IMG/VR virus record: IMGVR_UViG_3300015242_000020
Span: 62,001 to 126,000 of that record
Source: a virus
Direction: 5' to 3' (one strand)
Length of the DNA stretch: 64,000 bases
In this document: positions 1-64,000 of the stretch, piece after piece
How the letters are laid out: every line of letters begins with the position of its first letter
Position numbering within the stretch: position 1 is the first letter of the stretch
Translations under genes and position numbers: made by a program
The notes under the pieces: generated by a model
Told to the model about the DNA's origin: nothing
The model's input: the letters and a program-made list of their open reading frames with translations, nothing else
Database searches by the model: none

Positions 1-2350
1 TGCCCGACTCATCGGACTTGGCGTCGGAACTGTCGTCGTCCTTCTTCTTGAACTGCGGCGGCATCTCCCCGGCGCTCTTCAGATAGGCCAGCAGCTGGTT
101 CTGGCCGGCGACGATCTCTTCGATCTTCTCCCCCAGCGCGTCGATCCTCTTGTGGGCGTTCTGGGCTCGGGCAGCCGTGTTGTTGGTCATCCCAACTTCC
201 TCTCGTGAAACCGTGGTACGGGGGTGACCGCTGCCCAGATAGAGCGGCGGTTGGGGACTTTCGTCATCCATCGGCTCGCCATCGTTGCGGTCCGCCTCTT
301 GGGCCTTGCTGGTATCGGGGGTACCGAATGGCTCCGGCGGACCCTCCCAGCCACAGTTGGTGCACTGGTTGTTATTCCAGGAGTCCACATCGCCACAGAT
401 GGGGCAGGCTTCCGGCAGCAGGGTGTTGACACTGGGCGGGGCGGTCTGGGCCGCCAGCGTGACGCTGAGGGCCGGGAGAACCCCCTGCTGTACGGCGATC
501 CGGTTCTCCGGGGCATCTTCGCCGCGACCGAACTGCCGGTAATGCTGATTCGCCGCCGCCAGGGCCGAGTTCAGGTCGGGGTGCATTTCCTCCGACGTGT
601 AGCTTCCGGCGCTCTCGCCGGGCTCGTCGTTGTTGTAGATCTGGTAGCGGTAGCCGTTGCTGCGCTGACCGGCATCGTCCTTTGTGAAGTACTGATGGAC
701 TCGGCCCACCGGCCTACCGATCTGTGGGTCGTGCAGGACCATCATGCTCGGCTCGAACATGGAGGGCTGAGCGACCAGGTCAGCGGTCTTCCTCATGGAG
801 GCGACCTTTCTGGAGGCGGCGTGGTATCCGGGACCGACCAGGTCCGGGTAGTGCTCCCCGGCGTAGGAGTTCCAGTCCTCGCCGGCCCGCACCCGGCCCC
901 GTTCCCGGCCCAGACCCAGCGGCTTACCGGCGGCATGATCGGCCTCGGCGTTCTCCCGCTGCCGGACCAGCCAGGTGGTGGCCTGCACCTGGTGGGGATA
1001 CACCGGATGTCCGAGCTTGGCGGTGAGCTGGTCGGCGGCGTCCTTGTACTGCCGGACGAAGTGCCCGTAGTAGTGCCGGTTGGAGACCGGGGCACCTTCC
1101 AGGTCGTCATCAGTGAGCCGGCGCCCGGCCGCGACCGACATGGCGTGTCGGTCGACCACCACGTGCGGCTGAGTGGGGTCGGCATCCCCACCGTGCTCGA
1201 TCAGGTGCGCGAAGTCGGAGATCTTCGGGCTCTTCAGTACGTTCTCGTGCCGCTCCCCGTTGATGATCCGCTGCGCCTGATTGGCCATGGAGGCGGTCGC
1301 GAACACGCCGGAGCCCTTGCCACCGATCGCCTTCCCGGAGGACAGCGCGTGCGCGGCGTTGAGCATGTTCACCGGCCACAGCGTCTGCGGGGAGTAGGCC
1401 GCGAGCACTCCGGCGCCCTTGTGGGTGTTTCCGTTGCCCAGCGCCTTGGCCACGATCTGGGCGTCGGGGTACCAGCGGGAGCCCTGCTCGATGTCCTCGG
1501 GGGTGGCCCGGTTCCAGTGGTCCATGATGTTCTGCGAGCTGACCGGGTGAGTCTGAAACCACGGGTGCTGATCCGGTGCCCACTTCGGCCCGGCCGCTGC
1601 CGTACGGAGATCCTCCACCACGTCGGGCTCGACGCACATCGGCCGAAAGACGAACGCTAGTCTCGCAGCCAATGCCGGACGCACCAGATCCGGAACACCA
1701 CGGGTGTCGATGTCGAACATGTGCGCCGTTGGGTCTGCGGGATCCTCGACCAGAACTGAGTTTTCGAAGAAGTGCAGCCCGTGGCAGTCCTCGTAGACCA
1801 GCACGGCCTGCTTCTTGCCGTTGACGGTCTTCAGGACGCGCTGGCCCTTCATCCGGGCGATGTGGTTGCAGTACTGGGCGGGGGTCTCAGCCTTGTTGCC
1901 GCAGACCGAGCACAGCGTGTATGCCACGGCGGTGCCCATCGAGGTGCGGTCGACTTCGCCGGTGACGATGGCTTCGGCCAGCTTGGGAAACTTCACCGCG
2001 TCGATCGCCATCAACAGCTCGGTCCAGGTATCCGGGGTGTTGTTGGGGTTGGTGTCCTCGTGCAGGGCAGCGTCGACGATCACCCCACGCGCCCGGGAGA
2101 TGTCTTCGTTGTGGTGGTTGACAAAGACCGGCTTGCCGATGAAGGTGCGCCAGGCGGCCTTGATCTCCTCTGGCCGGAATCCGTCGTAGTTCTCGTTGAC
2201 TCGGCTGGAGATGGCCCGGCAGCGAACGTAGATGTGACCGGGCATCGGGTCGTAGACGAACTGGGTGCGCTGGGCGGTCTTGAGCGCGGCCTCCGGGGTG
2301 CGGGCGTCCTGAACGAGCCGCATCTGCGTCAGCGCGAACTTGACCAGCAC
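1..2350 (-). CDS. Prohead-protease-type fusion protein (3' end cut by window)
   Basis: The reading frame is open from the left edge to 2422 and gives at least 783 codons. I place the start at GTG 2350 because GGGGAG lies 6 bases upstream; the next Met is 10 codons further in. Residues ~1-190 carry FIGKPVFVNHH and a CSVCGN motif with later Cys and His. I associate this arrangement with head-maturation proteases of large phages. Residues ~205-430 resemble DUF7178 of actinophages (GVLAAYSPQT, VDRHA). A zinc ribbon (CPICG, CTNCG) lies near residue 650. A charged coiled coil and a Lys/Asp-rich tail reach the edge, as in scaffolding domains. The internal ATG at 190 (GAGAGGAAG upstream) could start a separate scaffold form. 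The protease assignment is moderate and the fusion itself is seen directly. The position beyond portal fits a capsid-assembly role. Confidence 0.75.
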   Translation of the reverse strand, partial: MLVKFALTQMRLVQDARTPEAALKTAQRTQFVYDPMPGHIYVRCRAISSRVNENYDGFRPEEIKAAWRTFIGKPVFVNHHNEDISRARGVIVDAALHEDTNPNNTPDTWTELLMAIDAVKFPKLAEAIVTGEVDRTSMGTAVAYTLCSVCGNKAETPAQYCNHIARMKGQRVLKTVNGKKQAVLVYEDCHGLHFFENSVLVEDPADPTAHMFDIDTRGVPDLVRPALAARLAFVFRPMCVEPDVVEDLRTAAAGPKWAPDQHPWFQTHPVSSQNIMDHWNRATPEDIEQGSRWYPDAQIVAKALGNGNTHKGAGVLAAYSPQTLWPVNMLNAAHALSSGKAIGGKGSGVFATASMANQAQRIINGERHENVLKSPKISDFAHLIEHGGDADPTQPHVVVDRHAMSVAAGRRLTDDDLEGAPVSNRHYYGHFVRQYKDAADQLTAKLGHPVYPHQVQATTWLVRQRENAEADHAAGKPLGLGRERGRVRAGEDWNSYAGEHYPDLVGPGYHAASRKVASMRKTADLVAQPSMFEPSMMVLHDPQIGRPVGRVHQYFTKDDAGQRSNGYRYQIYNNDEPGESAGSYTSEEMHPDLNSALAAANQHYRQFGRGEDAPENRIAVQQGVLPALSVTLAAQTAPPSVNTLLPEACPICGDVDSWNNNQCTNCGWEGPPEPFGTPDTSKAQEADRNDGEPMDDESPQPPLYLGSGHPRTTVSREEVGMTNNTAARAQNAHKRIDALGEKIEEIVAGQNQLLAYLKSAGEMPPQFKKKDDDSSDAKSDESG

Positions 2351-2363
2351 CCGGTACTCCCCA

Positions 2364-2408
2364 AAACGGCCGGCGTCTCCTACTCCTTCATCGAGGCGCC
2401 GGCCGTTT
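2364..2408 (-). terminator. Hairpin between Lsr2 gene and protease fusion
   Basis: A perfect 12-bp inverted repeat (AAACGGCCGGCG and its complement) has a 21-base loop. On the minus strand it is followed by TTTT and then the GGGGAG ribosome site of the downstream gene. It could act as a terminator or attenuator after the Lsr2 gene. Confidence 0.6.
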
Positions 2409-2419
2409 GGATACAGGGA

Positions 2420-2752
2420 TCAGGCCAGGTTGGGAGACACCTCAGCCCGGATGTACTGGTCCTCGATCTCGGTGGGAATCCGGCCGGTCCGGTGGATCTT
2501 GATCCCTCGGCCGACCGCCCAGGTACGGATCTGCAGCGGGTTGATGGTGCGCCGCATCTCCTCCCGGATCAGGTTCAGATCTTCAATCCGGCGGCCGGCC
2601 TCCAGGTACGGCTTGAAGATCTCTTTCAGTTCCTCGAAGTTGGTCGTGCTTAGGTCCAGGCTGACCACCCAGTCATTGACCCCGAGGACCACTCTGCACT
2701 CGCCAGGAAGGGTGGAGTCAAGATCGTCTACCACCTGAATGTGTTCAGCCAA
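2420..2752 (-). CDS. lsr2: Lsr2-like nucleoid-associated protein
   Basis: This 110-residue protein matches the two-domain plan of actinobacterial Lsr2. The N-terminal half has VVDDLDS, then WVVSLDLSTTNFEELKEIF and an EAGRR segment, which is the dimerisation fold. The C-terminal half has IRTWAVGRG and TGRIPTEIEDQY, matching the DNA-binding domain (IREWARRNG, RGRIPADV in host Lsr2). The usual RGR AT-hook appears here as GRGIKIHRTGR. Lsr2 silences AT-rich DNA; a phage copy could reorganise the host nucleoid or oppose silencing of phage genes. The start codon is TTG and the ribosome site is weak. A family-A half-site (CTAAGAATAATTAC, 2767-2780) lies just upstream. Confidence 0.88.
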   Translation of the reverse strand: MAEHIQVVDDLDSTLPGECRVVLGVNDWVVSLDLSTTNFEELKEIFKPYLEAGRRIEDLNLIREEMRRTINPLQIRTWAVGRGIKIHRTGRIPTEIEDQYIRAEVSPNLA

Positions 2753-2766
2753 TTTCCGGCACCCCT

Positions 2767-2991
2767 CTAAGAATAATTACCGGTTAGCGGCTCAATGTAT
2801 CCGTCTGCGTGACAGTAGACAATCGGCTCATTGGGCCACTTCGAGCGACGGATGTGGCTCAAAGCGTCATCACGATCAGTGGGGTCATATCCCGCTGGGC
2901 GCTCATTCCTCAGTAACTGAAGGCCTGAGTCGTCCTCCCGGATCTGCCAGCCGGCGGTGTTCGCCCCGCCCTGGCGACGATGCCTAGCCAC
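2767..2991 (-). CDS. Hypothetical small protein, 74 aa
   Basis: GTG start at 2991, overlapping the stop of the preceding secreted-protein gene. The product is basic at the N-terminus, then has WQIREDDSG and a C-terminal YCHADGYIEPL segment that reads like a compact folded domain. The longer upstream extension in this frame is Pro/Arg/Ser-rich shadow sequence from the overlapping gene and is excluded. No function recognised. Confidence 0.55.
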   Translation of the reverse strand: MARHRRQGGANTAGWQIREDDSGLQLLRNERPAGYDPTDRDDALSHIRRSKWPNEPIVYCHADGYIEPLTGNYS

Positions 2992-3421
2992 CGCAGGAGA
3001 CCTGCAGGTTCGGGTTGTTCGGTTCGGCATCGGCCTGTGCTGGACTCCAGTCGGCGACCTGGGACCAGGTCGCACCCTGCGGGGTGAAGACCTGGGTCTG
3101 GATGTTGTTGCCCTGCCCGTCAGGGACCTCATAGGTCCAGACGTCGTGGGCGGCCAGCACAGTGTGCCCGACGTAGGTGGCGTAGGGATCATCGGGGATC
3201 TGACACCAGCCGGCGACCGACCCACGCAGGTTGGTGCCGATCACGTCGATGCGGTTGGCGGGGAGGGAATCATCACCGGTCGAGCCGTGGTGAGCCAGGG
3301 CGAGCGGGAGCGCGATGGCGAGAGTAACCATGCCTGCTCCAACGAGGCTAAGCACGCCGAGGACACGGCTCCGGCCAAATCGACGTAAAAGGTAGACCCA
3401 GAGCTGCGCGGTCGTGGACAT
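2984..3421 (-). CDS. Secreted or membrane-anchored hypothetical protein, 145 aa
   Basis: The N-terminus has a basic stretch (YLLRRFGRSR) followed by a hydrophobic helix (residues ~20-43), ending ALAHHGS as in a Sec signal or signal anchor. The remaining ~100 residues are predicted extracellular and include two Cys (WCQIPDD and the C-terminal VSCGG) that could form a disulfide. The start ATG lies inside a family-B palindrome. No family recognised. Confidence 0.72.
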   Translation of the reverse strand: MSTTAQLWVYLLRRFGRSRVLGVLSLVGAGMVTLAIALPLALAHHGSTGDDSLPANRIDVIGTNLRGSVAGWCQIPDDPYATYVGHTVLAAHDVWTYEVPDGQGNNIQTQVFTPQGATWSQVADWSPAQADAEPNNPNLQVSCGG

Positions 3422-3431
3422 AGTTGTATCT
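3420..3431. promoter_or_regulatory. Family-B palindromic site at start codon
   Basis: ATAGTTGTATCT. Read on the minus strand it is AGATACAACTAT, with the final AT being part of the ATG of the 2984-3421 gene. This gene has little Shine-Dalgarno sequence (GCGAG), so the site is not simply a ribosome site. Confidence 0.6.
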
Positions 3432-3484
3432 CGCTTTCGGCGTTCAGGAGAGGGACGATCGAGTCTTGAGGTTATGACGCGGAG

Positions 3485-3574
3485 TCAGTGCGTCATTCCC
3501 AGCACGATGAAGATGGCCCACATGGCGACCCAGACGAGGAACGCTCCGGCGGCCAGACCGATCAGAAACTTCAT
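3485..3574 (-). CDS. Single-TM peptide, 29 aa
   Basis: ATG at 3574 overlaps the stop of the upstream DUF6011-like gene (ATGA). The translated peptide begins MKFLIGLAAGAFLVW and is one hydrophobic helix with a short polar tail. It is too short for a functional call. Coupled start and composition argue that it is translated. Confidence 0.6.
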   Translation of the reverse strand: MKFLIGLAAGAFLVWVAMWAIFIVLGMTH

Positions 3575-4149
3575 GCTGCACTGACCTTGGGCTGCTTGAC
3601 GCCATACACGACCTCGTAGCAGTCAGGGCCAAAGCCGGTCGCCAGCGAGCTGGGATCGGAGAGGAACCTGCCGCAGCGCGAGCAGTGCTCAGTGGCCTCA
3701 CCATAGAGACGACCGGCCTCGGCTGGGTCCTCCGCGATCCGGACCAGGACCTGGTACTGGTCTGCGGTGGGCACGTCCAGCCGGACGCCACCGTGGGAAG
3801 TGATCGCGTTGACGAAGACCTTACCGGGCAGCCGGCCGCGCTTCACCTGAAAGAGGAGCGGGTGATTGCCGTCAGGGTCGTGAGGATTGGGCAGGGCATA
3901 GCGCGCCGGCTTGTCGGCCGGGAGCTTGAGGATGTCAGCGAGCTGGCCCCAGGTCAGGGAAGGGCGAACATTGACCCGAGGGGCTGGTAGGGCATCGGGC
4001 ACCTCCACGGTGGTGGAGTGCTGCCGGGTGGTCCGGGGGAGTACCCGGAAATCGTGCCGGGACGCGCAGGCCTTGACCTGCAGGGCGCGCTCGTGGCTGT
4101 CACCGCAGTAGTGGCAGTGGATCTCGGGCATGGGACGGACCTCCATCAA
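3571..4149 (-). CDS. DUF6011-like zinc-binding protein
   Basis: 192 aa, with a probable true start at MPEIHCHYC (seven codons in), since the upstream MMEVRP adds little. An N-terminal CHYCGDSHE..C motif and a C-terminal CSRCGRFLSDPSSLATGFGP motif with a final Cys match the treble-clef style DUF6011 signature of actinobacteria and their phages. The middle has a basic linker and a region with YALPNPHDPDGN. The substrate is unknown; nucleic-acid or protein binding through zinc is likely. First gene after the best promoter in the window (4166-4194). Confidence 0.75.
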   Translation of the reverse strand: MMEVRPMPEIHCHYCGDSHERALQVKACASRHDFRVLPRTTRQHSTTVEVPDALPAPRVNVRPSLTWGQLADILKLPADKPARYALPNPHDPDGNHPLLFQVKRGRLPGKVFVNAITSHGGVRLDVPTADQYQVLVRIAEDPAEAGRLYGEATEHCSRCGRFLSDPSSLATGFGPDCYEVVYGVKQPKVSAA

Positions 4150-4165
4150 GGGACTGATGAAGTCG

Positions 4166-4194
4166 AGACTATCTAGGAATCCTTAGATTGTCAA
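4166..4194 (-). promoter_or_regulatory. Sigma70-type promoter with family-A operator in the spacer
   Basis: On the minus strand: TTGACA (4194-4189), a 17-base spacer, then TAGTCT (4171-4166). The spacer holds the palindrome CTAAGGATTCCTAG (4173-4186). The promoter lies 17-45 bases upstream of the DUF6011-like gene and overlaps the end of the preceding gene. Confidence 0.75.
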
Positions 4195-4607
4195 TCGTCG
4201 TCGCGGCGCCGGCCACGGACTGCCGATCGGCTCTTGGCCTGCTCCACCCGAGCCTTGATGTAGCGCCGCCGCTGCACCTGCAGAATCAGATACAACGCCA
4301 CCACGGAGCCGGCGTAGATGGCCACGTTTGGGTAGGTCCAGGCGGCGATCCCGACCTTGCCCACCCCTCGAAAGATGATCTTCCAGGAGATCTCGGTGGC
4401 CATCGCATCGAACACACCGGTGATCACCATGACGTGCCACCACAGCACCCGGTAGGCGCCGAGGTCACGCCTGATCCGGGAGTAGATCCGGCGGATCCGG
4501 AGTGCATACCAGCAGACCCAAAAGCTCTGGGCCAGCAGCACGCCCCACAGCGCGATCGTGATGGCACGCAGGCCGTCGGCCAGCCAGAGGTGAGGAAGGG
4601 CATTCAT
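4191..4607 (-). CDS. Multi-TM membrane protein, 138 aa
   Basis: Hydrophobic segments at residues ~13-35, ~55-75 and ~92-110 alternate with basic loops (RIRRIYSRIRR). The C-terminus is strongly charged (RGRRRDDD). It overlaps the preceding membrane-protein gene by 4 bases and the two may act together. The position next to virion genes and the holin-like architecture allow a lysis role, but nothing is specific. Confidence 0.7.
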   Translation of the reverse strand: MNALPHLWLADGLRAITIALWGVLLAQSFWVCWYALRIRRIYSRIRRDLGAYRVLWWHVMVITGVFDAMATEISWKIIFRGVGKVGIAAWTYPNVAIYAGSVVALYLILQVQRRRYIKARVEQAKSRSAVRGRRRDDD

Positions 4608-5065
4608 CGCGCTCGCCTCTTCGGGGGATGGTCACCGTTGTCACCGTTCTCGTCGGGATCACGACGGGGCAGCCGGCGCACCGGAGGGTCGTCGTCCTCA
4701 TCACGATCCCGGCTGCGCCGCTTGCGTTCGCGGGACTCGATCTCCTTCAGCTCGGCGAGCAGGTCCTCCTTGCGCCCGGTATCGGAGACGAGATCGTCCT
4801 TTTCGTCGGTCTCATCGAAGCGGATCTGGCGTCGGATCGTGTCGGAGATCTCCTTCTCATCGGCGGCCCGGTCGTTGTTGGCCTGCAGGAATGCCGGCAG
4901 CCCCAGCATCGCGGCGTAGAGCAGCAGCAGAGTGGGCCGGTCGATCGTGGTGAAGATGGTCTCGTAGGCCAGGCCGGCCAGGCCGGCGATAAAGAGCACG
5001 ATGTCGCGGATCAGCGGAAAGGACCAGGCCTTGTATCGCTTTCTCGGCCGCCGCCTCACCATCAT
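4604..5065 (-). CDS. Membrane protein with charged C-terminal coiled coil
   Basis: I favour the ATG pair at 5065/5062 (MMVRRR); the frame extends upstream to a TTG at 5122 without a good ribosome site. Basic N-terminus, two hydrophobic helices (residues ~14-33 and ~38-58, including PTLLLLYAAMLGLPAFL), then a long Glu/Asp/Arg/Lys coiled coil (ELKEIESRERKRRSRD) and a Pro/Asp-rich tail. The TM pair with PTLLLLYAAM is seen in holin-like proteins of actinophages. It pairs with the 4191-4607 gene. Confidence 0.68.
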   Translation of the reverse strand: MMVRRRPRKRYKAWSFPLIRDIVLFIAGLAGLAYETIFTTIDRPTLLLLYAAMLGLPAFLQANNDRAADEKEISDTIRRQIRFDETDEKDDLVSDTGRKEDLLAELKEIESRERKRRSRDRDEDDDPPVRRLPRRDPDENGDNGDHPPKRRAR

Positions 5066-5195
5066 TGACTCGCCCGCCTCATCCATCAGGTGCAGCTGAC
5101 GCGCCCACATCGAGGAGGGCAAATCGAAGCTTCCCTACCTCTTAGCATTCCCAACGATCTCGGCTACGCAGGGCAGGAATGTCGCCACCCTGCGG

Positions 5196-5684
5196 TCACA
5201 GCCCGAAGCCCCACTCCGCATCGTCGTCCTCCGGCATCTGCTCGTAGTGGGTGCCGGTCAGATCCATCAGGTGAGTGGCCCGGGTGCCACCGTCGCCCTC
5301 GTTGATCAGGGCGTCCTTCTCGGCGGGGGTGAAGTTGCGCAGCGCCTGGCGCACGTGGGCGTACTGGCGCTCAGCCCGGGTGGCGTAGGCCATGTTGCCG
5401 AGCGGCTGGCCGTAGCTCGGCTCGTCCTCCTCCTCATCCCCGTAGGCGATCGGCAGCGCCGGGGAGGGCAGGTCACCCAGCTCCTCAGGGACCACCACGG
5501 CCTGGTGACTGGCGCGCATCCCGGTCAGACCGATCATCGGGTCATAGGTGGGATAGACGATGCGGTTGCCGTCCACGGGGTCTCCATTGCCGTCGAGGAT
5601 CTCTTCACCGGCCGGATGGTGGGCGGAGGAGTCGATGCTGAAGCGTTGCACGACACCATCGAGCTTGCCCTCAAACTGGGTCAT
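5196..5684 (-). CDS. Hypothetical acidic protein, 162 aa
   Basis: ATG at 5684 with GGGAGATAGAACT immediately upstream. Acidic, no TM segments, no Cys. The middle contains NMAYATRAERQYAHVRQAL, and helical NFTPAEKDALINEG lies in the C-terminal third. It follows the giant ART protein directly and is probably virion-associated, which is inference from position only. Confidence 0.65.
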   Translation of the reverse strand: MTQFEGKLDGVVQRFSIDSSAHHPAGEEILDGNGDPVDGNRIVYPTYDPMIGLTGMRASHQAVVVPEELGDLPSPALPIAYGDEEEDEPSYGQPLGNMAYATRAERQYAHVRQALRNFTPAEKDALINEGDGGTRATHLMDLTGTHYEQMPEDDDAEWGFGL

Positions 5685-5694
5685 AGTTCTATCT
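5683..5694. promoter_or_regulatory. Family-B palindromic site at start codon
   Basis: ATAGTTCTATCT. On the minus strand it reads GGGAGATAGAACTATG, so the palindrome bridges the ribosome site and the start codon of the 5196-5684 gene. Confidence 0.65.
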
Positions 5695-5748
5695 CCCGCC
5701 AGCGGCCTCTTCTACTCTTTCGCCGGGACTCGGGACGTGCCCAACAGG

Positions 5749-8700
5749 TCAGTGCTGCTCTTCGGCGAGCAACTTCTCCTCGGAGGTCATGGCCGGCGGG
5801 GTGATGTGCTCGGGCACGACGGCAGCGTGCGTCACATCGCGGACCTGGGTAGAGGGATACCAGCCGCCACCGGAATCGGTCTCGATGTGATCGGGGTGCA
5901 GATAGACCTTCAGCAGCGCCGCGTTGTCCTTGCCGTGATTGGCCACCGCGTGATCCCAGGCACCCTGGGGATTGTCCGCAAAGTAGGTGCGGTGCGTGTT
6001 GCCTTTATCGATCTCCTCGATCGTGCCCTGGCCGCCCATCTCCCAGTTCGGCAGCCGAGGCTGGCGGAATCCACCGCTCCGGATATCGGCGGCACGACGC
6101 TTGGAGGTGCCATGCCAGTACGGACCGACCAGACCTGAAGCCTTGGCGTCGTCCTCGGACATGATCGGTCCGCGAGCGTTATGCCGGGATTCGTTCACCG
6201 GAACCAGGTCGCCGTATTCGTCGGGCCGCTCGGTGAGGTAGGGCGGCCACATGTCGGTGTGATCGGCGGTCTTCTCGCTCTCGGCAGGGTGCAGCACCAC
6301 ATGTAGCCTCGTGGTCTTGGCGAGAGTCTTGCCATCAATCGCGGCACGAAATGGAAAGTCATCGCGCATGTTGGCAGACTGCACCACGTACTTTCCTGGC
6401 GGCATGATGGCCTCGTGCAAGGTATTGCCGATCCCGCGTGAGTGATGCTGCCCCTGGATCTCATACACAACATGGCCGAACCCCGCCGCGACCTCCGGCC
6501 GCGTGGTGACAGAGGAGTTGCGGGCAAAGTTGATCATGGCACCAGGTTGATGCTTCTGAAGCAACGGCTTCCAGCCGGAGCGACCAGCAGAAAGCGCACC
6601 TCGGTACACGGTGTCGGGGACCTCGGGCGCGCCCTTCACCAGGTTGCGCATGCTCTTGCGCTCATCGCCGGACAGCAACTCACCGTTGCGCATCTTCTCC
6701 CAACGGCGGACTAGGTCTTCGTTCTCCGGGGAGAGCTGAGCGCGCCACTCCGCCCCTGCGCCTTTGGCATGCGCCTGATCATCCACAGTCTCCGAGGAAG
6801 TTTGTCCGACAATGACGTGATCCAGCAGGAAGCTCTCGGTACCGGCAGGCCCATCCACGGCTCCCAGCGTGTCCCTGACGGCCCAGCGCTCGCTCAATGC
6901 CTCCTGCACCGCTGCTGCCTCCGCTCGGGCCGCCACAACGCACTCACGGGTCTGGGCGAAGCCGATAGAGGGCAGGGCGACCTGGGCCTCGGCGGTAGCG
7001 GCGGCGTGCTGCTCCAGCCGGTCAGCGATCGCATCGAGCACGTCCACCACCTGCCCGGCGTAGGCCACAGCGGTCGGCATGCCGGTTACCTCGGGAGTCA
7101 GCGGAATGCCAGCCTGCTGTAGGTGGTCGGAGACGCTCAGATCAGGATCCTGAGCGGCGGTCTTGTGCCGGTGGTGCACGATCGTGTCGTAGCTGGCGTT
7201 GAACTGCGGGTGAAAGACCCCGTCCTCGGTGGCGTGCAGTTCGTCATGCACTTGCTTGGGGGATCGGCCGATGTCGCCCCGCTCGTAGCCGTGCTCATTG
7301 ATCAGATGCCAGCGCAGGTCGGAGTTGCCCTTGGGTGTGTCCAGCTCGTGCAGGGGATGACCGGGGTGGCCCTCGTACTTGGATGGGACGATGCCGACCT
7401 CAGTGGACTCGTCAGCGGAGAGTGCCGCCGTGTGGCGGATGCCCACGTCGCCGCTGATCGGCTGCCAGGTGTGCGCTCCGAGGTCGGACTGGGTCAGATC
7501 ATCGGCGTAGTCTATCTCGTGCCCAAGCTTGTCCATCCACTGTGGATCCGACGGGAGCGCGGCCTCCATGCTGGTGACGTGGACCGGAGCGCCGGGTTTG
7601 ATGAGCTTCTCGCTCTCGTTCTTGAAGTTCAGGCTGTTCCAGCCGTGCCCCTCTACCATCGCGTCCCGGAGCTTCTCCGGGTCTGTCTCGACGTGCTGAG
7701 GGTCGATCTGTCCATGCAGCATTACCGGCACCGTCATGGTGTTGTAGTACGGGAGATAAGTCCGTTGACCCTGCTCGGCGTTGTTCTTGTCACCATGCAT
7801 CGGACCCGCTCCGAAACCCTGGGCGATCTCCGGACGGGTGGTCCAGTGCGTGCCAATACCTTCCTGGCGCAACGCAAGGTTGCGTAGGTGCTCGTGCACG
7901 GCCGGCATGCCGCCCTGGGCATGGATGTCACGCAGTTCGTACGGATCGGTCTCGACCATTACCCCACGATGCAAAAGAGAAGCAGAAGCCGTCACGTACC
8001 GATCGCCCTCCGGCGGCCGGAGATCCACGATCTCACCAATGCCGTACTTGTCGTGGGTGATCACGCCGTCGTGGCCCTTGTCCATCAGGGCGTTGGAGAG
8101 CGCCTGACCGGTCAGCCCACCGTGCTGCTGTGAGAGCCGCTGCTTCCAGGCACCACCGTCGTGCTCAATGTGCAGAGGATTGGCGAAGGTGACGTCTCCG
8201 TGCTCCCAGCCCTCCGGTGGCGGGACATGCGGATCCTGCTCGGTGAGGTACTTGCCCCAGGGCTCGACGTCCTGGCTGAATCCGGGGACGTTGCGCATGC
8301 CGGAGTTGTTGCGCATGTAGTGGATCGTGGCGGCGGCGGTCTTGGGGTCGTGACTGCGATCGACGTCGACATTCTGTCCGGTGGTGGTGCGCCATTCGCC
8401 CAGCGAACCGAGCTGATAGCCCTGGGCGCCGGGCTTGGGGTGTGCTTTCACGATGCCGTGCTCGGCCGGGTTGGTAGCGGCAAAGCCGGCCAGGTCAGTG
8501 GAGAAAAATAGCGGGTCCGGATGCCCTCCGGCACCCTCCCGGAACGCGCTGAACCGCTTGTAGAGGTTAGCCGCGTCCTCGCGGCGTTCCTCGGGGCTCG
8601 CATCGCGTTGCCACAGCGTGTGCAGCTTTCCATTCGCACCCAGCGCGTCACTGTCGGGATGCGGAAGCCAGCCCGGCTCCTTGGCGTCCATCTCGTCCTG

Positions 8701-11058
8701 GCTGGCCAAGCCCTGCTTGATCTTCATCCCGTGCAGCGTGGCGTCCAGCTCTCGGGGAATCGGATCTCCCGGCTTCCAGGCCGAGTCGTAGTAATTGGCG
8801 ATGTCGGTGTGGAACGGCCGGCTGGTGCCCTCACCGCGCGCGGCGGAGTCCCACAAATTCTGCGGCGTGGTCTTTCCGGTCACCACGTTGTGAAACTCCT
8901 TGACCGAATGCAGGATGTTGCGGGCGGCCTGCGGTTCGTCGGTGTAGGAGATCGTGTCGTCCTCGCCACCGCCGAGGCCCTTGCCAAACTGCTGGGCCAG
9001 CTCGGCACGGGACTTCAGGCCCTGCTGGTGCACGGCGGGCACGTTGGTGGTGACGTGGTAGAGCGTCTTCGGCAGCGGCTTCCAGCTCAAGGCGCCGTTG
9101 CTCTGGTCGTGACCCAGCCCGCTGTAGCCCAGCTCCTGGGCATGCTCAGGACTGGTCTCTCCCATGGACAGCGAACGCCGAACATCATTGCGCCACTGAT
9201 GCCGATCGTTGCTGAAACGGTCGATGTCGTTGCCGTAATCCTCATACTTCGGCTCCGCTGACAGCGCCACCTTCACCGAGTGCCGGCCCTTGTCGCGGTC
9301 ATAGGAATTCGGCACCCGCACCGGGATCGTCGGATCTATCCAATGTGGAGTGTCAACGTCGAGCCGAATATCCTTACCGAACATCCGCTGGGCTTGCGCC
9401 TCATACTGCAGCGCGAGGGAGTGCGCGCACTGGCGGCCCTCGAATTTCTTCCACCTGCCGGTACGCCCCCAGGAATAGGCCGCCCACGCACAGCCACAAT
9501 TCCAGGCCCCCACGGTGCGGGAGCCGGGCACGAACACGATGTTGGTCTCATAGACGTTGGTGTCGCCCTGAACCTGACCGGTCAGCTCACCATTACGCCA
9601 GGCCAGAATCCGCACTCCACCAGACTTCCGGATGTCCTTGGCCTTCCGACGTACATCGGTCCAAGATGCCTGCACGTGAAAGAGGAAATCCGGCTCACCG
9701 GTATCCATGGCCTTGGTAGCGAATTTCATTGCTGAATCCCACAGCTTAGGCCACTCGAATTCTGGATCTTTGACGGTCGCGACCACCTCAGGCTGGGATT
9801 GCACTGGCCGGACCATATCCTCACTCGATTCGAATACCCTGTTGCGGCCCTTGTTCGGAGTGAAGCCAAACCCCCGGTAGAAATTCTGCAGCCGGGACTT
9901 GGTGCCGCCAAAGTCCGCTGAGGGGGTGAGGTCGACCCGCTTACCGTGTTGGTCAGCGTAATCGAGCAGATCCCGCATGTAGGCAGATCCCTTGCCCTGA
10001 CCGCGCCGGTCCTTGGGCACCACAATCTTGTTCAAAGTGAGCGAGTCGGGGCGTTCGGTCACGAAATGTTCGAGACCAGGATGACGAGCATCGAGATACT
10101 CCATCACTCCGGAATTCGCTGCAACCTTTGCAGCTTTGGCATGCTGGACCGGAACCTTCGGACCCCAGTACCCCTGCTCGGGGAGGTAATCGCCGGTCTG
10201 CTCGACATGCTCGGCCGGTACTTGGGCGGAGTAGACCGGCATGTCCTGGCTCGGGTCGGTCGGATGACGCCCAGCACTAGCGGCGTACTCCTTGGACAGT
10301 GAGACCCAATCCCCCGGATTGAAGTGTGTAGTGGATCCCGCCGGAGCGGACCGGTAAACCGTGACCATGCTGGAGCTGGGCTTCCCTCGCAGCTCGCGTA
10401 GTCGCTGCATGGTCTCGCCGATGCCGGGTTCGGATGTGTCGGCGTAATACTCCGGGTGGTCATAGGTGTCGGCAGGCAGCGCACTCTCACCACTGGTGAT
10501 GTCGGTGATCTTCGGACCGCGCTGTGGCCGATGGCTCATCCAGTATCCCTCGGCGGCCTGCTTGGCGGCAGTGTGCGGCATTGAGCTATTGAGGTTGTAG
10601 TGCACCCAGCCGTTGGCGTCGGCGGCAGGATGTGGCTCGTGCGGCCTCCAGGACACCCCCGTCACCTGGACATCCCGCCCCTTGCGTACGGGCACCTCCT
10701 GCTCCCAGTGCTCGGGGCCGTGCACCTCGCGACGGTTCAGCATAAAGGGGCGCGTTTCAATGTCCTCGGGCGCCGGGTGCTCGGCGTGCAGGACGATCGG
10801 CAGATCGCTGCTGCCCGTGCGGGGGCTCTTGCTCGCGAACTCCCGCGCCTGACCGAGATCGGTTGACCAGTGCATACCGAGGGCACGCCGGGATGTCTGA
10901 CTCAGAATCTTCTGGGCGATGTCCTCAGGAGATGCTGCGGGATCGTGGATGGCGTCATATGCCTTACCAGAGAGCCGGATAGAGATCCCCCGATGCACTG
11001 TTGGGGAAAACCCCTGCGCCCCGGTGATCAGCTCGGCGATGGCATCGATCTCGCTCAC
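5749..11058 (-). CDS. Giant multi-domain protein with repeated ADP-ribosyltransferase-like modules
   Basis: 1,769 aa. ART-like modules by motif: residues ~20-140 (HRGISIRL, HWSTD, EQEVPVRKG, an R/STD/ExE pattern); ~230-300 (VYRSAPAG, WVSLSKEY); ~666-880 (LYHVTTNVP, FFSTDLAGFA); ~1030-1120 (LHRGVMVE, THWTTRPEIAQGFG); ~1480-1590 (VYRGALSAG, VTTRPEVAAGFG); ~1645-1750 (YWHGTSKRRA, YFADNPQGAWDHA). A GNAT-like segment lies near 330-400 (VPKDRRGQGKGSAY) and a SWIM-type zinc motif near 515-545 (CGCAWAAYS, then CAHSLA). This mosaic resembles polyvalent or MuF-associated proteins packaged in heads and ejected with DNA. It lies three genes after portal. Whether every module is catalytic cannot be judged; several have weak third motifs. 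Likely role: modification of host proteins early in infection. Confidence 0.82.
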   Translation of the reverse strand: MSEIDAIAELITGAQGFSPTVHRGISIRLSGKAYDAIHDPAASPEDIAQKILSQTSRRALGMHWSTDLGQAREFASKSPRTGSSDLPIVLHAEHPAPEDIETRPFMLNRREVHGPEHWEQEVPVRKGRDVQVTGVSWRPHEPHPAADANGWVHYNLNSSMPHTAAKQAAEGYWMSHRPQRGPKITDITSGESALPADTYDHPEYYADTSEPGIGETMQRLRELRGKPSSSMVTVYRSAPAGSTTHFNPGDWVSLSKEYAASAGRHPTDPSQDMPVYSAQVPAEHVEQTGDYLPEQGYWGPKVPVQHAKAAKVAANSGVMEYLDARHPGLEHFVTERPDSLTLNKIVVPKDRRGQGKGSAYMRDLLDYADQHGKRVDLTPSADFGGTKSRLQNFYRGFGFTPNKGRNRVFESSEDMVRPVQSQPEVVATVKDPEFEWPKLWDSAMKFATKAMDTGEPDFLFHVQASWTDVRRKAKDIRKSGGVRILAWRNGELTGQVQGDTNVYETNIVFVPGSRTVGAWNCGCAWAAYSWGRTGRWKKFEGRQCAHSLALQYEAQAQRMFGKDIRLDVDTPHWIDPTIPVRVPNSYDRDKGRHSVKVALSAEPKYEDYGNDIDRFSNDRHQWRNDVRRSLSMGETSPEHAQELGYSGLGHDQSNGALSWKPLPKTLYHVTTNVPAVHQQGLKSRAELAQQFGKGLGGGEDDTISYTDEPQAARNILHSVKEFHNVVTGKTTPQNLWDSAARGEGTSRPFHTDIANYYDSAWKPGDPIPRELDATLHGMKIKQGLASQDEMDAKEPGWLPHPDSDALGANGKLHTLWQRDASPEERREDAANLYKRFSAFREGAGGHPDPLFFSTDLAGFAATNPAEHGIVKAHPKPGAQGYQLGSLGEWRTTTGQNVDVDRSHDPKTAAATIHYMRNNSGMRNVPGFSQDVEPWGKYLTEQDPHVPPPEGWEHGDVTFANPLHIEHDGGAWKQRLSQQHGGLTGQALSNALMDKGHDGVITHDKYGIGEIVDLRPPEGDRYVTASASLLHRGVMVETDPYELRDIHAQGGMPAVHEHLRNLALRQEGIGTHWTTRPEIAQGFGAGPMHGDKNNAEQGQRTYLPYYNTMTVPVMLHGQIDPQHVETDPEKLRDAMVEGHGWNSLNFKNESEKLIKPGAPVHVTSMEAALPSDPQWMDKLGHEIDYADDLTQSDLGAHTWQPISGDVGIRHTAALSADESTEVGIVPSKYEGHPGHPLHELDTPKGNSDLRWHLINEHGYERGDIGRSPKQVHDELHATEDGVFHPQFNASYDTIVHHRHKTAAQDPDLSVSDHLQQAGIPLTPEVTGMPTAVAYAGQVVDVLDAIADRLEQHAAATAEAQVALPSIGFAQTRECVVAARAEAAAVQEALSERWAVRDTLGAVDGPAGTESFLLDHVIVGQTSSETVDDQAHAKGAGAEWRAQLSPENEDLVRRWEKMRNGELLSGDERKSMRNLVKGAPEVPDTVYRGALSAGRSGWKPLLQKHQPGAMINFARNSSVTTRPEVAAGFGHVVYEIQGQHHSRGIGNTLHEAIMPPGKYVVQSANMRDDFPFRAAIDGKTLAKTTRLHVVLHPAESEKTADHTDMWPPYLTERPDEYGDLVPVNESRHNARGPIMSEDDAKASGLVGPYWHGTSKRRAADIRSGGFRQPRLPNWEMGGQGTIEEIDKGNTHRTYFADNPQGAWDHAVANHGKDNAALLKVYLHPDHIETDSGGGWYPSTQVRDVTHAAVVPEHITPPAMTSEEKLLAEEQH

Positions 11059-11363
11059 AGCACCGCCTCCACCGTCTTAATACTCGTGATCATGTCCGAG
11101 CCCACCACGATCCGACCGGGGAAGCCGACGCGCTGCTCACCGGTGGGATCCTCGCGGCGAATCTTGAAGTTGGACTCCAGCGACAGCGTGTCGGCCATGT
11201 CGAATGCCACCAACTCGGCTTCGATCTGATCCTCAGCTTCGACCCAGACGTACCGGGTGAACTTGTCGTAGTGCAGGTAGGGAGGCACGCAAGGACCGGC
11301 CTCGGGGGTCGCCATCCCGTGGCGACGTACCCCGAAGCCGATCTTCACGCAGTATCTCGACAC
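11055..11363 (-). CDS. Hypothetical protein, 102 aa
   Basis: GTG start at 11363 with AGGATAGGTGG just upstream. Contains YVWVEAEDQIEAELVAFDMAD, an amphipathic helix pattern, and ends in beta-rich sequence (RIVVGSDMITSIKTVEAVL). Overlaps the giant ART gene by 4 bases, so it is probably translated together with it. No family recognised. Confidence 0.65.
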   Translation of the reverse strand: MSRYCVKIGFGVRRHGMATPEAGPCVPPYLHYDKFTRYVWVEAEDQIEAELVAFDMADTLSLESNFKIRREDPTGEQRVGFPGRIVVGSDMITSIKTVEAVL

Positions 11364-11372
11364 CCACCTATC

Positions 11373-11386
11373 CTAAGCTTCCTTAG
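11373..11386. promoter_or_regulatory. Family-A palindromic site
   Basis: CTAAGCTTCCTTAG, 10-23 bases upstream of the 11055-11363 start and overlapping the last codons of the preceding gene. No convincing -35 hexamer (AAGACC region), so an operator or leader role is more likely than a full promoter. Confidence 0.6.
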
Positions 11387-11667
11387 AGGTCTTCGTATAC
11401 CTTTTCCGGCCAGTGCCAAGACCCGCCGTCGTAGGGCTCGCTGCTGCCCTCCGGCAGCGACTGCTGGTGGCAGCCACCTTCGGCCAGTGAGTGGAAGAAA
11501 AACCCAGTGGGGTTGAGCGCTACCAGACCGATGAGCCCAGGATCGTGCTCGTCCACCTCGGTGATGACCGCCGCTCGACACTGCCGGGTGTACTGCTGCG
11601 TCCCATCCGCGCGCAACGGCGAGCCCACCGACACGTAGTGCACTATCCGACCCACGGATGGCTTCAT
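11383..11667 (-). CDS. Small conserved-type phage protein, 94 aa
   Basis: Starts MKPSVGRIVHYVS, has a CRAAVITEVDE segment and ALNPTGFFFH, and ends with GGSWHWPEKV. This layout is common among actinophage proteins of unknown function and looks like a small beta-barrel. Overlaps the 2H-phosphoesterase gene by 4 bases. Confidence 0.7.
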   Translation of the reverse strand: MKPSVGRIVHYVSVGSPLRADGTQQYTRQCRAAVITEVDEHDPGLIGLVALNPTGFFFHSLAEGGCHQQSLPEGSSEPYDGGSWHWPEKVYEDL

Positions 11668-13574
11668 TGACCCTCGATCCCTAGAAAGTCCAGCACGTCG
11701 TGCGGGTCGGCATCGGAGGCAAAGTAGGCCCGGCGCAGGCCGGCCTGAATGTAGACCGTCTTGCCCTCTCCGACGTCATACAGCGCGAGCTGGTGGGCAT
11801 TGCGACCGACCTGCTTGGCCTTCTCGAAATCCGGATAGTGATGGCTGACGTCGAGATAGACCTTCTTCGACTCCGGGTCATGCCAGGCACCGAAGTAGGC
11901 GTTCGGTGAGGCCAGCTCCTTCTGATGCTGATCCAGGTAGCCCTGAATGTGCTGCGGGCCGAATCCACCCTCCGGAAAGGCCTGCTCAGTGGACTTGTTC
12001 TTGCTGACCATGTAGCCGGCCTTGGGGCCATCCCCGAGGTGGTCCTTGACCGAGAATCCGCCGTTCTTGTGGATGGCGTCGATCAGCTCGCGCGGAGCCA
12101 ACAGGGCCTCGACGGTTGCGTCGGGATCTTGGTCTCCACGGAGTGCCGCAATCTCGGCCTGCAGGATCGCGTGCGCCTTCCCAGCGTGAGCCGGCAGGAT
12201 ATGGAAGGTGATGCCGGGCTTACCTTCTGTCTCGGTGGATGCGCCAGTGGACCGGATGAACTCGACCTCAGAGTCAGGGATCTCCTCGGGGCTCGGATAA
12301 GACTTCGACCGCGCCCGATGCGTCTGTACGTACCAACCGTCGTCGTCCTGCATCGGTCCACCGACCTCAGCAAAACGCGGGTCCTTAGCGGCCACACCCA
12401 GCTGACGGGCGTTCGGGCCGGGCTCAGAGATCGGGCACTGAGACTGCTGATTCCAGTCCCGGCCGCAACGCCCCCGCATCTGGGGTACCCAGCGGGCCTG
12501 CCCGGTCTGCAAGGTCTTTTGGACGTCGAGATTCTTCGGGAATATGCAGCGCTGGTTGAAGCGGAATTTGCACCAGTCGTAATTCACTCCGGACGCGGGA
12601 GGATTACCAAAGAAACCGGACCAAAAACCGGCCTCTTTGCTGGCTGCGAGCTGCTGGTCGAACTGGTCTTCGGTCGTATCGGCCTCTGGGTCCTCTCCAG
12701 CCGACTCGTCATACTGCTCGCCCGCACCGGTGAGCGGGTAGTGCGTCCAGTCATCTCCCTGAGCCAGTACCAGGGACGGGATCTGAAACTGAGTCGGCTC
12801 GACCGGATCGGGGGCGGGCTCTCCCTCTAGCAGGTAGGTGCGGGTGCTGTGCGGAGTGAAACCGTGGTCATGGGCGACATCGACCCCGGCGGCCTCCAGC
12901 GCGGTCACCAGTGAGCCATGCAGCGACGGCAGCACGTCGCCGGGGGCGTCCACCGGAGCGTAATGCGGCACACCATCCTCGCCGGCCGGAAACTGACCCG
13001 CACCTCCGACGGAGGCATCGATCGGGCCGAGCATGCCGGCGTGGTTGGCCACCACGTCATGGGCTGCGGCCAGCTGCTCGGGGCTGGGGCTGGGCAGATA
13101 GGCCAGCGTGACGTGCATCTGCTCCGGCGGCAGCCCACCAGGAACGGCAATCTTGCTGGCCACCTCCGGTGGGATGGGCAGCGCGACCATGGCCGAGTGG
13201 GAGTGATCTCCCCCGTCATCGGCCTGCTTGTGTAGCGCGGTCACCGCGCCGTAAAGCGCGTCGGCACCGGTGAGCAGACCGGCCAGGTATTCCACGGCGG
13301 AAATGGAGTGCGGTGGTGGTGGCTTGCGGTCCAGGATGTCGCCCAGCTCGGGGTAGGACTCTGTGGCCACCTCGGCAGTCTTGGATGCCGTGCGCGGTCG
13401 CAGCTCCTGCGAGGAGTACGTGCCACCACCGAGATTGTTGTCGAGGGTCACCTCGTAATGCTCATTCCCGGGCCCTGGGCCGTCCAGGACGGCCTCCACG
13501 GTGCCGGGGTAGCCCTCTACCGTGGTGACGGCATCTCCGGGCCTGTGGCTCCACCACAACTCACTGTTCACCAC
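11664..13574 (-). CDS. 2H-phosphoesterase fusion protein, virion-associated candidate
   Basis: 636 aa. Residues ~125-265 carry two His-x-Thr/Ser motifs of the 2H phosphoesterase (LigT/CPDase) family: HVTLAYLPSP and FTPHSTRTYL. Known 2H enzymes cleave 2',3'-cyclic phosphates, 2'-5' linkages or cyclic oligonucleotides. Residues ~330-385 are Cys-rich (DWCKFRFNQRCIF, CGRDWNQQSQC). The C-terminal ~130 residues (NGGFSVKDHLGDGP, VYLDVSHHYPD) resemble a domain found in large phage polyvalent proteins. The start overlaps the portal stop. Placement between portal and the giant ART protein suggests it is packaged or ejected; its substrate is unknown. Confidence 0.78.
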   Translation of the reverse strand: MVNSELWWSHRPGDAVTTVEGYPGTVEAVLDGPGPGNEHYEVTLDNNLGGGTYSSQELRPRTASKTAEVATESYPELGDILDRKPPPPHSISAVEYLAGLLTGADALYGAVTALHKQADDGGDHSHSAMVALPIPPEVASKIAVPGGLPPEQMHVTLAYLPSPSPEQLAAAHDVVANHAGMLGPIDASVGGAGQFPAGEDGVPHYAPVDAPGDVLPSLHGSLVTALEAAGVDVAHDHGFTPHSTRTYLLEGEPAPDPVEPTQFQIPSLVLAQGDDWTHYPLTGAGEQYDESAGEDPEADTTEDQFDQQLAASKEAGFWSGFFGNPPASGVNYDWCKFRFNQRCIFPKNLDVQKTLQTGQARWVPQMRGRCGRDWNQQSQCPISEPGPNARQLGVAAKDPRFAEVGGPMQDDDGWYVQTHRARSKSYPSPEEIPDSEVEFIRSTGASTETEGKPGITFHILPAHAGKAHAILQAEIAALRGDQDPDATVEALLAPRELIDAIHKNGGFSVKDHLGDGPKAGYMVSKNKSTEQAFPEGGFGPQHIQGYLDQHQKELASPNAYFGAWHDPESKKVYLDVSHHYPDFEKAKQVGRNAHQLALYDVGEGKTVYIQAGLRRAYFASDADPHDVLDFLGIEGQ

Positions 13575-15714
13575 TGGCCTGCTCCTGCTCTACGTCGTCC
13601 TCGGGGGTGAGGTGCCGAGGGTGCCGGCGGGATCCGAGATGCGTGGGATCACTAAGAAACCTTAGACTACCCGTCGGTCGGGGCATGCCGGCGCGCATCT
13701 CATCCGACTCTGGCGGGCGAGCCTGATTACGGGGCAGCGGGATCAGCTGACCACCTGCGGTGTCCTCCTGTGCTCCGCCCGGTCCGGCCGGTAGAGCCAG
13801 TGGCACCCCCGGAGGCTGCATCAGCTCACCCGGCGTCGCCGCCAGGTTGGGGGTGGTCGGGTCATCCACCCCCAGCTGCGGCATCCGAGTGGGGTCAGAG
13901 GCGGGGGCGCCACCGGGCGGTGCCATGCCCATCTGCATGTCGGGCTGCAGGATGGCGTCTTGGGCCTGCTGCTGCTTTTCGATCTCGTCGTGGTTGATCA
14001 CCTTGGGCTCGAAGTCCTGGGCCAAATCATCCGGCACCGGCAGACCCTTGGCGCGCAGCGTCAGGTAGGTCTCCTTGCGGGTCTCCTGCTCCTCCACCGC
14101 GAGCTGCACTCGCTCATCCCGGGATAGATCTATCTCATCCTGCAGGTTCAGTCCGGCCTGATTCATGGCCTTCATCCGGGTCTGCATGGAGATCGGCACT
14201 CCGGCCGCACGCAGCGCCTCGATGAAACCGATCCGGTCAGTTTCGGACTTCATCGACATCGAAGCCATCTGCACATCGGGCACCAGCAGCTTGGGCTGCT
14301 CCTCGATCACCCGCTGGCCATCCTCGGTGATCACCAGGACCTCTTCGTTGATCACGTACCGCTTGCCGTTGCGCTCGTCGTAGTCGTAGTGCTCCTGGGC
14401 CTCGGCGACCACCGTCATGCGCTCTTTTAGGAAGCGCTTCAGCTTGCGCTGGTAGGTGGTCAGCAGCTGGCTGATCAGGTCCCGGTTCAGCGCATCGGCA
14501 GCATAGGTCTGACCCTGGGAGGCACCCGAGAGCATCGTCTCCGACAGCCCGAAGGTCTGCAGCTTCCGTTCCTTGAGCCGGTCGAAGTCATTGTCCAGGT
14601 TCGGCATGTTCTCCCGGCCGAAGACACTCGACATCTCCACCGCGAAGTGGGTGGCCAGCACCCGGAAGTCAGCGGCGAGGGCGGCATCGACGTCGGCCAG
14701 AAAGTTCTGCAGGTCCCCCTGGCTCGGCACCCATGGTCGCTCGGTCCCCAGGTCGGTGGCGCTGGCGCCGATCCGGGCGTGGATCAGCGGAGTGTAAAAC
14801 CGGCTGGCAATGGCGTCCTGGGCGGCGTTGAGCATCTCCTCTTGGATGCAGGGGCGCAGCGCGCGCAGCAGGATCGGCAGGCCCCGGGGGTTGAACGTGT
14901 CACCGGTGAATTTGATCTGCTTCAGCAGGGTGTTGGAGACCGGCATCTTCCGGTCAATACCCAGGGCGAAATCCTTCAGCTCCGGGTAGGCCTGAATCAG
15001 CGACTCGTATTCCCATTTCGGGTCCTTGGTCTGCAGCACCCGACGAAAGGATTCCGGCAGTGTCATAAAGAATCGAGGCTGCCGCAGAAACGGGCTTTTC
15101 TCCACCGTGATGTCATCGGGCTGAATCAGCTCGTCGGACTCCCAGATGCCGAGAGTCTCATCGAAGTACGCCATCGGCCATGCCTCACCGACGGTCCAGT
15201 ATTCCCGGCCGATGGACTCCAGGTATTCCTCGTAATTGAGGTCGTCCTCGTCGAAGAGCAGCGACGTGTAGAAATCCACCAGCTGGGAGGACTTGCAGTT
15301 CAGCTCGATCCCCAGCACCGGGTACTTGGAGTACACGTCGATGCAGGAGGCCAGGATCGGGTCCGACCGGTAGATAAACCGGCACCATTCGCGCAGCTCG
15401 ATGAGTACCTTTTCGTCGTCGACGTCATAGGGCATGCCGGACTCGCGCCAGTAAAACATCGGGTCCAGCGGGCGCTGGGTGGCGAAGGAGTAGTTGGAGC
15501 CCGAGCCGGAGCTGGTCGCGGCGGCGAACTTCTGGTTGGTGCGCCGCACCTGGGCAGCATGGTGCAGCTCACCGGGGTCGGCCGAGATCGAGCCCTGCTT
15601 GCCCAGCTGCAGAGCGCGCTGTACGTCGGAGGCACCCCGAGCCACCAGGATCGAGGTCTCGGGGTTACTGCGCCGGCCCATGCCCCGGCGGTCGGTGACC
15701 TCAAAGTCAGCCAC
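13561..15714 (-). CDS. Portal protein
   Basis: 717 aa. An N-terminal region with MFYWRESGMPYDVDD and LREWCRFIYRSDPILASCIDVYSKYP leads into a long helical body with QIKFTGDTFNPRGLPILLRALRP and the LSETMLSGASQGQTYAADALNRDL segment, which is typical of dodecameric phage portals. The C-terminal ~150 residues are Pro/Gly/Met-rich and probably disordered. Portal forms the DNA entry vertex and binds terminase. It lies about 21 kb from the large terminase gene, an unusual separation. The gene contains one family-A and one family-B palindrome. Confidence 0.88.
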   Translation of the reverse strand: MADFEVTDRRGMGRRSNPETSILVARGASDVQRALQLGKQGSISADPGELHHAAQVRRTNQKFAAATSSGSGSNYSFATQRPLDPMFYWRESGMPYDVDDEKVLIELREWCRFIYRSDPILASCIDVYSKYPVLGIELNCKSSQLVDFYTSLLFDEDDLNYEEYLESIGREYWTVGEAWPMAYFDETLGIWESDELIQPDDITVEKSPFLRQPRFFMTLPESFRRVLQTKDPKWEYESLIQAYPELKDFALGIDRKMPVSNTLLKQIKFTGDTFNPRGLPILLRALRPCIQEEMLNAAQDAIASRFYTPLIHARIGASATDLGTERPWVPSQGDLQNFLADVDAALAADFRVLATHFAVEMSSVFGRENMPNLDNDFDRLKERKLQTFGLSETMLSGASQGQTYAADALNRDLISQLLTTYQRKLKRFLKERMTVVAEAQEHYDYDERNGKRYVINEEVLVITEDGQRVIEEQPKLLVPDVQMASMSMKSETDRIGFIEALRAAGVPISMQTRMKAMNQAGLNLQDEIDLSRDERVQLAVEEQETRKETYLTLRAKGLPVPDDLAQDFEPKVINHDEIEKQQQAQDAILQPDMQMGMAPPGGAPASDPTRMPQLGVDDPTTPNLAATPGELMQPPGVPLALPAGPGGAQEDTAGGQLIPLPRNQARPPESDEMRAGMPRPTGSLRFLSDPTHLGSRRHPRHLTPEDDVEQEQASGEQ
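13652..13665. promoter_or_regulatory. Family-A palindrome inside portal gene
   Basis: CTAAGAAACCTTAG. The portal codons across it are CTA AGG TTT CTT AGT (L-R-F-L-S), all uncommon in this GC-rich gene, implying the DNA sequence is maintained for another reason. Confidence 0.6.
14123..14134. promoter_or_regulatory. Family-B palindrome inside portal gene
   Basis: GATAGATCTATC, a perfect 12-bp palindrome. It forces codons ATA GAT CTA TCC (I-D-L-S), with rare ATA and CTA. Confidence 0.6.
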
Positions 15715-16216
15715 GCTGCCTCCGGGCCTTGACCCGGGCGATTACCCGGGCGCGGTCATGATCGGCGAAGTGGATGGCCAGGTGGTCCAGATAGTCCGGG
15801 AGCGCCAGCAGCGCACCGGTCTGGGTGCGCATCATCGGCGGGCCGTCCTGCGGCTCGTCAGACTCTCCCGGTGATTCCTCGGCGCCAGGATCACCCATGC
15901 CGTGATCGGCATCCGGACCGATCGGGCCCGCACCCCCGCCGGCAGAGGCAGCGTTGGGGTCGGCAGGAGCCGTGGGGTCTTGACCGGGCACCTGCTGGCC
16001 CTGGTCATTGAGCTGTGGCTCGCCAGCGTTGAGTTGGTCGGGCTCTTGCGGCATCGCCGGAAACTGCGGCTGGATCCGGACCGTGTAGCTGCGCTGGCAG
16101 AAGCCACAGTGGATCGAGCCGTCGGAGGTGCCGTTCAGGTTGCCACTCCCGCACCATGGGCAGTGTGCAGTGACCGCATCGTCGTCGGATTCGTGCGCAA
16201 TCTTGAGGCTAGCCAT
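15707..16216 (-). CDS. Zinc-ribbon protein upstream of portal
   Basis: 169 aa. An N-terminal zinc ribbon (CPWCGSGNLNG, then CGFCQRSY) is followed by a Gln/Pro/Gly/Asp-rich low-complexity linker and a helical C-terminus (LPDYLDHLAIHFADHDRARV) ending in a basic ARRQRG. Overlaps the portal start by 8 bases. Possibly an assembly factor or minor head component. Confidence 0.68.
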   Translation of the reverse strand: MASLKIAHESDDDAVTAHCPWCGSGNLNGTSDGSIHCGFCQRSYTVRIQPQFPAMPQEPDQLNAGEPQLNDQGQQVPGQDPTAPADPNAASAGGGAGPIGPDADHGMGDPGAEESPGESDEPQDGPPMMRTQTGALLALPDYLDHLAIHFADHDRARVIARVKARRQRG

Positions 16217-16703
16217 CGTCCCCGTCCGGGTCGTAGTGGGCGGCGTTGCGCAGCAGTAGTGCCGAGGCCAGGGAGACCACCTGGTCCTGCTCCTCGGTGT
16301 CCAGTACGGCCATCACCGGTGCCAGAGAGGGGTCAGAGCGCACCCGGCCGGCCACAAAGTCAGCGGCCTCCTCCGCGATCGTGGCCAGGTCATCGAGTAC
16401 CCCGGCCTCCCCGAGCGCATGGATCAGGCCCTCCTCACCGGAGGAAGCCACCGTCTCCCGGACGGCAGTCACCGAGATCGGGGGTGGCGCATCCAGTGAG
16501 TCGGCCAGGAGCGAGCGCTCAACGGCCTCTGTGGCCATCAGCTGACCGAGGGAAAGGTATTGCACCCGGCCGGCCGCTTTCCCGGTGGAAAACAGCACGT
16601 GGCCGCCATCCCCGGAGATGGACAGCAGCCGGCCGCAGTCGTTGGCCCGCAGCACTCCCTGCGGCCCTCCGACGTAGCGGACCCGGGCACCTTCGATGAG
16701 CAT
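16209..16703 (-). CDS. Hypothetical protein, 164 aa, virion region
   Basis: The start is set at ATG 16703 (MLIEGARVRYVGG), which overlaps the upstream stop as TGATG; the frame's earlier in-frame codons lie inside the neighbouring gene. N-terminal beta-rich segment (VRYVGG, GRLLSISGDGGHVLFS), then a helical C-terminal half with acidic DTEEQDQ. Ends DGDDG. Position suggests a head or assembly protein. Confidence 0.66.
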   Translation of the reverse strand: MLIEGARVRYVGGPQGVLRANDCGRLLSISGDGGHVLFSTGKAAGRVQYLSLGQLMATEAVERSLLADSLDAPPPISVTAVRETVASSGEEGLIHALGEAGVLDDLATIAEEAADFVAGRVRSDPSLAPVMAVLDTEEQDQVVSLASALLLRNAAHYDPDGDDG

Positions 16704-18778
16704 CAGGCCCGTACCAGCTCCGGATGGGCCCGGATGGTCTGGGTGGCTACCGCGACGCACTGTCGCAGCGTCAGGCTGGGATTGGAGGCCAGCACGTCGG
16801 AGGCGATCTGGTCGATCTTCTCCATCGGGCTCTGGTACTTGGCTCCGGTGGTGGCCGGGGTGTTGGCCTGGGAGAAATCATCGGAGGGGGAGGGGAGTGG
16901 CGCCATCGAGGTGCCATCGGCTGCCGCACCGGACTCCAGCGCCGGATTCGGCAGCGCATCCCCGAGCTGCCCACCACTGGAGGTGTCGCCGAACTGGCTG
17001 GAGGCATCAGGGGTCAGACCCAGCTGGCCAGGGTCATCATCAGGGGAGGGCATCGTGCCCATGGAGGCCGGGTTGCCCGGACCGTTGACCGTGAACGGGT
17101 TGTCAGCGGTGATGGTCAGCGTGGTCGGCACCTGCCAGGTCAGGTTGGTGTTGCTGACGTTGGTCGCCGATCCGGTCATGATGGTGCTCACCACCGAGGG
17201 CTGACTGACCTTTAGCGACTCCTCGGCCACCAGCCACGGCGCGCTGGGCTTCAGCTCGTTGCCGTCGGCGGTGTTCTTCACCTCGGTGTCTCCCAGCGGT
17301 ACCCGATTGGCGTCGGTGTACTCGTCATGGATCCAGCCAGGCGTGGCCGGTGGATCAACATGCTGGTACCGGTCGGCACCGAAGGCGTCCTCGTTGAGCG
17401 CGACCGGATGGAAGGCACCCTCCTTGTCGAGGTAGCCCCAGTTCATGCCGGAGTGCTTAGACCACTCCATGGCCCGGAACGCCGCCTCGGCCTTCTCCTG
17501 CGAGTCGTGGTGGGAGAGCACTTTGCCGGTGCCCTTCTGGGTGATCACCCACTCATCGCCACGCTTCTCGATGTACTGATTGGCCGACTTCAGCAGCGCA
17601 TGTACGAGGTTGCGGCCGACCAACTCCTCGACCCGGGCGCGGGCTTCCTCCTTCGTGGGGTGGGTGCCCATCACCTGCGGGATGCCATGCTCATTGATGA
17701 TCGCCGAGTGCCAGCCATCGCCCGGCTTGGCCTCGGCCACCCGGGGGGCGCGACCCAGCTTGTTGCCGTGCACGTCGTAGAGGGCGTCCCCGTTCCAGGT
17801 CATCCAGTTCTCCGCTCGCGCGGTCTTGGTGGCCTGGCGTCCCTGCTCCTGCACGGCGGCCGGTGCCGGCTCTCCGTGGTGGCGTTCGGCCTTCTCGGCG
17901 GCATCGGGCACATTGGCGTACAGCGCCGCCTGCTGCGCGAGTGCCTGCGCCTTGGTCGGGTGGGTGCCCTTGACGTCACCGATCGCATTGACCACCTTGA
18001 ACTTCCCGGCGTCCTCACGGACGTAGTACGGCGCGTTGTCTGAGGTGACCTGTAGCGAGCCCTGCACGTAGGGGTCGGGGTCGGCCGGCTCGGAGTGGTC
18101 GTCATACCAGCCCGGGTTCATCTTCTGATCCTGGGCGGCCTCCTGGCCCTTCTCTACGCCGCTCTGGTAGTCGGGGTGACCACCGTGCTCGGCCAGGCCG
18201 GCGTTGTCGTCGTAGAGACCGTCCTCGTAGCCGGAGTCATACCGGGCCTGGTCGAATGGATGCTGCACGTCGGAGGGATCGATCTCCCCGTCGGCCTCAA
18301 CCGTAAAATTTGGCTCCCGCCCCAGCGCCAGGGAGTACAGCTCGGTGAGATCGGCCAGGTCGACCGGGTCAGTGCTGGCCAGCGCCAGTGCCTCGATCTC
18401 CTCGGCGAGTGCCTCGGCAATCTCACCCCGAGTGGCGAGCTGATGCAGCGGCCCATCCTCATCGGCCCAGTCAGCGGCCAGGGTCTTGATCCGGGCGTCC
18501 ACCTTGGCCTGCAGCAGCAGGCCGTGGTCCTCCTTCAGGGAGGTGCGCACCTGATCCAGTAGCGCGGTGTCCTCCGGGGAGACCTGTGCCACCGCCTCGG
18601 TGACCCGGTCGGCCACCAGCATGTACCGGGCGTCGTACTCTCCGGGCGATCCGGCGGCGGCCAGGAATGCCCACGCCACCTGCTGGGCGGCGACCTTGGC
18701 CATGGCGTACACGCGCTGGTTCTGCTCGGCGGCGACATCGGTGGCTGCCGTGCTCCACATCATCTCGCTGGCGTCCAT
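16703..18778 (-). CDS. Long virion-region protein with internal THPTK repeats, 691 aa
   Basis: The N-terminal ~150 residues are helical (AMAKVAAQQVAWAFLAAAG). Residues ~255-450 contain three related ~40-residue units: GDVKGTHPTKAQALAQQ, GIPQVMGTHPTKEEARARV and GTGKVLSHHDSQEKAEAAF. Each is a beta strand pair followed by a helix. The region after ~500 is Thr/Ser/Pro/Asp-rich with a short helical C-terminus (LRQCVAVATQTIRAHPEL). Probably a minor structural or internal virion protein by position; no family recognised. Confidence 0.7.
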   Translation of the reverse strand: MDASEMMWSTAATDVAAEQNQRVYAMAKVAAQQVAWAFLAAAGSPGEYDARYMLVADRVTEAVAQVSPEDTALLDQVRTSLKEDHGLLLQAKVDARIKTLAADWADEDGPLHQLATRGEIAEALAEEIEALALASTDPVDLADLTELYSLALGREPNFTVEADGEIDPSDVQHPFDQARYDSGYEDGLYDDNAGLAEHGGHPDYQSGVEKGQEAAQDQKMNPGWYDDHSEPADPDPYVQGSLQVTSDNAPYYVREDAGKFKVVNAIGDVKGTHPTKAQALAQQAALYANVPDAAEKAERHHGEPAPAAVQEQGRQATKTARAENWMTWNGDALYDVHGNKLGRAPRVAEAKPGDGWHSAIINEHGIPQVMGTHPTKEEARARVEELVGRNLVHALLKSANQYIEKRGDEWVITQKGTGKVLSHHDSQEKAEAAFRAMEWSKHSGMNWGYLDKEGAFHPVALNEDAFGADRYQHVDPPATPGWIHDEYTDANRVPLGDTEVKNTADGNELKPSAPWLVAEESLKVSQPSVVSTIMTGSATNVSNTNLTWQVPTTLTITADNPFTVNGPGNPASMGTMPSPDDDPGQLGLTPDASSQFGDTSSGGQLGDALPNPALESGAAADGTSMAPLPSPSDDFSQANTPATTGAKYQSPMEKIDQIASDVLASNPSLTLRQCVAVATQTIRAHPELVRA

Positions 18779-18807
18779 GCGGGGTTACTCCTTGTGTGAT
18801 GTGGGGA

Positions 18808-20829
18808 TCAGGCGTCCATGCCGACGTAGACCTCGCGTACCGGGGTCTGTACGTAGTCCTCGCTGGCGATCTCGGCGGCGATGACCATCAGGTCGCCATC
18901 CACCCAGATCGTGCCGCTACGGCTCGCTGAAGCCGCCAGCTCGTGGTCCCGGGAAGCGGTGGCGATCATCTGGTCGGTGCGGGCGTCATACAGGCTGGCC
19001 TTGGTGGCTCCGGGGGTTTCCGGGCTGCTCATCGTCTGCGGGTCGCCATCAGGGGCGTCGGGCCACTCACCCTCATCGCCGGGCCCGAGGGAGACCGAGT
19101 CGTTGGGGTCTGCGATCGGGGTGAAGTCCACACCGGAATTCAGTCCATCGGGCTCCGGGGTGACGGCGGTCTTCGCGCTGTTGTTGCGAATGGACTCGTT
19201 GTTGGCCTGCCCGCTCCAGGGCGACGACGCCATATCGACCTTCCAGTTCGCGTTAGCTGCCTCATCGGCGTTGCGGAACTGGCTGCGCACCTTCTGGATC
19301 GCATGCTCAGGACCGTGTCCGGCCGGTACGGAGACTGTCTCGGAGTGCTTGGCGCCGGAGGGATGGGTGAACGAGACCTGGTACTGGCGACCGGCACCAC
19401 TGGGACTGTTGGCGCTGACTTCCTCATCGTTGGCCTCACCGCTCCACGGAGAGGCAGCGGCGGCCTTCGGCGCCGACATCGACTGGGTGGCCTTGACGAA
19501 CCGGCCGGAGTCGAACTTGGGGTTTCCCTGGGCGAAGTGATCGGCGAAGTGCTTGGCGACGGAGTCCTTGTCGCCCGGGTAGGAGGCGATCGCGTTCGCC
19601 ACGTGCTGGTAGTGGCCCCGGCTGTAGTTGGCCGTGCCAACGCCGCCACGCACCTGGTATCCCTTGGACCCGGCGGCCTGCTGAAACTGGTCGCGGCGGT
19701 AGTGCGGGTTGGTGCCCATCAGGTGGTCAGCGAAGTGCTTGGCCAGCTGGTCGCGCTCGGGGTGGGTGGCAATCGTCGAGGCCAGGTCCTCGTAGTGCCG
19801 GCGAGCCCAGGCCACGGCGAGCCGCTCCATCAAGGCTTGGCGCTTGGCGCCCATCGAACGCACCGTGCCCGAGGGAGGCAGCACGGTCGGGCTGGCTGGG
19901 GTGTTGTCCACCGTCGGGGTGGCATCGCCGGAGTCACCGGCGTTGTTCTCCACGGCCGAGTCCGAGATCGGGTCGCCGCCACCGTCACCGGCCGGTTCGT
20001 TGCCCTCACCGAGGGAGAGGTTGTCGCTCGGGTCGGAGTGGGCCACCTCAGCGTCACCGGTGGGGGCCGGTGCGTTGATGTCATCCATCGGCTCGGATTC
20101 CACCAGCGGGGCGGTGATGGTGTCGTTGTTCGGGGTGGTGAGCATGTCGTTGGCGACCGTGTGGCCGGCCAGGTGACCCACGTGGTCCAGAAAGGTGCGC
20201 TGGGCAACCCCGGCGTCCTCACCGAACTGGCTGGCCAAGTGCGCAGACATGCCGATCGCCTGGATAGCGAACTCCTCATGGTCGTCCCGGATCGCCTGGG
20301 CGGTGCGGGTGAACCACATGCTGGCCTCGGCGACCATCTTCTGGTCGCGCTCCATCGCGGTGTGCTCCGGCGCCTCCACATCCATGATCCAGTCCGAGGC
20401 CATCGAGGTGCGGATGGTGCCCGGGTTGGGGTTGTGGCTCCAGCGGTCCTGCGGCGCCTGGCTTTCGAAGTTCAGGCTGGCCTCATACCGCTGGGTGCTG
20501 ATCCGCTCACTGCGGAGGTTCTCCAGCTCGGCGGCCAGGGTGCGCTGGGTCTGCAGGGTGGACGCGGCGGCCATGGCCTGCAGCAGGTCTACCTCCCGCT
20601 GCCGTGGCGAGATAGTTGTATCCGCCGCCTGCTCGGTGGACGCGGTCTTCTGCGGGGCACTTTGCATGCTCTGCTCCTGAGATTGAGCCATCTGCCGGCG
20701 GATTTTCTTCTGGTCACTGGAGGGGGCCCGACGGATGACCGACGGCAGCCGGCCACCCATGGGCTCGAACGTGGGCTCGTCCTCGGGGTCGACCCGCTTG
20801 GAGCGCGCTGCCACGTGGTGCTTGCCCAC
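18808..20829 (-). CDS. Long virion-region protein with internal AKHFADH repeats, 673 aa
   Basis: GTG start at 20829 (GGAGGG just upstream). A basic N-terminus and helical region (residues ~75-235) precede a ~70-residue Asp/Asn/Pro-rich linker. There is then an internal duplication: HYEDLASTIATHPERDQLAK and HYQHVANAIASYPGDKDSVA, each followed by HFADH..G NP and an Arg/Phe helix (DNA ~19.69-19.82 kb and ~19.49-19.62 kb). A third motif, SPWSG(E/Q)AN(D/N)E, occurs twice. The C-terminus has DGDLMVIAAEIASED. Likely a structural or internal virion protein; function unknown. Confidence 0.7.
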   Translation of the reverse strand: MGKHHVAARSKRVDPEDEPTFEPMGGRLPSVIRRAPSSDQKKIRRQMAQSQEQSMQSAPQKTASTEQAADTTISPRQREVDLLQAMAAASTLQTQRTLAAELENLRSERISTQRYEASLNFESQAPQDRWSHNPNPGTIRTSMASDWIMDVEAPEHTAMERDQKMVAEASMWFTRTAQAIRDDHEEFAIQAIGMSAHLASQFGEDAGVAQRTFLDHVGHLAGHTVANDMLTTPNNDTITAPLVESEPMDDINAPAPTGDAEVAHSDPSDNLSLGEGNEPAGDGGGDPISDSAVENNAGDSGDATPTVDNTPASPTVLPPSGTVRSMGAKRQALMERLAVAWARRHYEDLASTIATHPERDQLAKHFADHLMGTNPHYRRDQFQQAAGSKGYQVRGGVGTANYSRGHYQHVANAIASYPGDKDSVAKHFADHFAQGNPKFDSGRFVKATQSMSAPKAAAASPWSGEANDEEVSANSPSGAGRQYQVSFTHPSGAKHSETVSVPAGHGPEHAIQKVRSQFRNADEAANANWKVDMASSPWSGQANNESIRNNSAKTAVTPEPDGLNSGVDFTPIADPNDSVSLGPGDEGEWPDAPDGDPQTMSSPETPGATKASLYDARTDQMIATASRDHELAASASRSGTIWVDGDLMVIAAEIASEDYVQTPVREVYVGMDA
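20610..20623. promoter_or_regulatory. Family-B palindrome inside gene
   Basis: AGATAGTTGTATCC, within the 18808-20829 gene. Codons across it are GAT ACA ACT ATC (D-T-T-I), atypically A/T-rich for this gene. Confidence 0.55.
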
Positions 20830-20867
20830 AAACCCTCCATCCCGAGCCGCCTCTTACCTCTTACGAC

Positions 20868-20905
20868 CAGCAGCCCCGCTACCCAACAGGGCAACGGGGC
20901 TGCTG
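20868..20905 (-). terminator. Hairpin terminator
   Basis: An 11-bp stem CAGCAGCCCCG/CGGGGCTGCTG with a 16-base loop lies between the HTH gene and the first virion-region gene. No U-run follows on the minus strand, so efficiency is uncertain. Confidence 0.65.
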
Positions 20906-20928
20906 ATGCGAGAGGCGCTTCGACGGCA

Positions 20929-21147
20929 TTACCTCTTCAGGGTGTGCGGGGCGAACTCCATCAGCCTGTAGTAGGCCCGTAACAGCTGCCGCTCATGGGT
21001 AGTGAACGCGGAGAAGCCGTCCTCCCGCTCGGCGTGGGAGACATAGGCGTTGGACCGCCGAAGGATCCAGGCGGCCTCGTTGACGGTGAGATGCAGCGAC
21101 TTGCGCTGGTCACGCAGGCTCGGCTTGGCAACGAGAGTGGTGGGCAT
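20929..21147 (-). CDS. Small helix-turn-helix DNA-binding protein
   Basis: 72 aa. The segment LTVNEAAWILRRSNAYVSHAER fits a XRE/MerR-like helix-turn-helix: helix LTVNEAAWIL, turn RRSN, recognition helix AYVSHAER. A basic N-terminus (KPSLRDQRKS) precedes it. It is a single-gene unit between a -10/operator region (21196-21212) and a terminator (20868-20905). That arrangement is expected for an autoregulated regulator. It is the best candidate in the window to bind family-A sites, but this is inference. Confidence 0.72.
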   Translation of the reverse strand: MPTTLVAKPSLRDQRKSLHLTVNEAAWILRRSNAYVSHAEREDGFSAFTTHERQLLRAYYRLMEFAPHTLKR

Positions 21148-21195
21148 GAATATCTCCTCCAGGGGATTGGTTTCTCCCCGACACTCTACCAGAAC

Positions 21196-21212
21196 GTTAT
21201 AAGAATCCTTAG
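21196..21212 (-). promoter_or_regulatory. -10 element plus family-A operator upstream of the HTH gene
   Basis: On the minus strand, CTAAGGATTCTTAT (21212-21199) runs into TATAAC (21201-21196), a good -10. The -35 (ACCGAC near 21224-21219) is weak. The operator and -10 overlap, so binding would block the promoter. Confidence 0.6.
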
Positions 21213-21213
21213 G

Positions 21214-21600
21214 TTAGTGTCGGTCGGGGATCAGTCCTCGGTGGTAAAACTCCCGGCCCTGCAGAGCGAGCAGGTAGAGCCGGTTGCGGGAGGACGGATC
21301 GGCGAGCCGGTACTGCACACCCATGTCCTTGTTCGGGTGCTTGCGGTCCCTAGGCCGGAACACATAGCCGGTGGAGTTCTCCACGAAGCAGTAGATGGTG
21401 CCGCCGTGCTCAGCGAAGGATCCCTCCGGGGTGAGCGGTACCCGAGCGATCCGGGTGAACTTTCCCGGGTGTGGATCCGGCAAGTAGCGATACATCGGAC
21501 TGCCGGTAGCGGACCAGCACACCCTGATCGCGACCTCGGTGTTGAGATGACCGATGAAGTGCTCCACCACCTCCTCAACAGCCAGCACCCGGGAGGTCAC
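21214..21600 (-). CDS. Hypothetical protein, 128 aa
   Basis: GTG start at 21600 with GGGAGGAGCT upstream, overlapping the previous stop (GTGA). Upstream codons in this frame are shadow sequence. Contains EVAIRVCWSATGS, GGTIYCFVENSTGYVFRPRDR and a C-terminal LYLLALQGREFYHRG, giving an alternating beta pattern. No family recognised. Confidence 0.65.
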   Translation of the reverse strand: MTSRVLAVEEVVEHFIGHLNTEVAIRVCWSATGSPMYRYLPDPHPGKFTRIARVPLTPEGSFAEHGGTIYCFVENSTGYVFRPRDRKHPNKDMGVQYRLADPSSRNRLYLLALQGREFYHRGLIPDRH

Positions 21601-22016
21601 AGCTCCTCCCACATCGTGGGTCGTTGGGTGTCCACCAGCACAGGCGCGCCGAAGGAGTCGGGGAGCTGCACGCCGGCCTCCGGAAACAGTCGATCTCGGT
21701 CGAAGCTCACCGTCACCTGCAGAGTGCGCACCGCCATCCTTGGCGGCCACCGGCGAGCAATCCTCCGACCCCACCAGCGATCGGCGTTGCGGTGTTTCCA
21801 CATCTGCCAGGTCGTGGCCGGAGTCTCCACTGTGGTCGACTCAGTGGTGCTGGCTCGCGCAAGGTGATCGGAGAGCACGTAGGCCCGCATCTGCAGCCGC
21901 AGCCGGCCCAGCTCATGACCCACCGTCTCCACCTTGATGTTTCTCAGCCCGGCCGGCAGGTCCACCTCGGCGCCCACTCGAACCTGGTTCATCAGGTGGG
22001 GTGAATCAAGATCCAT
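21597..22016 (-). CDS. Hypothetical beta-rich protein, 139 aa
   Basis: Start set at ATG 22016 (MDLDSPHLMNQV), overlapping the end of the upstream gene. Alternating hydrophobic segments (RLRLQMRAYVLSDHLA, MAVRTLQVTVSFDRDRLF) are separated by a Trp/Arg-rich patch (WKHRNADRWWGRRIARRW). Upstream and downstream genes share its style, suggesting a small paralogous or co-functional set. Confidence 0.62.
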   Translation of the reverse strand: MDLDSPHLMNQVRVGAEVDLPAGLRNIKVETVGHELGRLRLQMRAYVLSDHLARASTTESTTVETPATTWQMWKHRNADRWWGRRIARRWPPRMAVRTLQVTVSFDRDRLFPEAGVQLPDSFGAPVLVDTQRPTMWEEL

Positions 22017-22224
22017 AGATCGGCCCGTCCTCTCGTGGAAGTGGCTCCATCTCGATCGTGAGGGCGCCAGTCTGGAATTCGATAGTGACGGAGCGCACCT
22101 TGCCGACCAGAGCCACCTGCACGCCATCGGCAACCATGTTGACGCTCAGCTTCCGGCCGACGATCTCTTCTCGGGTCTGGTGGGCGGCCTCGACCTGCTG
22201 CAGAGAGATCCCGCCATCAGTCAT
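22006..22224 (-). CDS. Hypothetical protein, 72 aa
   Basis: ATG at 22224 overlaps the upstream stop. A short N-terminal helix (ISLQQVEAAHQTREEIVG) precedes a beta-rich remainder (VQVALVGKVRSVTIEF). No family recognised. Confidence 0.6.
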   Translation of the reverse strand: MTDGGISLQQVEAAHQTREEIVGRKLSVNMVADGVQVALVGKVRSVTIEFQTGALTIEMEPLPREDGPIYGS

Positions 22225-22463
22225 CAGGGAGACCGCTTCGGGAGGCCGTCGGTGGAGTACCGCGCGGTGGAGGCCCGGCGGGCATGGGAGGCGATCTCCC
22301 GGGCGCGAGAGAGCGGCTCACCGTCCCGGCGGCGGTCATGAGTCCGGATGATCGAGGCGTTGGGCCAAGTCCGGCCGGCCGCATCGAGATGATCCAGGTG
22401 CTCCTGCATCTCCGGCAGCAGGCAGACCGAGTCGTTGGTGGACTCCGCTCCGCAGCGCTTCAT
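22224..22463 (-). CDS. Hypothetical protein, 79 aa
   Basis: Start at ATG 22463 (MKRCGAESTND), which overlaps the upstream stop by ATGA. Contains VCLLPEMQEHLDHLD and SIIRTHDRRRDGEPLSRAREI; helical and charged. Two Cys near the N-terminus. Function unknown. Confidence 0.58.
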   Translation of the reverse strand: MKRCGAESTNDSVCLLPEMQEHLDHLDAAGRTWPNASIIRTHDRRRDGEPLSRAREIASHARRASTARYSTDGLPKRSP

Positions 22464-22654
22464 GGCAGCCGCTCGAAGTGATAGTTCGGACCGCCCCAAG
22501 TCATTCCCCTCAAAACGACTCGATACCTTCCCAGGGCCACTGGCGGGCCAGCACCGGCTGCCAGGTCAGCATGGATCGAGCACTCCATCAGAGCGTCATC
22601 CAGGCGCTCCCGCAGCGGGTGCCGGAGGGTGAACTCGGTGTCGGTGAAGGTCAC
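22460..22654 (-). CDS. Hypothetical small protein, 64 aa (start uncertain)
   Basis: The conserved-looking part is IVTFTDTEFTLRHPLRERLD followed by CSIHADLAAG and GRYRVV, a layout I associate with actinophage small proteins. The first usable start in this stretch is GTG 22654; the frame is open to 22771 but overlaps another small gene there. Function unknown. Confidence 0.55.
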   Translation of the reverse strand: MTFTDTEFTLRHPLRERLDDALMECSIHADLAAGAGPPVALGRYRVVLRGMTWGGPNYHFERLP

Positions 22655-22712
22655 GATGTGCTCGGTCTCTCGATCGGCCAGGATCTCTGCGGCAGCACTC
22701 GGCCGAGGGCAC

Positions 22713-22808
22713 TCAGGAGCAGCACAGACGATCAGACCCGTTGCCGGCCGAGATCTCCAGGGTCGGACCACAGCCGAGCGGGCACTCGCCCTCGATCGGG
22801 AAGCTCAT
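22713..22808 (-). CDS. Cys-rich small peptide, 31 aa
   Basis: ATG at 22808 with GGAGGACATAGAC upstream. The peptide begins MSFPIEGECPLGCGPT and ends RLCCS; the C-x3-C and CC pairs suggest zinc binding. The good ribosome site supports translation. Confidence 0.5.
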   Translation of the reverse strand: MSFPIEGECPLGCGPTLEISAGNGSDRLCCS

Positions 22809-22810
22809 GT

Positions 22811-23089
22811 CTATGTCCTCCACATCGGCGCCGAGGCGCGATAGCGGTAGTAGCCGATGTGTCCCGTGATGCCATCGTCATCGACACCGATGTCACTGTC
22901 TCCTTGGGCCACCTCGGTGCGGGTAACGACACCCTCACCGAGGGTGCAGTCGTTCTCCTGAGCGAACCTCACCAGCTCGTCGCGCACTAGATCCCGGTAG
23001 TGGGCGTCGGGATCGACCCGATCGGTGAACGCTAGATCCTTCGGGTCGATGATGCGCTGGCTGTAGGCCACGTCCGACATGCCCTTCAC
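22811..23089 (-). CDS. Hypothetical protein, 92 aa
   Basis: GTG at 23089 overlaps the upstream stop as GTGA; an ATG three codons later (MSDVAYSQR) is an alternative. Contains DAHYRDLVRDELVRFAQEN (helix) and DSDIGVDDDGITGHIGYYRYR. No family recognised. Confidence 0.6.
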   Translation of the reverse strand: MKGMSDVAYSQRIIDPKDLAFTDRVDPDAHYRDLVRDELVRFAQENDCTLGEGVVTRTEVAQGDSDIGVDDDGITGHIGYYRYRASAPMWRT

Positions 23090-23349
23090 AGAATGTCTCT
23101 TTCCTTGCGCTGGGTGCGCCTGTTGAACTCGGCCAGGATGCTGGCCACCATCGAGCGACTGGCCCGACGACGTAGCTCCCGAGCTGCGGGGGTGCCCAGC
23201 GAGGTCCTCTCGATCAGCTCGGCGGTGCGAGAGATCACCCGGCGCAGACAGGCGCGCTCATTGAGGCAGGTCCAGCCGTAGTCACCCTCGGGGGCGAAGG
23301 CCTTCACGCCAACCCGATGACATTTGCCGCACTCCCGGGCTTCAGCCAT
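23086..23349 (-). CDS. Zinc-ribbon protein, 87 aa
   Basis: ATG 23349 (MAEARECGKC) with GAGGGCA upstream. CGKCHRVG..C..ERAC forms a four-Cys ribbon at residues ~6-35. The rest is helical and basic (RRVISRTAELIERT, ELRRRASRSMV). Possible nucleic-acid binder. Confidence 0.65.
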   Translation of the reverse strand: MAEARECGKCHRVGVKAFAPEGDYGWTCLNERACLRRVISRTAELIERTSLGTPAARELRRRASRSMVASILAEFNRRTQRKERDIL

Positions 23350-23524
23350 TGCCCTCATCCGCCCCCTCCACAATCAGATTCACGCAGCACGCCAGGCCCT
23401 CGCTGTGCGCGGCGCACATAGCATTTCCGCCGGGTGGATGAGTTGCCCGGAGGATGTCGATGACCTCCGGAGGCAAGGTTGTACCCAGGGCTCTCAATCT
23501 CTCGTCGAGGTCTTCAACGATCAT
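23342..23524 (-). CDS. Hypothetical protein, 60 aa
   Basis: ATG 23524 overlaps the upstream stop (ATGA). Contains EDLDERLRALGTTLPPEVIDI, then CAAHSEGLACCVN with three Cys and a His in the C-terminal half that may bind metal. Function unknown. Confidence 0.58.
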   Translation of the reverse strand: MIVEDLDERLRALGTTLPPEVIDILRATHPPGGNAMCAAHSEGLACCVNLIVEGADEGNG

Positions 23525-23847
23525 TGCTGTCGCCACCAGTCCAGGAATACCGCCGAAGCTTCGCCCATCGTGCGCTCGCGTTCAGCCGGATCGCGACTAG
23601 TCAGGTAGGCAATCACCTCGGGGTCGGCGTGATCGGGGTTGAAGGATAGATCTATGACCTCATCCTGGTTCGGCAGACCGAGCATGAATGGCCCGGCCGG
23701 ATAGCCAGCGGAGAGCAGGCGCTGATAGAGGCCGTGTGCCTCGATGACATCGGTGATCGCACCGTCAGGCGCGAATACCTCGACTCGGTCGGTCGGAGAG
23801 ATCACGAAGCCAATCCAGTGCTCGGACTCGACATATTCAGTGGTCAT
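23521..23847 (-). CDS. Hypothetical protein, 108 aa
   Basis: ATG 23847 overlaps the stop of a TM-peptide gene. Mixed alpha/beta with GFVISPTDRVEVFAPDGAI and a C-terminal helix ending WWRQQ. The gene contains a family-B palindrome. No family recognised. Confidence 0.6.
   Translation of the reverse strand: MTTEYVESEHWIGFVISPTDRVEVFAPDGAITDVIEAHGLYQRLLSAGYPAGPFMLGLPNQDEVIDLSFNPDHADPEVIAYLTSRDPAERERTMGEASAVFLDWWRQQ
23645..23656. promoter_or_regulatory. Family-B palindrome inside gene
   Basis: GATAGATCTATG, encoding V-I-D-L-S as GTC ATA GAT CTA TCC. ATA and CTA are rare here, matching the pattern at 14123. Confidence 0.55.
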
Positions 23848-23972
23848 CAGTAGTCACCGCGCCGGATAGCCAAGAGGAGCCCCACGACGATGTAGATGAG
23901 CATCCCGAGCACCAGTAAGTCCCCACCGTAGACGAGCGCCTGCTGCACCCACAGTGGCGGCAGCGTGGTCAT
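23847..23972 (-). CDS. Single-TM peptide, 41 aa
   Basis: ATG 23972. Short N-terminal polar segment, then GDLLVLGMLIYIVVGLLLAI as one TM helix and a basic end (RRGDY). Overlaps genes on both sides by a few bases, arguing for coupled translation. Confidence 0.6.
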   Translation of the reverse strand: MTTLPPLWVQQALVYGGDLLVLGMLIYIVVGLLLAIRRGDY

Positions 23973-24250
23973 TTGGTGATCGCCGCGACCATGGCGGTCA
24001 TCAGGCCAATCAGAAAGGTGGCACCGAAGATGAACAGCAGGCCGACGAATACAGTGCCGGCCGCCTCGAACGCGCTCCGCAGACCGGACTCACCCTCGTC
24101 GCGCCCCCGCGAGCCCACTCCGGCGATGAGCACCTTGGCTCCGATGATAATCAGTATGACGGCGCCGAACGCACCGCCCAGGCCGATCAGGTAGTGGCTG
24201 ACGGTGGTCAGAAAGTGGTTCGGATCGGCGGTGGCGGCGAGGTAGCGCAT
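23969..24250 (-). CDS. Two-TM membrane protein, 93 aa
   Basis: Helices at residues ~20-45 (YLIGLGGAFGAVILIIIGAK) and ~65-88 (VFVGLLFIFGATFLIGLMTA), joined by an acidic/basic loop (GSRGRDEGES). Topology resembles pilin-like or holin-like small proteins; neither is proven. First gene after the promoter at 24283-24311. Confidence 0.65.
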   Translation of the reverse strand: MRYLAATADPNHFLTTVSHYLIGLGGAFGAVILIIIGAKVLIAGVGSRGRDEGESGLRSAFEAAGTVFVGLLFIFGATFLIGLMTAMVAAITK

Positions 24251-24282
24251 GGTGTGCTCCAGTCATCAGGGTGTTACGAGGG

Positions 24283-24311
24283 ATTCTAAGGATTCTCAGT
24301 AGCGCTGTCTA
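24283..24311 (-). promoter_or_regulatory. Sigma70-type promoter with family-A operator
   Basis: On the minus strand: TAGACA (24311-24306), a 17-base spacer, then TAGAAT (24288-24283). CTGAGAATCCTTAG (24299-24286) covers the 3' spacer and the start of the -10. It drives the 23969-24250 gene and the overlapping genes that follow. Confidence 0.75.
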
Positions 24312-24367
24312 CTGCCTTGGGTCGCCACCACTGCGGGTCATCGGGACTCGGCGTACGGGTCGGTCAT

Positions 24368-25084
24368 CTACACCCTCCACATCTCGGCGCGGACGCTCAG
24401 CAGCCACGCCTGGGCCGCATCATCGTCGGGGTACTCAGGTAGTGGACTGGACAGCCCAAAGTCCCGCTCGGCGGCCCTGAACTCCGGCAACGCCGCGTTG
24501 GGATCGGAGGCCACCGCCCGACCGAAGTCGAAGTACCTCTGCTGGTCGGACACCCGGATGATGAGCTGGCCGGTCTGGTACAGCATGGTGCCCTGATCGA
24601 GCAGCCGCAGCAGGTGTCGGGCGTGCTTTTGGATCCGGGACACCGGGACGTCTGGAAACCGGCCGGAGCGCTGCAGTCGCTCGTACTGCTGACTGGCATA
24701 TCCGAGATAGGCGGAGCGGATCCGGGGTGCCGACAGCAGCTTCTCTCTCATGTCGATCAGCCGCACGCCGGCAGGGGAGAGGGTCTCGTAGCGCTCCAGC
24801 CACAGCAGCTCGACGATCGTGGGGTTGCCCTTCAGCGCGAGCAGCAGATATTTCCGGGCCTCGTGCAGCGTGACATCCGGGGTGTGCTGGACCAGGGTGG
24901 CGTACCGATCGATCGGCAGGTCGAAGCCGTGAAACAAGCTGGTCGGAGCGGCCCAGATGCCGAGCCGATCTGTGTCGGACTCCGGAGTGTCCATGCCGTA
25001 GGCCCTGGAGCCGATGATGCCCGAGAGCAGCACCTGAGATCCGTAAGGCAGCTCGGGGATGGTGGTCTCCTGCTCGTCCGTCAT
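24368..25084 (-). CDS. Nucleotidyltransferase, DNA polymerase beta superfamily (RlaP-like)
   Basis: Start at ATG 25084 (MTDEQETT), overlapping the upstream stop. Residues ~23-45 read GIIGSRAYGMDTPESDTDRL, matching the GS..xGx5SDxDxxG nucleotidyltransferase motif with two metal-binding Asp. The ~190-residue remainder is helical (EARKYLLLALKGNPTIVELL, RIQKHARHLLRLLDQG) as in the PF10127 predicted nucleotidyltransferases, some of which associate with RNA ligases. Likely transfers a nucleotide to RNA, protein or a small molecule; the target is unknown and no RNA ligase is visible here. Confidence 0.78.
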   Translation of the reverse strand: MTDEQETTIPELPYGSQVLLSGIIGSRAYGMDTPESDTDRLGIWAAPTSLFHGFDLPIDRYATLVQHTPDVTLHEARKYLLLALKGNPTIVELLWLERYETLSPAGVRLIDMREKLLSAPRIRSAYLGYASQQYERLQRSGRFPDVPVSRIQKHARHLLRLLDQGTMLYQTGQLIIRVSDQQRYFDFGRAVASDPNAALPEFRAAERDFGLSSPLPEYPDDDAAQAWLLSVRAEMWRV

Positions 25085-25326
25085 CAGGACACATCCTGGG
25101 TGAATTCGTGGCTCCAGTCCGGGCCGGCCAGCGAGACGGCATCCTCGGGGATGACCGCACCCTCCCAACGATCCGCTGAGCTGTCGTTCGCCATCATGAA
25201 CAGGACCAGAGATTCCAGCATCTCGTCGAGGTTCCCATGCCACCACTCATCGGCCTGGGCCTGCCAGTCAAAGGAGTCGCTGAAGGTGACCTCGCCGATC
25301 ACCTCGTAGGTGTAGACCTTCTGCAT
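25084..25326 (-). CDS. Hypothetical protein, 80 aa
   Basis: ATG 25326 with AGGAATCCCTG upstream. Begins MQKVYTYEVIGEVTF; Trp-rich helix DWQAQADEWWHGNLDEMLES. Overlaps the nucleotidyltransferase gene and may be its partner. The ribosome site sits within a family-A palindrome. Confidence 0.6.
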   Translation of the reverse strand: MQKVYTYEVIGEVTFSDSFDWQAQADEWWHGNLDEMLESLVLFMMANDSSADRWEGAVIPEDAVSLAGPDWSHEFTQDVS

Positions 25327-25339
25327 CAGGGATTCCTAG
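25326..25339. promoter_or_regulatory. Family-A palindrome at ribosome site
   Basis: TCAGGGATTCCTAG. On the minus strand CTAGGAATCCCTGA runs into the ATG of the 25084-25326 gene, so AGGA of the palindrome serves as the ribosome site. Confidence 0.5.
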
Positions 25340-25788
25340 CTGTAGTAGGACGCGAGGAACAGCTTGGGCGTCCGGTCATCGGCGTATTCGATCCTGTCGA
25401 GCACGGCGGCGAACTGGTCCAAAGACTCAGCGGACAGCGGGATGAACATGGGTGTCTTGACTGGCTCCGCGTCCCAGTCCACGCATTGCACGTCGCCCAC
25501 GACCAGCAGATAGCCGGGGTAGTCCGCCGAGCAGTAGGGCTCGATCTTCACGAACACGTGAGAGCCGGTGAAGGCTTGCTCGGCCTTCCAGTACTCGTGC
25601 CAGGCTGCTCTATCGGCGACCACCGGGATTCCAGGCTCAGATTCGGTGAAGCCAGCGACATCCAGGATCACCTTTCTCAGGTAGTCCCCCTCGACCTCCT
25701 TGGCCCACTCCTTGCTGAGGCGCCACTCCTTTTCTGCACCACCGAGGTCAACACCCCAGGCCAGCTTGGCGTACGGATCCATTCCCAT
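25336..25788 (-). CDS. Hypothetical protein, 150 aa
   Basis: ATG 25788 with AAAGGAGCGCAGACC upstream. Trp-rich: begins MGMDPYAKLAWGVDLGG, contains EWRLSKEWAKEVEGDYLRK. A mid-region resembles a small alpha/beta fold (HVFVKIEPYCSADYPGYLLV). This GMDPYAKLxWGvdl beginning is common in actinophage proteins of unknown function. Confidence 0.68.
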   Translation of the reverse strand: MGMDPYAKLAWGVDLGGAEKEWRLSKEWAKEVEGDYLRKVILDVAGFTESEPGIPVVADRAAWHEYWKAEQAFTGSHVFVKIEPYCSADYPGYLLVVGDVQCVDWDAEPVKTPMFIPLSAESLDQFAAVLDRIEYADDRTPKLFLASYYS

Positions 25789-25815
25789 GGTCTGCGCTCC
25801 TTTGTGGTTCAAGGG

Positions 25816-25844
25816 AAAAGCGCCCCGTGGATATCGGCCGGGGC
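25816..25844 (-). terminator. Rho-independent-type terminator
   Basis: A 6-bp GC stem (GCCCCG/CGGGGC, 11-base loop) followed on the minus strand by GC and TTTT. It lies directly after the secreted-protein gene at 25860. Confidence 0.6.
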
Positions 25845-25859
25845 CACGCCGATGATTGC

Positions 25860-26693
25860 CTAGCTCGGGCAGACCGCCGTGACATTGCCGTCAGCGACAC
25901 TCTGGCCGTCATTGCCTGGGTTGATGCCGTCCCGCCACGTCTGAGCCGCACAACCAGCGTTGTACGTCCACAGGTAGGTGGTCAGATTGAAGCTGGCACC
26001 AAATGTGACCCCACTGGTTGGGAAGAATCCCTTCACCCAGTCCGAGGTACCGAACGGAACGCTGGCCCGACTATTCGCAGTGGCCGGAACCAGCGAACCA
26101 TTCGGCGCATTCGAGCTGGCATAGAACTCGACCTTGGCGCCGCCGATGAAAGAGCCGGTCGGGTTACCGGTGATGGTGCCACCGACCGTGGCGTTCGGTG
26201 CTGGCTTTCCATTGATCGCGGTGAAGGTGCCGTTATCCGTCAGAGTCGCGGTGTAGAAGTAGCAGGTCGGCGCTCCACCGCATTTGCTGGATTCCGCAGC
26301 ACCTTGGCGGGTGACATTTACGGTGCGGATCATATTGTCAGTCGCCCAGCCCGAGGTCTCGGCCCAGTTGGTGATTGAGGTCTGTGCGGTGGCAGTCGCG
26401 GGGACGAGCGCATCCGCGCTCTTGTTGTTTCCCTGCTGGCTCCACCAGACCTTGTCGTAATTTGTTGAGCAACCCGGGTAAGTGCTGCTCCCGCCGGTGT
26501 AGACATGGATGCCATTGACCGGCTGATGCGTGGTCTTGTTCAGACAGCTCCAGTACGTCGGATTGGCCGTACTTCCTGTGATGGACTGTGCGGCCGAGAC
26601 CGCATTGACCAGTGCGACGCTGCCTGCCCCCACCGCAGCAAGGACAACCACCCCCGCGATGGCCTTCTTCAGACCGATTGTTTTGAAAATCAC
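25860..26693 (-). CDS. Secreted protein with Sec signal peptide
   Basis: 277 aa. N-terminal signal: basic KTIGLKKA, hydrophobic AGVVVLAAVGAGSVALVNAV and an SAAQS cleavage-like site near residue 34. The mature part is Thr/Asn/Gly-rich and beta-rich, with six Cys (WSCLNKT, YPGCSTN, KCGGAPTCYF, NAGCAAQ, AVCPS) that could form disulfides. It resembles extracellular proteins of filamentous actinobacteria rather than virion proteins. It is preceded by no clear promoter and followed by a terminator. Possible roles include cell-surface modification or exclusion of other phages; neither is shown. Confidence 0.75.
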   Translation of the reverse strand: MIFKTIGLKKAIAGVVVLAAVGAGSVALVNAVSAAQSITGSTANPTYWSCLNKTTHQPVNGIHVYTGGSSTYPGCSTNYDKVWWSQQGNNKSADALVPATATAQTSITNWAETSGWATDNMIRTVNVTRQGAAESSKCGGAPTCYFYTATLTDNGTFTAINGKPAPNATVGGTITGNPTGSFIGGAKVEFYASSNAPNGSLVPATANSRASVPFGTSDWVKGFFPTSGVTFGASFNLTTYLWTYNAGCAAQTWRDGINPGNDGQSVADGNVTAVCPS

Positions 26694-26717
26694 TTGGTGG
26701 TTCCTTTCAGGGTTGGC

Positions 26718-26942
26718 CTAGTCGGTAGGTTTACCGAGCAGGATTCGATCGATCACGCGCTTCCGGATATCGGAGGGAATTCCCTCCAGCTCCATCGCAC
26801 GCTCGGCCATCTTGATCACCATCATCTGGTATTTCTCGATGGCCTCGACAAAAGCATTCTGAGGTGGAGCTTGCGGGTGGTCGGTGGAATGCCGGTCGAT
26901 TATCTGCTGGGCATACATCGACCGCTCGCGCCCCTCAGCCAT
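26718..26942 (-). CDS. Hypothetical helical protein, 74 aa
   Basis: Helical with AFVEAIEKYQMMVIKMAERAM and a basic C-terminus (RKRVIDRILLGKPTD). Overlaps the upstream gene by 8 bases. No family recognised. Confidence 0.58.
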   Translation of the reverse strand: MAEGRERSMYAQQIIDRHSTDHPQAPPQNAFVEAIEKYQMMVIKMAERAMELEGIPSDIRKRVIDRILLGKPTD

Positions 26943-27204
26943 GGTCGTCCTGGTAGTGGTTGTCGATCAGGTAGGTGAGCTGGTCACGCAGCAAGACTGC
27001 ATTCTCCAGCGAAAGATGCGCAGCGATATAGGGCGCATTACCGCGCTCGGCCGGCATCACATAGCCGGCGGCGGTGACCCAGATGGCCGGTTCGGTGGCG
27101 AGACTGGATTCGTATGCCTGCACCTCATCTCGACCGTCGATGCTCTTGATCGGATCCAGGCGCTTGAATCCGCGATCGGTAGTCGTAGGGACGATGTCAG
27201 CCAT
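26935..27204 (-). CDS. Hypothetical protein, 89 aa
   Basis: ATG 27204 (MADIVPTTTD) preceded by AGGAGC. Contains WVTAAGYVMPAERGNAPYI and SLENAVLLRDQLTYLI. The segment before the gene is shared with the divergent plus-strand HNH gene. Confidence 0.6.
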   Translation of the reverse strand: MADIVPTTTDRGFKRLDPIKSIDGRDEVQAYESSLATEPAIWVTAAGYVMPAERGNAPYIAAHLSLENAVLLRDQLTYLIDNHYQDDHG

Positions 27205-27244
27205 GGGATAGCTCCTGTCCAGATTCATCCGCTAAGGTAACTAC

Positions 27245-27844
27245 ATGTCGAGGCCACCATGTCTCATGGAAGAATGTGATGACCCGTCGGTAGGGCTTGG
27301 TCTCTGTCGATTCCACTGGGGCAGGAACCATCGTTATGGCGACCCTCTGGCTGGTCCTCCGCGTAGGAAACGGCGAGATAACTCGCCGGGACCGTGTGAA
27401 GTCCCCGAGTGCACTAACGATCGATCCAAAGGGACCTATTGCTCCGGCCACTACGCCAGGATTCGGCAGACTGGGGATCTCCGAGCCGGCGTCATGCTCC
27501 GATCCACGAACGCCATGACTCTTGAGGAGCGAATATGGCGCAAGGTCGATAGAAACGGACCTCGGCCGGCTTTTGCTCCGAACCTCGGAAACTGCTGGCT
27601 CTGGACGCCCCGGCCCCGAAGTGCGGGAGGATATGCCCGAGTCCAACCCGGAGACGGAGGACCGGTAATCAGGGTCCATGTGTGGACCTACGAGAGCGTC
27701 TATGGACCTGTCCCTCCCGGTCATGAACTGGATCATCTCTGTCGTATCCGACACTGCGTTCGCCCTACCCACCTTGAAGCGGTGGTGCATCAGGTCAACG
27801 TGAAACGCGGGCGAGCTGGCGAACTGAGGGGGATGAATGTCTAG
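27245..27844 (+). CDS. HNH homing-type endonuclease, the only plus-strand gene
   Basis: 199 aa. Two N-terminal Cys/His clusters (CLMEECDDPSVGLGLCRFHW and CEVPECTNDRSKGTYCSGHY) look like tandem zinc fingers for DNA recognition. The C-terminal domain has the HNH_3 pattern: VHVWTYESVYGPVPPGHELD, then HLCRIRHCVRPTHLEAVV. Such free-standing HNH genes behave as selfish elements in phages. It runs against every other gene and its codon use is more A/T-rich. Its stop and the stop of the converging gene share one CTAG at 27841-27844. Start ATG with AAGGT upstream, next to a family-A half-site (27232-27244). Confidence 0.82.
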   Translation: MSRPPCLMEECDDPSVGLGLCRFHWGRNHRYGDPLAGPPRRKRRDNSPGPCEVPECTNDRSKGTYCSGHYARIRQTGDLRAGVMLRSTNAMTLEERIWRKVDRNGPRPAFAPNLGNCWLWTPRPRSAGGYARVQPGDGGPVIRVHVWTYESVYGPVPPGHELDHLCRIRHCVRPTHLEAVVHQVNVKRGRAGELRGMNV

Positions 27845-28521
27845 CATGACGCCAGCCGCTTAGACATCGTCTGCTTATCGGATGAATCAATCGAGAGGTG
27901 ATACCTCACCAACACATCCACGAATTTGCTGTCATAGAGGCAGGCGTAGTCCTTATTGGGCGGCATCCACTCAGTAGGCCCCTTATCACCTTTGGCCTCA
28001 TTCGAGGGGCCACTGACCGCTCTAAGGTTGATCGGATCGTTTGCGAATCGCTCGCGCTGAGCAGAAGACCAGGATTGAGCACCATGAGTCCAAGCCCAGG
28101 CAAGAGGGACACGGTGGTCTATTTGGACCAGATTGGAGGTCTTGATCCCCCGGGTGAAGTGAATGCTGGTGCCGGTGTAGGGATCGGCCAGCACACCGGA
28201 GAGCACGGTGCAGCGGTTGGTCGCACGCTTGATGTCTTTGAGGTCGCGGGCCAGCACATCGTCGCGGGTGTCGCAGTAGTTCTTATTGACGTCGGCCCAG
28301 GCCGGGCCGAACTGTGCACGGGAGTAACCCGAGATAGAAGTACCTTGCCGAACAGAGACCTTGGCCAGCGCGACGGCTGCTGCGCCCGAGCCGGCATCCG
28401 CCGGTGGGGTCTTCTTGTCGTGCATGCCCTGCACCACCAGGATTGCCACGAAGCCGATCCCGGCGGCCCAGATCCAGCCCCGTAGGGAGCCGACAGAGCG
28501 TTCCGCACCGAAGATAGGCAT
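27841..28521 (-). CDS. Membrane-anchored or exported HNH (DUF1524-like) nuclease
   Basis: 226 aa. A hydrophobic segment at residues ~15-33 (GWIWAAGIGFVAILVVQG) acts as signal anchor. The catalytic region has IDHRVPLAWAWTHGAQSW and, ~20 residues on, NDPINLRAVSGPSNEAKGDKGP, the H-N-H/DUF1524 pattern seen in exported actinobacterial nucleases. Four Cys (NYCDTRDD, NRCTVLS, YACLYD, LASC) could form disulfides, consistent with an extracellular location. Could degrade incoming DNA at the cell surface. Driven by the promoter at 28561-28589; contains a family-B site. Confidence 0.8.
   Translation of the reverse strand: MPIFGAERSVGSLRGWIWAAGIGFVAILVVQGMHDKKTPPADAGSGAAAVALAKVSVRQGTSISGYSRAQFGPAWADVNKNYCDTRDDVLARDLKDIKRATNRCTVLSGVLADPYTGTSIHFTRGIKTSNLVQIDHRVPLAWAWTHGAQSWSSAQRERFANDPINLRAVSGPSNEAKGDKGPTEWMPPNKDYACLYDSKFVDVLVRYHLSIDSSDKQTMSKRLASC
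28332..28345. promoter_or_regulatory. Family-B palindrome inside gene
   Basis: AGATAGAAGTACCT, in the 27841-28521 gene, encoding G-T-S-I-S with GGT ACT TCT ATC TCG. Confidence 0.5.
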
Positions 28522-28560
28522 CAGGGTCTCCAGCTGGTCGGGGGATCAAAGACTGAGCCG

Positions 28561-28589
28561 ACCGTACAAGGTTTCTTAGAACCACGCAA
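28561..28589 (-). promoter_or_regulatory. Sigma70-type promoter with family-A operator in the spacer
   Basis: On the minus strand: TTGCGT (28589-28584), a 17-base spacer containing CTAAGAAACCTTGT (28579-28566), then TACGGT (28566-28561). It sits just after the terminator at 28595-28630, starting a new unit at the exported nuclease gene. Confidence 0.7.
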
Positions 28590-28594
28590 CTGGC

Positions 28595-28630
28595 GAGGCC
28601 CCGGACTGAATGGGGCCAGTCCGGGGCCTC
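28595..28630 (-). terminator. Strong hairpin terminator
   Basis: Perfect 13-bp stem GAGGCCCCGGACT/AGTCCGGGGCCTC with a 10-base loop, in the 180-base gap between 28521 and 28701. Nothing else is visible in the gap apart from the adjoining promoter. Confidence 0.75.
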
Positions 28631-28700
28631 TATGGCGAGAGTCCCTTGGATTCCTCTCGGCCGGGAGTGTGGCACAGCGGCCGAGAAGTCCGCAGTCGAA

Positions 28701-29033
28701 TCAGGTAGAGGCCCGGCGCCGGCCCACACCAGACACGACATGAGGGTGCAGATAGGTGACGTTCAGTTCATTGCGGGCGGCCACCAACGGGGCCGGCGCC
28801 AGCTGGCGCTCATCCAGCAGCTGATCGAGGTGAGTGCGCGCCACATCCATCCGGATCTGGGCATCGGTGATGTCCTCGGTGTTCTCCTCGACCTGCTCCG
28901 CCAGCCGGTGGATCGTCGAGGTCTGCTGAGCGATGATCTTGCTCTGGGCGCGGAACCACGACCAGATACCCCACGTCACGACCACGTAGATCAACAGGAC
29001 GAGGCCGAGGACGAGACGATCGGTGGGACTCAT
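28701..29033 (-). CDS. Single-TM protein with coiled coil, 110 aa
   Basis: N-terminal TM (LVLGLVLLIYVVVTWGIW, residues ~7-25), then a coiled coil (KIIAQQTSTIHRLAEQVEEN and following) and a basic C-terminus. Such architecture occurs in Rz-like spanins and membrane-tethered adaptors; evidence is insufficient to choose. Confidence 0.65.
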   Translation of the reverse strand: MSPTDRLVLGLVLLIYVVVTWGIWSWFRAQSKIIAQQTSTIHRLAEQVEENTEDITDAQIRMDVARTHLDQLLDERQLAPAPLVAARNELNVTYLHPHVVSGVGRRRAST

Positions 29034-29036
29034 GGC

Positions 29037-29108
29037 TCACCCGCCTCGCTTCATTGGCGACTGACAGTAGCAGGGGTTACCCAGCGCGCCTAGGTAGCTC
29101 GACGCCAC
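29037..29108 (-). CDS. Possible 23-aa Cys-containing peptide
   Basis: GTG 29108 overlaps the end of the TM protein gene at 29090. Encodes SSYLGALGNPCYCQSPMKRG. It fills the only gap between two tightly packed genes, but it is very short and has no clear ribosome site. Confidence 0.3.
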   Translation of the reverse strand: MASSYLGALGNPCYCQSPMKRGG

Positions 29109-29326
29109 ATCAGCACCGCGAGGGTGAGCCAACCGCACTGATGACCGATATCGAGCAGAGTGTTCTCCCCCAGGATCAACGATTCCACGTTGAGGGCCTG
29201 CACGACCACCACGAGGGAAAAGAAGCCGCGCCAAGACAGCTTGCCGGAGAGCCCCAGGATAGCCGCCATAACCCAGATGGCCGTGGCGGCATCTGCCCAG
29301 ACCGCTTCCATCAGAACCGGGCTCAT
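29090..29326 (-). CDS. Multi-TM membrane protein, 78 aa
   Basis: Three hydrophobic stretches: AATAIWVMAAILGLSG, GFFSLVVVVQALNVESLI and CGWLTLAVLMW. Basic end RRAT. Overlaps the upstream zinc-protein gene (ATGA). Holin-sized but unassigned. Confidence 0.62.
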   Translation of the reverse strand: MSPVLMEAVWADAATAIWVMAAILGLSGKLSWRGFFSLVVVVQALNVESLILGENTLLDIGHQCGWLTLAVLMWRRAT

Positions 29327-29514
29327 GAGGACTCTAGGAGTCGGATAGAGATCGGCAGCAGCGCCGGATCCTCAGCGGCGTTCTGCCGCCACAAGGCACA
29401 GCAGGACACGCACAGCAGCCGACTGCGCCCGCCGGGACTGACCCACTCGTAGGCTGCGGGCTCATCCGGCACCGGCGGGTCACGGAAGAGGGCGTGGCAG
29501 CAGTCGCAGGGCAT
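29323..29514 (-). CDS. Zinc-binding small protein, 63 aa
   Basis: MPCDCCHALF near the N-terminus and LLCVSCCALW in the middle provide two CxxC-type pairs for one zinc. Remainder helical. No function recognised. Confidence 0.62.
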   Translation of the reverse strand: MPCDCCHALFRDPPVPDEPAAYEWVSPGGRSRLLCVSCCALWRQNAAEDPALLPISIRLLESS

Positions 29515-29516
29515 CG

Positions 29517-29825
29517 CTAGGCGATCTGGGCGATCAGCTCGGCCCAGGGTCGAAACCTGCAGGAGCCGGAGTGATCGGCGACCCGGCTGCAGACATACTG
29601 CCCAGCCAGCAGGCCGTACTGCTCCAGCGAGGCATCCCGCAAACAGCGCTGGTCGGAACCAGCGGCGGTGGGGTGCTCGTAGGCATCCACTGCATCGATG
29701 AGGGAGTTGTCGATCGGGGTGGTCCAGTCGTGCAGTCCCGCATCGGTCACATCCCCCACCCAGGCCCGTGCCGCTGCGACCACGATCAGCAGCCGCTGCA
29801 TCTCCTTATCGGAGGCCGGGCTCAT
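29517..29825 (-). CDS. Hypothetical protein, 102 aa
   Basis: ATG 29825 (MSPASDKEMQRLL) overlaps the upstream stop. Helical N-terminus (LLIVVAAARAWVGDV), then CLRDASLEQYGLLAGQYVCS and a third Cys in GSCRFRPW. Earlier codons in this frame are shadow sequence. Confidence 0.6.
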   Translation of the reverse strand: MSPASDKEMQRLLIVVAAARAWVGDVTDAGLHDWTTPIDNSLIDAVDAYEHPTAAGSDQRCLRDASLEQYGLLAGQYVCSRVADHSGSCRFRPWAELIAQIA

Positions 29826-30088
29826 CGCTCGTAGCGGTGCTTGAGGAAGGCAACCTCGGTGCGGGCGGAGGTGAGGTCTCCGGTGAGGCTGAGGATCTGC
29901 TCGTCGTCGTGGGCGAGCTTCTCCTCCTGGATGTGGATCACGCCGGCAAGCCGACCGATCTCGGTCTGCAGCTTGGCCACGTACTCGGCCGGCTTGAATG
30001 TCTCGGTTCGGGTGAGTGCTGGCTCGTAGTCCGGAGAGAGGATCAGATGTCCTCCGGATTTGCGGGCCAACTCGGTCAGGGGTGACAT
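29822..30088 (-). CDS. Coiled-coil protein, 88 aa
   Basis: A long heptad-type helix from ~residue 33 to the end (AEYVAKLQTEIGRLAGVIHI, then EEKLAHDDEQILSL and SARTEVAFLKHRYER). Overlaps the downstream gene by 4 bases. Function unknown. Confidence 0.62.
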   Translation of the reverse strand: MSPLTELARKSGGHLILSPDYEPALTRTETFKPAEYVAKLQTEIGRLAGVIHIQEEKLAHDDEQILSLTGDLTSARTEVAFLKHRYER

Positions 30089-30195
30089 GTGTGCTCCTCG
30101 GGAGCAGTCCAGGGACTAAAGGCTCACGATAGGTCCAAAAATCCCTGGAATCAACTACTCCCTGTAAGAGACTATGGCAGAAACTGTTACCGGAA

Positions 30196-30654
30196 TTATT
30201 GCTGGTCACGGGGATACGGCCTGGGTCGGGGGCGTGCGGGCGCCGGTACGGGAGCCTCTCCCACGATCACCTCACCAGTGGGCAGTGTCGCAGTGAAGCC
30301 CTTGGTGCCGGCATCGAACGCTGCCTGCACCTCTTCCACGGGCTCCTCCGGGCCGCCAGGATCCACGGAGACGACCTGGGAGTCTTCCGGTGACTCCTGA
30401 GATACCACAGTGCTGCTGAACTCGCCTGTGGCCTGCTCAGCGAAGCTCACCATGCGCTCGGGGAGCGGGATACCCAGCTCCTCGTTGACGTGGGCCTCGA
30501 TATCGGCCAGGTCCAGCGAGCACGGCAGTGCGGTGTCCACCTCCCGGAACGGGTTGCCCAGCTCGGCGGTCAACTCCCCGTTGGTCGGGGTGGGATTCCA
30601 GCCGTCGTGACCCAGCTCGGTCTGTTGCTCCTCGGTGGTCTCGGTCGTCGTCAT
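30196..30654 (-). CDS. Acidic protein paired with VWA protein, 152 aa
   Basis: Strongly acidic with Thr/Glu-rich N-terminus (TTTETTEEQQTE) and Pro/Arg-rich end (PAPARPRPRPYPRD). The middle has CSLDLADIEAHVNEELGI. The start overlaps the stop of the VWA gene, so the two are probably co-translated and may interact. Confidence 0.6.
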   Translation of the reverse strand: MTTTETTEEQQTELGHDGWNPTPTNGELTAELGNPFREVDTALPCSLDLADIEAHVNEELGIPLPERMVSFAEQATGEFSSTVVSQESPEDSQVVSVDPGGPEEPVEEVQAAFDAGTKGFTATLPTGEVIVGEAPVPAPARPRPRPYPRDQQ

Positions 30655-31286
30655 GACTGGTCACCCTTGGCCGCGTCCCGATCGGACTGACTGAAGGCCG
30701 CCTTGCTGCCACCCCGAGTACGAGTGACGTAGTTGGAGACCGACCGCATGGTGCTGGTGACCTGGGCACCGGAGGCGGCATAGGCCATCGCGGAGCCGGC
30801 GTCGATCCCCATGCCCTGCGCGACGTTGAGTGCATCCAGGTTGGCGCCCAGGAAAATGAACTCCCAGCCGTAGTGCTCCCGCTGCTCGGTGACCAGCTTC
30901 TTCACCGCGTCGACCTTCCACTCCTTGCTGGAGTTCTCGTAGCCGTCGGTAAGGATCACCATGATCACCTTGGCTGGCCGGTCATCCTCAGCCAGCGCGG
31001 CCAGGCTGACGCCGACACTGGTGATGGTCTTGCCCACCGCGTCCAGCAGCGCGGTCATGCCGCGCGGGATCAGGGTCAGCGGGGGCACGTCGAAGATCGG
31101 CTTGTTCTCGTACACGATCTCGTACTGGTCGTCGAACTGCGCCAGGGTCACCAGCGCATCACCGGGCTGCTTGCGCTGTTCGGTGATGAAGGTGTCGAAG
31201 CCACCCTCGGTGTCGGTACGGATGCTGGCCATTGAGCCGGAGCGATCCAGCACCGCGACAATGAGCGACTTGTCTTGATCCGTCAT
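30651..31286 (-). CDS. VWA-domain protein with intact MIDAS
   Basis: 211 aa. Residues ~8-190 form a von Willebrand A domain: LIVAVLDRSGSMASI gives the DxSxS MIDAS motif, PRGMTALLDAVGKTI supplies the conserved Thr and VIMVILTDGYENSS supplies the distal Asp. Similar to TerY/TerF-type small VWA proteins that act as metal-dependent interaction modules. Downstream acidic gene is a likely partner. Start ATG lies in a family-B palindrome with TAGGAG as ribosome site. Confidence 0.82.
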   Translation of the reverse strand: MTDQDKSLIVAVLDRSGSMASIRTDTEGGFDTFITEQRKQPGDALVTLAQFDDQYEIVYENKPIFDVPPLTLIPRGMTALLDAVGKTITSVGVSLAALAEDDRPAKVIMVILTDGYENSSKEWKVDAVKKLVTEQREHYGWEFIFLGANLDALNVAQGMGIDAGSAMAYAASGAQVTSTMRSVSNYVTRTRGGSKAAFSQSDRDAAKGDQS

Positions 31287-31296
31287 AGAACTATCT
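31285..31296. promoter_or_regulatory. Family-B palindromic site at start codon
   Basis: ATAGAACTATCT. On the minus strand GGAGATAGTTCTATG contains the ribosome site and start codon of the VWA gene. Confidence 0.65.
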
Positions 31297-31340
31297 CCTA
31301 GTCACAGTGAATGGGATGTGGAGCTGACCCTAGCAGCGTT

Positions 31341-31360
31341 CTAAGGAACTCTGAAGTCAA
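31341..31360 (-). promoter_or_regulatory. -35 element with family-A site upstream of VWA gene
   Basis: TTGACT (31360-31355) followed by TCAGAGTTCCTTAG (31354-31341). The expected -10 (GCTGCT near 31337-31332) is poor, so promoter activity may need an activator. Confidence 0.5.
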
Positions 31361-31605
31361 CCCTGAGCGTGGGCCGGCCGGTTACCGGCGGCGTGCCGAC
31401 CATAGTGCTCGACCTGCCACTCCACCTCGGCCTCGGCGACGAAAGCCAGCCACGGAGCGGGCATGTGCTTGGCCCGCAGGTGCCGGGGCAGCAGCTCGGG
31501 GTGGTGCAGCATCCGGTTGACCCGGCGGACTCGCCATGTCGTCCAGGCGGCGATCAGCCACACCACGATGGCGGCGGCGGCAAGGATACTGATCAAGGTG
31601 ATCAT
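31357..31605 (-). CDS. Single-TM protein, 82 aa
   Basis: N-terminal TM (ISILAAAAIVVWLIAAW), a basic stretch (RVRRVNRML) and a His-rich cytoplasmic tail (HLRAKHMPAPW, EHYGRHAAG). Overlaps the promoter region of the VWA gene at its 3' end. Confidence 0.62.
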   Translation of the reverse strand: MITLISILAAAAIVVWLIAAWTTWRVRRVNRMLHHPELLPRHLRAKHMPAPWLAFVAEAEVEWQVEHYGRHAAGNRPAHAQG

Positions 31606-31690
31606 GGGGTGTTGCTCCTGTCAGGGGAGGCAGCCAAAGATGCGCCGCTGCAGTTACCGGGCAGTATGCGCCTGTGGAACACTAAAGCCC

Positions 31691-31736
31691 CTCTCCCCGC
31701 GCAGATCGGTTGTCAGGGGCCGCTGCGCGGGGAGAG
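31691..31736 (-). terminator. Strong hairpin terminator
   Basis: Perfect 14-bp stem CTCTCCCCGCGCAG/CTGCGCGGGGAGAG, extendable by AAAG/CTTT, in the 206-base gap between 31605 and 31812. No other feature seen in the gap. Confidence 0.72.
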
Positions 31737-31811
31737 CTTTATCTGGGGGGGTTGGAAACAGCCGGGGTCGTGGAGCGTCAGGGTCTCCTCGATCCCGGCT
31801 GTGGCTTTTGG

Positions 31812-31937
31812 TTAGGCGCAGTCGGCGTGCACCCACTGACCGTCATCGTCATCGCAGACGATCATGTCGGCGCCGGCCTCAATCTGCTCTCCGCACTCCG
31901 GGCACCAGCCGTCGTACTGAGCCAGTATCGGTTCCAT
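31812..31937 (-). CDS. Zinc-ribbon peptide, 41 aa
   Basis: ATG 31937 overlaps the upstream stop. WCPECGEQIEAG and IVCDDDDGQWVHADC supply CxxC plus C..H..C, a compact zinc ribbon of the type that marks incoming RNA/protein-binding modules. Complete and coupled, hence likely real. Confidence 0.65.
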   Translation of the reverse strand: MEPILAQYDGWCPECGEQIEAGADMIVCDDDDGQWVHADCA

Positions 31938-32119
31938 CAGGTCTCCCTCCGATCGTGTAGCGGGCAGCCACCGGTGATGTACCAACCACCCTCACCCCAC
32001 GGCGGAAACCGGCCGTGGTTGTTGTCCAGGACGGCGCAGCGACAGCCCTGCTCGCCGGCCTCACGGCTGCCTGGGTTGGGCGGGTTCGGGAGCGAGGGAG
32101 TTTCCTGGTCCATGGTCAC
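31937..32119 (-). CDS. Hypothetical protein, 60 aa
   Basis: GTG 32119 (or ATG two codons later, MDQETPS) after GGAGAGGAGCG. Pro/Gly-rich with GCRCAVLDNNHGRFPP and GGWYITGGCPLH; Cys and His may bind metal. No family recognised. Confidence 0.55.
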   Translation of the reverse strand: MTMDQETPSLPNPPNPGSREAGEQGCRCAVLDNNHGRFPPWGEGGWYITGGCPLHDRRET

Positions 32120-32397
32120 GCACGCTCCTCTCCACGTACCTTGGCGTAGGTGGTGTCGGTGATCTCGATTAGCTTCAGGACGGTATTCAGGGAGGGATGC
32201 TCCCTGCGCTCACCGGAGAGCTTGTGGGTGGCCTGCCAGCGGGTTTCATAGGGCCCCGTGAAGTGCAGGAAGTCCCAGCCCGGGTGCTGCTCGGATAGAG
32301 CCTTCAGCGTCTGATGTACCCACTCGGCGCTGGTGGGCGGAGTTGTCTCTCCAGCCGGGGCAAGGACCTCAAAGCGGGGCTTGCTGGGTGTGCTCAT
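32116..32397 (-). CDS. Hypothetical protein, 93 aa
   Basis: I chose ATG 32397 (MSTPSKPRF) because the frame's earlier GTG at 32454 falls inside the promoter at 32435-32464. Contains WVHQTLKALSEQHPGWDFL and KLSGERREHPSLNTVLKLI, a mixed alpha/beta pattern. Function unknown. Confidence 0.58.
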   Translation of the reverse strand: MSTPSKPRFEVLAPAGETTPPTSAEWVHQTLKALSEQHPGWDFLHFTGPYETRWQATHKLSGERREHPSLNTVLKLIEITDTTYAKVRGEERA

Positions 32398-32434
32398 CAG
32401 GGGCTCCAGGGGGTGCATGGGAGGGGGTAGAACC

Positions 32435-32474
32435 ATACTGCTGTGATCAGACACTGTTTGTCAAGAAAGCCTAG
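32435..32474 (-). promoter_or_regulatory. Promoter with family-A site over the -35
   Basis: On the minus strand, CTAGGCTTTCTTGA (32474-32461) overlaps TTGACA (32464-32459). An 18-base spacer leads to CAGTAT (32440-32435). Here the operator covers the -35 rather than the spacer. Confidence 0.6.
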
Positions 32475-32880
32475 AAGGCGGGAAGTCGCTGGCGGTGAGC
32501 CTGAAGCGCTCCCGTAGCCGGCGGGCGGTGTTGATGTCCGCCACCGGTTCAGCCAGCGGGGAGTACAAGGACAGTGGGTCACCCCACCGGATCGCCCACA
32601 GCTTGGTGAACTCTCGTGGTGGATCACGGATCTTGAACACATGGGCCTTGCGGGGTTCGCGCTGGGCGGCCTGATGCACCAACGCGGCCTGCAGCGCACC
32701 GGCATGGGAGTGATACCGGGGGAGACCTCGGTACTGCGCCGCGACCGGTTGAGGATGGCCCAGATGCAGGCAGGCGTGCTTTTCGCAGAAATAGATGTTC
32801 ATGCTCTGATCACGCTGGCGGCGACGGACAGCGAGCGCCTCAGCCACCGTGGCGAAGGGGACCTTCTTGCCACAGTCCAT
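32461..32880 (-). CDS. Hypothetical protein with possible zinc motif, 139 aa
   Basis: MDCGKKVPFA at the start and IYFCEKHACLHLGH near residue 30-42 provide Cys/His ligands. The helical remainder includes AGALQAALVHQAAQREP and ARRLRERFRL. Resembles actinophage proteins built as a C-x-C..C..H module plus helices; function unknown. Confidence 0.62.
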   Translation of the reverse strand: MDCGKKVPFATVAEALAVRRRQRDQSMNIYFCEKHACLHLGHPQPVAAQYRGLPRYHSHAGALQAALVHQAAQREPRKAHVFKIRDPPREFTKLWAIRWGDPLSLYSPLAEPVADINTARRLRERFRLTASDFPPSRLS

Positions 32881-32883
32881 CTC

Positions 32884-33120
32884 TTAGGCTCCCGGCATTT
32901 CGACCATCGTGCAGAGATGGAGATCGGCGATGTAGCAGAGCAGGCAGTACACCGGGCTGAACCGACCGGTATGACTGTCGCAGTACCGCTCGGTCAGGAC
33001 GTGCTCGTGCACGCAGACCCAAGTCTGCACTGTTAGTCCGGGGGACGGGCAGACCTGGCAGAGGCCAGCACCAGCACGATCGAACCGAACGGTGATGGTG
33101 TGCGGAGACTCGATCGTCAT
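32884..33120 (-). CDS. Cys-rich small protein, 78 aa
   Basis: ATG 33120 (MTIESPHTITV) with the upstream stop overlapping as TGATG. Cys pairs GLCQVCPSPG and WVCVHEHV..C, then YCLLCYIADLHLC, giving two potential zinc sites. No family recognised. Confidence 0.6.
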   Translation of the reverse strand: MTIESPHTITVRFDRAGAGLCQVCPSPGLTVQTWVCVHEHVLTERYCDSHTGRFSPVYCLLCYIADLHLCTMVEMPGA

Positions 33121-33479
33121 CAGTCCGGCCACTCCATCAGGTAGGCGTCGACCTCAGGGCAGTAGTCGGTGATCCGGTAGACCACCTTGCGCTTCACGGA
33201 TTGCAGGATCAGTGACCAACCGAGGGCCTCCTCCCAGTGCATCACGATGGCGCAGCCGGGCAGGGTGTCCTTGGAGAGGGTGAGGTCCAGCTCGAACGGG
33301 GGCTCGATGTCGCGCAGGTAGGCGGCCATCGTGGAGGACAGTCGAGCATCTAAGAATCGGCAATGCAGCCACGCCTTGGGATCAGCCCGCTGGATCTCGC
33401 CGGTCTCCCAGCTGAGGGTCATCTCTCCGACCTTGCCGGCGCAGGACTCGGTGATGATCGGTACGTCGAAGTACTCCAT
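33120..33479 (-). CDS. Hypothetical protein, 119 aa
   Basis: ATG 33479 (MEYFDVPIITES), coupled to the upstream TM-peptide gene. Alpha/beta with EMTLSWETGEIQ, FELDLTLSKDTLPGCAIVMH and a C-terminal VVYRITDYCPEVDAYLMEWP. Function unknown. Confidence 0.62.
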   Translation of the reverse strand: MEYFDVPIITESCAGKVGEMTLSWETGEIQRADPKAWLHCRFLDARLSSTMAAYLRDIEPPFELDLTLSKDTLPGCAIVMHWEEALGWSLILQSVKRKVVYRITDYCPEVDAYLMEWPD

Positions 33480-33592
33480 CAGTGCATCACGATCGCCAGG
33501 AAAAGTACGGCGCCCACGACCACGCACACCGCGAGTACCGCGCCCATGACGAAGCCGATGACGATGTCGGCACGGTCACTGGTGTCTCTCAC
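33479..33592 (-). CDS. Single-TM peptide, 37 aa
   Basis: GTG 33592, beginning MRDTSDRADIVIGF. One TM helix (MGAVLAVCVVVGAVLFLAIV). Overlaps both neighbours, supporting coupled translation. Confidence 0.58.
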   Translation of the reverse strand: MRDTSDRADIVIGFVMGAVLAVCVVVGAVLFLAIVMH

Positions 33593-34073
33593 CGAGCAAC
33601 TCCCGTGCTAGTGCAGCAGTCTGGGGGCCCAGCTGAGCAACAGGAATGCCAAACACCATGAGCAGTTGAACGTCGGCCTCCACAACATCCTGGACGGCCT
33701 GATCCAACCCGTTGGCAGAATCGGGCTCGGGAGGGACTGGCGGCGCCTCGACCTCGGAGTGCTGTGGGCTGGGCACGTCGAACCAGAGCTTGGCCAGTCC
33801 GTAAACCACCGCACTCACGATGAACGCCACGACCAGAGGTATGCCCTCGGCGTTCATGAGCAAGGTGCCAGCGCTCAGCGTCAGAATCCCCAAGACGGTC
33901 TCGAAAGTCGCCACTGCCGTCCAGACCCTCTTCGCCCGGCTGGGTGGTATCGGAGGGATCGGGGGTGGGGTCCAGTCCGGATCCCACTGCCAGCTGATCA
34001 GCTCGATCTGGTCGGCTTCGGTGAGGCATTGCAGAGGATCGAGATCCATCGGGTCGATGTCGTCGTCGATCAT
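33576..34073 (-). CDS. Two-TM membrane protein with Pro-rich N-terminus, 165 aa
   Basis: Acidic N-terminus (MIDDDIDPMDLDP), a Pro-rich stretch (WTPPPIPPIPPSRAKR) and two TM helices (VLGILTLSAGTLLMNA, VVAFIVSAVVYGLAKLWF). The helical cytoplasmic tail has LDQAVQDVVEADVQLLMVFG. No family recognised. Confidence 0.64.
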   Translation of the reverse strand: MIDDDIDPMDLDPLQCLTEADQIELISWQWDPDWTPPPIPPIPPSRAKRVWTAVATFETVLGILTLSAGTLLMNAEGIPLVVAFIVSAVVYGLAKLWFDVPSPQHSEVEAPPVPPEPDSANGLDQAVQDVVEADVQLLMVFGIPVAQLGPQTAALARELLGERHQ

Positions 34074-34339
34074 GACGCTCTCCTCAGTTCGACCCAGCGG
34101 ATACCCGCCTCGGTCAAGGTGTAAGCGGCTCGACCAGACCGCCCGGGTCGAGGCACTACGAGGTCGCGGGAGACCCAGCCCTCGTTGATCAGCTGGTTCA
34201 ACAGTTTATGCAGGGCGGCATACCTGATCTTGGTCTCGTCCTGCAGGTCGCCATAGATATAGCGCGGCCCCGGATCGCGCTCGAACGCATCCAGCAGACG
34301 CTCGGTGTTGCGTTGTCGCCGACGAGCAAGCCAGCTCAT
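34070..34339 (-). CDS. Winged helix-turn-helix protein
   Basis: 89 aa. YIYGDLQDETKIRYAALHKL forms helices 2-3 of a wHTH, LNQLINEGWVSRDLVVPRPG follows with the beta wing, and AAYTLTEAGIRWVELR is the terminal helix. The TLTEAG ending is characteristic of PadR/MarR-type regulators. A candidate local repressor, either of phage promoters or of a host gene. Confidence 0.76.
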   Translation of the reverse strand: MSWLARRRQRNTERLLDAFERDPGPRYIYGDLQDETKIRYAALHKLLNQLINEGWVSRDLVVPRPGRSGRAAYTLTEAGIRWVELRRAS

Positions 34340-34599
34340 GAGGCTCTCCGCTCACTCCGGGCCCTGACATCAGCCTGCCGGCAGGAGTAGCAGGGCTTCT
34401 CCCCGAGACGGTAGTGCCGTCGCCACGCGGCCAGGGTGCCATGGGGCTGGTAGTCGTAGTCCTTCCACGGGGTGGCACCGGCTCGGGCGGCACCGGCTAC
34501 GTAGGCACCACGGACACACAGCCGGGAGCAGAAGCGGCTCTGCTTCTCGGTGAGCCGATCGGCACACCAGGCACAGCGCCGACGATGGGTCAGGGCCAT
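34336..34599 (-). CDS. Double zinc-cluster protein, 87 aa
   Basis: RRCAWCADRLTEKQSRFCSRLC provides one four-Cys cluster near the N-terminus. CYSCRQA near the C-terminus, with HYRLGEKP just before it, may provide another. The HGTLAAWRRHYRLGEKPC motif recurs in actinophage proteins and resembles the WhiB-adjacent region of Streptomyces regulators, but no WhiB Fe-S signature is complete. Confidence 0.66.
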   Translation of the reverse strand: MALTHRRRCAWCADRLTEKQSRFCSRLCVRGAYVAGAARAGATPWKDYDYQPHGTLAAWRRHYRLGEKPCYSCRQADVRARSERRAS

Positions 34600-34614
34600 C
34601 GCAGGAGATCCTTT

Positions 34615-34833
34615 CTAGGACGGAGGGGCAGCCAGTCCTTGCACGCTGAGCCGGGCCTGCTCGGAGGCATCCAGCTGCATGGAAACCAGCACCTCGGCGG
34701 TCAGCGTGAGGTAGCCGTACTTTTGGTAGGACTGAGCGGCGTACCAGGTCGCACTCTGAGCCGGCAGCGTCGGAAACTCCCGCATCAGGTTCAGCGCGAT
34801 GAAGCCGACCACCACCGGGATGAGCGGATCCAT
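34615..34833 (-). CDS. Small membrane protein, 72 aa
   Basis: ATG 34833 (MDPLIPVVVGFIALNLM). Hydrophobic N-terminal helix followed by an amphipathic region (SATWYAAQSYQKYGYLTLTA). Long upstream extension of this frame is shadow sequence. Confidence 0.58.
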   Translation of the reverse strand: MDPLIPVVVGFIALNLMREFPTLPAQSATWYAAQSYQKYGYLTLTAEVLVSMQLDASEQARLSVQGLAAPPS

Positions 34834-34835
34834 GA

Positions 34836-34928
34836 TCACCGATCCCGCTCGGCGTGAGCCCAGGTCAGCACCACAGCAGCGATGACCAGCAGCTCCACCA
34901 TGCCGACGTTGAGGAGCAGATCGATCAT
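34836..34928 (-). CDS. Single-TM peptide, 30 aa
   Basis: ATG 34928 overlaps the upstream stop (ATGA). Encodes MIDLLLNVGMVELLVIAAVV followed by a short polar end. Confidence 0.55.
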   Translation of the reverse strand: MIDLLLNVGMVELLVIAAVVLTWAHAERDR

Positions 34929-35164
34929 GAAACGTCCTCATACAGCGTGTGGTACCGGATGAATGGCGCCCGGGAGACCACGTTGCCCCGACGCACCTTG
35001 GGCTGGCCGGCGCGCTCGTCCTCATGGGTGACGTAGGCGATGGTCTCCTCGGTGACCGCCACAATCCGCAGCAACCGCTTGCGCCGGGCTGCCCGCAGCC
35101 GGGAGGGCCGAGTCATCCAGATCTGTCCGGACACCGGGTCCGGCTTGGTCCTGATGTAGGTCAT
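34925..35164 (-). CDS. Hypothetical basic protein, 79 aa
   Basis: Arg/Lys-rich (SRLRAARRKRLLRIVAV) with beta-strand pattern (IAYVTHEDERAGQPKVRRGN). Could be a small SH3-like or nucleic-acid binding fold. Overlaps neighbours on both sides. Confidence 0.6.
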   Translation of the reverse strand: MTYIRTKPDPVSGQIWMTRPSRLRAARRKRLLRIVAVTEETIAYVTHEDERAGQPKVRRGNVVSRAPFIRYHTLYEDVS

Positions 35165-35424
35165 GTGTGCATTCCCAGGTCACTGAGCAGCGGACGCTCG
35201 GCCATCACGAACGCTCCATCCGACGGCCGCATGATGGCCGAGAGGTGCAGGACCACCGGAATCCCCTCGAACTCGGTGGTCTCTCCCAGCTGGTAGCGCA
35301 CCGCCGGATCCAGGTCGGGGGAGACGCAGACGACGAACCGCTCAATCTCATCCCGAGCGCCCCGGCTCATGTCGTAGAGCACGCCCTCGACCAGGCTCTG
35401 GGGGTCAGTGGTGTTCGCCATCAT
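35161..35424 (-). CDS. Hypothetical protein, 87 aa
   Basis: ATG ATG at 35424/35421 (MMANTTDPQSLVE). Contains GARDEIERFVVCVSPDLDPA and GIPVVLHLSAIMRPSDGA, alternating alpha/beta. No family recognised. Confidence 0.6.
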   Translation of the reverse strand: MMANTTDPQSLVEGVLYDMSRGARDEIERFVVCVSPDLDPAVRYQLGETTEFEGIPVVLHLSAIMRPSDGAFVMAERPLLSDLGMHT

Positions 35425-35689
35425 CGGCCGCCTTCTGTTGGGTGGGAGGACGCCACTGCTGGTCATAGTCCAGATGGCTGGTGTAGTGCAGTGCCTCGGT
35501 GAGCAGGCCGATCCGGATGCCCTCGATCAGGCCGTGGGCATAACCGACCGGGATGCGCTCCAGGGTGCCGTGCGCGTTATCCCACTCATCGAGCAGGATC
35601 TGCAGTGTCTGGGTCGAGCCGGCACCGTTGCGGGCCGCCTCGTTGACCCGAGCTGTCAGGAATTCCACCAAGGTCAGCGGGTGGCTCAT
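35405..35689 (-). CDS. DUF6221-like protein, 94 aa
   Basis: ATG 35689 (MSHPLTLVEFLTAR), coupled to the upstream gene. The opening LTLVEFLTARVNEAAR resembles the start of DUF6221 family proteins of Streptomyces. The IEGIRIGLLTEALHYTSHLD tail is helical. Function of the family is unknown. Confidence 0.62.
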   Translation of the reverse strand: MSHPLTLVEFLTARVNEAARNGAGSTQTLQILLDEWDNAHGTLERIPVGYAHGLIEGIRIGLLTEALHYTSHLDYDQQWRPPTQQKAADDGEHH

Positions 35690-35844
35690 CGCAGCCCCCG
35701 CACCCAGACCTGAGTGACTCCCCAGCCGAGGATAAAGGCTTGCATGTGTGGCCAGACGCACTGCGCCAGCAGCAATGCCAGATACAGCAGGGACACCAGG
35801 CCAAAGGTGGCGAGGGCGAGGAGTACCAACTCGGCGGGAGACAT
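35686..35844 (-). CDS. Small TM protein, 52 aa
   Basis: ATG 35844 directly downstream of the promoter at 35851-35880, so its mRNA would have almost no leader. TM helix LVLLALATFGLVSLLYLALL, then a Trp-containing amphipathic end. Confidence 0.6.
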   Translation of the reverse strand: MSPAELVLLALATFGLVSLLYLALLLAQCVWPHMQAFILGWGVTQVWVRGLR

Positions 35845-35850
35845 GCCTGC

Positions 35851-35880
35851 ACTCTAAGCTTCCTTAGCGGATCAGGTCAA
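35851..35880 (-). promoter_or_regulatory. Sigma70-type promoter with family-A operator
   Basis: On the minus strand: TTGACC (35880-35875), an 18-base spacer, then TAGAGT (35856-35851). CTAAGGAAGCTTAG (35867-35854) covers the spacer end and -10. The -10 lies only 7 bases from the 35844 start codon, so the transcript may be leaderless, which actinobacteria tolerate. Confidence 0.72.
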
Positions 35881-35881
35881 G

Positions 35882-36340
35882 TCAGGGAGTCGCTGCCGCC
35901 GTCGGCAAGGTGGTTGGAATGGCCTGGCAGTAGGTGTTTCGGCGCCACGCCGCCACATCGAAGTCCTTCAGGATCTCGCACGAGATACTACGACTCTCGA
36001 ATCCGGTCTGCCGGTTCTTCAGAGTGTCGGTCTCGTTCTGGGCCAGCGCGGTCTTCAGCTTGGCCACCTGAGTGCGCAGGACCCCGTTCTGGGTGGTGAG
36101 ATCGGCGTTCTGGCCCTTGAGGATCTCGATCTGCTTGCGGTTCTTCACCGTGTTGGCGTCGGAGTGTTTGGCCGAGGCGATCGTGTAGGCGCTGGCGCCG
36201 ATCAGCGCGAGCACCAAGAACATCAGGATCATCTCGCGGCGATAGAGCCGAGCCTGCATGCGCTCGGTACGCCGAACGGCACCGAGGATGCGCCGAGTCG
36301 GGGAGTCCTCGTCGGTCGAATCCGCCGGTGTCGAGGGCAT
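35882..36340 (-). CDS. Single-TM coiled-coil protein (Rz-like architecture)
   Basis: 152 aa. Cytoplasmic N-terminus with RRILGAVRRTERMQARLYRR, a TM helix (MILMFLVLALIGASAYTIAS, ~37-56) and a long coiled coil (EILKGQNADLTTQNGVLRTQ and following). It ends in a Cys-containing tail (SISCEILKD, TYCQAIP). Resembles i-spanin or host-envelope-spanning proteins, but Gram-positive hosts lack the usual outer membrane partner. Confidence 0.66.
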   Translation of the reverse strand: MPSTPADSTDEDSPTRRILGAVRRTERMQARLYRREMILMFLVLALIGASAYTIASAKHSDANTVKNRKQIEILKGQNADLTTQNGVLRTQVAKLKTALAQNETDTLKNRQTGFESRSISCEILKDFDVAAWRRNTYCQAIPTTLPTAAATP

Positions 36341-36365
36341 AAAAGGTCAGGGATGCCTTCCGGTG

Positions 36366-36379
36366 AGATAGAAGTATCT
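36366..36379. promoter_or_regulatory. Family-B palindrome in intergenic gap
   Basis: AGATAGAAGTATCT lies in the 43-base gap upstream of the 35882-36340 gene, 26-39 bases from its start and away from its ribosome site. This shows the motif is not merely a translation signal. Confidence 0.65.
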
Positions 36380-36383
36380 GGCG

Positions 36384-36623
36384 TTAGTGAGCCAGAACAG
36401 CACCCTTCTTGGCGGTGCTCCAGTGGCCACACTTGCATCCGACCGCCGTGCACACCTGGGTGACGTTGCCCTCGGCATCCTCCCGGCTCGGGTGGAAGGA
36501 GAGCGGGTGGTTGCAGATCTTGCCCTCGACCCGGGTGCCACATTGGGGCTGGTGGCCACGCGGGTAAGGAATGGGGCGGCGTACGGCGCCGTCTTTCACA
36601 GTTGCACTCCGTGTCTGAGTCAT
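36384..36623 (-). CDS. Zinc-binding small protein, 79 aa
   Basis: Cys/His ligands: HQPQCGTRVEGKICNHPLSF then VCTAVGCKCGHWS. Two potential CxxC-type pairs. Begins MTQTRSATVKDGAVRR. The 86 bases between it and the terminase gene hold a repeated GGGATGC and no clear promoter. Confidence 0.62.
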   Translation of the reverse strand: MTQTRSATVKDGAVRRPIPYPRGHQPQCGTRVEGKICNHPLSFHPSREDAEGNVTQVCTAVGCKCGHWSTAKKGAVLAH

Positions 36624-36709
36624 GGTTTATCGCATCCCTTGGTTGCATCCCTGATTGCGGAGCATACGGGCTTTCCAATCAATTCTATAGGGACCGTGAT
36701 CGTTTTCGC

Positions 36710-38848
36710 TCAGCGACGACGACCGGCAATGCCCCGTGCGGGAGAGGAAACGGTCTGCGGTGCCCCCCGGCTGGACCGGGAGAAAGCGTCGGAGATCTCC
36801 CCGAGATCGTTATTACCGGCACCGTGACTCGTCATGCTGGAGTACGCATTGGTGCCACCTCGCTGACCACCGGCGATACCGAGCGCGGCCAGCTCCATCC
36901 CGATCTCTTCGGCCACCTCGCGGCCGATCAGCTTCCACACTATCTCGCAGACCGCGTCGAAGGTGTCCTTGGACTGCACCGGACCGGAGGAGGGGTGATC
37001 CACCCGGCGTCCCTTCATCTGCAGGAAGCGCATCTCCAGCTCCGCCCGCGCGCTGGGCTCGTGCGGCTGGCCATGCTGATCGAGCATCGGAGCGTGCACC
37101 CGGCCCAGGTTGATCGCGGACTTGAAGATCTCCGCCTTGACCCAGTTGGTCTTCTCGGTGACCTGCACCTCATAGACATCGGTGCGCTTGGGCTTCTTCG
37201 CCTCCACCACATGCCGGCGGATGTGGGCGATCGAGCTGGCCGAGTTCCACGGGTCGAAGGTCTGCTCGATCGGCAGGAAGCTGTCTACGTACTGACAGAT
37301 CTGGTCTTCCACCTGCAGGTAGTCGATCCGGTGATCCTCAAACGTGGCCGGCTCCCAGCAGTCGATCACATCGATGACCACATGCTTGGTCAGATCTGTC
37401 TTGATACTGCCGTCGGGCAGCGTACGGAGGGACTCAGCGATCTCGACGTGCCCGATGGCGTAGCCGAAGGCGTCGTTAACCAGCCCAGGATCGCCATGGG
37501 CGACATAATCGATGCTCATCGGTCCCTGGAGCTGGATGCGTAGCTCCTCGCCCTGCCACGGGCCAAACACGGCCGAGACCATCTTCTCATCCAGGTAGGA
37601 GTCCAGGATGGCTGCCCAACGGGATCTGCGCTCTACCCGGAAATTATCCGGGTTGGACTTCTCCAGCTGCTGCATGTTGCCGTCATAGGACTGGATCGCC
37701 GATCGCTTGTGTGCGAAGTGTGGGGTGGGCATCTCCACCTCGACCGGCACCTTCTTGCGCACGAACGCGGAGATGTCCTCCTCGATGTAGACCATCATCG
37801 TGCGGGCCGGCCGGGTAATGATCTTCTCGGCACGCTCCCAGTCCTGATAGGGGTCCCAGGACTCCAGCTGGACCATGAACTTCTCGGGAAAGCTCGGGGA
37901 GCCATCAGCCTCCTTGGCGATCGACTCCTCCCACATCTCGTAGTACCGGCCGGCCATCTGCCACGGGCTGGAGCCGGCGAAGATGAACGCGTCCACACCG
38001 AACTGGTCCAGAGACGGGGTCGCGCTGGCGTAGACCTCACCAGCGGACCTATTCACGCCGGTGGCCACCACGTGGGCCATCTCGTCGTAGTGCTGCATAT
38101 AGGCCGCCGGGCCACGAGCAGCCATCAGGCTCGACTCGCGCGGCACAATCTCAAAGGTAGCCTGATCCGAGTCAGACTCCACCCCGCGCAGTGCCTGGCG
38201 CTGAGCGCGCAGGATGTCACTGGGCGCGTAGATGGTGAGGATCTCCCCGAGCTGCCGGGAGATGTAGGGACCGAAGCAGGGTGCACCGGAGACCACCGAG
38301 ACGATGTCGCGCCACTGGTTCTCCTTGGCCTGCTGCCGCTTGCCAGCGAAGGTGATCGCCATCAGCTTCTTGGATCGCTCGATGCCGTAGTACGCCTGCG
38401 GGCCGCCGGGCTTGTGCATGTAGTGCCAGGTCACATACGAGCCACTCAGCGCCCCGAGGTAGCCCTTGGAGCCACGGCGGCCGACCACGGCCACGATCTC
38501 CCGGAACCACGGCCGGCCCTGGGCCTTACAGATCTTGATGCGCTCCAGCAGGTCGGGCTGACAGCCGTGGTATCCGGTTCGGGCGAAGTCCTCTCCCCAC
38601 TGTCCGATGACGTCGTAGTCGAACGGGGTGAACAGCTCGTCCTGCAGGAACATCGCCTTGAGCATGGTGGCTTGGCGTGGGTAGATGCCCGGCTGATCGA
38701 GGTAGGTGTCGGAGAGGATGAACTCCATGACGTCCGGGATCCGCTGCGAAGATAGAAATATCTCCGACACCTGCAGCGGATCAAGCAGCGCGAGCGGAGC
38801 CTTGGCCCCGCGCCGCCGCAGGTTACGGACGGCGAGCGGCCCGCTCAT
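36710..38848 (-). CDS. terL: Terminase, large subunit
   Basis: 712 aa. The ATPase N-terminal half has a deviant Walker A (IVAVVGRRGSKG) near residue ~120, an expected P-loop variant in large terminases, and a Walker B region (AAYMQHYDEMAH) near ~245. LTIYAPSDILRAQRQALRGV and PRESSLMAARGPAAYM lie between. The C-terminal half contains the nuclease-like region (VVIDVIDCWEPATFEDHRID). Powers DNA packaging into the prohead through the portal. Here it is separated from portal by about 21 kb of small genes. A family-B palindrome lies within its 5' end. Confidence 0.87.
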   Translation of the reverse strand: MSGPLAVRNLRRRGAKAPLALLDPLQVSEIFLSSQRIPDVMEFILSDTYLDQPGIYPRQATMLKAMFLQDELFTPFDYDVIGQWGEDFARTGYHGCQPDLLERIKICKAQGRPWFREIVAVVGRRGSKGYLGALSGSYVTWHYMHKPGGPQAYYGIERSKKLMAITFAGKRQQAKENQWRDIVSVVSGAPCFGPYISRQLGEILTIYAPSDILRAQRQALRGVESDSDQATFEIVPRESSLMAARGPAAYMQHYDEMAHVVATGVNRSAGEVYASATPSLDQFGVDAFIFAGSSPWQMAGRYYEMWEESIAKEADGSPSFPEKFMVQLESWDPYQDWERAEKIITRPARTMMVYIEEDISAFVRKKVPVEVEMPTPHFAHKRSAIQSYDGNMQQLEKSNPDNFRVERRSRWAAILDSYLDEKMVSAVFGPWQGEELRIQLQGPMSIDYVAHGDPGLVNDAFGYAIGHVEIAESLRTLPDGSIKTDLTKHVVIDVIDCWEPATFEDHRIDYLQVEDQICQYVDSFLPIEQTFDPWNSASSIAHIRRHVVEAKKPKRTDVYEVQVTEKTNWVKAEIFKSAINLGRVHAPMLDQHGQPHEPSARAELEMRFLQMKGRRVDHPSSGPVQSKDTFDAVCEIVWKLIGREVAEEIGMELAALGIAGGQRGGTNAYSSMTSHGAGNNDLGEISDAFSRSSRGAPQTVSSPARGIAGRRR
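38750..38763. promoter_or_regulatory. Family-B palindrome inside terminase gene
   Basis: AGATAGAAATATCT. Codons across it are GAG ATA TTT CTA TCT (E-I-F-L-S), a cluster of rare codons in an otherwise GC-rich gene. Confidence 0.6.
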
Positions 38849-39078
38849 TGGAAGATGATCGCGACCGCAAACTCGGCCGAGTCCTCTAGATCGAGGGTGG
38901 CGATGATGTGGGTCCGGGTGGCGTCATAGAGCGGAGTCCACGGGTCCTCCTGCTCGGACACACCCACCACCGGGAAAGGCTCGCCCACGTCGGTGACCGT
39001 GACCTCCCACGAGGTGGGCACCTTGCGGTCCTTGCGCGCCCATGCCGTGTAGCTAGGGAACGGATTCTCCTCGGTCAT
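38845..39078 (-). CDS. Hypothetical protein, 77 aa
   Basis: ATG 39078 (MTEENPFPSYTAW) overlaps the upstream stop. Beta-rich (SWEVTVTDVGEPFPVVGV, THIIATLDLEDSAEFAVAII). Overlaps the terminase start by 4 bases; may be a small terminase-associated factor by position only. Confidence 0.6.
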   Translation of the reverse strand: MTEENPFPSYTAWARKDRKVPTSWEVTVTDVGEPFPVVGVSEQEDPWTPLYDATRTHIIATLDLEDSAEFAVAIIFQ

Positions 39079-39482
39079 GCCGATCCCTTCGGCGTCCACA
39101 GCGGGCTGGACGCGGCAGTCCCCGGCATCGCCACCGGAACCGCGTCGGTGCCCAGCGGCTGGTCCTTGCCGAGGATGTTGCGCTGGACCTCCCAGCGGTG
39201 CTGGTCGTGGTCGTGCTCAGACTCCGGGCTGATCCGGCCATCGATGCGGATCTCTGGTCCCCAGGCCGGCGTGCCGTCGGCGGCCACGTAGGGCTGGATC
39301 GCCACCAGGCTGGCCCGCAGGCCGATCTCGGCGAACCGGTCGATGATCTCGGACTCGATGCGCTCCCAGTCCTTCATGCCGTGGGTCATCTGCCCGACCT
39401 TGGCGTTCAGCGCCGGCAGCACGTAGTTGTTGATCCTCACCAGGTCGCTGTCATACAGATCTACATCCACAGTCACGCTCAA
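39075..39482 (-). CDS. Hypothetical protein, 135 aa
   Basis: Begins MSVTVDVDLYDSDLVRINNY; helical KVGQMTHGMKDWERIESEII. His/Asp-rich segment SPESEHDHDQHRWEVQ may bind metal. A family-B half-site (39497-39509) precedes it. No family recognised. Confidence 0.6.
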   Translation of the reverse strand: MSVTVDVDLYDSDLVRINNYVLPALNAKVGQMTHGMKDWERIESEIIDRFAEIGLRASLVAIQPYVAADGTPAWGPEIRIDGRISPESEHDHDQHRWEVQRNILGKDQPLGTDAVPVAMPGTAASSPLWTPKGSA

Positions 39483-39540
39483 CGTGCACCCCTGTCTCAG
39501 AACTATCTCTGCAATCTTTAGGGCGCCGTCTCAGACATGC

Positions 39541-39572
39541 AGAGAGGGCCCGAGTTGCCCCGGGCCCTCTCT
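39541..39572 (-). terminator. Strong hairpin terminator
   Basis: Perfect 12-bp stem AGAGAGGGCCCG/CGGGCCCTCTCT with an 8-base loop, in the 120-base gap after the DUF932-like gene. Separates the replication block from the terminase block. Confidence 0.75.
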
Positions 39573-39602
39573 CGTACTTCCCCTGATGTAATTCAGACTA
39601 CC

Positions 39603-40637
39603 TTAGTGATCAGTCCGGCTGCGGCAATGGCCACAACGCGGCTCGGCGGACAGGATCACCGCACCACCCACCCGCTCCAGCGCAAGCCGGCCACCGTCGT
39701 TACGGATCCGGGGGTCGTTGGCGAAGTTGGTGATCAGGTTGACCAGGTCGAACTGGGTCGGCTCGTCAACCAGCTCCTCTGAGGCGGCCAGCGTCTCCAG
39801 CGCGTCCAGGGAGCGCTGCGGAATGCCGTAGTCCCGGGCGAAGGCACGCAGCGCCCGCTCCGGATTCTCCACCCGCTCCTCACGCAGGTTGTAGAAGTGC
39901 TGGATCTGACGCTCGACCCGGGAGAAGGCCAGCTCGGCGGCGGCCTCCAGCTCGGCGAGCACCTCTTCCAGTGACTGGCCCCGCGCGTCGACCTTGAGGC
40001 CGGCATCGCGGGAGCGCATCCCGTTGGTGCATTCCAGCCGATAGAGGTAAGTCTCCACCGACGGGGCGTGGTTCAGCTTGCGGTTGTGGGTGAAGGAGAC
40101 CCCGCCGGCCGTGATGTCGCCGACCTTGAGGTCCCCGCCGATGCCCTGGTCGTAGCCGGTGGGCACGTGTACGTCGAAGGCGAACTCGCTGGGCTGGTCG
40201 ATCAGCCGGACCACCTCAGCGTCGGTGGTGCCCAGGACGCGCTCGGCGACATCGACCAACTGCAGCGGCTCGATGGTCTGCTGGGAGGGGGAGTGCACGC
40301 TCAGGATCCGGGCGTCGTTGAAGCCGACGCGGATCGCTCCGCGTGTGGCCTGCACCCACTGCTGCAGGATCTCACCCTGAGACCCCACGCCGAAGGTCTC
40401 ACCGACCCGGTTGAAGTACGGGATCGGGATCCGGAAGTAGTCGGCCCAGACGCTCAGGCCGCCGTCGCTGGCAGGGATGTCCTTGCCGCTGATGGTGAAG
40501 TGCGGGTCGGCATCACCGAGGTGAAAGCCGACGTCATCGAGCGAAAGATCTTCGTAGGTCACCCCCTTGGTCTTCTCCCGAAGGTCGTCCTTCAGCTGGG
40601 AGATCGTGATGGAGGTGGTCGAGCGCTGCATGGGCAT
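39603..40637 (-). CDS. DUF932-like protein, 344 aa
   Basis: ATG 40637 (MPMQRSTTSIT) with AAGGGA eight bases upstream. An earlier ATG at 40670 lacks a ribosome site but falls in a family-B site. Motifs FHLGDADPHFTISGKDIPAS, RIPIPYFNRV and LQQWVQATRGAIRVGFNDA match the DUF932/phage-plasmid-like family often near recombination or replication genes. The ECTNGMRS segment is characteristic. The C-terminus has a CGHC motif. Exact function unknown. Confidence 0.76.
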   Translation of the reverse strand: MPMQRSTTSITISQLKDDLREKTKGVTYEDLSLDDVGFHLGDADPHFTISGKDIPASDGGLSVWADYFRIPIPYFNRVGETFGVGSQGEILQQWVQATRGAIRVGFNDARILSVHSPSQQTIEPLQLVDVAERVLGTTDAEVVRLIDQPSEFAFDVHVPTGYDQGIGGDLKVGDITAGGVSFTHNRKLNHAPSVETYLYRLECTNGMRSRDAGLKVDARGQSLEEVLAELEAAAELAFSRVERQIQHFYNLREERVENPERALRAFARDYGIPQRSLDALETLAASEELVDEPTQFDLVNLITNFANDPRIRNDGGRLALERVGGAVILSAEPRCGHCRSRTDH

Positions 40638-40668
40638 GGGTGCATCCCTTCGGGGTGGTGAAGCTGGC

Positions 40669-40680
40669 ATAGTTCTATCA
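40669..40680. promoter_or_regulatory. Family-B site upstream of DUF932-like gene
   Basis: ATAGTTCTATCA. It lies 32-43 bases upstream of the start supported by the ribosome site. The ATG inside it has no ribosome site. Confidence 0.58.
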
Positions 40681-40689
40681 CCATGTGCA

Positions 40690-40708
40690 GTTATAGGCAA
40701 GCTTAGAG
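40690..40708 (-). promoter_or_regulatory. -10 element with family-A half-site
   Basis: On the minus strand CTCTAAGCTTG (40708-40698) precedes TATAAC (40695-40690). The -35 (TAACCT near 40718) is weak. Likely promoter of the DUF932-like gene. Confidence 0.5.
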
Positions 40709-40715
40709 CTACAGG

Positions 40716-41330
40716 TTAGCTTATAGAGCCGACACTCTGCGACCGGTACCGCTGCACCAGACCCTGCAGCACCGCGTTGGAGGACAGCGACTGCCCGAAC
40801 GCGGCGAACTGCTCGGGGCTCATCATGGCCTGCGCGGTCTCCATGTAGACGATGAACGCCTCGACGTAGGAGGCCTTATCGGTCTGCTCGTCATTGACGC
40901 CGGTCTGCTGCAGGATCTTGGCCGCCGCGATGCCATCGGCCACCGTGGGCTCCAGCTTGCCCTCAGCGATCGCCTGGAAGGAGCGCTGCACCACCACCCG
41001 GGCCAGCGCCACGCCGTCGGCAATCTGATCGGCACCGTCCTCGATGGCCTGCCCCAGCTCGACCTGACGATCCTCGATGATCTTGCGGATTGCGGCCTGC
41101 CGCAGCGGCATGTGGTTGCCCCGAAAGTGCGCCGAGAGGTGCTTGCCCTCCAGCTCGGCATCCTCCGGCAGGCCGGCAGCGATCGTGGAGTAGTGCTGGC
41201 CGGTGGAGATCGCAGCCTCCACCTCGGCCCGGTACGGGCTGGCGCAGACCACGCAGTTGGCCCGGAATTTCCGGGGGTAGACGTTGCCCCCGATCCGGTA
41301 GGCCATCAGGCCCAGCGACGGATCACTCAT
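40716..41330 (-). CDS. Hypothetical Cys-containing helical protein, 204 aa
   Basis: ATG 41330 (MSDPSLGLMAYRIGG). The N-terminus has RANCVVCASPYRAEVEAAIS and ELEGKHLSAHFRGNHMPLRQ; Cys and His in this first third could bind one zinc. The remainder is helical. In several actinophages this type of protein lies near terminase and is called a possible small terminase, but I see no decisive motif. It is followed by the family-A/-10 region. Confidence 0.6.
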   Translation of the reverse strand: MSDPSLGLMAYRIGGNVYPRKFRANCVVCASPYRAEVEAAISTGQHYSTIAAGLPEDAELEGKHLSAHFRGNHMPLRQAAIRKIIEDRQVELGQAIEDGADQIADGVALARVVVQRSFQAIAEGKLEPTVADGIAAAKILQQTGVNDEQTDKASYVEAFIVYMETAQAMMSPEQFAAFGQSLSSNAVLQGLVQRYRSQSVGSIS

Positions 41331-41745
41331 CGCCTTCCCGCCGATCCCAGCCCTCAGACGCAATGAACGCGTGCAGTGAGTCACCGGGCTGGCCCAGGTT
41401 GGCGCCGGGAGGCCACGCCATGTCGGTGTTGGTCGAGGGAGACTGTGACTTGGGCATCCGGGACTGCAGGCCCCGGGAGACACCCTCGCGGCTGTTCATC
41501 TCCGGCCGGCCCGGATTGGTGGCTCGGTGATAGATACCCAACCGGTTGGCCGAGTCCGGTACGCCGCCGGGCACATAGATCTCGTGCCGACGCCGGTCCT
41601 TTTCTTTCCACGGGGTGAGGATGTCGTTCTCGGAGTGTCGTTTGATCTTGCGCACCTCGGCGTAGATGATCTCATCGGCCGCGTCCTCCAGCGGCCGGTG
41701 CACGCCGTAGCGCATCCGCATGTTCTTGCGCTCGGGACCGGTCAT
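41323..41745 (-). CDS. Hypothetical protein, 140 aa
   Basis: Charged and partly disordered (EVRKIKRHSENDILTPWKEK, MPKSQSPSTNTDM). Overlaps the upstream sigma-like gene (ATGA) and the downstream gene. The C-terminus LHAFIASEGWDRREGDE is helical and acidic. No family recognised. Confidence 0.58.
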   Translation of the reverse strand: MTGPERKNMRMRYGVHRPLEDAADEIIYAEVRKIKRHSENDILTPWKEKDRRRHEIYVPGGVPDSANRLGIYHRATNPGRPEMNSREGVSRGLQSRMPKSQSPSTNTDMAWPPGANLGQPGDSLHAFIASEGWDRREGDE

Positions 41746-42329
41746 GGTGCCATCGCCTCCTGAGGCTGGGCGAGGAGCGGATAGTCCAGCACCACGGGAG
41801 TGCCCTCGATGATGTAGGTGACCTGCACGGTGATCTGCGGTGAGGACACCGGCGCCACGATCTCGATGTGGAGGGGTACCAGGTCGGGCTCGGGCATGTC
41901 GACGTCGAACTCGAAGTCACAGCCGGGCAGCTCGCGATTACGGGCCATGGACAGCAATTTGATCAGGCCGACCGTGGCGTAGATGGCTACCGAGGTGTGC
42001 TTGCCTCGGCCGACCCCCAGCGCCTGGGCGGTCTCGCGCTCGAAAAGGTTGCCGTATAGGAAGAGTTCAATGCAGCGGCGCTGCTGCTCGGGCAGCAGCC
42101 GGCGGTAGTCGTAGAACCGCTCAATGTCCCACAGCACCCAGTCCCGGCCATCGACGGACGGCAAGATCTCCAGGGTGGAGTCCTCCTCGTAGGAGGAGCG
42201 CCATTGCTGCAGGTTCCGGATTAGCCGACGGAACTGGTCGACGGTCCTGCCGCAGGGCTCGCAGGTGCCTTTACCGTCGTTGTCCCCCCCGCAGATCGGG
42301 CATCCATCCGGGTACGAGAAGTGCCCCAA
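41742..42329 (-). CDS. Zinc-ribbon plus sigma-region-4-like protein
   Basis: 195 aa, TTG start at 42329. N-terminal zinc ribbon (CPICGGDNDGKGTCEPCG). A helix-turn-helix of sigma-70 region 4 type at residues ~75-130: RRLLPEQQRRCIELFLYG followed by ERETAQALGVGRGKHTSVAI, matching the ExxxxxLGVS-type helix of region 4. The C-terminal ~60 residues are beta-rich (SPQITVQVTYIIEGTPVVLD). Could direct host RNA polymerase to phage promoters or serve as an anti-repressor. Placed between replication and terminase blocks, suggesting a switch role. Confidence 0.68.
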   Translation of the reverse strand: MGHFSYPDGCPICGGDNDGKGTCEPCGRTVDQFRRLIRNLQQWRSSYEEDSTLEILPSVDGRDWVLWDIERFYDYRRLLPEQQRRCIELFLYGNLFERETAQALGVGRGKHTSVAIYATVGLIKLLSMARNRELPGCDFEFDVDMPEPDLVPLHIEIVAPVSSPQITVQVTYIIEGTPVVLDYPLLAQPQEAMAP

Positions 42330-42366
42330 GGTCTACTGCCTGTCACTCTCCCCGGCGATTGAGCTG

Positions 42367-42400
42367 CCCCCTGTAGGCGGGGGGATCACGTTCAGTGATC
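42367..42400 (-). terminator. Tandem hairpins upstream of the sigma-like gene
   Basis: CCCCC(7)GGGGG at 42367-42383 and GATCAC(5)GTGATC at 42384-42400 lie in the 141-base gap before the sigma-like gene. They could be a weak terminator or a regulatory leader. Confidence 0.5.
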
Positions 42401-42470
42401 TTTCGGCGAGGTTAGATCGGACAGGGCGGTACAAGCAAGCTTTCCTGGAGTTACGGGTGTGTCTCGTGTG

Positions 42471-43157
42471 TCAGGACTGCAGTGTCTCAGCGAGGCGACG
42501 GCTCAACATCTCCATTGACCGAACTATTGCTTCGGCCTTTCGAGAAATAGCAGCCATATATACCGCGAAATATCTTTCCTCGGCAGACTTTCGGTTGGCG
42601 TGGGCGGTCCGATCATCCACAGTGCCGCCGATTCCCTCGGTGTAGCCGATCGCATGCGCCTCGGTCCACTCCGCCTTGGCGAACATCGACTCGGCCCACA
42701 GATTGGCGGAGTACTGGCTCCATTCGAAGACCTGGGTGGTGATCCGGAAGAGGAAATTCTCCTTCTCCCGGCTGGTCAACCTCGTCCAGTCCTCGATCGG
42801 CGCGCCAGAGCGAGTGCGCTTCCAGACCGGCAGCCCGTTGATGTCCTTGCGGAACTCACCGGTTTTCTCGTCCACCTCCTGCTCGCGAACCAGGACGTAG
42901 AGATCGAACATCACCGCGTAGGCCCCGGCGAAGTCCTCCTGCAGCTTCTGATCGACCGCGATCCGCAGCGCCGTCATCTGCATGACGTCTTCCTTGGTCC
43001 AGTCGATGCGCATGCGGCTGAACGAGAGCCTGCCGTACCGGGCGTCCTCCTCCGGCAGGTCATTGTCGGGCTCGGCCAACAGCTCCTCGGCGGCCTCCTC
43101 AGCGGCCTCGTTGGCCCCGGTCTTGCCGCTCTTACGGACCCGATCCAGCGTGGGCAT
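42471..43157 (-). CDS. Hypothetical protein near RuvC, 228 aa
   Basis: Acidic N-terminus (EAAEEAAEELLAEPDNDLPE), then a long helical middle with WTKEDVMQMTALRIAVDQKL. The 3' third uses noticeably A/T-rich codons. Separated by two bases from the RuvC-like gene, so may be a recombination accessory. No family recognised. Confidence 0.6.
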   Translation of the reverse strand: MPTLDRVRKSGKTGANEAAEEAAEELLAEPDNDLPEEDARYGRLSFSRMRIDWTKEDVMQMTALRIAVDQKLQEDFAGAYAVMFDLYVLVREQEVDEKTGEFRKDINGLPVWKRTRSGAPIEDWTRLTSREKENFLFRITTQVFEWSQYSANLWAESMFAKAEWTEAHAIGYTEGIGGTVDDRTAHANRKSAEERYFAVYMAAISRKAEAIVRSMEMLSRRLAETLQS

Positions 43158-43159
43158 CC

Positions 43160-43750
43160 TCAGTCCTCTCCCCGAGCCAGCGCGGTGATCGCCAGCGCCA
43201 GTGCGTCGTATTGGTGTTCGCGGTAGGTACTGGACTCAATCACGTCCAGGCCGGCGATCCAGCTGGCGCCCTTCAGCGCGGCCGGAATCCGGTCTTTCTT
43301 GGCGTTCGGATTGCCGGTCAGGGTGTTGGCCGCCCGCTGCTTGGAGATCATCCAGATCGGTACCTCCGGACAGAGCAGCAGGTTCAAGATCCGCACCGAC
43401 ATGCCGGCCATGATCGAGGCGTCGGGTCGGGACAGACCCTTGGTGCTCGGCATCTCGTGCACGATCACGTCGAACTCGCCGGCATGCTCCAGCAGGATCG
43501 GGATCATGTGCTCGGCCATCTGGACCTGGCCGGCGTAGTTGCTGCGCCAGCCGGTCTGCTGTCCCGCCTTGGTGCGCAGCGTGATGGAGTGCCGAATCTC
43601 GGGGATCTCCTCACGCCCATCGAGCAGCACCACTCCGGTGTTGCGTAGCCCCTGGTCGAACGCCAGCACCCGGATGCGTCGGGTCAGCTTCGGGATGAAC
43701 TCTCCCGGCGAGACATAGCCGGGGGCGCGGAAATCAGCCAGCTGCGACAT
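43160..43750 (-). CDS. RuvC-like Holliday junction resolvase
   Basis: 196 aa, start ATG 43750 with GGAGGCACCA upstream. Catalytic-type motifs: RVLAFDQGLRNTGVVLLDG (first Asp), VIVHEMPSTKG (Glu) and STYREHQYDALALAITAL (His/Asp near the C-terminus), the RNase H-fold pattern of RuvC. Likely resolves recombination or packaging intermediates. Grouped with Cas4-like nuclease and RecA. Confidence 0.82.
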   Translation of the reverse strand: MSQLADFRAPGYVSPGEFIPKLTRRIRVLAFDQGLRNTGVVLLDGREEIPEIRHSITLRTKAGQQTGWRSNYAGQVQMAEHMIPILLEHAGEFDVIVHEMPSTKGLSRPDASIMAGMSVRILNLLLCPEVPIWMISKQRAANTLTGNPNAKKDRIPAALKGASWIAGLDVIESSTYREHQYDALALAITALARGED

Positions 43751-44582
43751 TGGTGCCTCCGCACAGGAATCGGGCCCGGCACTTGGTGCGCTCCTTGGAG
43801 CTGCACCAGCAGTGTCCAGGGGACTGGTCGGCCACCGCCTGGCGGACAGCGGCGAGCTTCTCCCAGATCTTGTCCACGTAGCTAGGGTCGTAGGGGACAT
43901 GGAACTCTCGGGTCTCCCAGGGGTAGCCCAGGATGATGAACACGACGATGGTGCGCCGCCGACCGGACATTTTCATGTAGCACTGGTCCTGGGCGTAGTA
44001 CTCGGGAAACTTGACCTTGAAGCCCTCGGTGTCCAGGTCCTCTAGGCCGCGCACCTTCATGCCGCCGAATTCTCCAGCCGTCTTCAGCTCGAAGAGGTCG
44101 CCGCCGCGCGGCTCACCGGGTAGCGCCAGGATCCCGTCCATGTGTCCACGCATGCCGACCTCTTCGTCGATCACACCGGGCTCGGCGCAGCGAAGAGCCG
44201 GCGGGCAGACGGTGCATTTCTGCAGGTCCTTGGGCAGCAGGCCCAGCTCGGCCAGCGCGCTCTGCACATAGACGTGCCCCATCGAGCCGAAATCCCGGGA
44301 CATGGTCAGGGCATAGTGCGGCTTGTCCGGGGTGAGGTTTTCCGGCTCGGCCAGGTAGTGATAGAGCGACCGCTCACTCCACAGTGGATGGGTGGAGGGG
44401 TGAAACCAGCCATCACCCGGAGCTTTGTCCAGTGGGTGCGGACGGAGTTTGACGTTGACTCGGGGGGTGTTGCCGGCGTCGAAGTAGTTGCGGAGCTGCG
44501 GGGTGAGTAGCAGTCCACTATGGACCTGTTTGAGGACCTGGGTGAGGTCCATCCCGGCCCTGATCTCATCAACGCTGGTCAC
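43734..44582 (-). CDS. Cas4-like PD-(D/E)XK exonuclease
   Basis: 282 aa. Nuclease core: MRGHMDGILALPG (Asp), GDLFELKTAGEFGG (E-x-K) and FPEYYAQDQCYMKMS (Q/Y motif). Cys clusters CTVCPPALRC near the middle and CWCSSKERTKCRARFLC at the C-terminus are positioned like the Fe-S ligands of Cas4/AddB-type exonucleases. Phage Cas4-like proteins act in recombination and end processing with RecA. No CRISPR array is present, so an adaptation role is not supported. Confidence 0.8.
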   Translation of the reverse strand: MTSVDEIRAGMDLTQVLKQVHSGLLLTPQLRNYFDAGNTPRVNVKLRPHPLDKAPGDGWFHPSTHPLWSERSLYHYLAEPENLTPDKPHYALTMSRDFGSMGHVYVQSALAELGLLPKDLQKCTVCPPALRCAEPGVIDEEVGMRGHMDGILALPGEPRGGDLFELKTAGEFGGMKVRGLEDLDTEGFKVKFPEYYAQDQCYMKMSGRRRTIVVFIILGYPWETREFHVPYDPSYVDKIWEKLAAVRQAVADQSPGHCWCSSKERTKCRARFLCGGTNVAAG

Positions 44583-44958
44583 GGAGAGCCTCCAGCTCTA
44601 CCCGCAGGGAGACAGCCTCATTGGCGGCGGCCTGCATCTCGGCGAAGTCATCGAGACTGCAGACCACCAGGTCCAGGGATTCGGTTAGCCGGGCGTTGAG
44701 ATAAAACCGGATCGGGATCAGCGGCTTGGCCCAGTGCGCCTGTTCGATGATCTTGTCCCACATCGCCCGCGAGATCGAGATGCTGGATGCGCCGGTGCTT
44801 TTCCCGTCCCAGGAGTAGACCCATTCTCCTGAGCCGTAGGCCTGCTTGCCGTCGGTCTGATCGCTCCAGTGGCTGCCGGATCCCTTGGTCTTGCGACCAT
44901 CGAGCACCGAGGCGAGATGGTCCTCGTGACGTGAACTCATATCGCGGGTCGTCTTCAT
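44569..44958 (-). CDS. Putative PD-(D/E)XK-like nuclease, 129 aa
   Basis: ATG 44958 overlaps the endolysin stop (TGATG). RKTKGSGSHWSDQTDGKQ and YSWDGKSTGASSISISRAMW contain a WDGKS segment that fits the (D/E)-x-K half of a PD-(D/E)XK nuclease, preceded by conserved Gly/Ser. I associate this layout with small actinophage nuclease or Holliday-junction-binding proteins. It overlaps the Cas4-like gene. Confidence 0.58.
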   Translation of the reverse strand: MKTTRDMSSRHEDHLASVLDGRKTKGSGSHWSDQTDGKQAYGSGEWVYSWDGKSTGASSISISRAMWDKIIEQAHWAKPLIPIRFYLNARLTESLDLVVCSLDDFAEMQAAANEAVSLRVELEALRDQR

Positions 44959-45662
44959 CAGAATGCGGCCGAAGCGGTGAGCACCGCGTTGACGTAATCG
45001 GCGATCGCGGTGTTGGGTGGAGTGGTTTTGGCGTACCAGGAGGCCGCCGAGGTGGGGGAATTGTGCTGGGCGATCGAACAGGCGATCTGCAGCTTGGCGC
45101 CCTTGCCGGCATAGTTCTGCCAGGCGGTGGCGAATCTGGCGGCGGTCTGTGGGATCGACCAGTGATAGTCGAACGCCTCGTCGTACGGCGTGCTGTTCCA
45201 CTGGTCCAGGCCCTTGTCGCCGGGGGTGGTGTAGCCGACCGCGCCCGGGTCGTATCCGGACTCGTGGAACATGATGCCGCCGGTGTAGTTGCCGGACAGA
45301 CCATGCGCAGCCTCGCTGAGGACCACCAGAGGCCGCCAGAACGCCTTGGCGGTGGCTGGACCTACAGCACCGTCCACGGCGAGGTGCAGCTTCGCCTGGG
45401 CGTACCGCACGGCCGAGTCGGTGAGAGTCCCGAACCAGCCGTCGACCACCAGCTTGCTGTTGACCAGCTCGTTGCATCGGGACTGGATGGCCTTCACGCC
45501 CCAGTTGACCGCCCGGAAGTTGTTGCAGGACTGATCCAGGTGGGCATCCTGGACGGCGTTGCTGCCCACGTAGGGGGTGTTGGCCGGCGGCAACTGGTAG
45601 TAGACGCCGGGGTATCCCATGCCGGTCTGGCTCCAGGCCCCGCGTCCGGTGGTGATCGTCAT
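44958..45662 (-). CDS. Endolysin: peptidoglycan-binding domain plus lysozyme/transglycosylase-like domain
   Basis: 234 aa, start ATG 45662 with GAGGACCCATC upstream. Residues ~55-110 form a peptidoglycan-binding type 1 domain (VVDGWFGTLTDSAVRYAQAK, AVDGAVGPATAKAFW). A lysozyme-like domain follows, with GGIMFHESGYDPGAVGYTT supplying the likely catalytic Glu and GLDQWNS, SIAQHNSPTSAASWY behind it. No signal peptide, so release would need a holin. Placement among DNA-repair genes rather than with a lysis cassette is unusual. Confidence 0.8.
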   Translation of the reverse strand: MTITTGRGAWSQTGMGYPGVYYQLPPANTPYVGSNAVQDAHLDQSCNNFRAVNWGVKAIQSRCNELVNSKLVVDGWFGTLTDSAVRYAQAKLHLAVDGAVGPATAKAFWRPLVVLSEAAHGLSGNYTGGIMFHESGYDPGAVGYTTPGDKGLDQWNSTPYDEAFDYHWSIPQTAARFATAWQNYAGKGAKLQIACSIAQHNSPTSAASWYAKTTPPNTAIADYVNAVLTASAAF

Positions 45663-45988
45663 GATGGGTCCTCTACTAGGGGGATTGCAACGGGGAGTGT
45701 TTTCAGGGCGTAGCGCATCTGCTGGTGATTGATCCAGCCGTATGCCTGCCGGATCGCTTCTTCTCGGGTCGATGCATTGCCCAGGAAAAGCGGATGATTC
45801 CTGGGCGCGTGGTCCTGCCAGATGTTCCATCGCCAGCGCATCTCAGGATCTGTTTCCTCGCCGAAATAGATAATCTCGACCTCACACTGCAGTGCATAAA
45901 TGGTGTGTCGGTCCTCGTGATCCTGCTGTTCCTTGACCGCCATCGCGATCTGGGCCCGCAGTCCCCGATCGGTGATCAATCGGATCAC
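45659..45988 (-). CDS. Hypothetical protein, 109 aa
   Basis: Start overlaps the recA stop. Contains KEQQDHEDRHTIYALQCEVE and EEAIRQAYGWINHQQMRYAL, mixed alpha/beta with Trp-rich centre (MRWRWNIWQDHAP). Function unknown. Confidence 0.62.
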   Translation of the reverse strand: MIRLITDRGLRAQIAMAVKEQQDHEDRHTIYALQCEVEIIYFGEETDPEMRWRWNIWQDHAPRNHPLFLGNASTREEAIRQAYGWINHQQMRYALKTLPVAIPLVEDPS

Positions 45989-47127
45989 TTCTCGCCGTCC
46001 AGGATGGCGGCCATCTCCTCGGAATAGTCGGCCTCGGCGAAGTCACCGCCGGGCTGCTCCACCAGGCCGTCCTTGTTGGCCAGCATTGCGGTGCGGATTA
46101 GCTCGACCTGCTCGGGGTGCGCCCGGAAGTGCGCCACCACCGCGTCCTTGCCGACCAGCTTGAGCGGCTCCTCGGTACCGTTCGGCACGGTGTAACGACC
46201 ACCGCCCCCAGTGCCCAGGAGGTCGAGGTCACGGGCGACCTTGAACGCCTCGGCGGCCTTGTCGATACCGACCGGCCCGTACTTCTCGGTGGCCTGATTG
46301 ATCAGGAAAAAGTTGGCCACGTAGCCGGCGGGGGCGAGCTTGTTCTTCTCCACCTTGGCCACGATCTCGTGCCCGACCGGGATGTCGATGCCGTCGACCT
46401 TGATGGTGAGCTTCTCCCGACCGGCCCGAAGGTTGAGCCGCATCGCGGTCACGTGGGTGAGGGCAAAGCCGCCGGTGCGGGTGATGGTGCCGCCATACGT
46501 GCCGATGTTGGCGCGCACCTGGTTGATGATCATCAGGGTGGTGCCGTTGGCCTTGCACATCGCCGAGCACTGTTTGACCAGCCGGGTGACCACGCGGGCG
46601 ACGGCGGCCACGGTGGCCTCGTCGGATTCCTTCTCGTATTCCGAGCGAGTGATCATGGCGCCGACCGAGTCGACTACCACCAGGGAGAAGATCCCCCGAT
46701 GCACCATCCGCTTGGTGATGTCGGAGACGTCCTCAGCGGTGTGCGGATTGGGCACCAACACCAGCCGCTTGAGGTCGACCCCGAGCGTCTCGGCCCAGAC
46801 CGCGTCAAAGGTCTGCTCCATGTCGATCCAGCCGGCGACCTGATCGGGAAAGACGCGCTGGGCGTTGGCCACCGCGAGCATGGCAGTGGTGGTCTTGCCT
46901 GCGTCTGAGGGCCCCCAGATCTCCACGATCTGGCTGGTCGGGTAGCCACCGATCTGGGTGGCGGCATCCAGGGCCAGGGAGCCGGTGGGAATGACCGTAC
47001 GAGTCGGCTTGCTGGAGGTCCGCAGAATCTCCAGGCCCATGTCCTTCGCCAGGCCGGCCTGAAACTCTTCGAGCGCCTTGGCGGAGGCCTTATTCGACTT
47101 CCAACCGGTGCTGTATGAGGTGGGCAT
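45985..47127 (-). CDS. recA: RecA recombinase
   Basis: 380 aa. Walker A IWGPSDAGKTTTAMLAVANA near residue 67, a GWIDMEQTFD segment (the catalytic Glu region), and Walker B SLVVVDSVGAM near 145. QVRANIGTYGGTITRTGG corresponds to loop L2 DNA-binding region. The C-terminus is acidic (EEMAAILDGEK). Slightly longer than host RecA with a diverged P-loop. Promotes strand exchange and may control phage DNA ends. The start codon is within a family-B palindrome (CTAGGAGATAGAAGTATG). Confidence 0.9.
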   Translation of the reverse strand: MPTSYSTGWKSNKASAKALEEFQAGLAKDMGLEILRTSSKPTRTVIPTGSLALDAATQIGGYPTSQIVEIWGPSDAGKTTTAMLAVANAQRVFPDQVAGWIDMEQTFDAVWAETLGVDLKRLVLVPNPHTAEDVSDITKRMVHRGIFSLVVVDSVGAMITRSEYEKESDEATVAAVARVVTRLVKQCSAMCKANGTTLMIINQVRANIGTYGGTITRTGGFALTHVTAMRLNLRAGREKLTIKVDGIDIPVGHEIVAKVEKNKLAPAGYVANFFLINQATEKYGPVGIDKAAEAFKVARDLDLLGTGGGGRYTVPNGTEEPLKLVGKDAVVAHFRAHPEQVELIRTAMLANKDGLVEQPGGDFAEADYSEEMAAILDGEK

Positions 47128-47137
47128 ACTTCTATCT
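47126..47137. promoter_or_regulatory. Family-B palindromic site at recA start
   Basis: ATACTTCTATCT. On the minus strand GGAGATAGAAGTATG holds the ribosome site and start codon. A family-A half-site (47161-47169) lies 30 bases further upstream. Confidence 0.68.
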
Positions 47138-47175
47138 CCTAGCGAGGGGTGGGTATCAAACTAGCTTAGACGACT

Positions 47176-50100
47176 CTAGGCGGGAGCCAGGTCGTCCAGG
47201 ACGAGTCCTCTCTCCGCCTTGCGCAGGACCATGACCAACAGTGCATCGGTGGCCAGATCCTGGCGATGTTTGGCGTACTCCTCCGGAAATACCGCCACGT
47301 CCAGGTCGCCGTCCTGGGCGAGGATCCCGAGAAACGCCATCCGGTTGCCGCTCTTCGTGGTGTGCGGCCGGATGCGGTTGACCAGACCGACCGTGATGTA
47401 GCGCCCGTACGGTCCGGCCTCGATCTCACTGGCTTTGTGCAGGGTCTTCAGGTCTTCCGGGTCGATCCGATCAAACGGAGTCGAGGTGAGATAAACACCG
47501 AGCAGCTCTTTCTCCCGGTTGATGATGTCATCGGCGGTGTAGGGCCGGATCAGCTCGATCTGCAGCGGCTCGGGTGGTGTGTAATTCCGGCAGGCCACGG
47601 TGCATCGTTTTGGTGGAGACTTGGGGGCTTGGGTCGGCCCACCGGGGATCTGGTCTTTCCTGGGAATCCGGACCATAGGCGGATCGATCTCGGCAGACCA
47701 GTCAAATCCGCAAGGGAGCCCACCGGGACCAGTGGTGGTCTCGATCTTGTGCTGGCAGCAGATCGACTCATCCGAGGTCGCCCACTCCAGCTGGCTCTCC
47801 AGCGCGCGCCGGTTGGGATAGAGAGAGTCGAAGGAGCCGACGGCGGCCAGCGTCTTGGTGATTCCGGTATTGGCGCCGGAGGTCTCCTGGAAGCGTTCGA
47901 TCGAGTCGTACGGCTGCCGGGCCACGATCTTTTGGGCAGTCGGCTTTCCGACCCCCTTGACCGAGGACAGGCCATAGCGGACGCCCTCAGTTGTGGAGCT
48001 AAAGTCCACCCCGGAGATATTGATATCCGGAGGGAGCACTCGATATCCCAGCCGGCGAGTCTCTCGGACGAAGTCGGGAATGCGATCGTCGTCCACTGTG
48101 GAAAGGACGGCGGTCATGAATTCCACCTCGAAGTGGAACTTCAGCCATGCCGTCCAGGTACCGATAATGGCGTAGCCGTAGGAGTGGGCTTTCCCAAAGG
48201 AGTATTTGGCGAACTCCTCCATCTGCGCCCAGAGAGACTCGGCCACCTGCATATCGGTGCCGCACTCGACCGCGCGCCGCTTGAATTCCTGGCCGGCCGG
48301 GCCGATCTTCTCCACCAGCTTCTTGCCGAGGATCTTGCGGACCCCGTCGGCCTCGGTCTCGTCATAGCCGGCCAGCGTCATGGTGGTCGCCAGGATCTGC
48401 TCCTGGAAAATGATGCAGCCGAGGGTCGTCTTGAGGAAGGACTCCATCCGGGGGTCCGGATAGGTGACCACCTCATTGCCGGCCCGGCGCCGCAGATACA
48501 TCTCAGTCAGACCCGAGCGCATGGGGCCCGGTCGCACGATGGCGCCGATGATGGCGAGGTCATCCACACTGGCCGGCCGCAGCTGCTTGGTCAGCTTGGT
48601 TCCGGCGGCCGTCTCGATCTGAAAGATGCCCAGGGTATGACCGTCGGAGACCTGATCCCAGATCTCTGGGTCGTCCAGCTCCTCCTGCAGCTCGTAGAGG
48701 TTGATCCGCTTGCCGTAGCGGCGCTCGATCTCATCCAGTGCGACCTGGATGGTGTCCAGGGTGCGTAGGGTCAGCAGGTCGAACTTCACATACCCCAGCT
48801 CGGCCAGAGCGTTCATATCGAACTGGGTGGTCATGTGGCCGTCATCGCCGAGCCGTAGCGGCAGGTCGGTCAGCGGCTTGTCTGTGGAGATCACCATGCC
48901 GGCGGCGTGTTTTCCGTAGGACTTCAGCCGGCCGACCATCTGATCAGCGGCGGCGAAAACCTCCGGGTACTTGTCACGGTAGGCCCCGAGCAGCTCACCA
49001 AACTGGGTCCACAGGTCCTCCCAGGAGGTGTGCTTGCCGGCCAGCGGACGGTCGATCTCATCGATAATCTTGGAGACCAGCTTGAGGTCGTTGTAGTCCA
49101 CGGGAGTACGCAGCACCGGCTTCAGCGCGCGCTGGGCGCTGTCGATCGCGCCCTTGGACTGCAGCCGCAGCTGGGTGCCGATCGAGATGGCGTTGTCCTC
49201 GCCCCAGCGCTTGCGCAGGTAGTCCTTGATCCAGTCCCGTTTGCTGGCCGGAAAGTCCATGTCGAAGTCGGGCAGCTCGTTGCGGCCCTCGGTGAGGAAC
49301 CGCTCGAACATCAAGTCGTAGTAGATCGGGTCGATCTCCTCGATCCCGGCCAGGTAGGCAACCAGAGATCCACCGCCAGAGCCTCGGCAGGGGCCGGCCA
49401 GAATGCCCTCTCGCTTGGCTGCACTGACGTAGTCCTCCACCACGAGGAAATAGCCGCAAAACTGCTTTCGGACCAGCAGGTCCATCTCCCGCTCGAACCG
49501 GGCCCGGTAGATCTCCTCAGGGTCCCGGCGGCCAGTGGCCTTCTTGACCCAGTTGGTCTGGCAGATCTCTCGGAGCCGGCGCTCGTCATCGGCGATCGCG
49601 TTCTCGCCCTTGCTGTAGGTCGGGGCCGTGGGGACGCCTGAGATCAACGCTGTGCAGCGATTAGCCACCACCACGGTGTTCGCCATGGCCTCGGCCACCA
49701 CACCGGAGGGCAGGTAGCTCAGGGCCTGCTCGACCTCATCGGCGGTGTGCATGTAGTAGTCGGCCGCTCCGCCGAACAGCGACGAGTCCTCGGTGACATC
49801 CTTGTTGGTCTGCACCGCCAGCCAGGTGTGGTGCGCCTGGGCGTCCTCGTGGTGGGTGTAGTGCGAGTCGGTGCAGGCGATCAGCGGGATGTTGTACTCC
49901 ATGGCGTAGCCGACCGACGCCTGATTGACCTTGACCTGGTCGGGCAGCGTGTTGGTGTGCAGCTCGATGTAGAGCCGGTCATCGAAGATGTCCAGCAGCC
50001 GGCCGAGCACCATCCGGGCGGCCATGTCGTCGCCAGCCAGGATGGCCTGAGCGAGCGGTCCACGCAGGCAGCCAGTGGAAGCCATGACGCCCTCATTCAG

Positions 50101-50943
50101 GCGATCCAAGGTCTCCCAATCCAGCCGGGGGTAGTAGTAGAAGCCTTCCCGGAATGCCTCGGTGGACATGGCCCACAGATTGCGCAGACCGGCATCGGTC
50201 ATGGCCCACAGCGTCATGTGCTGGTAGTCACGGACCTCGGCCGTATCGGACTTGGCTACCTCCTTGCCGTCCTCCATCTCGGTCCACTTCTTGGGCCGGC
50301 GGTGCCGGTCGGCGACGAAGTATGCCTCCATGCCGAAGATCGGTTTGATGCCGGCCTGCTGACAGATCGCCTGCAGCTCGGGGTGACTCACACAGTTGCC
50401 GTGGTCAGATGCAGCAAGGGCACCCTGACCGTCGGCCACCGCGAAGTCGACCATCTCTTGGATCCGGGAGAAACCGTCTAGTGCGCTGTATTCGGTGTGT
50501 GTGTGGAGCGAGACGAATCGTCCCTCCACTGTGGAGGGCTCCTGAGCCAGCTCGGTCTTGGTGTAGGTGTCGTCGTTGGTGAACATCTCCGGCGGGAAGT
50601 AGCCGACCAGATCGGTGAACGTCCACTCTTGGTGTGGGTAGGCCACCCAGCCGGACGGAATCCCGTATGCGGCCTGGGCGGGCAGCTCTGTGCGCTCGGC
50701 AATGAACTGCTGGGCGCCCAGCAGGAGCCACGCACCACCAGGGTCACGAGCCAGCAGCGCACAGGCACCGGATTCATAGGCCTTGACCCAGGTACGTACC
50801 GGGATGGTCTGGCCGGCACCCAGCAGCAGATAACGAAAGCCCTCCTCGTCCTGGACTAAGGCCGGGACGGGAATGATCTCGTCATCAATGACGACCGGGA
50901 TCTCTGTTTCCGATTCGGTGGCGAAGCTTTCGACGAGCTGCAT
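47176..50943 (-). CDS. dnaE: DNA polymerase III alpha subunit (DnaE type) with N-terminal extension
   Basis: 1,255 aa, ATG 50943 with AAGGA upstream. A PHP exonuclease domain starts at residue ~145 (SLHTHTEYSALDGF, ALAASDHGN, ACTDSHYTHHED). The polymerase core has GPCRGSGGGSLVAYLAG, ELPDFDMDFPASKRDW (catalytic Asp pair), FDMNALAELGYVKFDLLTLR and IGAIVRPGPMRSG. Further features are an HhH-like VKGVGKPTAQKIV, then a Cys-rich insert (ICCQHKIETTTGPGGLPC, RCTVACRNY) and an OB-fold RYITVGLVNRIRPHTTKSG. Typical DnaE begins with PHP near residue 5, so ~145 N-terminal residues are extra. It replicates the phage genome and probably removes dependence on the host polymerase. Confidence 0.92.
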   Translation of the reverse strand: MQLVESFATESETEIPVVIDDEIIPVPALVQDEEGFRYLLLGAGQTIPVRTWVKAYESGACALLARDPGGAWLLLGAQQFIAERTELPAQAAYGIPSGWVAYPHQEWTFTDLVGYFPPEMFTNDDTYTKTELAQEPSTVEGRFVSLHTHTEYSALDGFSRIQEMVDFAVADGQGALAASDHGNCVSHPELQAICQQAGIKPIFGMEAYFVADRHRRPKKWTEMEDGKEVAKSDTAEVRDYQHMTLWAMTDAGLRNLWAMSTEAFREGFYYYPRLDWETLDRLNEGVMASTGCLRGPLAQAILAGDDMAARMVLGRLLDIFDDRLYIELHTNTLPDQVKVNQASVGYAMEYNIPLIACTDSHYTHHEDAQAHHTWLAVQTNKDVTEDSSLFGGAADYYMHTADEVEQALSYLPSGVVAEAMANTVVVANRCTALISGVPTAPTYSKGENAIADDERRLREICQTNWVKKATGRRDPEEIYRARFEREMDLLVRKQFCGYFLVVEDYVSAAKREGILAGPCRGSGGGSLVAYLAGIEEIDPIYYDLMFERFLTEGRNELPDFDMDFPASKRDWIKDYLRKRWGEDNAISIGTQLRLQSKGAIDSAQRALKPVLRTPVDYNDLKLVSKIIDEIDRPLAGKHTSWEDLWTQFGELLGAYRDKYPEVFAAADQMVGRLKSYGKHAAGMVISTDKPLTDLPLRLGDDGHMTTQFDMNALAELGYVKFDLLTLRTLDTIQVALDEIERRYGKRINLYELQEELDDPEIWDQVSDGHTLGIFQIETAAGTKLTKQLRPASVDDLAIIGAIVRPGPMRSGLTEMYLRRRAGNEVVTYPDPRMESFLKTTLGCIIFQEQILATTMTLAGYDETEADGVRKILGKKLVEKIGPAGQEFKRRAVECGTDMQVAESLWAQMEEFAKYSFGKAHSYGYAIIGTWTAWLKFHFEVEFMTAVLSTVDDDRIPDFVRETRRLGYRVLPPDINISGVDFSSTTEGVRYGLSSVKGVGKPTAQKIVARQPYDSIERFQETSGANTGITKTLAAVGSFDSLYPNRRALESQLEWATSDESICCQHKIETTTGPGGLPCGFDWSAEIDPPMVRIPRKDQIPGGPTQAPKSPPKRCTVACRNYTPPEPLQIELIRPYTADDIINREKELLGVYLTSTPFDRIDPEDLKTLHKASEIEAGPYGRYITVGLVNRIRPHTTKSGNRMAFLGILAQDGDLDVAVFPEEYAKHRQDLATDALLVMVLRKAERGLVLDDLAPA

Positions 50944-50963
50944 CAGGGGGTCCTTGAGAAAGA

Positions 50964-51014
50964 CCACGGCAGGTCGGTGTGCCTCTCGGGGGGAGGAGGT
51001 CCGACCTGCCGTGG
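50964..51014 (-). terminator. Long hairpin before dnaE
   Basis: Perfect 14-bp stem CCACGGCAGGTCGG/CCGACCTGCCGTGG with a 23-base loop between the ssDNA-binding gene and dnaE. Read-through must pass it for dnaE expression, so it may lower dnaE relative to the upstream gene. Confidence 0.68.
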
Positions 51015-51026
51015 GGCTAGTGATGG

Positions 51027-52037
51027 TTACTTGTAGTACGTCTTCTGGGCAGGCGATTCCGGCTTCGGCTCAGCCGCAGCATCCTCGGAGTCCTTGTTGA
51101 CGTACTTCTCGAAGACCTTTTCCCTAATAGCAGCGTGCTGCTCGGCCGTGACGTCATTCGACGGTGCCGAGACTGCATTGGCCGACTTGTCGTCATCATC
51201 GGTGGGGATGAAGAACCGCTCATAGTGCTCGGGGCTGGCATTTTCTGCCGCCATCCGAAGCAGATCCGGTACGAGAGCCTTGGGGTAGTACTCCTCCATG
51301 ATCTCCGGAATACGCAGATCGAGAGAAGCCTGCTGACCCGAGCCCACTGGCCATTCGATCGCGTAGGGGTCTTCCGGAGCGAACCTGTACTCGGTGTCGT
51401 CCCTCTCCTTGCCGCTGCGCTGGATCCAGTAATCCCGATCCAATACCGTCTGGCGACGCATCGCGGTGCCCTGCAGAATGCCAAAGAAGTTCTTACGCCC
51501 CTGCTTGACCCAGCGGATATCGGGGACCACCTCGGTGATCTCTTTGTCATCCACGGTGCGGGTGATCTCTTTCATCACCGTACGGAAGCCCAGATTCTTC
51601 CCGGTCTTTTCGTCCAGCACCTCTTCGCGCATCGCGACAAGTGCCCAAATACGGGCCTTGGCGAATGCTTTCTTCCCGTCGGAGTCCGTCACGTTCTGGC
51701 AGATCCAGCACGGGGAGAGCTTGCCCTTAAAGAGCCGGTCATCCTGGCATACCGCTGACATCCGGGCCGGCCAGTTGTCGCCCTTGAAATCCGCCGGCTT
51801 CGGCTTGGTGTCGACGAAGTGCTCTTTCACCGTCAGCCATGCGATGTACGGGCCGGATCCGGGATTCATGTCATTGAGAAACCGGACGAGGACCTTGTCG
51901 CCATCTTGGAGGGTAAAAAAATCGGCCCGATTGAACTTCGAGCCCTTGCGCTTCGTGAGCTGTTCGGCGGCCTCAGCCCCGGTCGAGCCCTCGACATCCA
52001 TCCACTGGAGGTCTTCGTCAATCTGGGTGGTGGTCAT
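51027..52037 (-). CDS. Single-stranded DNA-binding protein candidate
   Basis: 336 aa. Beta-rich core with NRADFFTLQDGDKVLVRFLN and TVKEHFVDTKPKP. A Cys motif SAVCQDDRLFKGKLSPCWIC is reminiscent of the zinc site in T4 gp32-like proteins. IWALVAMREEVLDEKTG, then a long mixed region and an acidic tail (EDAAAEPKPESP) ending in KTYYK. Acidic tails recruit partners in SSBs. Gene order SSB-like, J-like, primase, helicase, loader supports a replisome role. A/T-rich codons for this genome. Confidence 0.7.
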   Translation of the reverse strand: MTTTQIDEDLQWMDVEGSTGAEAAEQLTKRKGSKFNRADFFTLQDGDKVLVRFLNDMNPGSGPYIAWLTVKEHFVDTKPKPADFKGDNWPARMSAVCQDDRLFKGKLSPCWICQNVTDSDGKKAFAKARIWALVAMREEVLDEKTGKNLGFRTVMKEITRTVDDKEITEVVPDIRWVKQGRKNFFGILQGTAMRRQTVLDRDYWIQRSGKERDDTEYRFAPEDPYAIEWPVGSGQQASLDLRIPEIMEEYYPKALVPDLLRMAAENASPEHYERFFIPTDDDDKSANAVSAPSNDVTAEQHAAIREKVFEKYVNKDSEDAAAEPKPESPAQKTYYK

Positions 52038-52792
52038 GCGGCGGTTGTCCTTTGCAGTAGGGCGATGTAGTTGGCTGCATCTTCGGCGTAAACGGCATCA
52101 GGGAGGCGATCTTCGTGGAGAAATACGACGGTGTGGTACCCAACCTGCTGGACGAGCCACGGGATCAAGGCGACGCGGTGGAATCCGAGGGCGATAGATA
52201 CTTCTATCCCTCGGTCCCGACATGCCTGGATGAGGAGACTCTGCCAGTGGGGCAGGTGTTCAGTTTGACCAGCGGTGCTGCGATACAGGTAGTGGGAGTA
52301 GGGGAAGCCGGTGTCCGGCGATGCCTCCCCATCTTGCACATCAACTGAAGAGTCGTCAAGGGAAGCTTGGAACTTGTCGTCGGGCAGGGACATAATGAAC
52401 TTCTCTATTTCCGAGATCTGTTCCAGTGTTTCTTCCGAAGCATCTTCGCGTATCTTCCTGCGAAATTGCTCGACCACATATCGATCGCTCATCGGAGGTC
52501 CGAGCGGTCGGAGGTCATAGACCGCCCGGGTATCAGCATCGAGCAGCTGAGAGAGCACGTAGGTCAGGTACGGGGAGTCCTGCCCGCCTTGGCGCTGGTA
52601 GCCCTCCCGTAGCTCTTTACGTGTCGCCTCGGGACGCACCCCCAGGGCACGGTAGTAGCCGTTGACGTCCCAGCAAATGCGCGCCACCGAGACCAACGTG
52701 GTGCAGGTCGAAAAGACCGGAGGGCCGAAGCCGATCCGGTACGGCCGGTCGTGGTCGACCAGCTCAGTCGTCGGTGTCGTCGTTATCGTCAT
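52034..52792 (-). CDS. J-domain-like protein lacking HPD
   Basis: 252 aa. Residues ~42-95 have a J-domain layout: DVNGYYRALGVRPEATRKEL, REGYQRQGGQDSPYLTYVLS, ADTRAVYDLRP. The His-Pro-Asp loop that activates Hsp70 is replaced by GQDS. The rest is helical (RRKIREDASEETLEQISEIE) followed by a C-terminal alpha/beta region (IEVSIALGFHRVALIPW). An Hsp70-independent scaffold or a competitor of host DnaJ are possible. Contains a family-B palindrome. Confidence 0.72.
   Translation of the reverse strand: MTITTTPTTELVDHDRPYRIGFGPPVFSTCTTLVSVARICWDVNGYYRALGVRPEATRKELREGYQRQGGQDSPYLTYVLSQLLDADTRAVYDLRPLGPPMSDRYVVEQFRRKIREDASEETLEQISEIEKFIMSLPDDKFQASLDDSSVDVQDGEASPDTGFPYSHYLYRSTAGQTEHLPHWQSLLIQACRDRGIEVSIALGFHRVALIPWLVQQVGYHTVVFLHEDRLPDAVYAEDAANYIALLQRTTAA
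52196..52209. promoter_or_regulatory. Family-B palindrome inside gene
   Basis: AGATACTTCTATCC within GATAGATACTTCTATC. Codons are GGG ATA GAA GTA TCT ATC (G-I-E-V-S-I), rich in rare ATA, GTA and TCT. Confidence 0.6.
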
Positions 52793-52919
52793 CGGGGTAG
52801 GGCAGTTCCGGCTGGCTTTCCTCGGCGGTACGCCTGGCGGTTGCCGAGGCGAGATCCTGCGTCATCTCTTCCTGGGTCTCGGGGTCTCGAACGACCTGGC
52901 CGCGACCATGCTTAATCAT
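52764..52919 (-). CDS. Acidic small protein, 51 aa
   Basis: ATG 52919 (MIKHGRGQVVRD). Helical middle (EEMTQDLASATARRTAEE) and a strongly acidic end (YPDDDNDDTDD). Overlaps the start of the J-like gene by 29 bases, so translational coupling is likely. Function unknown. Confidence 0.6.
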   Translation of the reverse strand: MIKHGRGQVVRDPETQEEMTQDLASATARRTAEESQPELPYPDDDNDDTDD

Positions 52920-52927
52920 CACTGGAA

Positions 52928-54004
52928 TTATTCTCCTTCCCATTTCTTCAATGATTCTGGCTGGGGTCTAGTCCACACCGCGAACGGTACGGCAGTCTCC
53001 ACCAGTTCTCGCACGATGTCATCACCCATGTCACCGGGGTCTGCGGCCCACGGGTTATCCACCACCCGGATATCGCAGTAGCCCTGCAGCCGCTCCACGA
53101 TCCCCTTCGAGATCTGCTTGGGCGGCCCGTACTTCTGGTCCTCCCAATGCCCGTCCACCGCACGCCAGCCGGCCAGGTCGTTATCCATAAACAGGACCAC
53201 CCGCTCGTGTCGGGCCAGCTGCTTGATCTGGGCATCGGTTACCGCCGCGCCGAAGGTCGCCTCGATCGGCAGGTGATGGCAGTGCCGCAGCGCCGAAAAA
53301 GGAGACTCGACGATGACGGCAGTCTTAGCCCACGGGTCGAAGTTGTAGATAGTTCTATCTGCCGGGAATCCTTCGGTGCTCAGATACTTGGGGGTGCCGT
53401 CTTTGACCAGCCTGCGGCTCTGCCAGCCCACCAGACGGCCCTTCCAGATGTGCGGCAGGATGATGCGCTCACTGGTGCGGTCCTGGCTGATCTGCAGCGC
53501 CTCGGCGTAGCCGGCCTGCATCCGGATGATGTTCTGTCTCGGGATGTGCCGGACCTCGGTGAGGTAGGGATGGATGACCCGCCACGGATCCAGCACCCGT
53601 GTGCTCATGGACGGGATCGGCACTACCGCCCTGCTCTTGGGGGTGGCGTAGATGGCATCGAGCAGGTTGAGCAGCGCCGGCAGGTTGGACTCGGCCCCGA
53701 ATCCGGTCTGCCCGTCCAGCCACTTACGGGCCTCCCTCTCCTGCAGCCCCCGACAGGAGGCAATGAACCACAGAATCCCGCCACCTGAGTCGCACGAGAG
53801 ACACCGAAAGACCAGCTTCCGGTAATTCAGCGCGGCGCTGGGATGCCGGTCATCGTGCCAAGGCAGCGGGCAACAGCAAATCAGCTCACCATCGGGCTCA
53901 CGGGCATGAATCTTGGTCACGCCAAACTCAGCCAGTAGCTCCCGACAGAATTGCTCCTTCACCGAGTCCGGAAGGGAGGTCTGGGCTAGGACTGAGGTAG
54001 GCAC
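52928..54004 (-). CDS. DnaG-type primase
   Basis: 358 aa, GTG start. A CHC2-like zinc site: LICCCPLPWHDDRHPSAALN and LVFRCLSCDSGGG. TOPRIM domain: TAVIVESPFSALRHC (Glu) and RVVLFMDNDLAGWRAV (Asp-x-Asp) near residue 270. GWQSRRLVKDGTPKYLSTEG lies between. Makes RNA primers for the replisome. Shorter than host DnaG and lacks an obvious C-terminal helicase-binding domain. Contains a perfect family-B palindrome. Confidence 0.87.
   Translation of the reverse strand: MPTSVLAQTSLPDSVKEQFCRELLAEFGVTKIHAREPDGELICCCPLPWHDDRHPSAALNYRKLVFRCLSCDSGGGILWFIASCRGLQEREARKWLDGQTGFGAESNLPALLNLLDAIYATPKSRAVVPIPSMSTRVLDPWRVIHPYLTEVRHIPRQNIIRMQAGYAEALQISQDRTSERIILPHIWKGRLVGWQSRRLVKDGTPKYLSTEGFPADRTIYNFDPWAKTAVIVESPFSALRHCHHLPIEATFGAAVTDAQIKQLARHERVVLFMDNDLAGWRAVDGHWEDQKYGPPKQISKGIVERLQGYCDIRVVDNPWAADPGDMGDDIVRELVETAVPFAVWTRPQPESLKKWEGE
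53347..53360. promoter_or_regulatory. Perfect family-B palindrome inside primase gene
   Basis: AGATAGTTCTATCT, the best match in the window. Codons are GCA GAT AGA ACT ATC TAC (A-D-R-T-I-Y), with AGA rare. Confidence 0.68.
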
Positions 54005-54174
54005 GCCGGGGCCAGACTCAGGCGATCGTAGCGGTCCGGAAACAGCATCGTTCGGATCTCCGGGTCATCGATCTGAAAGTCAAGGAGGACCTCCGTGCCA
54101 TCGTCGGATATCTCGTAGGTTGCCGAGCCGATGAGGCGATCGAAGTTCCATTTCAGCGGGACAGTTTTGGTCAT
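53986..54174 (-). CDS. Hypothetical protein, 62 aa
   Basis: ATG 54174 (MTKTVPLKWNFDRLIG) overlaps the helicase stop (ATGA). Beta-rich ATYEISDDGTEVLLDFQIDD. Upstream extension of the frame is shadow sequence. Function unknown. Confidence 0.58.
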   Translation of the reverse strand: MTKTVPLKWNFDRLIGSATYEISDDGTEVLLDFQIDDPEIRTMLFPDRYDRLSLAPACLPQS

Positions 54175-55472
54175 TGGATGATCTCCTGGTGCACAGAGAT
54201 ATTGCCGGTGTCGATGAGCCACTGCAGCTCGAAGTTGCGCATATCCGCCGCTCGACGGGTGGCCAGTGTTTGCAGCTCCATCAGGTGGATGGCACGCTGT
54301 TCGGCCGAGGCGAACATGCCAAACTGCCAGTCCACGGTGCGCTCGGTCTCGGAGGAGTTGGCGCCCTTGTTCGCCGAGACCCGGCCGGTCTTCTCGGCGA
54401 TCTCGATGCCGTCCCGGTTGAGCTGATGCGCCATCAGGCACGGCATCTGGTTGCGGCCGGTGGAGATGAGAGTCTTGGTGTCGTGCAGCATCCGGCCAAC
54501 CGACTCATCCTGGCGCTCCCGGGAGCGGCCCTTGACCGCCTCCATGAACGTCAGCTGGTCGATGTAGAGATCATCGGCGCCGACCGCGCGGGCCTGCTGC
54601 ACGATCGCCTGCGGGGTCCGCATCGAGGCCGAGGGGTTGAAGATGTGCAGCGGCACCTGTGAGGCGGGCAGCACATCATGCACCCACCAGCGCAGCTTCT
54701 CGGTGTCCTCGGCGTCCAGGGTGCCGTGCATGAGCTGGGTCAGGGAGATGTGCAGCGCCATGCAGCCGATCCTCTGCAGGGTCAGCTCGATGGAGTTCTC
54801 CAGGGTGAACAGCGCGCCGATGCGGTCGCGCTCCCAGCTCTTGGCGGCCACGAAGTCCAGGGCGAACGATTTTCCGCTCTTCTGACCGGCCAGGATCATG
54901 GCCAGCTCACCGTCGTGGATGCCCCGGGTGTAGTCGTCGACCTCGGGTAAGCCGAAGAGCATGCCGTGCGGTGCCCCACCGGAGGCCACGACGGACTGGT
55001 AGCCCTCCCAGAGGTCTTTACCGCCGGATCGGATGTCGACCCGGCTACGGCGCGGTGAGACGGTCTGCACGATGGCCGCCAGCTCGGCCGCCTTCTCGGC
55101 CAGGATGTCGACCCGGTCCTCGTCATCGGCCTCGGCGATCGCGGTGGCCAGCTCCCGGGAGAAGGTGTGGGCCTGGCGCTGGGCGAAGAGGGAGTGCAGC
55201 TTGGTCAGCGCCCACTCGATGGTGCCATCGATCTCCTCCTCATCGTCGAGGTCGATCTCGTTGTCGTTGAGGACGTCCTCGAACCGGTCGATCAGCACGT
55301 GCGGGGTGGGAGCCTTGCCGCCCTCGGTGCGGTAGGCCAGCGCCCACTCCACCATGTCGCGCAGCTCTTCGGTTGGCAGGACTTCGATCTCGATGCCTTC
55401 CTTGGCCAGGAAGGTCAAGGAGTCGTTGTCGCTCAGCAGCCGGATCAGGGTGTGCTCGGCATGAACGCTCAT
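54171..55472 (-). CDS. DnaB-type replicative helicase
   Basis: 433 aa. RecA-fold helicase core with Walker A AMILAGQKSGKSFALDF near residue 195, Walker B-type segment DDLYIDQLTFMEAVKGR near 300 and arginine-finger type region in RNQMPCLMAHQLNRDG. The N-terminal ~140 residues are helical as in DnaB-like proteins. Unwinds the phage fork with the adjacent loader and primase. Confidence 0.85.
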   Translation of the reverse strand: MSVHAEHTLIRLLSDNDSLTFLAKEGIEIEVLPTEELRDMVEWALAYRTEGGKAPTPHVLIDRFEDVLNDNEIDLDDEEEIDGTIEWALTKLHSLFAQRQAHTFSRELATAIAEADDEDRVDILAEKAAELAAIVQTVSPRRSRVDIRSGGKDLWEGYQSVVASGGAPHGMLFGLPEVDDYTRGIHDGELAMILAGQKSGKSFALDFVAAKSWERDRIGALFTLENSIELTLQRIGCMALHISLTQLMHGTLDAEDTEKLRWWVHDVLPASQVPLHIFNPSASMRTPQAIVQQARAVGADDLYIDQLTFMEAVKGRSRERQDESVGRMLHDTKTLISTGRNQMPCLMAHQLNRDGIEIAEKTGRVSANKGANSSETERTVDWQFGMFASAEQRAIHLMELQTLATRRAADMRNFELQWLIDTGNISVHQEIIQ

Positions 55473-56362
55473 CAGGATTCGAAATAGAAGATGGGCCGGG
55501 TGATACCGATCTTGGTCTCGGTCGCGGTGCGCGACATCATCGCCGGCCGGCCGTTATCGCCGGTGAAGTTCACCACGAACGAGCATTCCTCCAGCACGTT
55601 CATGACGTGGCTGGGGTAAGCCTCGTGCAATTCACTGGTGCTTTTGTTCGTGGAGATAATGGTCGGCAGGCAAGCCTGGGTGCGCGCGCGGAGAACATCT
55701 TCCAGCGCGGCCTCCCCCAGCGACCTGCTGTTCTTGTCGGTGGAGGAGCTGCTGCGCCATTCCCGAGAGAGATCGTCGATGGCCAGGATCCCCGTCATGC
55801 GGAATTCCCGATCGAATTTCTGTTGCGCATTCACGCTGCCGGTACGGTTCCACTGATTGGTGTACTCGTTGATCAGCTTCGGTACACCGACCATGCGGCA
55901 GCCGATACCACGACCGATCATTTTCTTCAGGATCAGCGCGGTGAGCATGGATTTACCGGTGCCCGGCTCTCCGGTGAGAATAAGCCCGACACCAGCGTGC
56001 AAATACTTCCGGTAATTGTCGAGGTAATCAGAGAGCACTTCATCCCGGTGTGCATCCACGGTGTGGAGATCACTCCAGGTCTGGCGTTGATAGCGCAATT
56101 CCACGCCGCAGCGGAGGAATTCCCGATGCGCAATGAATTGGTCATTGCACGGGCAGGCGTAATCAATGATTTCCGAGTCGTACGGCTCGTTCTTATACCA
56201 GCGAAAAGTCTTCTCTCCCGAGCAGGTGATGCACTGCGCCGGGGACTTGGGCAGGTTGGGATGCTCGACCTCGAACTGAGCTATTTCATCGTTGCTGCGG
56301 GAGGGCCGGATACCGGCGGGAAGCGGGGGGAGCAGATCGGGGTAGGCGTCAGGGGAGGTCAT
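55472..56362 (-). CDS. DnaC-type AAA+ helicase loader
   Basis: 296 aa. Walker A LILTGEPGTGKSMLTAL near residue 120 and Walker B MTGILAIDDLSREWRSS near 195, with sensor-1-like PTIISTNKSTSELHEAY. An N-terminal Cys cluster (CITCSGEKTFRW, YACPCNDQF) replaces the usual N-domain and may bind zinc. One-base overlap with the helicase gene. Codons are A/T-richer than neighbours. Confidence 0.84.
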   Translation of the reverse strand: MTSPDAYPDLLPPLPAGIRPSRSNDEIAQFEVEHPNLPKSPAQCITCSGEKTFRWYKNEPYDSEIIDYACPCNDQFIAHREFLRCGVELRYQRQTWSDLHTVDAHRDEVLSDYLDNYRKYLHAGVGLILTGEPGTGKSMLTALILKKMIGRGIGCRMVGVPKLINEYTNQWNRTGSVNAQQKFDREFRMTGILAIDDLSREWRSSSSTDKNSRSLGEAALEDVLRARTQACLPTIISTNKSTSELHEAYPSHVMNVLEECSFVVNFTGDNGRPAMMSRTATETKIGITRPIFYFES

Positions 56363-56365
56363 GGC

Positions 56366-56785
56366 CTACGTCCGGGCGGCAAGCCGGTCGACGATGGGCT
56401 GGGCAAAATACGGATCCGAGCCCTTCGTGAAGCGATTCACGGATATCGGCGCGTTCTTCCACCAGCCGTCGCACACGGTGAAGGCGTGCTCGGCGATGGG
56501 GCCGGCCTGCTCGCCCCACTGGGTGAGGAACCGCCGGAAAATGGCAGCCTCTTTCACCGCGTCACGCGGGATGGATCCACCACGCCGGGTCTCGATCTGG
56601 GCGATCACGTAGTCGCGGAGCTGACTCCAAGACCACGAGGTCGAGTCAGTGGCCACGTAGTCGCGGCGCTCGGAGACCGCCACCGCCACGGTCTGGGTGA
56701 CTTGAGGGGTGACCTCCGTGGTGGCGGTCTGGCTCTGTTGCCGCCGGACCGAGTAGGGGACGTCAAAACAACGCAGCTGCGTCAT
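56366..56785 (-). CDS. Replication-linked hypothetical protein, 139 aa
   Basis: Thr/Val-rich N-terminus (TEVTPQVTQTVAVAVSERRD), a helical middle (LRDYVIAQIETRRGGSIPRD) and a Trp/Phe C-terminus. Four bases before the loader gene. May help the loader or helicase; no family recognised. Confidence 0.62.
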   Translation of the reverse strand: MTQLRCFDVPYSVRRQQSQTATTEVTPQVTQTVAVAVSERRDYVATDSTSWSWSQLRDYVIAQIETRRGGSIPRDAVKEAAIFRRFLTQWGEQAGPIAEHAFTVCDGWWKNAPISVNRFTKGSDPYFAQPIVDRLAART

Positions 56786-56814
56786 GATCAGGGGCCTTTC
56801 AAGGGAAGTCGGGC

Positions 56815-57150
56815 CTACAGTGTTTTGTTGTGGTCGTGCTGCTCGATGCTCTTCCGGAACGGCCCGACCGCTGAGTCGATGACCTTCCGGAGTTCTTCTG
56901 GTTCACTACTCAAGAGATCTTCGTGGAATATCCGTATGGTTATATTCCCCTTAGGGAACAGAACACTTTGATCTGGATGATCCCGGGGAATCAAGGCTAT
57001 GTGGTAATCATCTAATCCGCAAACAAATCCTAGAACTTCTTCGCTGCCGGCCTGGGTGATGCTCACCAGCCGTCCTTTGAGGACAGCAATCCGGATGTGT
57101 TTGTCGGATACTCCCGACCCACGCCGTGGGCTGGCCACCGTGACTGTCAT
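56815..57150 (-). CDS. Sm-like (Hfq/LSm-type) protein candidate, 111 aa
   Basis: ATG 57150 with GAGAGGGG upstream. The segment KGRLVSITQAGSEEVLGFVC and GLDDYHIALIPRDH, then KGNITIRIFHE, follows the strand order of an Sm fold (Sm1-like G..V, then D..N/H..L, then K/R-G..I.I). Actinobacteria lack a canonical Hfq, so a phage-encoded Sm-like protein would be notable. The assignment rests on pattern only. Confidence 0.55.
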   Translation of the reverse strand: MTVTVASPRRGSGVSDKHIRIAVLKGRLVSITQAGSEEVLGFVCGLDDYHIALIPRDHPDQSVLFPKGNITIRIFHEDLLSSEPEELRKVIDSAVGPFRKSIEQHDHNKTL

Positions 57151-57172
57151 CGACACCCCTCTCGAATTGCCA

Positions 57173-57186
57173 AGATACTTCTACCT
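57173..57186. promoter_or_regulatory. Family-B palindrome upstream of Sm-like gene
   Basis: AGATACTTCTACCT, 23-36 bases upstream of the start codon, separate from the ribosome site. Confidence 0.6.
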
Positions 57187-57217
57187 CCATCGAGGGGTCC
57201 GGCCAGTTTTAGGGCGT

Positions 57218-57260
57218 AAAAAATCCCCGTCCGTGCCGAGCCGGACTGGTCGTGACGGGG
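57218..57260 (-). terminator. Rho-independent terminator
   Basis: On the minus strand: CCCCGTC(22)GACGGGG followed by A and TTTTTT (57223-57218). Lies between the exonuclease gene and the Sm-like gene. The clearest U-tailed terminator in the window. Confidence 0.8.
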
Positions 57261-57329
57261 GCTAAAACGTACTTCACGTGCGATTGGCGGTGACGGTACT
57301 CACTGAAGAGTGCCGTTGCAAGCGTGGTC

Positions 57330-58208
57330 TCAGACCGTAGTCGTTTGGTTCCACAATCGGCCGGATTCCAGCCGATCGAGCACGGTCTGCATTTGCAGGC
57401 TACGCAAAAACATCACCAGGTTCCGGTAGGCCTCCGACGGCGGGGCAACCGGCTGGTAGTCCCTCGGGACCCGCAGCACGTATCCCATGGACTGCTCGGG
57501 GTGCCGCAGATCCACCAGTGCATAGGCCAGCGCGGCCGTGGCGCGATCTTCAGGGCTGAGTGAGCCTAGGAGGGCCGGCCAGTCGAATTCGTGGCTCAGC
57601 AGCATCTTCAGCCCCCTTTTCGGCCCGATCTTCTCCAAGCCCTTGACTCCGTCGCCTGGATCTCCCATGAGTGCCATCAGGTAGGGCAACTGAGCCGGCG
57701 TGCAGCCGTACTTGGTCTGGACAGCCTCCGGGGTCCACACCGCGAAGGAGTCGGCTGAGACCGGAACCTGGATCACCCGATCGGAGACCAGCTGGCGCAG
57801 GTCATGGTCATCGGAGACGATGACGATCTCCTCCGCATCCGACCAGAGCGCGTGGCCGGCAATGAGGTCATCGGCCTCGTAACCGGCCAACCGCTGCTGG
57901 GCGATACCGGCCAGGTCAAGGAAGACATCCATCAGCCGAAACTGCTCGGCGTGATCCTCACCCGGAGGACGGTTGGCCTTGTAGGTGGAGGAGAGGCCCA
58001 GTCGGTGGGTGGAGCGGCCCCCATCCCAGCAGGCCATTACCTGATCGGGGGCGTGTTCGCGGATATGCCGGCTGATGGAGTTGATGAAGAAAAACAGCGC
58101 GGCGGTGGGCAGACCGTTGACGCTCAGCTCGCCGACGTTCCCGTTGAACGCGACCTTGATCGCTTTGACCGCGATGTTATTGGCGTCAAAGATCAGCAGC
58201 TTGCTCAT
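57330..58208 (-). CDS. 5'-3' exonuclease (FEN/T5 D15 family)
   Basis: 292 aa. MSKLLIFDANNIAVKAIK gives the first Asp; QVMACWDGGRSTHRLGLSST the second region; RLAGYEADDLIAGHAL and EEIVIVSDDHDLRQLVS supply the metal-binding EADD and DD clusters. GDPGDGVKGLEKIGPKRGLK is the helix-hairpin-helix DNA-binding motif. Removes primers and flaps; needed because DnaE lacks such activity. Confidence 0.87.
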   Translation of the reverse strand: MSKLLIFDANNIAVKAIKVAFNGNVGELSVNGLPTAALFFFINSISRHIREHAPDQVMACWDGGRSTHRLGLSSTYKANRPPGEDHAEQFRLMDVFLDLAGIAQQRLAGYEADDLIAGHALWSDAEEIVIVSDDHDLRQLVSDRVIQVPVSADSFAVWTPEAVQTKYGCTPAQLPYLMALMGDPGDGVKGLEKIGPKRGLKMLLSHEFDWPALLGSLSPEDRATAALAYALVDLRHPEQSMGYVLRVPRDYQPVAPPSEAYRNLVMFLRSLQMQTVLDRLESGRLWNQTTTV

Positions 58209-58888
58209 TCGGTCTCGACCACCCTCATCACCGTGAGCCCAGGTATGTTGCCGTGCTCGTCCTCGTCGTCGAACTCGGCGATGTAGTCCCCCAGGTCCAG
58301 CTCGTGCAGCCCGGAGATATGCACCGGTCGGGTGGCGTTGAACAGCATCGGAGTGTAGGCGGCGGGGTGTACCTCGGCGGCACGCTCATCCTGTTCAGCC
58401 GAGTGCTGGGTCCGCTGGGCAGCGGGGTAGCCGTGCCGGTCGTTGGGGTCTTCGGCCGGGGCGATGACAGCCTGCTGCTGGCTCTCCCGGATCTTGGCCT
58501 GGGCACCGGTGGCGGCGGAAAACTGCTCGGCCACCAGGTCCGGCTCGGGGATCTCGGGGACGTCCTCGACCGACCGCACGTCACCGCAGCCGGGAACCGA
58601 GCAGGCGATCTTGGTGTGGGTGGAGTTCATGACGTAGCGGTGCTGGTGGACCGAGGAGGGCTCAGGCGCCGGATGAGAGCCGGCCTGTGCGGCGGCCCAT
58701 TGCTGCCACTCCCGGATGGAGCGGGGGCTCTCCATGGCGTAGCAGGGCTCGCCGGTGCCGCTGTCCAGATGCCCCTGGGGTCGACTACAGGGCCACAGTG
58801 CTCCGGCGATCTCCACCTCATGGCCGCACTTGGGCACACCATGGGCGACCGGCGCCGGCTGGAGGGTCGAGGGGTCTAGTGAGGTCAT
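58205..58888 (-). CDS. Zinc-binding hypothetical protein, 227 aa
   Basis: Cys/His sites: VPKCGHEVEIAGALWPCSRP with GHLDSG and CYAMES, then KIACSVPGCGDV. Middle is disordered and Gln/Ala-rich; the C-terminus is acidic (EFDDEDEHGN). Start lies in a family-B palindrome with GGAGAG as ribosome site. Precedes the exonuclease gene. Function unknown. Confidence 0.64.
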   Translation of the reverse strand: MTSLDPSTLQPAPVAHGVPKCGHEVEIAGALWPCSRPQGHLDSGTGEPCYAMESPRSIREWQQWAAAQAGSHPAPEPSSVHQHRYVMNSTHTKIACSVPGCGDVRSVEDVPEIPEPDLVAEQFSAATGAQAKIRESQQQAVIAPAEDPNDRHGYPAAQRTQHSAEQDERAAEVHPAAYTPMLFNATRPVHISGLHELDLGDYIAEFDDEDEHGNIPGLTVMRVVETE

Positions 58889-58898
58889 ACTTCTATCT
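58887..58898. promoter_or_regulatory. Family-B palindromic site at start codon
   Basis: ATACTTCTATCT; minus strand GGAGAGATAGAAGTATG contains the ribosome site and start of the 58205-58888 gene. Confidence 0.65.
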
Positions 58899-59357
58899 CT
58901 CCATCGTGAGGGCTAGTGGTCCACCGGACTCCAGGTGGGGCCGCATGATGTCGCCGACGGTACGGCCGTCATTGGTAACTATGTCGCTGAGAAACTCGCG
59001 GTCGATCGTGCTGATCCCGTCCTCGATCGCCACCAGCTTGGCCTTGATCACCATGACCAGCGAGCGCCAGCGCCGACGGACCTCCTGCTCGTAGGCCTGC
59101 TGGGCCTGCGCGGTGCCCCGCCGCTGCCGGGTCGGGGTCAGGGTGAACTTCGGGTCATCTCGGGCGGGCATGGGGATCGCCATCCGGATGCTGCGGCCAC
59201 CGACCTGAAAGGCGATCACCTGCTGGTAGCGGTCGGCGTCCGGGCCGTGCTCCCAGATGTAGCCGAAGGAGGTGGCGCCGTACTTCTGCAGGATCTTCTC
59301 CAGCTCGGCGCGAGACCGCTCGGCCGGCACCGAGGTCCCGGAGGCGTAGGAGGACAT
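58893..59357 (-). CDS. Conserved-type phage protein, 154 aa
   Basis: N-terminal helix ERSRAELEKILQKYGATSFG, a beta core IAFQVGGRSIRMAIPMPARD and a long helix QEVRRRWRSLVMVIKAKLVA. This combination recurs widely in actinophage genomes without known function. The start follows directly after a family-A palindrome, with no ribosome site visible. Confidence 0.7.
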   Translation of the reverse strand: MSSYASGTSVPAERSRAELEKILQKYGATSFGYIWEHGPDADRYQQVIAFQVGGRSIRMAIPMPARDDPKFTLTPTRQRRGTAQAQQAYEQEVRRRWRSLVMVIKAKLVAIEDGISTIDREFLSDIVTNDGRTVGDIMRPHLESGGPLALTMER

Positions 59358-59359
59358 TT

Positions 59360-59373
59360 CTAGGGATTCTTAG
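59360..59373. promoter_or_regulatory. Family-A palindrome in 18-base intergenic gap
   Basis: CTAGGGATTCTTAG fills the gap between the 59376 stop and the 59357 start codon. It replaces a ribosome site here, so control of translation or of a near-leaderless transcript is possible. Confidence 0.6.
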
Positions 59374-59375
59374 AA

Positions 59376-59918
59376 TCAGTCGTCCGACGGGAGGTAGCCG
59401 TGGATCTTTCCGATCGCGTTCAGCGCGGTGAGAGCGTGCACGGCGGTCTGCCCGGAGATCCGGTGGTTTTGCACCAGCGCGTGGGTGAGCCGCTCGATGG
59501 TGCCCAGGTCATACACCCGGAATGAGGATTCCGAGCGCCGGACCTCGATGGGCTCCCCGTTGTAGGTGAGGTTCTTCTCCCGCATCCGAAGCCAGTGATC
59601 GGTCATCCCGTAGAAGGTCTTGGCCACCTCCTTTACCGAAAACGTCGGCAGCACCGTGGTATCGATGTCGGCGAACATCAGCCTGTCGGGATCCAGCCCG
59701 GCCGGGGTGACCTCGATGGTCTCCACCGGCTGGGCGTGCTTGTGTTGCGCCGGCTTGCGGACGGCCCTCTTGGTGGTCTTCACCGGTGCCGTACGGGGAG
59801 CCTTGGGCGCGGCCTTCTTGGCCGTCTTACGGGCGGTCGGGGGGGCTTCCTTCACCGGCTCGACGAAGGTCAGATCAGCCGGTCCTCTCCGGCGGGCGGG
59901 GGTCTTGGCTCGGGTCAT
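59376..59918 (-). CDS. Histone-H1-like tail plus HTH-type domain
   Basis: 180 aa, start ATG 59918 (MTRAKTPARRRGPAD). Residues ~5-65 are Lys/Ala/Pro/Arg-rich (ARKTAKKAAPKAPRTAPVKT), like histone-H1 or mycobacterial HU tails. The C-terminal ~110 residues contain FSVKEVAKTFYGMTDHWLRM, an HTH of MerR-like type, and a helical end. Probably binds phage or host DNA non-specifically through the tail and specifically through the HTH. Confidence 0.7.
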   Translation of the reverse strand: MTRAKTPARRRGPADLTFVEPVKEAPPTARKTAKKAAPKAPRTAPVKTTKRAVRKPAQHKHAQPVETIEVTPAGLDPDRLMFADIDTTVLPTFSVKEVAKTFYGMTDHWLRMREKNLTYNGEPIEVRRSESSFRVYDLGTIERLTHALVQNHRISGQTAVHALTALNAIGKIHGYLPSDD

Positions 59919-59973
59919 GTCGCACCTTTCACGGTGGTCGAGGTTGGGTCGTTGCGCCGTGGAGGGCAGACAG

Positions 59974-60010
59974 CATCCCGCCACGGAGAAGCGATCTCCG
60001 TGGCGGGATG
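59974..60010 (-). terminator. Strong hairpin terminator
   Basis: Perfect 16-bp stem CATCCCGCCACGGAGA/TCTCCGTGGCGGGATG with a 5-base loop, between the 60033 stop and the 59918 start. Confidence 0.75.
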
Positions 60011-60032
60011 AAGCGCTATGCGGGGCACGGCA

Positions 60033-60761
60033 TCACCCCCGGGAGCGCTTCTTGATCGTGATCTGGCTCTGCTTGCGGCCAGGTGAGGTGCCGTACTTGG
60101 CCAGGATGCCCAGCAGCTCGGGGTCTTTCGCGATGGCCTTGGCTGCCTTGGCCGGCTCTATGACCCGCTTGACCTCAGGGGTCCCAGTCAGGGCGAAGTA
60201 CTGGTCCTTGGAGATCAGACCGGCCTCAAACGCCCGGAATAGGGTCACCGAGTTGTAGGTGGGGGCGAAGTTCTGGAGCGTGCGGGCGATCTCTCGGTCG
60301 GTGCCGTCGATGGCGTCGGAGTTCTTCACCAGCAGGTGGCCGTTGGCGTCCTTGTCCTGCCCCTCGGCTAGGCCGGACTTCTCCGCGACCCGGTCCAGGT
60401 GGTTGTGCAGGATGTGTCGTAGCGCCTCCTTGCGGTCGCCCACCAGCTTCTCGATCGTGGTGATCGCGCTGCGCTCGGAGTCGACGGACTTCTTCTCCGG
60501 TGCAGTCAGGGCGCGCGCGGCGCTGGGGTTGACCACACCGAATAGCTCCGGCAGCGCCTTGAGCGCAGCCAGGTGCTGCTCGGTGATCTGCTGTGGCTCC
60601 GGGACGGTGCCTTCGACCTTCTCCGGAGCGGGGGCCAGGCCAACGACCTTGAGGATCTCGATCAGGTCGGTGCCAGACAGGATCAGCCGTCGCGCGATCT
60701 CCGCTGTCTCGGCGGTGATCTCGATGGCGGTGGTGGGGGTGGCAGTGCCGGTCGCGGTCAT
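60033..60761 (-). CDS. Hypothetical helical protein, 242 aa
   Basis: Thr/Ala-rich N-terminus, then IEITAETAEIARRLILSGTD and a long helical body (KKSVDSERSAITTIEKLVGD, KEALRHILHNHLDRVAEKSG). Ends in a basic KQSQITIKKRSRG. First gene after the promoter at 60803-60832. No family recognised. Confidence 0.64.
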   Translation of the reverse strand: MTATGTATPTTAIEITAETAEIARRLILSGTDLIEILKVVGLAPAPEKVEGTVPEPQQITEQHLAALKALPELFGVVNPSAARALTAPEKKSVDSERSAITTIEKLVGDRKEALRHILHNHLDRVAEKSGLAEGQDKDANGHLLVKNSDAIDGTDREIARTLQNFAPTYNSVTLFRAFEAGLISKDQYFALTGTPEVKRVIEPAKAAKAIAKDPELLGILAKYGTSPGRKQSQITIKKRSRG

Positions 60762-60802
60762 GGCGTGCTCCTAAGGAAGTTGAAGTGACCGTGGACATGG
60801 TC

Positions 60803-60832
60803 AGCATACAGGGATTCTTAGAAGCTCCACAA
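60803..60832 (-). promoter_or_regulatory. Sigma70-type promoter with family-A operator in the spacer
   Basis: On the minus strand: TTGTGG (60832-60827), an 18-base spacer, then TATGCT (60808-60803). CTAAGAATCCCTGT (60821-60808) occupies the spacer. It follows directly after the terminator at 60845-60878. Confidence 0.7.
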
Positions 60833-60844
60833 GGGGGTCCGACA

Positions 60845-60878
60845 CACGAAACCCCCGCCGTGGGGGCGGGGGCTCGTG
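60845..60878 (-). terminator. Hairpin terminator
   Basis: CACGA-A-ACCCCCGCC pairs with GGCGGGGGC-TCGTG over a short loop, between the holin-like gene and the promoter at 60803. Confidence 0.68.
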
Positions 60879-60934
60879 GTGTTCGCTGCAGCGATTATCG
60901 ATCGGTTTCTTGACGGAGGAGACTCCAACATACC

Positions 60935-61585
60935 TCAGACGCGGGGGCCAGGGCCCCAGCTTCCGCGCCACGGCCCGAAGATCAGCGCCAGGATCACACC
61001 GACCACCAGCAACACGATGCCGGGGGTGAGCATCCAGTGCGCCGAGGCCAGCGAGGTCACGTGCGGGGCGATCAGGCCGATTACGAGCCCGACGATGCCG
61101 AGCACGATCAGGAGGTAGGCCAGCGAGCCCACCGGAGCAGCTCCACCGTCACCCTTGGGTGGGGTGATGACGTTTCCGGTCGGTGGGGTCTGGTCGGCCG
61201 GGAGCGGGTCGCCGACGGCGTGCTTGGGGCCGGCGTCGGTGGGGAGGTTCTTGGTGATGTCCATGATCAGGCTCTTACCCAGATTTAGCCCGGACTGCTC
61301 CAGCTGAGGACCACCAATGTGCTTGGTGATCGCGATGTAGGAGACCACCGAGGCCGTCAGCGCGCTCAGGATGGCCTGCACGAACGCCTGCCAGTCATAG
61401 CCACCATCAGTGGCCACCAGGACGCCAATGGCGCCAGTGAGGGCCGCCAGTACAGCATTGAGGCCGCCCTTGAACCAGCTGGGGGCGTTGGCGTGGGCTA
61501 GCCACGCCACCACGAGGGGAACCAGCAGGCCGACGAGCTGCACCACCTCCGAGGCGGTGAGACTCAAACCGTGAATCTGAAACAT
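60935..61585 (-). CDS. Holin-like multi-TM membrane protein, 216 aa
   Basis: ATG 61585 with GGAGATAGAACT upstream. Hydrophobic segments near residues ~12-30 (VVQLVGLLVPLVVAWLAHA), ~40-57 and ~65-85 in the N-terminal half. A Pro/Gly-rich linker follows, then two further TMs near the C-terminus (SLAYLLIVLGIVGLVIGLIA, TPGIVLLVVGVILALIFG). N-terminal region resembles phage holins with SWFKGGLNAVLAALTGAIG. The extra C-terminal TM pair is unusual. Confidence 0.66.
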   Translation of the reverse strand: MFQIHGLSLTASEVVQLVGLLVPLVVAWLAHANAPSWFKGGLNAVLAALTGAIGVLVATDGGYDWQAFVQAILSALTASVVSYIAITKHIGGPQLEQSGLNLGKSLIMDITKNLPTDAGPKHAVGDPLPADQTPPTGNVITPPKGDGGAAPVGSLAYLLIVLGIVGLVIGLIAPHVTSLASAHWMLTPGIVLLVVGVILALIFGPWRGSWGPGPRV

Positions 61586-61595
61586 AGTTCTATCT
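61584..61595. promoter_or_regulatory. Family-B palindromic site at start codon
   Basis: ATAGTTCTATCT; minus strand GGAGATAGAACTATG contains ribosome site and start codon of the holin-like gene. Identical to the site at 5683. Confidence 0.68.
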
Positions 61596-61599
61596 CCTG

Positions 61600-62751
61600 T
61601 CAGGGGATCGGGGACGGGGATGCGCAGACTGCCCACATCTGCGAGGTGTCGTACGGCATCGGGGCGGGCTCGGTGGTCAAGGTGTAGCCATCGGGACAGT
61701 TAGGGCCAGCCGGTCCCGAGGGGCCAACGGGACCGGGGGAGCCGGTATCACCGGTGGGACCTTGCGCCCCGGGATCGCCCTGGTCTCCCTTTGGCCCCTG
61801 CTCACCCTGGGCGCCGACCACGTGGCCGACGTCCTTGGAGGTGTCGTTGCCGGCGGCGTCCTCGGTGGTGATGATCAGGTCGCCGGAGGTGCCATCGATC
61901 TTGGTGCCGACGATAGAGGTGCCGTTGGCGCCCACCACCTGACCCAGGTCAGCGGTGGTGTTGTCGCTGTAGACCACGATCAGATGACCGGCCTGGATGG
62001 TGGTGCTGGTCACGCCTCGGCCGGCGGCGCCGGTATCCCCGGTGGCGCCCTTGGGTCCGACGATCGGGCCGAGATTCTTGTCGGTTCCGTCGTCGTAGTT
62101 GATCACCAGGTCGGTGCCGGAGATCGAGGTGTCGGAGATCCCCCGGCCGGCGTCGCCCTTGTCTCCCTGCCGGCCCCGGGCGCCGTGATTGCCCTGCGGC
62201 CCCCGGATGTTGCCGACGTCCTCGGTGGATCCGTCGGTGTAGGAGACCAGCAGCTCACCGGTGGAGTCGACCTGGGTCTTGATGATGCCCTTGCCGGGGA
62301 CGCCGGGTGCTCCCGGGGAGCCGGGAGCACCGGGGAGCGCGGTCTGCCCGGTGATCTTCTTGATGGTCTCGCCGGGGCTCTGCACCGGACAGGCGTGATG
62401 CAGCCGCTTCAGCTCCTTGCAGAGCGTGTCCACGTCGGTGGCCACCGCCTGGGCGGCCTGCCCATTCTTGGTCGCGGTGGCCTTGGCCTGGGCCTGCCCG
62501 GTCTGGGCGGTGTCTCGGGCCTTGTACGCCCGGTCGGATCGGGCGTAGGCCAGCAGAGAGAGGACTAGCACCAGCAGCAGCACACAGACCGCGAGTAGCA
62601 GACCGGTACGCCGGACGATCAAGCCGACGAGCTTGGCTCGCGGCGTGGCATGGACCGGCGGACTGCTCACAGATTCGAGCCTCTGATTGCGGAAGGATCC
62701 CTCACTGCTTAGGGACCCGATGCGCAAGCCGACCACAGGGTCGTAGGACAT
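61600..62751 (-). CDS. Membrane-anchored collagen-like protein
   Basis: 383 aa. Cytoplasmic N-terminus, one TM (LLLAVCVLLLVLVLSLLAYA, ~50-70) and a short coiled region with CKELKRLHHACPV. Gly-x-Y stretches follow (GAPGSPGAPGVPGKG, GPQGNHGARGRQGDKGDAG, GEQGPKGDQGDPGAQGPTGD). They alternate with three repeated beta modules of the form LVxxYxDGTxxxLGxVxG (ELLVSYTDGSTEDVG, DLVINYDDGTDKNLG, HLIVVYSDNTTADLG). Ends in a Cys-containing CPDGYTL..WAVCAS cap. Collagen-like phage proteins are usually fibres; a TM anchor suggests host-surface display instead. Confidence 0.78.
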   Translation of the reverse strand: MSYDPVVGLRIGSLSSEGSFRNQRLESVSSPPVHATPRAKLVGLIVRRTGLLLAVCVLLLVLVLSLLAYARSDRAYKARDTAQTGQAQAKATATKNGQAAQAVATDVDTLCKELKRLHHACPVQSPGETIKKITGQTALPGAPGSPGAPGVPGKGIIKTQVDSTGELLVSYTDGSTEDVGNIRGPQGNHGARGRQGDKGDAGRGISDTSISGTDLVINYDDGTDKNLGPIVGPKGATGDTGAAGRGVTSTTIQAGHLIVVYSDNTTADLGQVVGANGTSIVGTKIDGTSGDLIITTEDAAGNDTSKDVGHVVGAQGEQGPKGDQGDPGAQGPTGDTGSPGPVGPSGPAGPNCPDGYTLTTEPAPMPYDTSQMWAVCASPSPIP

Positions 62752-62754
62752 AGA

Positions 62755-62779
62755 GACGGCCCCCGTAGAGGGGGCCGTC
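62755..62779 (-). terminator. Hairpin adjoining the collagen-like gene start
   Basis: Perfect 10-bp stem GACGGCCCCC/GGGGGCCGTC with a 5-base loop, ending 3 bases before the ATG at 62751. Its GGGGG is the only ribosome-site-like sequence, so folding could block translation as well as end transcription of the helicase unit. Confidence 0.62.
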
Positions 62780-62823
62780 GGGCCGAGACTTCTAGCCCCG
62801 GCGGGGTATCACGCGAGTGTAGC

Positions 62824-64000
62824 TCAGTGGTTGGCGAAGAACTGCTCCACCGTGGCGAAGTCCTTGGTCAGCGGGAACGGCGGCAGATCTCGCAGGATCT
62901 GCTTCCCGTAATACTTTTCCGTTATGCGCCGATCTAGTATAGCAACGACACCGATGTCCTCGGTGTGCCGAATCAGCCGGCCGGCAGCCTGCTGGATGAT
63001 CAGGCTCATGAACGGCATCGTGTAGTCGGGGAAGCTCTTGCCGCCCTTGGCCTCGATCCGCTGGCACTTGGCCTCGGTGATCGGCTCGCCGGGCACCGGG
63101 AACGGCAGCTTGTCTATCACCAAAAGCGACAAAGCATCTCCCGGCGCATCAAAACCCGTCATAAAGGACTTCAGGCCGAACAGCACCGAGGACACATCGG
63201 CCTTGAACTCCGCCGCGAGCGCCGCGACCGGTGCCTCCCCCTGCACCAGCAACTGGTAGGGGAAACCGCGCCGGCTCCGAATGGATTCTGCGCAGGCCAG
63301 CATCCGCTTCTTGGAGGTGAACAGCACCAGCGCGCGGCCCTTGGAGGTCTTGATCAGCTCGTAGATCTCTTCGGTAGCGCCGGCCTCGAATGCGGTGGTG
63401 TCCTGCCCTTGCGGGATAGCCAGGTGCTGCGGGACGTAGAGGGTGGCCTGGGTGCTGAAGTCGAACGGGGAGTCCACAGCCAGGGTGGTGGCCCGGGTGA
63501 TGCCGAGCTGCTCCTTGAGGTAGTCGAAGCTGCTCTTGACCACCAGGGTGGCCGAGACCAGCACGGTCGGCAGCTGGCTCCACAGGAAAGCGTCGAGGAA
63601 CTCCGCGACGCTGACCGGGGAGGTCTTCAGCACCAGTCGCTTCTCACTGCGCCACACCTCCACCTCCAGCCACCGCACCAGGTCCAGCTGGCTGGAGCCG
63701 ACCACCCGACGCAGTTTGTTGAGGGTATTGCGAAGCTGGGAGTCCAGCCGTTGCTTGCGCAGCCGCTCCCGGTGATCGGAGTAGCTGAAGTCCAGCGAGT
63801 CCCAGGCGGTGGTCAGCCGGCCGAGGGCATCCATCAGCGCGATGAACGGTGCAGAGGTGTCCACCAGCAGGTCATCAGTCAACCGCAGAGTAGCGCCAGC
63901 CGGCCGCCGGGAGATCGGCTCTGCCTTCCCTCGGAAGACCTCCACCTCCAGCTCGGCGATTGCGGCGAAGAGGTCGTCGGCGGCGAACTGCACATCGGCG
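62824..64000 (-). CDS. DinG/XPD-type superfamily 2 helicase (5' end beyond window)
   Basis: The frame is open to the right edge. Visible motifs belong to the C-terminal half: PTVLVSATLVVKSSFDYLKE (motif III-like SAT), KGRALVLFTSKKRMLACAES (motif IV region), FGLKSFMTGFDAPGDALSLL (motif V) and SLIIQQAAGRLIRHTEDIGV (motif VI with Arg finger). Walker A and DEAD/DEAH motifs must lie outside. No Fe-S Cys cluster is visible in this part. Such helicases act in repair and R-loop removal. Confidence 0.82.
   Translation of the reverse strand, partial: ADVQFAADDLFAAIAELEVEVFRGKAEPISRRPAGATLRLTDDLLVDTSAPFIALMDALGRLTTAWDSLDFSYSDHRERLRKQRLDSQLRNTLNKLRRVVGSSQLDLVRWLEVEVWRSEKRLVLKTSPVSVAEFLDAFLWSQLPTVLVSATLVVKSSFDYLKEQLGITRATTLAVDSPFDFSTQATLYVPQHLAIPQGQDTTAFEAGATEEIYELIKTSKGRALVLFTSKKRMLACAESIRSRRGFPYQLLVQGEAPVAALAAEFKADVSSVLFGLKSFMTGFDAPGDALSLLVIDKLPFPVPGEPITEAKCQRIEAKGGKSFPDYTMPFMSLIIQQAAGRLIRHTEDIGVVAILDRRITEKYYGKQILRDLPPFPLTKDFATVEQFFANH

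What the first reader, a model, noticed from the sequence alone, without database searches (positions are those of the whole stretch)
5749..11058. 1,769-residue ejected-effector candidate with about six ADP-ribosyltransferase-like modules
Motifs of ART folds recur near residues 20, 230, 666, 1030, 1480 and 1645, with a GNAT-like segment and a SWIM-type zinc motif between them. Phages such as T4 inject single-domain ARTs (Alt); here many modules share one chain downstream of portal. Inference: a packaged multi-effector protein that modifies several host targets.
Basis: partly seen in the sequence, partly recalled or inferred. Interest (0 to 1): 0.78.

Follow-up and report, generated by a model that had tools for sequence, protein, structure and literature searches.

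The report
Split multi-ART polyvalent protein of actinophage
A large virus of soil actinobacteria encodes, next to its head genes, a 1,769-residue protein that strings together several predicted ADP-ribosyltransferase modules, an acetyltransferase and a conserved zinc-binding core. [quoted passage not shown]

Summary
The ORF is real: 5749-11058, minus strand, 1,769 codons, GTG start. It lies in the head-gene cluster of a 135.6-kb actinophage-type genome, between portal/2H ligase and prohead protease/capsid.

ART evidence is graded. Modules at 20-141 and 1029-1171 are homologous, keep an R-S/T-ExE pattern, and have relatives linked to an ADP-ribosylglycohydrolase and fused to NUDIX. Module 172-301 is an ART-like phage family. 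The 1485 module is supported by motif only; 666 and 1645 are suggestive only. A seventh candidate lies at 906-1022. GNAT and SWIM are confirmed.

The conserved part is the SWIM core (zinc ligands kept in essentially all of 66 chains); 55 of the 66 also carry a conserved C-terminal tail, and most close relatives an SH3-like N-terminus. Here this chassis is split over a coupled operon. Relatives swap Arr, NUDIX, 2H and GNAT modules into it; a Streptomyces phage-plasmid has a one-ART version.

Verdict: a polyvalent virion-effector protein (known kind), with R-S-E-type ARTs on an undescribed SWIM/tail chassis. Packaging and activity are untested.

The parts
13561..15714 (-). portal protein gene (upstream context)
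   Evidence: phrog_2833 portal E 3e-128; tblastn to cluster-C-type actinophage portals 30-35%; Streptomyces phage-plasmid portal E 2.5e-201
11664..13574 (-). first gene of the split chassis: SH3-like N-terminal domain (residues 2-93), 2H/2'-5' RNA ligase domain (about 107-287), Cys-rich domain (326-391)
   Evidence: PF13563 E 2e-8; residues 2-93 match the N-termini of SWIM-core proteins in L028, L029, L034-L038 and L041 (E to 1.7e-23), and the 2H part lies inside the SWIM chain of L039/L040
11383..11667 (-). small coupled ORF, 94 aa, 4-nt overlap with the gene before it
   Evidence: ORF and junction read; phrog_2293 E 1e-18
11055..11363 (-). small ORF, 102 aa, stop overlaps the GTG start of the large ORF by 4 nt, with GGAGG upstream
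5749..11058 (-). the 1,769-aa multi-module protein (P0001)
10636..11007 (-). module M1, residues 18-141: R-S-E ART-like (R23, S65/T66, E119xE121)
   Evidence: family of 16 stretches; A5 profile finds it in 15 of 27 phage records; AF2 confident; alignment
10138..10566 (-). module M2, residues 165-307: phrog_2579-type ART-like module (R236, S253/S255, E294)
   Evidence: phrog_2579 E 1e-24; AF2 pLDDT 85-95; structural matches to phage polyvalent, ParB and DarB-like proteins
9805..10107 (-). GNAT acetyltransferase module, residues 318-418 (RRGQGKG acetyl-CoA loop)
   Evidence: PF14542/PF00583 sub-threshold; phrog_10691 E 2e-22; 57% identical to the GNAT of a polyvalent protein that also carries PF18760 ART-PolyVal
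9388..9672 (-). SWIM-type zinc core, residues 463-557 (C521, C523, C544, H546)
   Evidence: syntenic in 7 cultured phages; zinc ligands conserved in essentially all 66 chains; PF04434 above cut-off in relative L040
8344..9096 (-). module D, residues 655-905: suggestive H..Y..E ART-like pattern (H668, Y705, E888) with a long helical insert
   Evidence: about 43% identical in L094, a 1,247-aa multi-module phage protein; AF2 inconclusive
7993..8343 (-). module DC, residues 906-1022: conserved alpha/beta module (R916, E1009), possible seventh ART-like domain
   Evidence: 60% identical to Gordonia phage Skog gp167; solo or fused in L020, L025, L026; AF2 pLDDT 80-88
7546..7977 (-). module E, residues 1028-1171: R-S-E ART-like (R1031, T1073/T1074, E1148xE1150), homologous to M1
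   Evidence: E 3.5e-32 in the M1 family profile; motif
6820..7113 (-). helical module H, residues 1316-1413, shared with the C-termini of two other proteins of the same genome
   Evidence: L011:13835-15409 and L011:15430-16335, profile E 2e-44
6214..6606 (-). module F, residues 1485-1615: R-S-E ART-like by motif (R1486, S1515/T1518, E1549)
   Evidence: motif and weak self-similarity to module E (E 0.012); no relatives found
5794..6126 (-). module G, residues 1645-1755: suggestive H-Y ART-like (H1649, Y1692)
   Evidence: motif; weak pairwise profile similarity to Arr; no relatives
5196..5684 (-). 162-aa gene carrying the conserved C-terminal tail of the family (residues about 107-150)
   Evidence: phrog_30974 781-822/824 and phrog_2940 1231-1271/1279; tail of 20+ SWIM chains

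Best explanation
P0001 is the main cargo-bearing part of a polyvalent protein made late from the head-gene operon. It is probably built into the virion head through the SWIM core, SH3-like N-terminus and C-terminal tail (in this phage separate polypeptides of one operon that would have to reassemble), and enters the host with the DNA. There its modules would modify host proteins or RNA early in infection: R-S-E ARTs with ExE motif at 20 and 1030, probably 1485; an ART-like module at 230; possibly H-type ARTs at 666 and 1645; a GNAT; and the co-encoded 2H phosphoesterase. The likely purpose is to redirect host machinery or blunt NAD/nucleotide-based defence. Shown here: the ORF, gene order, domain homologies, conservation pattern, split architecture and module swapping. 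Inferred: ART catalysis, packaging, injection, targets.
For: Position: portal - 2H ligase - P0001 - prohead protease - major capsid, the same order as in seven cultured actinophages, whose gene at this spot carries the same SWIM segment. The SWIM core is found in 64 viral loci; among 84,980 species genomes it gave one hit, a 149-kb MAG contig. Zinc ligands are kept in essentially all of 66 chains; the C-tail sits within 23 residues of the C-terminus in 55. Cargo varies: Arr ART (PF12120 above cut-off), NUDIX, 2H, GNAT, in chains of 264-1,904 aa. The M1/E ART family is independently tied to ADP-ribose biology: Phrappuccino gp195 has three copies and lies near an ADP-ribosylglycohydrolase gene (PF03747 E 2e-48), and another record fuses two copies to NUDIX. 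AF2 of 1-312 is confident; the top three PDB neighbours are TreX, IcmQ and CNFy, which I know to have ART-type folds, with PARP10/14/15 and cholera toxin also listed. GNAT is 57% identical to a polyvalent-protein GNAT on the same chain as PF18760.
Against: No ART family of Pfam or NCBIfam is hit by any P0001 module. The Foldseek ART matches are not significant one by one (best E 0.33). Models of 666, 1480 and 1645 failed. Most SWIM-core relatives carry no M1-type ART, so ART cargo cannot be the family's core role, and some M1 copies in relatives have lost the catalytic motifs (L034 529-606, L037 558-638). No virion proteomics found covers this gene; in the passages read, the Myrna capsid paper (PMC7150772) discusses gp98 nearby, not gp96.
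Confidence: 0.62

Rival explanations
1. Head morphogenesis protein first: the SWIM core, SH3-like domain and tail do a structural or DNA-binding job in head assembly, and the ART, GNAT and other modules are passengers, many non-catalytic.
For: Only SWIM and tail are conserved, between portal and protease; an intein-like insert sits at the zinc site in L041, the usual kind of spot for inteins in conserved functional motifs; degenerate M1 copies exist.
Against: Cargo repeatedly consists of known effector enzymes (Arr, NUDIX, 2H, GNAT), and most M1-type copies keep the catalytic motif; relatives range from 264 to 1,904 aa, which suggests selection on cargo.
Confidence: 0.22
2. A late cytoplasmic enzyme that modifies host proteins in the producing cell (like T4 ModA/ModB) and is not injected.
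For: ARTs also act without packaging (ModA/ModB, PMC5512222); no packaging data exist here.
Against: Gene position inside the head cluster and a conserved tail in a head-operon protein; late genes act too late for most host take-over.
Confidence: 0.1
3. The modules are not ARTs but other small alpha/beta domains with look-alike motifs.
For: No significant sequence or solved-structure match to any known ART.
Against: R..ST..ExE conserved family-wide; ART-fold proteins rank first in Foldseek; glycohydrolase and NUDIX partners.
Confidence: 0.15

Closest known systems
Streptomyces phage-plasmid pRLB1-9.1 protein WP_164331358.1 (750 aa, annotated hypothetical)
   Same: SH3-like N-terminus, SWIM core, one M1-type ART and C-tail; same portal, protease and capsid neighbours
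   Different: single chain, one ART; no GNAT, no M2, no modules 655-1769
Cluster-C-type actinophage 'LysM' proteins (MoMoMixon/Bxz1 gp97, Myrna gp96, Phrappuccino gp52, Skog gp157, CherryTomatoes gp93, E3 gp76, Finch gp16; phrog_2940, phrog_30974)
   Same: syntenic gene with the same SWIM core and C-tail
   Different: 31-38% identity in the core; other cargo (LysM, disordered); no ART modules detected in this chain
Polyvalent proteins (Iyer et al. 2017, PMC5512222)
   Same: many unrelated enzymatic domains on one phage polypeptide near head genes; GNAT similar to that of a polyvalent protein; multi-ART examples up to 12 copies
   Different: their ART is H-Y-D type (ART-PolyVal PF18760), while the best-supported ARTs here are R-S-E type; the authors said R-S-E ARTs of the Alt/VIP2 family were not in genuine polyvalent proteins; SWIM/tail chassis not mentioned in the passages read
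T4 Alt (Alt/VIP2 R-S-E ART, packaged and injected)
   Same: R-S-E triad; virion-effector logic
   Different: Alt is described as a packaged effector without the other modules seen here; no match to an Alt family in the libraries searched
Phrappuccino gp195 (2,030 aa, three M1-type ARTs, hypothetical)
   Same: multi-ART chain with the same M1 family, next to a virion structural gene
   Different: no SWIM core seen; different locus, with an ADP-ribosylglycohydrolase nearby

Membership tests
Polyvalent proteins (PMC5512222) | 2-15 domains with unrelated activities in one polypeptide | tested here: met
   GNAT, SWIM, ART-like M1/M2/E and others in one ORF
Polyvalent proteins (PMC5512222) | phage gene in a portal-terminase head context | tested here: met
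   portal, protease and MCP neighbours
Polyvalent proteins (PMC5512222) | shares domain families with known polyvalent proteins | tested here: met
   GNAT 57% to L093, which carries PF18760; phrog_10691; M2 fold in a 'large polyvalent protein associated domain' protein
Polyvalent proteins (PMC5512222) | ART of H-Y-D type / ART-PolyVal PF18760 | tested here: not met
   no PF18760 in P0001 at E<=1; M1, E and F are R-S-E type. An ART is common but not required for the class, so class membership stands
Polyvalent proteins (PMC5512222) | packaged in the virion and injected | not testable with these tools
   needs virion proteomics
ADP-ribosyltransferase superfamily | R-S/T-ExE (or H-Y-E) catalytic pattern conserved in family | tested here: met
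   M1/E family alignment; only motif-level for F, D, G
ADP-ribosyltransferase superfamily | ART fold | tested here: inconclusive
   confident model of 1-312; best PDB neighbours ART-fold but E 0.33-0.87; 641-1769 model failed
ADP-ribosyltransferase superfamily | match to a curated ART family | tested here: not met
   none for P0001; met for other modules of relatives L034/L037 (PF12120). For this reason the modules are called ART-like, not filed in a named ART family
ADP-ribosyltransferase superfamily | NAD-dependent transfer activity | not testable with these tools
   wet-lab assay needed
SWIM zinc finger (PF04434) | CxCx(n)CxH | tested here: met
   C521, C523, C544, H546; ligands kept in essentially all 66 chains
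SWIM zinc finger (PF04434) | PF04434 match above cut-off | tested here: inconclusive
   not in P0001; above cut-off in orthologue L040 (22.4 vs 19.6 bits)
MuF-fused phage toxins | MuF domain | tested here: not met
   no MuF hit in Pfam or PHROGs

The most novel reading that the evidence does not exclude
An undescribed virion-effector platform: a SWIM zinc core plus a C-terminal tail acts as a head-loading chassis onto which large actinophages swap NAD/ADP-ribose/RNA-directed enzymes. In this phage the chassis is split over the genes of one operon and loaded with up to seven ART-type domains, including R-S-E ARTs of a kind not previously reported in polyvalent proteins.
Probability: 0.35. Interest if true: 0.75.

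Novelty: new variant of a known kind. Interest (0 to 1): 0.56.

Why it matters
Large actinophages, including cultured, widely studied cluster C phages of M. smegmatis, carry a syntenic gene between portal and protease mostly annotated as 'LysM' or 'hypothetical'. This work links those genes by a conserved zinc core and tail and suggests they are one interchangeable effector-delivery family. It also suggests that the 'ParB C-terminal domain' label (phrog_2579) hides an ART-like module. If the tail is a packaging signal, it would be a short portable tag for loading proteins into actinophage heads, and the multi-ART cargo would give a way to find which host proteins a phage modifies first.

Tried and rejected
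Reading the finding as a + strand gene: rejected, the open frame is on the minus strand. Direct Pfam, NCBIfam and PDB sequence identification of the ART modules: nothing. Relatives of F and G in cultured phages, viral contigs and 26 related records: none. AF2 of 641-1769 with a thin alignment: only 908-1018 usable, so its Foldseek list was discarded. All-against-all HHalign between module families: no significant links. Using M1-family rows in the 641-1769 alignment: misaligned onto module D and dropped. The C-tail as a tag shared with other head proteins: it was found only in SWIM-core proteins and split partners of them. A defence-system reading: one negligible PADLOC hit. Macro, NUDIX or ADP-ribosylglycohydrolase elsewhere in this phage's own record: none.

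Full report
WHAT IS THERE. The window is bases 62001-126000 of a 135,564-base virus record. The reported interval is one open frame on the minus strand, 1,769 codons, GTG start with GGAGG upstream, overlapping the preceding ORF by 4 nt. A frame this long is about 10^-21 likely at the window's GC content. Reading direction is from high to low coordinates: portal 13561-15714 (phrog_2833, E 3e-128); ORF 11664-13574 with a 2H/2'-5' RNA ligase domain (PF13563); two small ORFs; P0001; a 162-aa ORF (5196-5684); then, beyond small ORFs, a 1,056-aa head maturation protease and the major capsid protein. The same order occurs in Bxz1-type, Myrna, Phrappuccino, Pupper-type, Skog, Finch and E3 phages.

WHAT IS CONSERVED. 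P0001 463-557 matches the gene between RNA ligase (or portal) and protease in all seven cultured relatives examined (phmmer E 6e-8 to 2e-12; alignment). This segment carries C521xC523-x20-C544xH546, a SWIM-type zinc motif. A profile scan fetched 64 viral loci; in 84,980 prokaryote species genomes it gave a single hit, on a 149-kb MAG contig that I take to be a phage. Across 66 chains every row with a residue at the four ligand positions keeps it (one gap each at three of them), and 55 of 66 carry a conserved tail (...FTPAEQ.ALINEG...ASNLDRLDL.GTHY...) within 0-23 residues of their own C-terminus. In most close relatives an SH3-like N-terminal domain is on the same chain; the name SH3-like is a reading of the sequence pattern, not a tested fold.

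WHAT IS DIFFERENT HERE. In this phage the N-terminal domain, together with 2H and a Cys-rich domain, is on ORF 11664-13574; the SWIM core is in P0001; and the tail is on ORF 5196-5684. Locus L043 also has the tail on a separate ORF. So the 1,769-residue protein is the middle and cargo part of a chassis that is normally one chain. Whether the split parts reassemble is unknown.

CARGO IN RELATIVES. The same chassis carries Arr-type ARTs above the Pfam cut-off (L034, L037), GNAT (L045), NUDIX (L041, L042, L044), 2H (L039, L040), and in L041 an intein-like Hint insert within the zinc motif. Chain length ranges from 264 to 1,904 aa. The minimal version, on the Streptomyces phage-plasmid pRLB1-9.1, is SH3-SWIM-one M1-type ART-tail in 750 aa, with portal (E 2.5e-201), protease (6.5e-81) and capsid (6.5e-138) homologues alongside. 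This makes Streptomyces or a near relative the likeliest host (inference).

THE ART MODULES, GRADED. (a) 20-141 and 1029-1171: one family (E 3.5e-32 after iteration), with R in 'HRG', S/T in 'HW[ST]' and [ED]xE conserved. Relatives occur in Myrna gp78, Bxz1-type 'ParB-like' proteins and Phrappuccino gp195 (three copies in 2,030 aa). Phrappuccino has an ADP-ribosylglycohydrolase gene (PF03747, E 2e-48) a few genes upstream of gp195, and another record fuses two copies to NUDIX. From established knowledge, ExE ARTs usually modify arginine and this hydrolase class reverses that linkage; the pairing supports, but does not prove, ART activity. (b) 172-301: phrog_2579, labelled 'ParB C-terminal domain', with R236, S253/S255 and E294. 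AF2 of 1-312 with 14 sequences gave pLDDT 78.7 overall, 85-95 in this module. In the PDB the top three neighbours are TreX, IcmQ and CNFy (E 0.33-0.87), with PARP10, PARP14, PARP15 and cholera toxin lower down; that these share ART-type folds is my knowledge, and no single match is significant. In BFVD the model matches phage proteins named ParB-like, polyvalent-associated and restriction-enzyme-like. (c) 1485-1615: R-S-E by motif and weak likeness to 1029-1171; no relatives. (d) 655-905 and 1645-1755: H-Y-type patterns only. The first has one relative, L094, itself a multi-module protein with further ART-like motifs. (e) 906-1022: a conserved alpha/beta module found alone or fused in other phages (60% to Skog gp167), well modelled but unassigned. 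AF2 of 641-1769 was otherwise unusable (pLDDT 41.5).

OTHER MODULES. GNAT 318-418 resembles that of known polyvalent proteins: a 57% identical copy lies in L093, a 1,845-aa ORF that also bears PF18760 ART-PolyVal. Segment 1316-1413 is a helical domain shared with the C-termini of two other proteins of the same genome.

MECHANISM. Most likely a polyvalent virion protein: made late, incorporated into the head through the chassis, carried into the host with the DNA, and acting early by ADP-ribosylation and acetylation. Established by computation here: ORF, synteny, homology, conservation, split architecture, cargo swapping. Inferred: packaging, injection, catalysis, targets. The main rival is that the SWIM/tail part is a head morphogenesis protein with passenger domains.

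RELATION TO KNOWN SYSTEMS. Polyvalent proteins (PMC5512222) already include multi-ART chains, one with 12 copies, and phage members are typically encoded with a portal-terminase packaging system. Head-packaged ARTs are described as frequent in myoviruses (PMC9503650). What I did not find described is the SWIM/tail chassis and the presence of R-S-E ARTs in such proteins; [quoted passage not shown] Literature coverage was limited to open-access text, so earlier description elsewhere is possible.

Noticed in passing
L041:8972-13909 (+): Intein-like Hint insert placed inside the SWIM zinc motif of a relative (...FEGRQC | FLPGTQ... HTYAVDDLVVFN | CSHVTAL...).
   Followed up: partly
L095:877-10450 (Phrappuccino gp194-gp195), gp191 just upstream: Cultured mycobacteriophage Phrappuccino encodes a 2,030-aa hypothetical protein with three M1-type ARTs, next to a virion structural gene and near an ADP-ribosylglycohydrolase.
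   Followed up: partly
L096 (NZ_CP041653.1): Streptomyces plasmid pRLB1-9.1 carries portal, prohead protease and HK97 capsid homologues of this phage: it looks like a phage-plasmid with the minimal one-ART version of the protein.
   Followed up: yes
L094:1561-5301 (+): 1,247-aa ORF of another phage with several ART-like motifs and a ParB-like stretch; shares module D (about 43%).
   Followed up: partly
L013:1848-3575, L002:11383-12816: Proteins annotated 'ParB-like nuclease' or 'ParB C-terminal domain' in cluster C mycobacteriophages contain M1- and M2-type ART-like modules; the label may mislead.
   Followed up: partly
L011:13835-15409 (-) and L011:15430-16335 (-): Two adjacent proteins of this genome end in the same roughly 97-residue domain as P0001 1316-1413; function unknown.
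   Followed up: no
L034 529-606 and L037 558-638 of their SWIM chains: Degenerate M1-type copies lacking the HWS/T and ExE motifs: apparent pseudo-ARTs from duplication.
   Followed up: no
L092 (CAIPNE010000714.1): 149-kb contig binned as a gammaproteobacterial MAG encodes the actinophage-type SWIM protein with tail and is probably a mis-binned phage.
   Followed up: no
window 16703-18778 and 18808-20829 (-): Two large proteins (691 and 673 aa) upstream of portal with little or no family match; 691 aa has DUF2188-like and phrog_3684 segments. Candidate further head or internal proteins.
   Followed up: no
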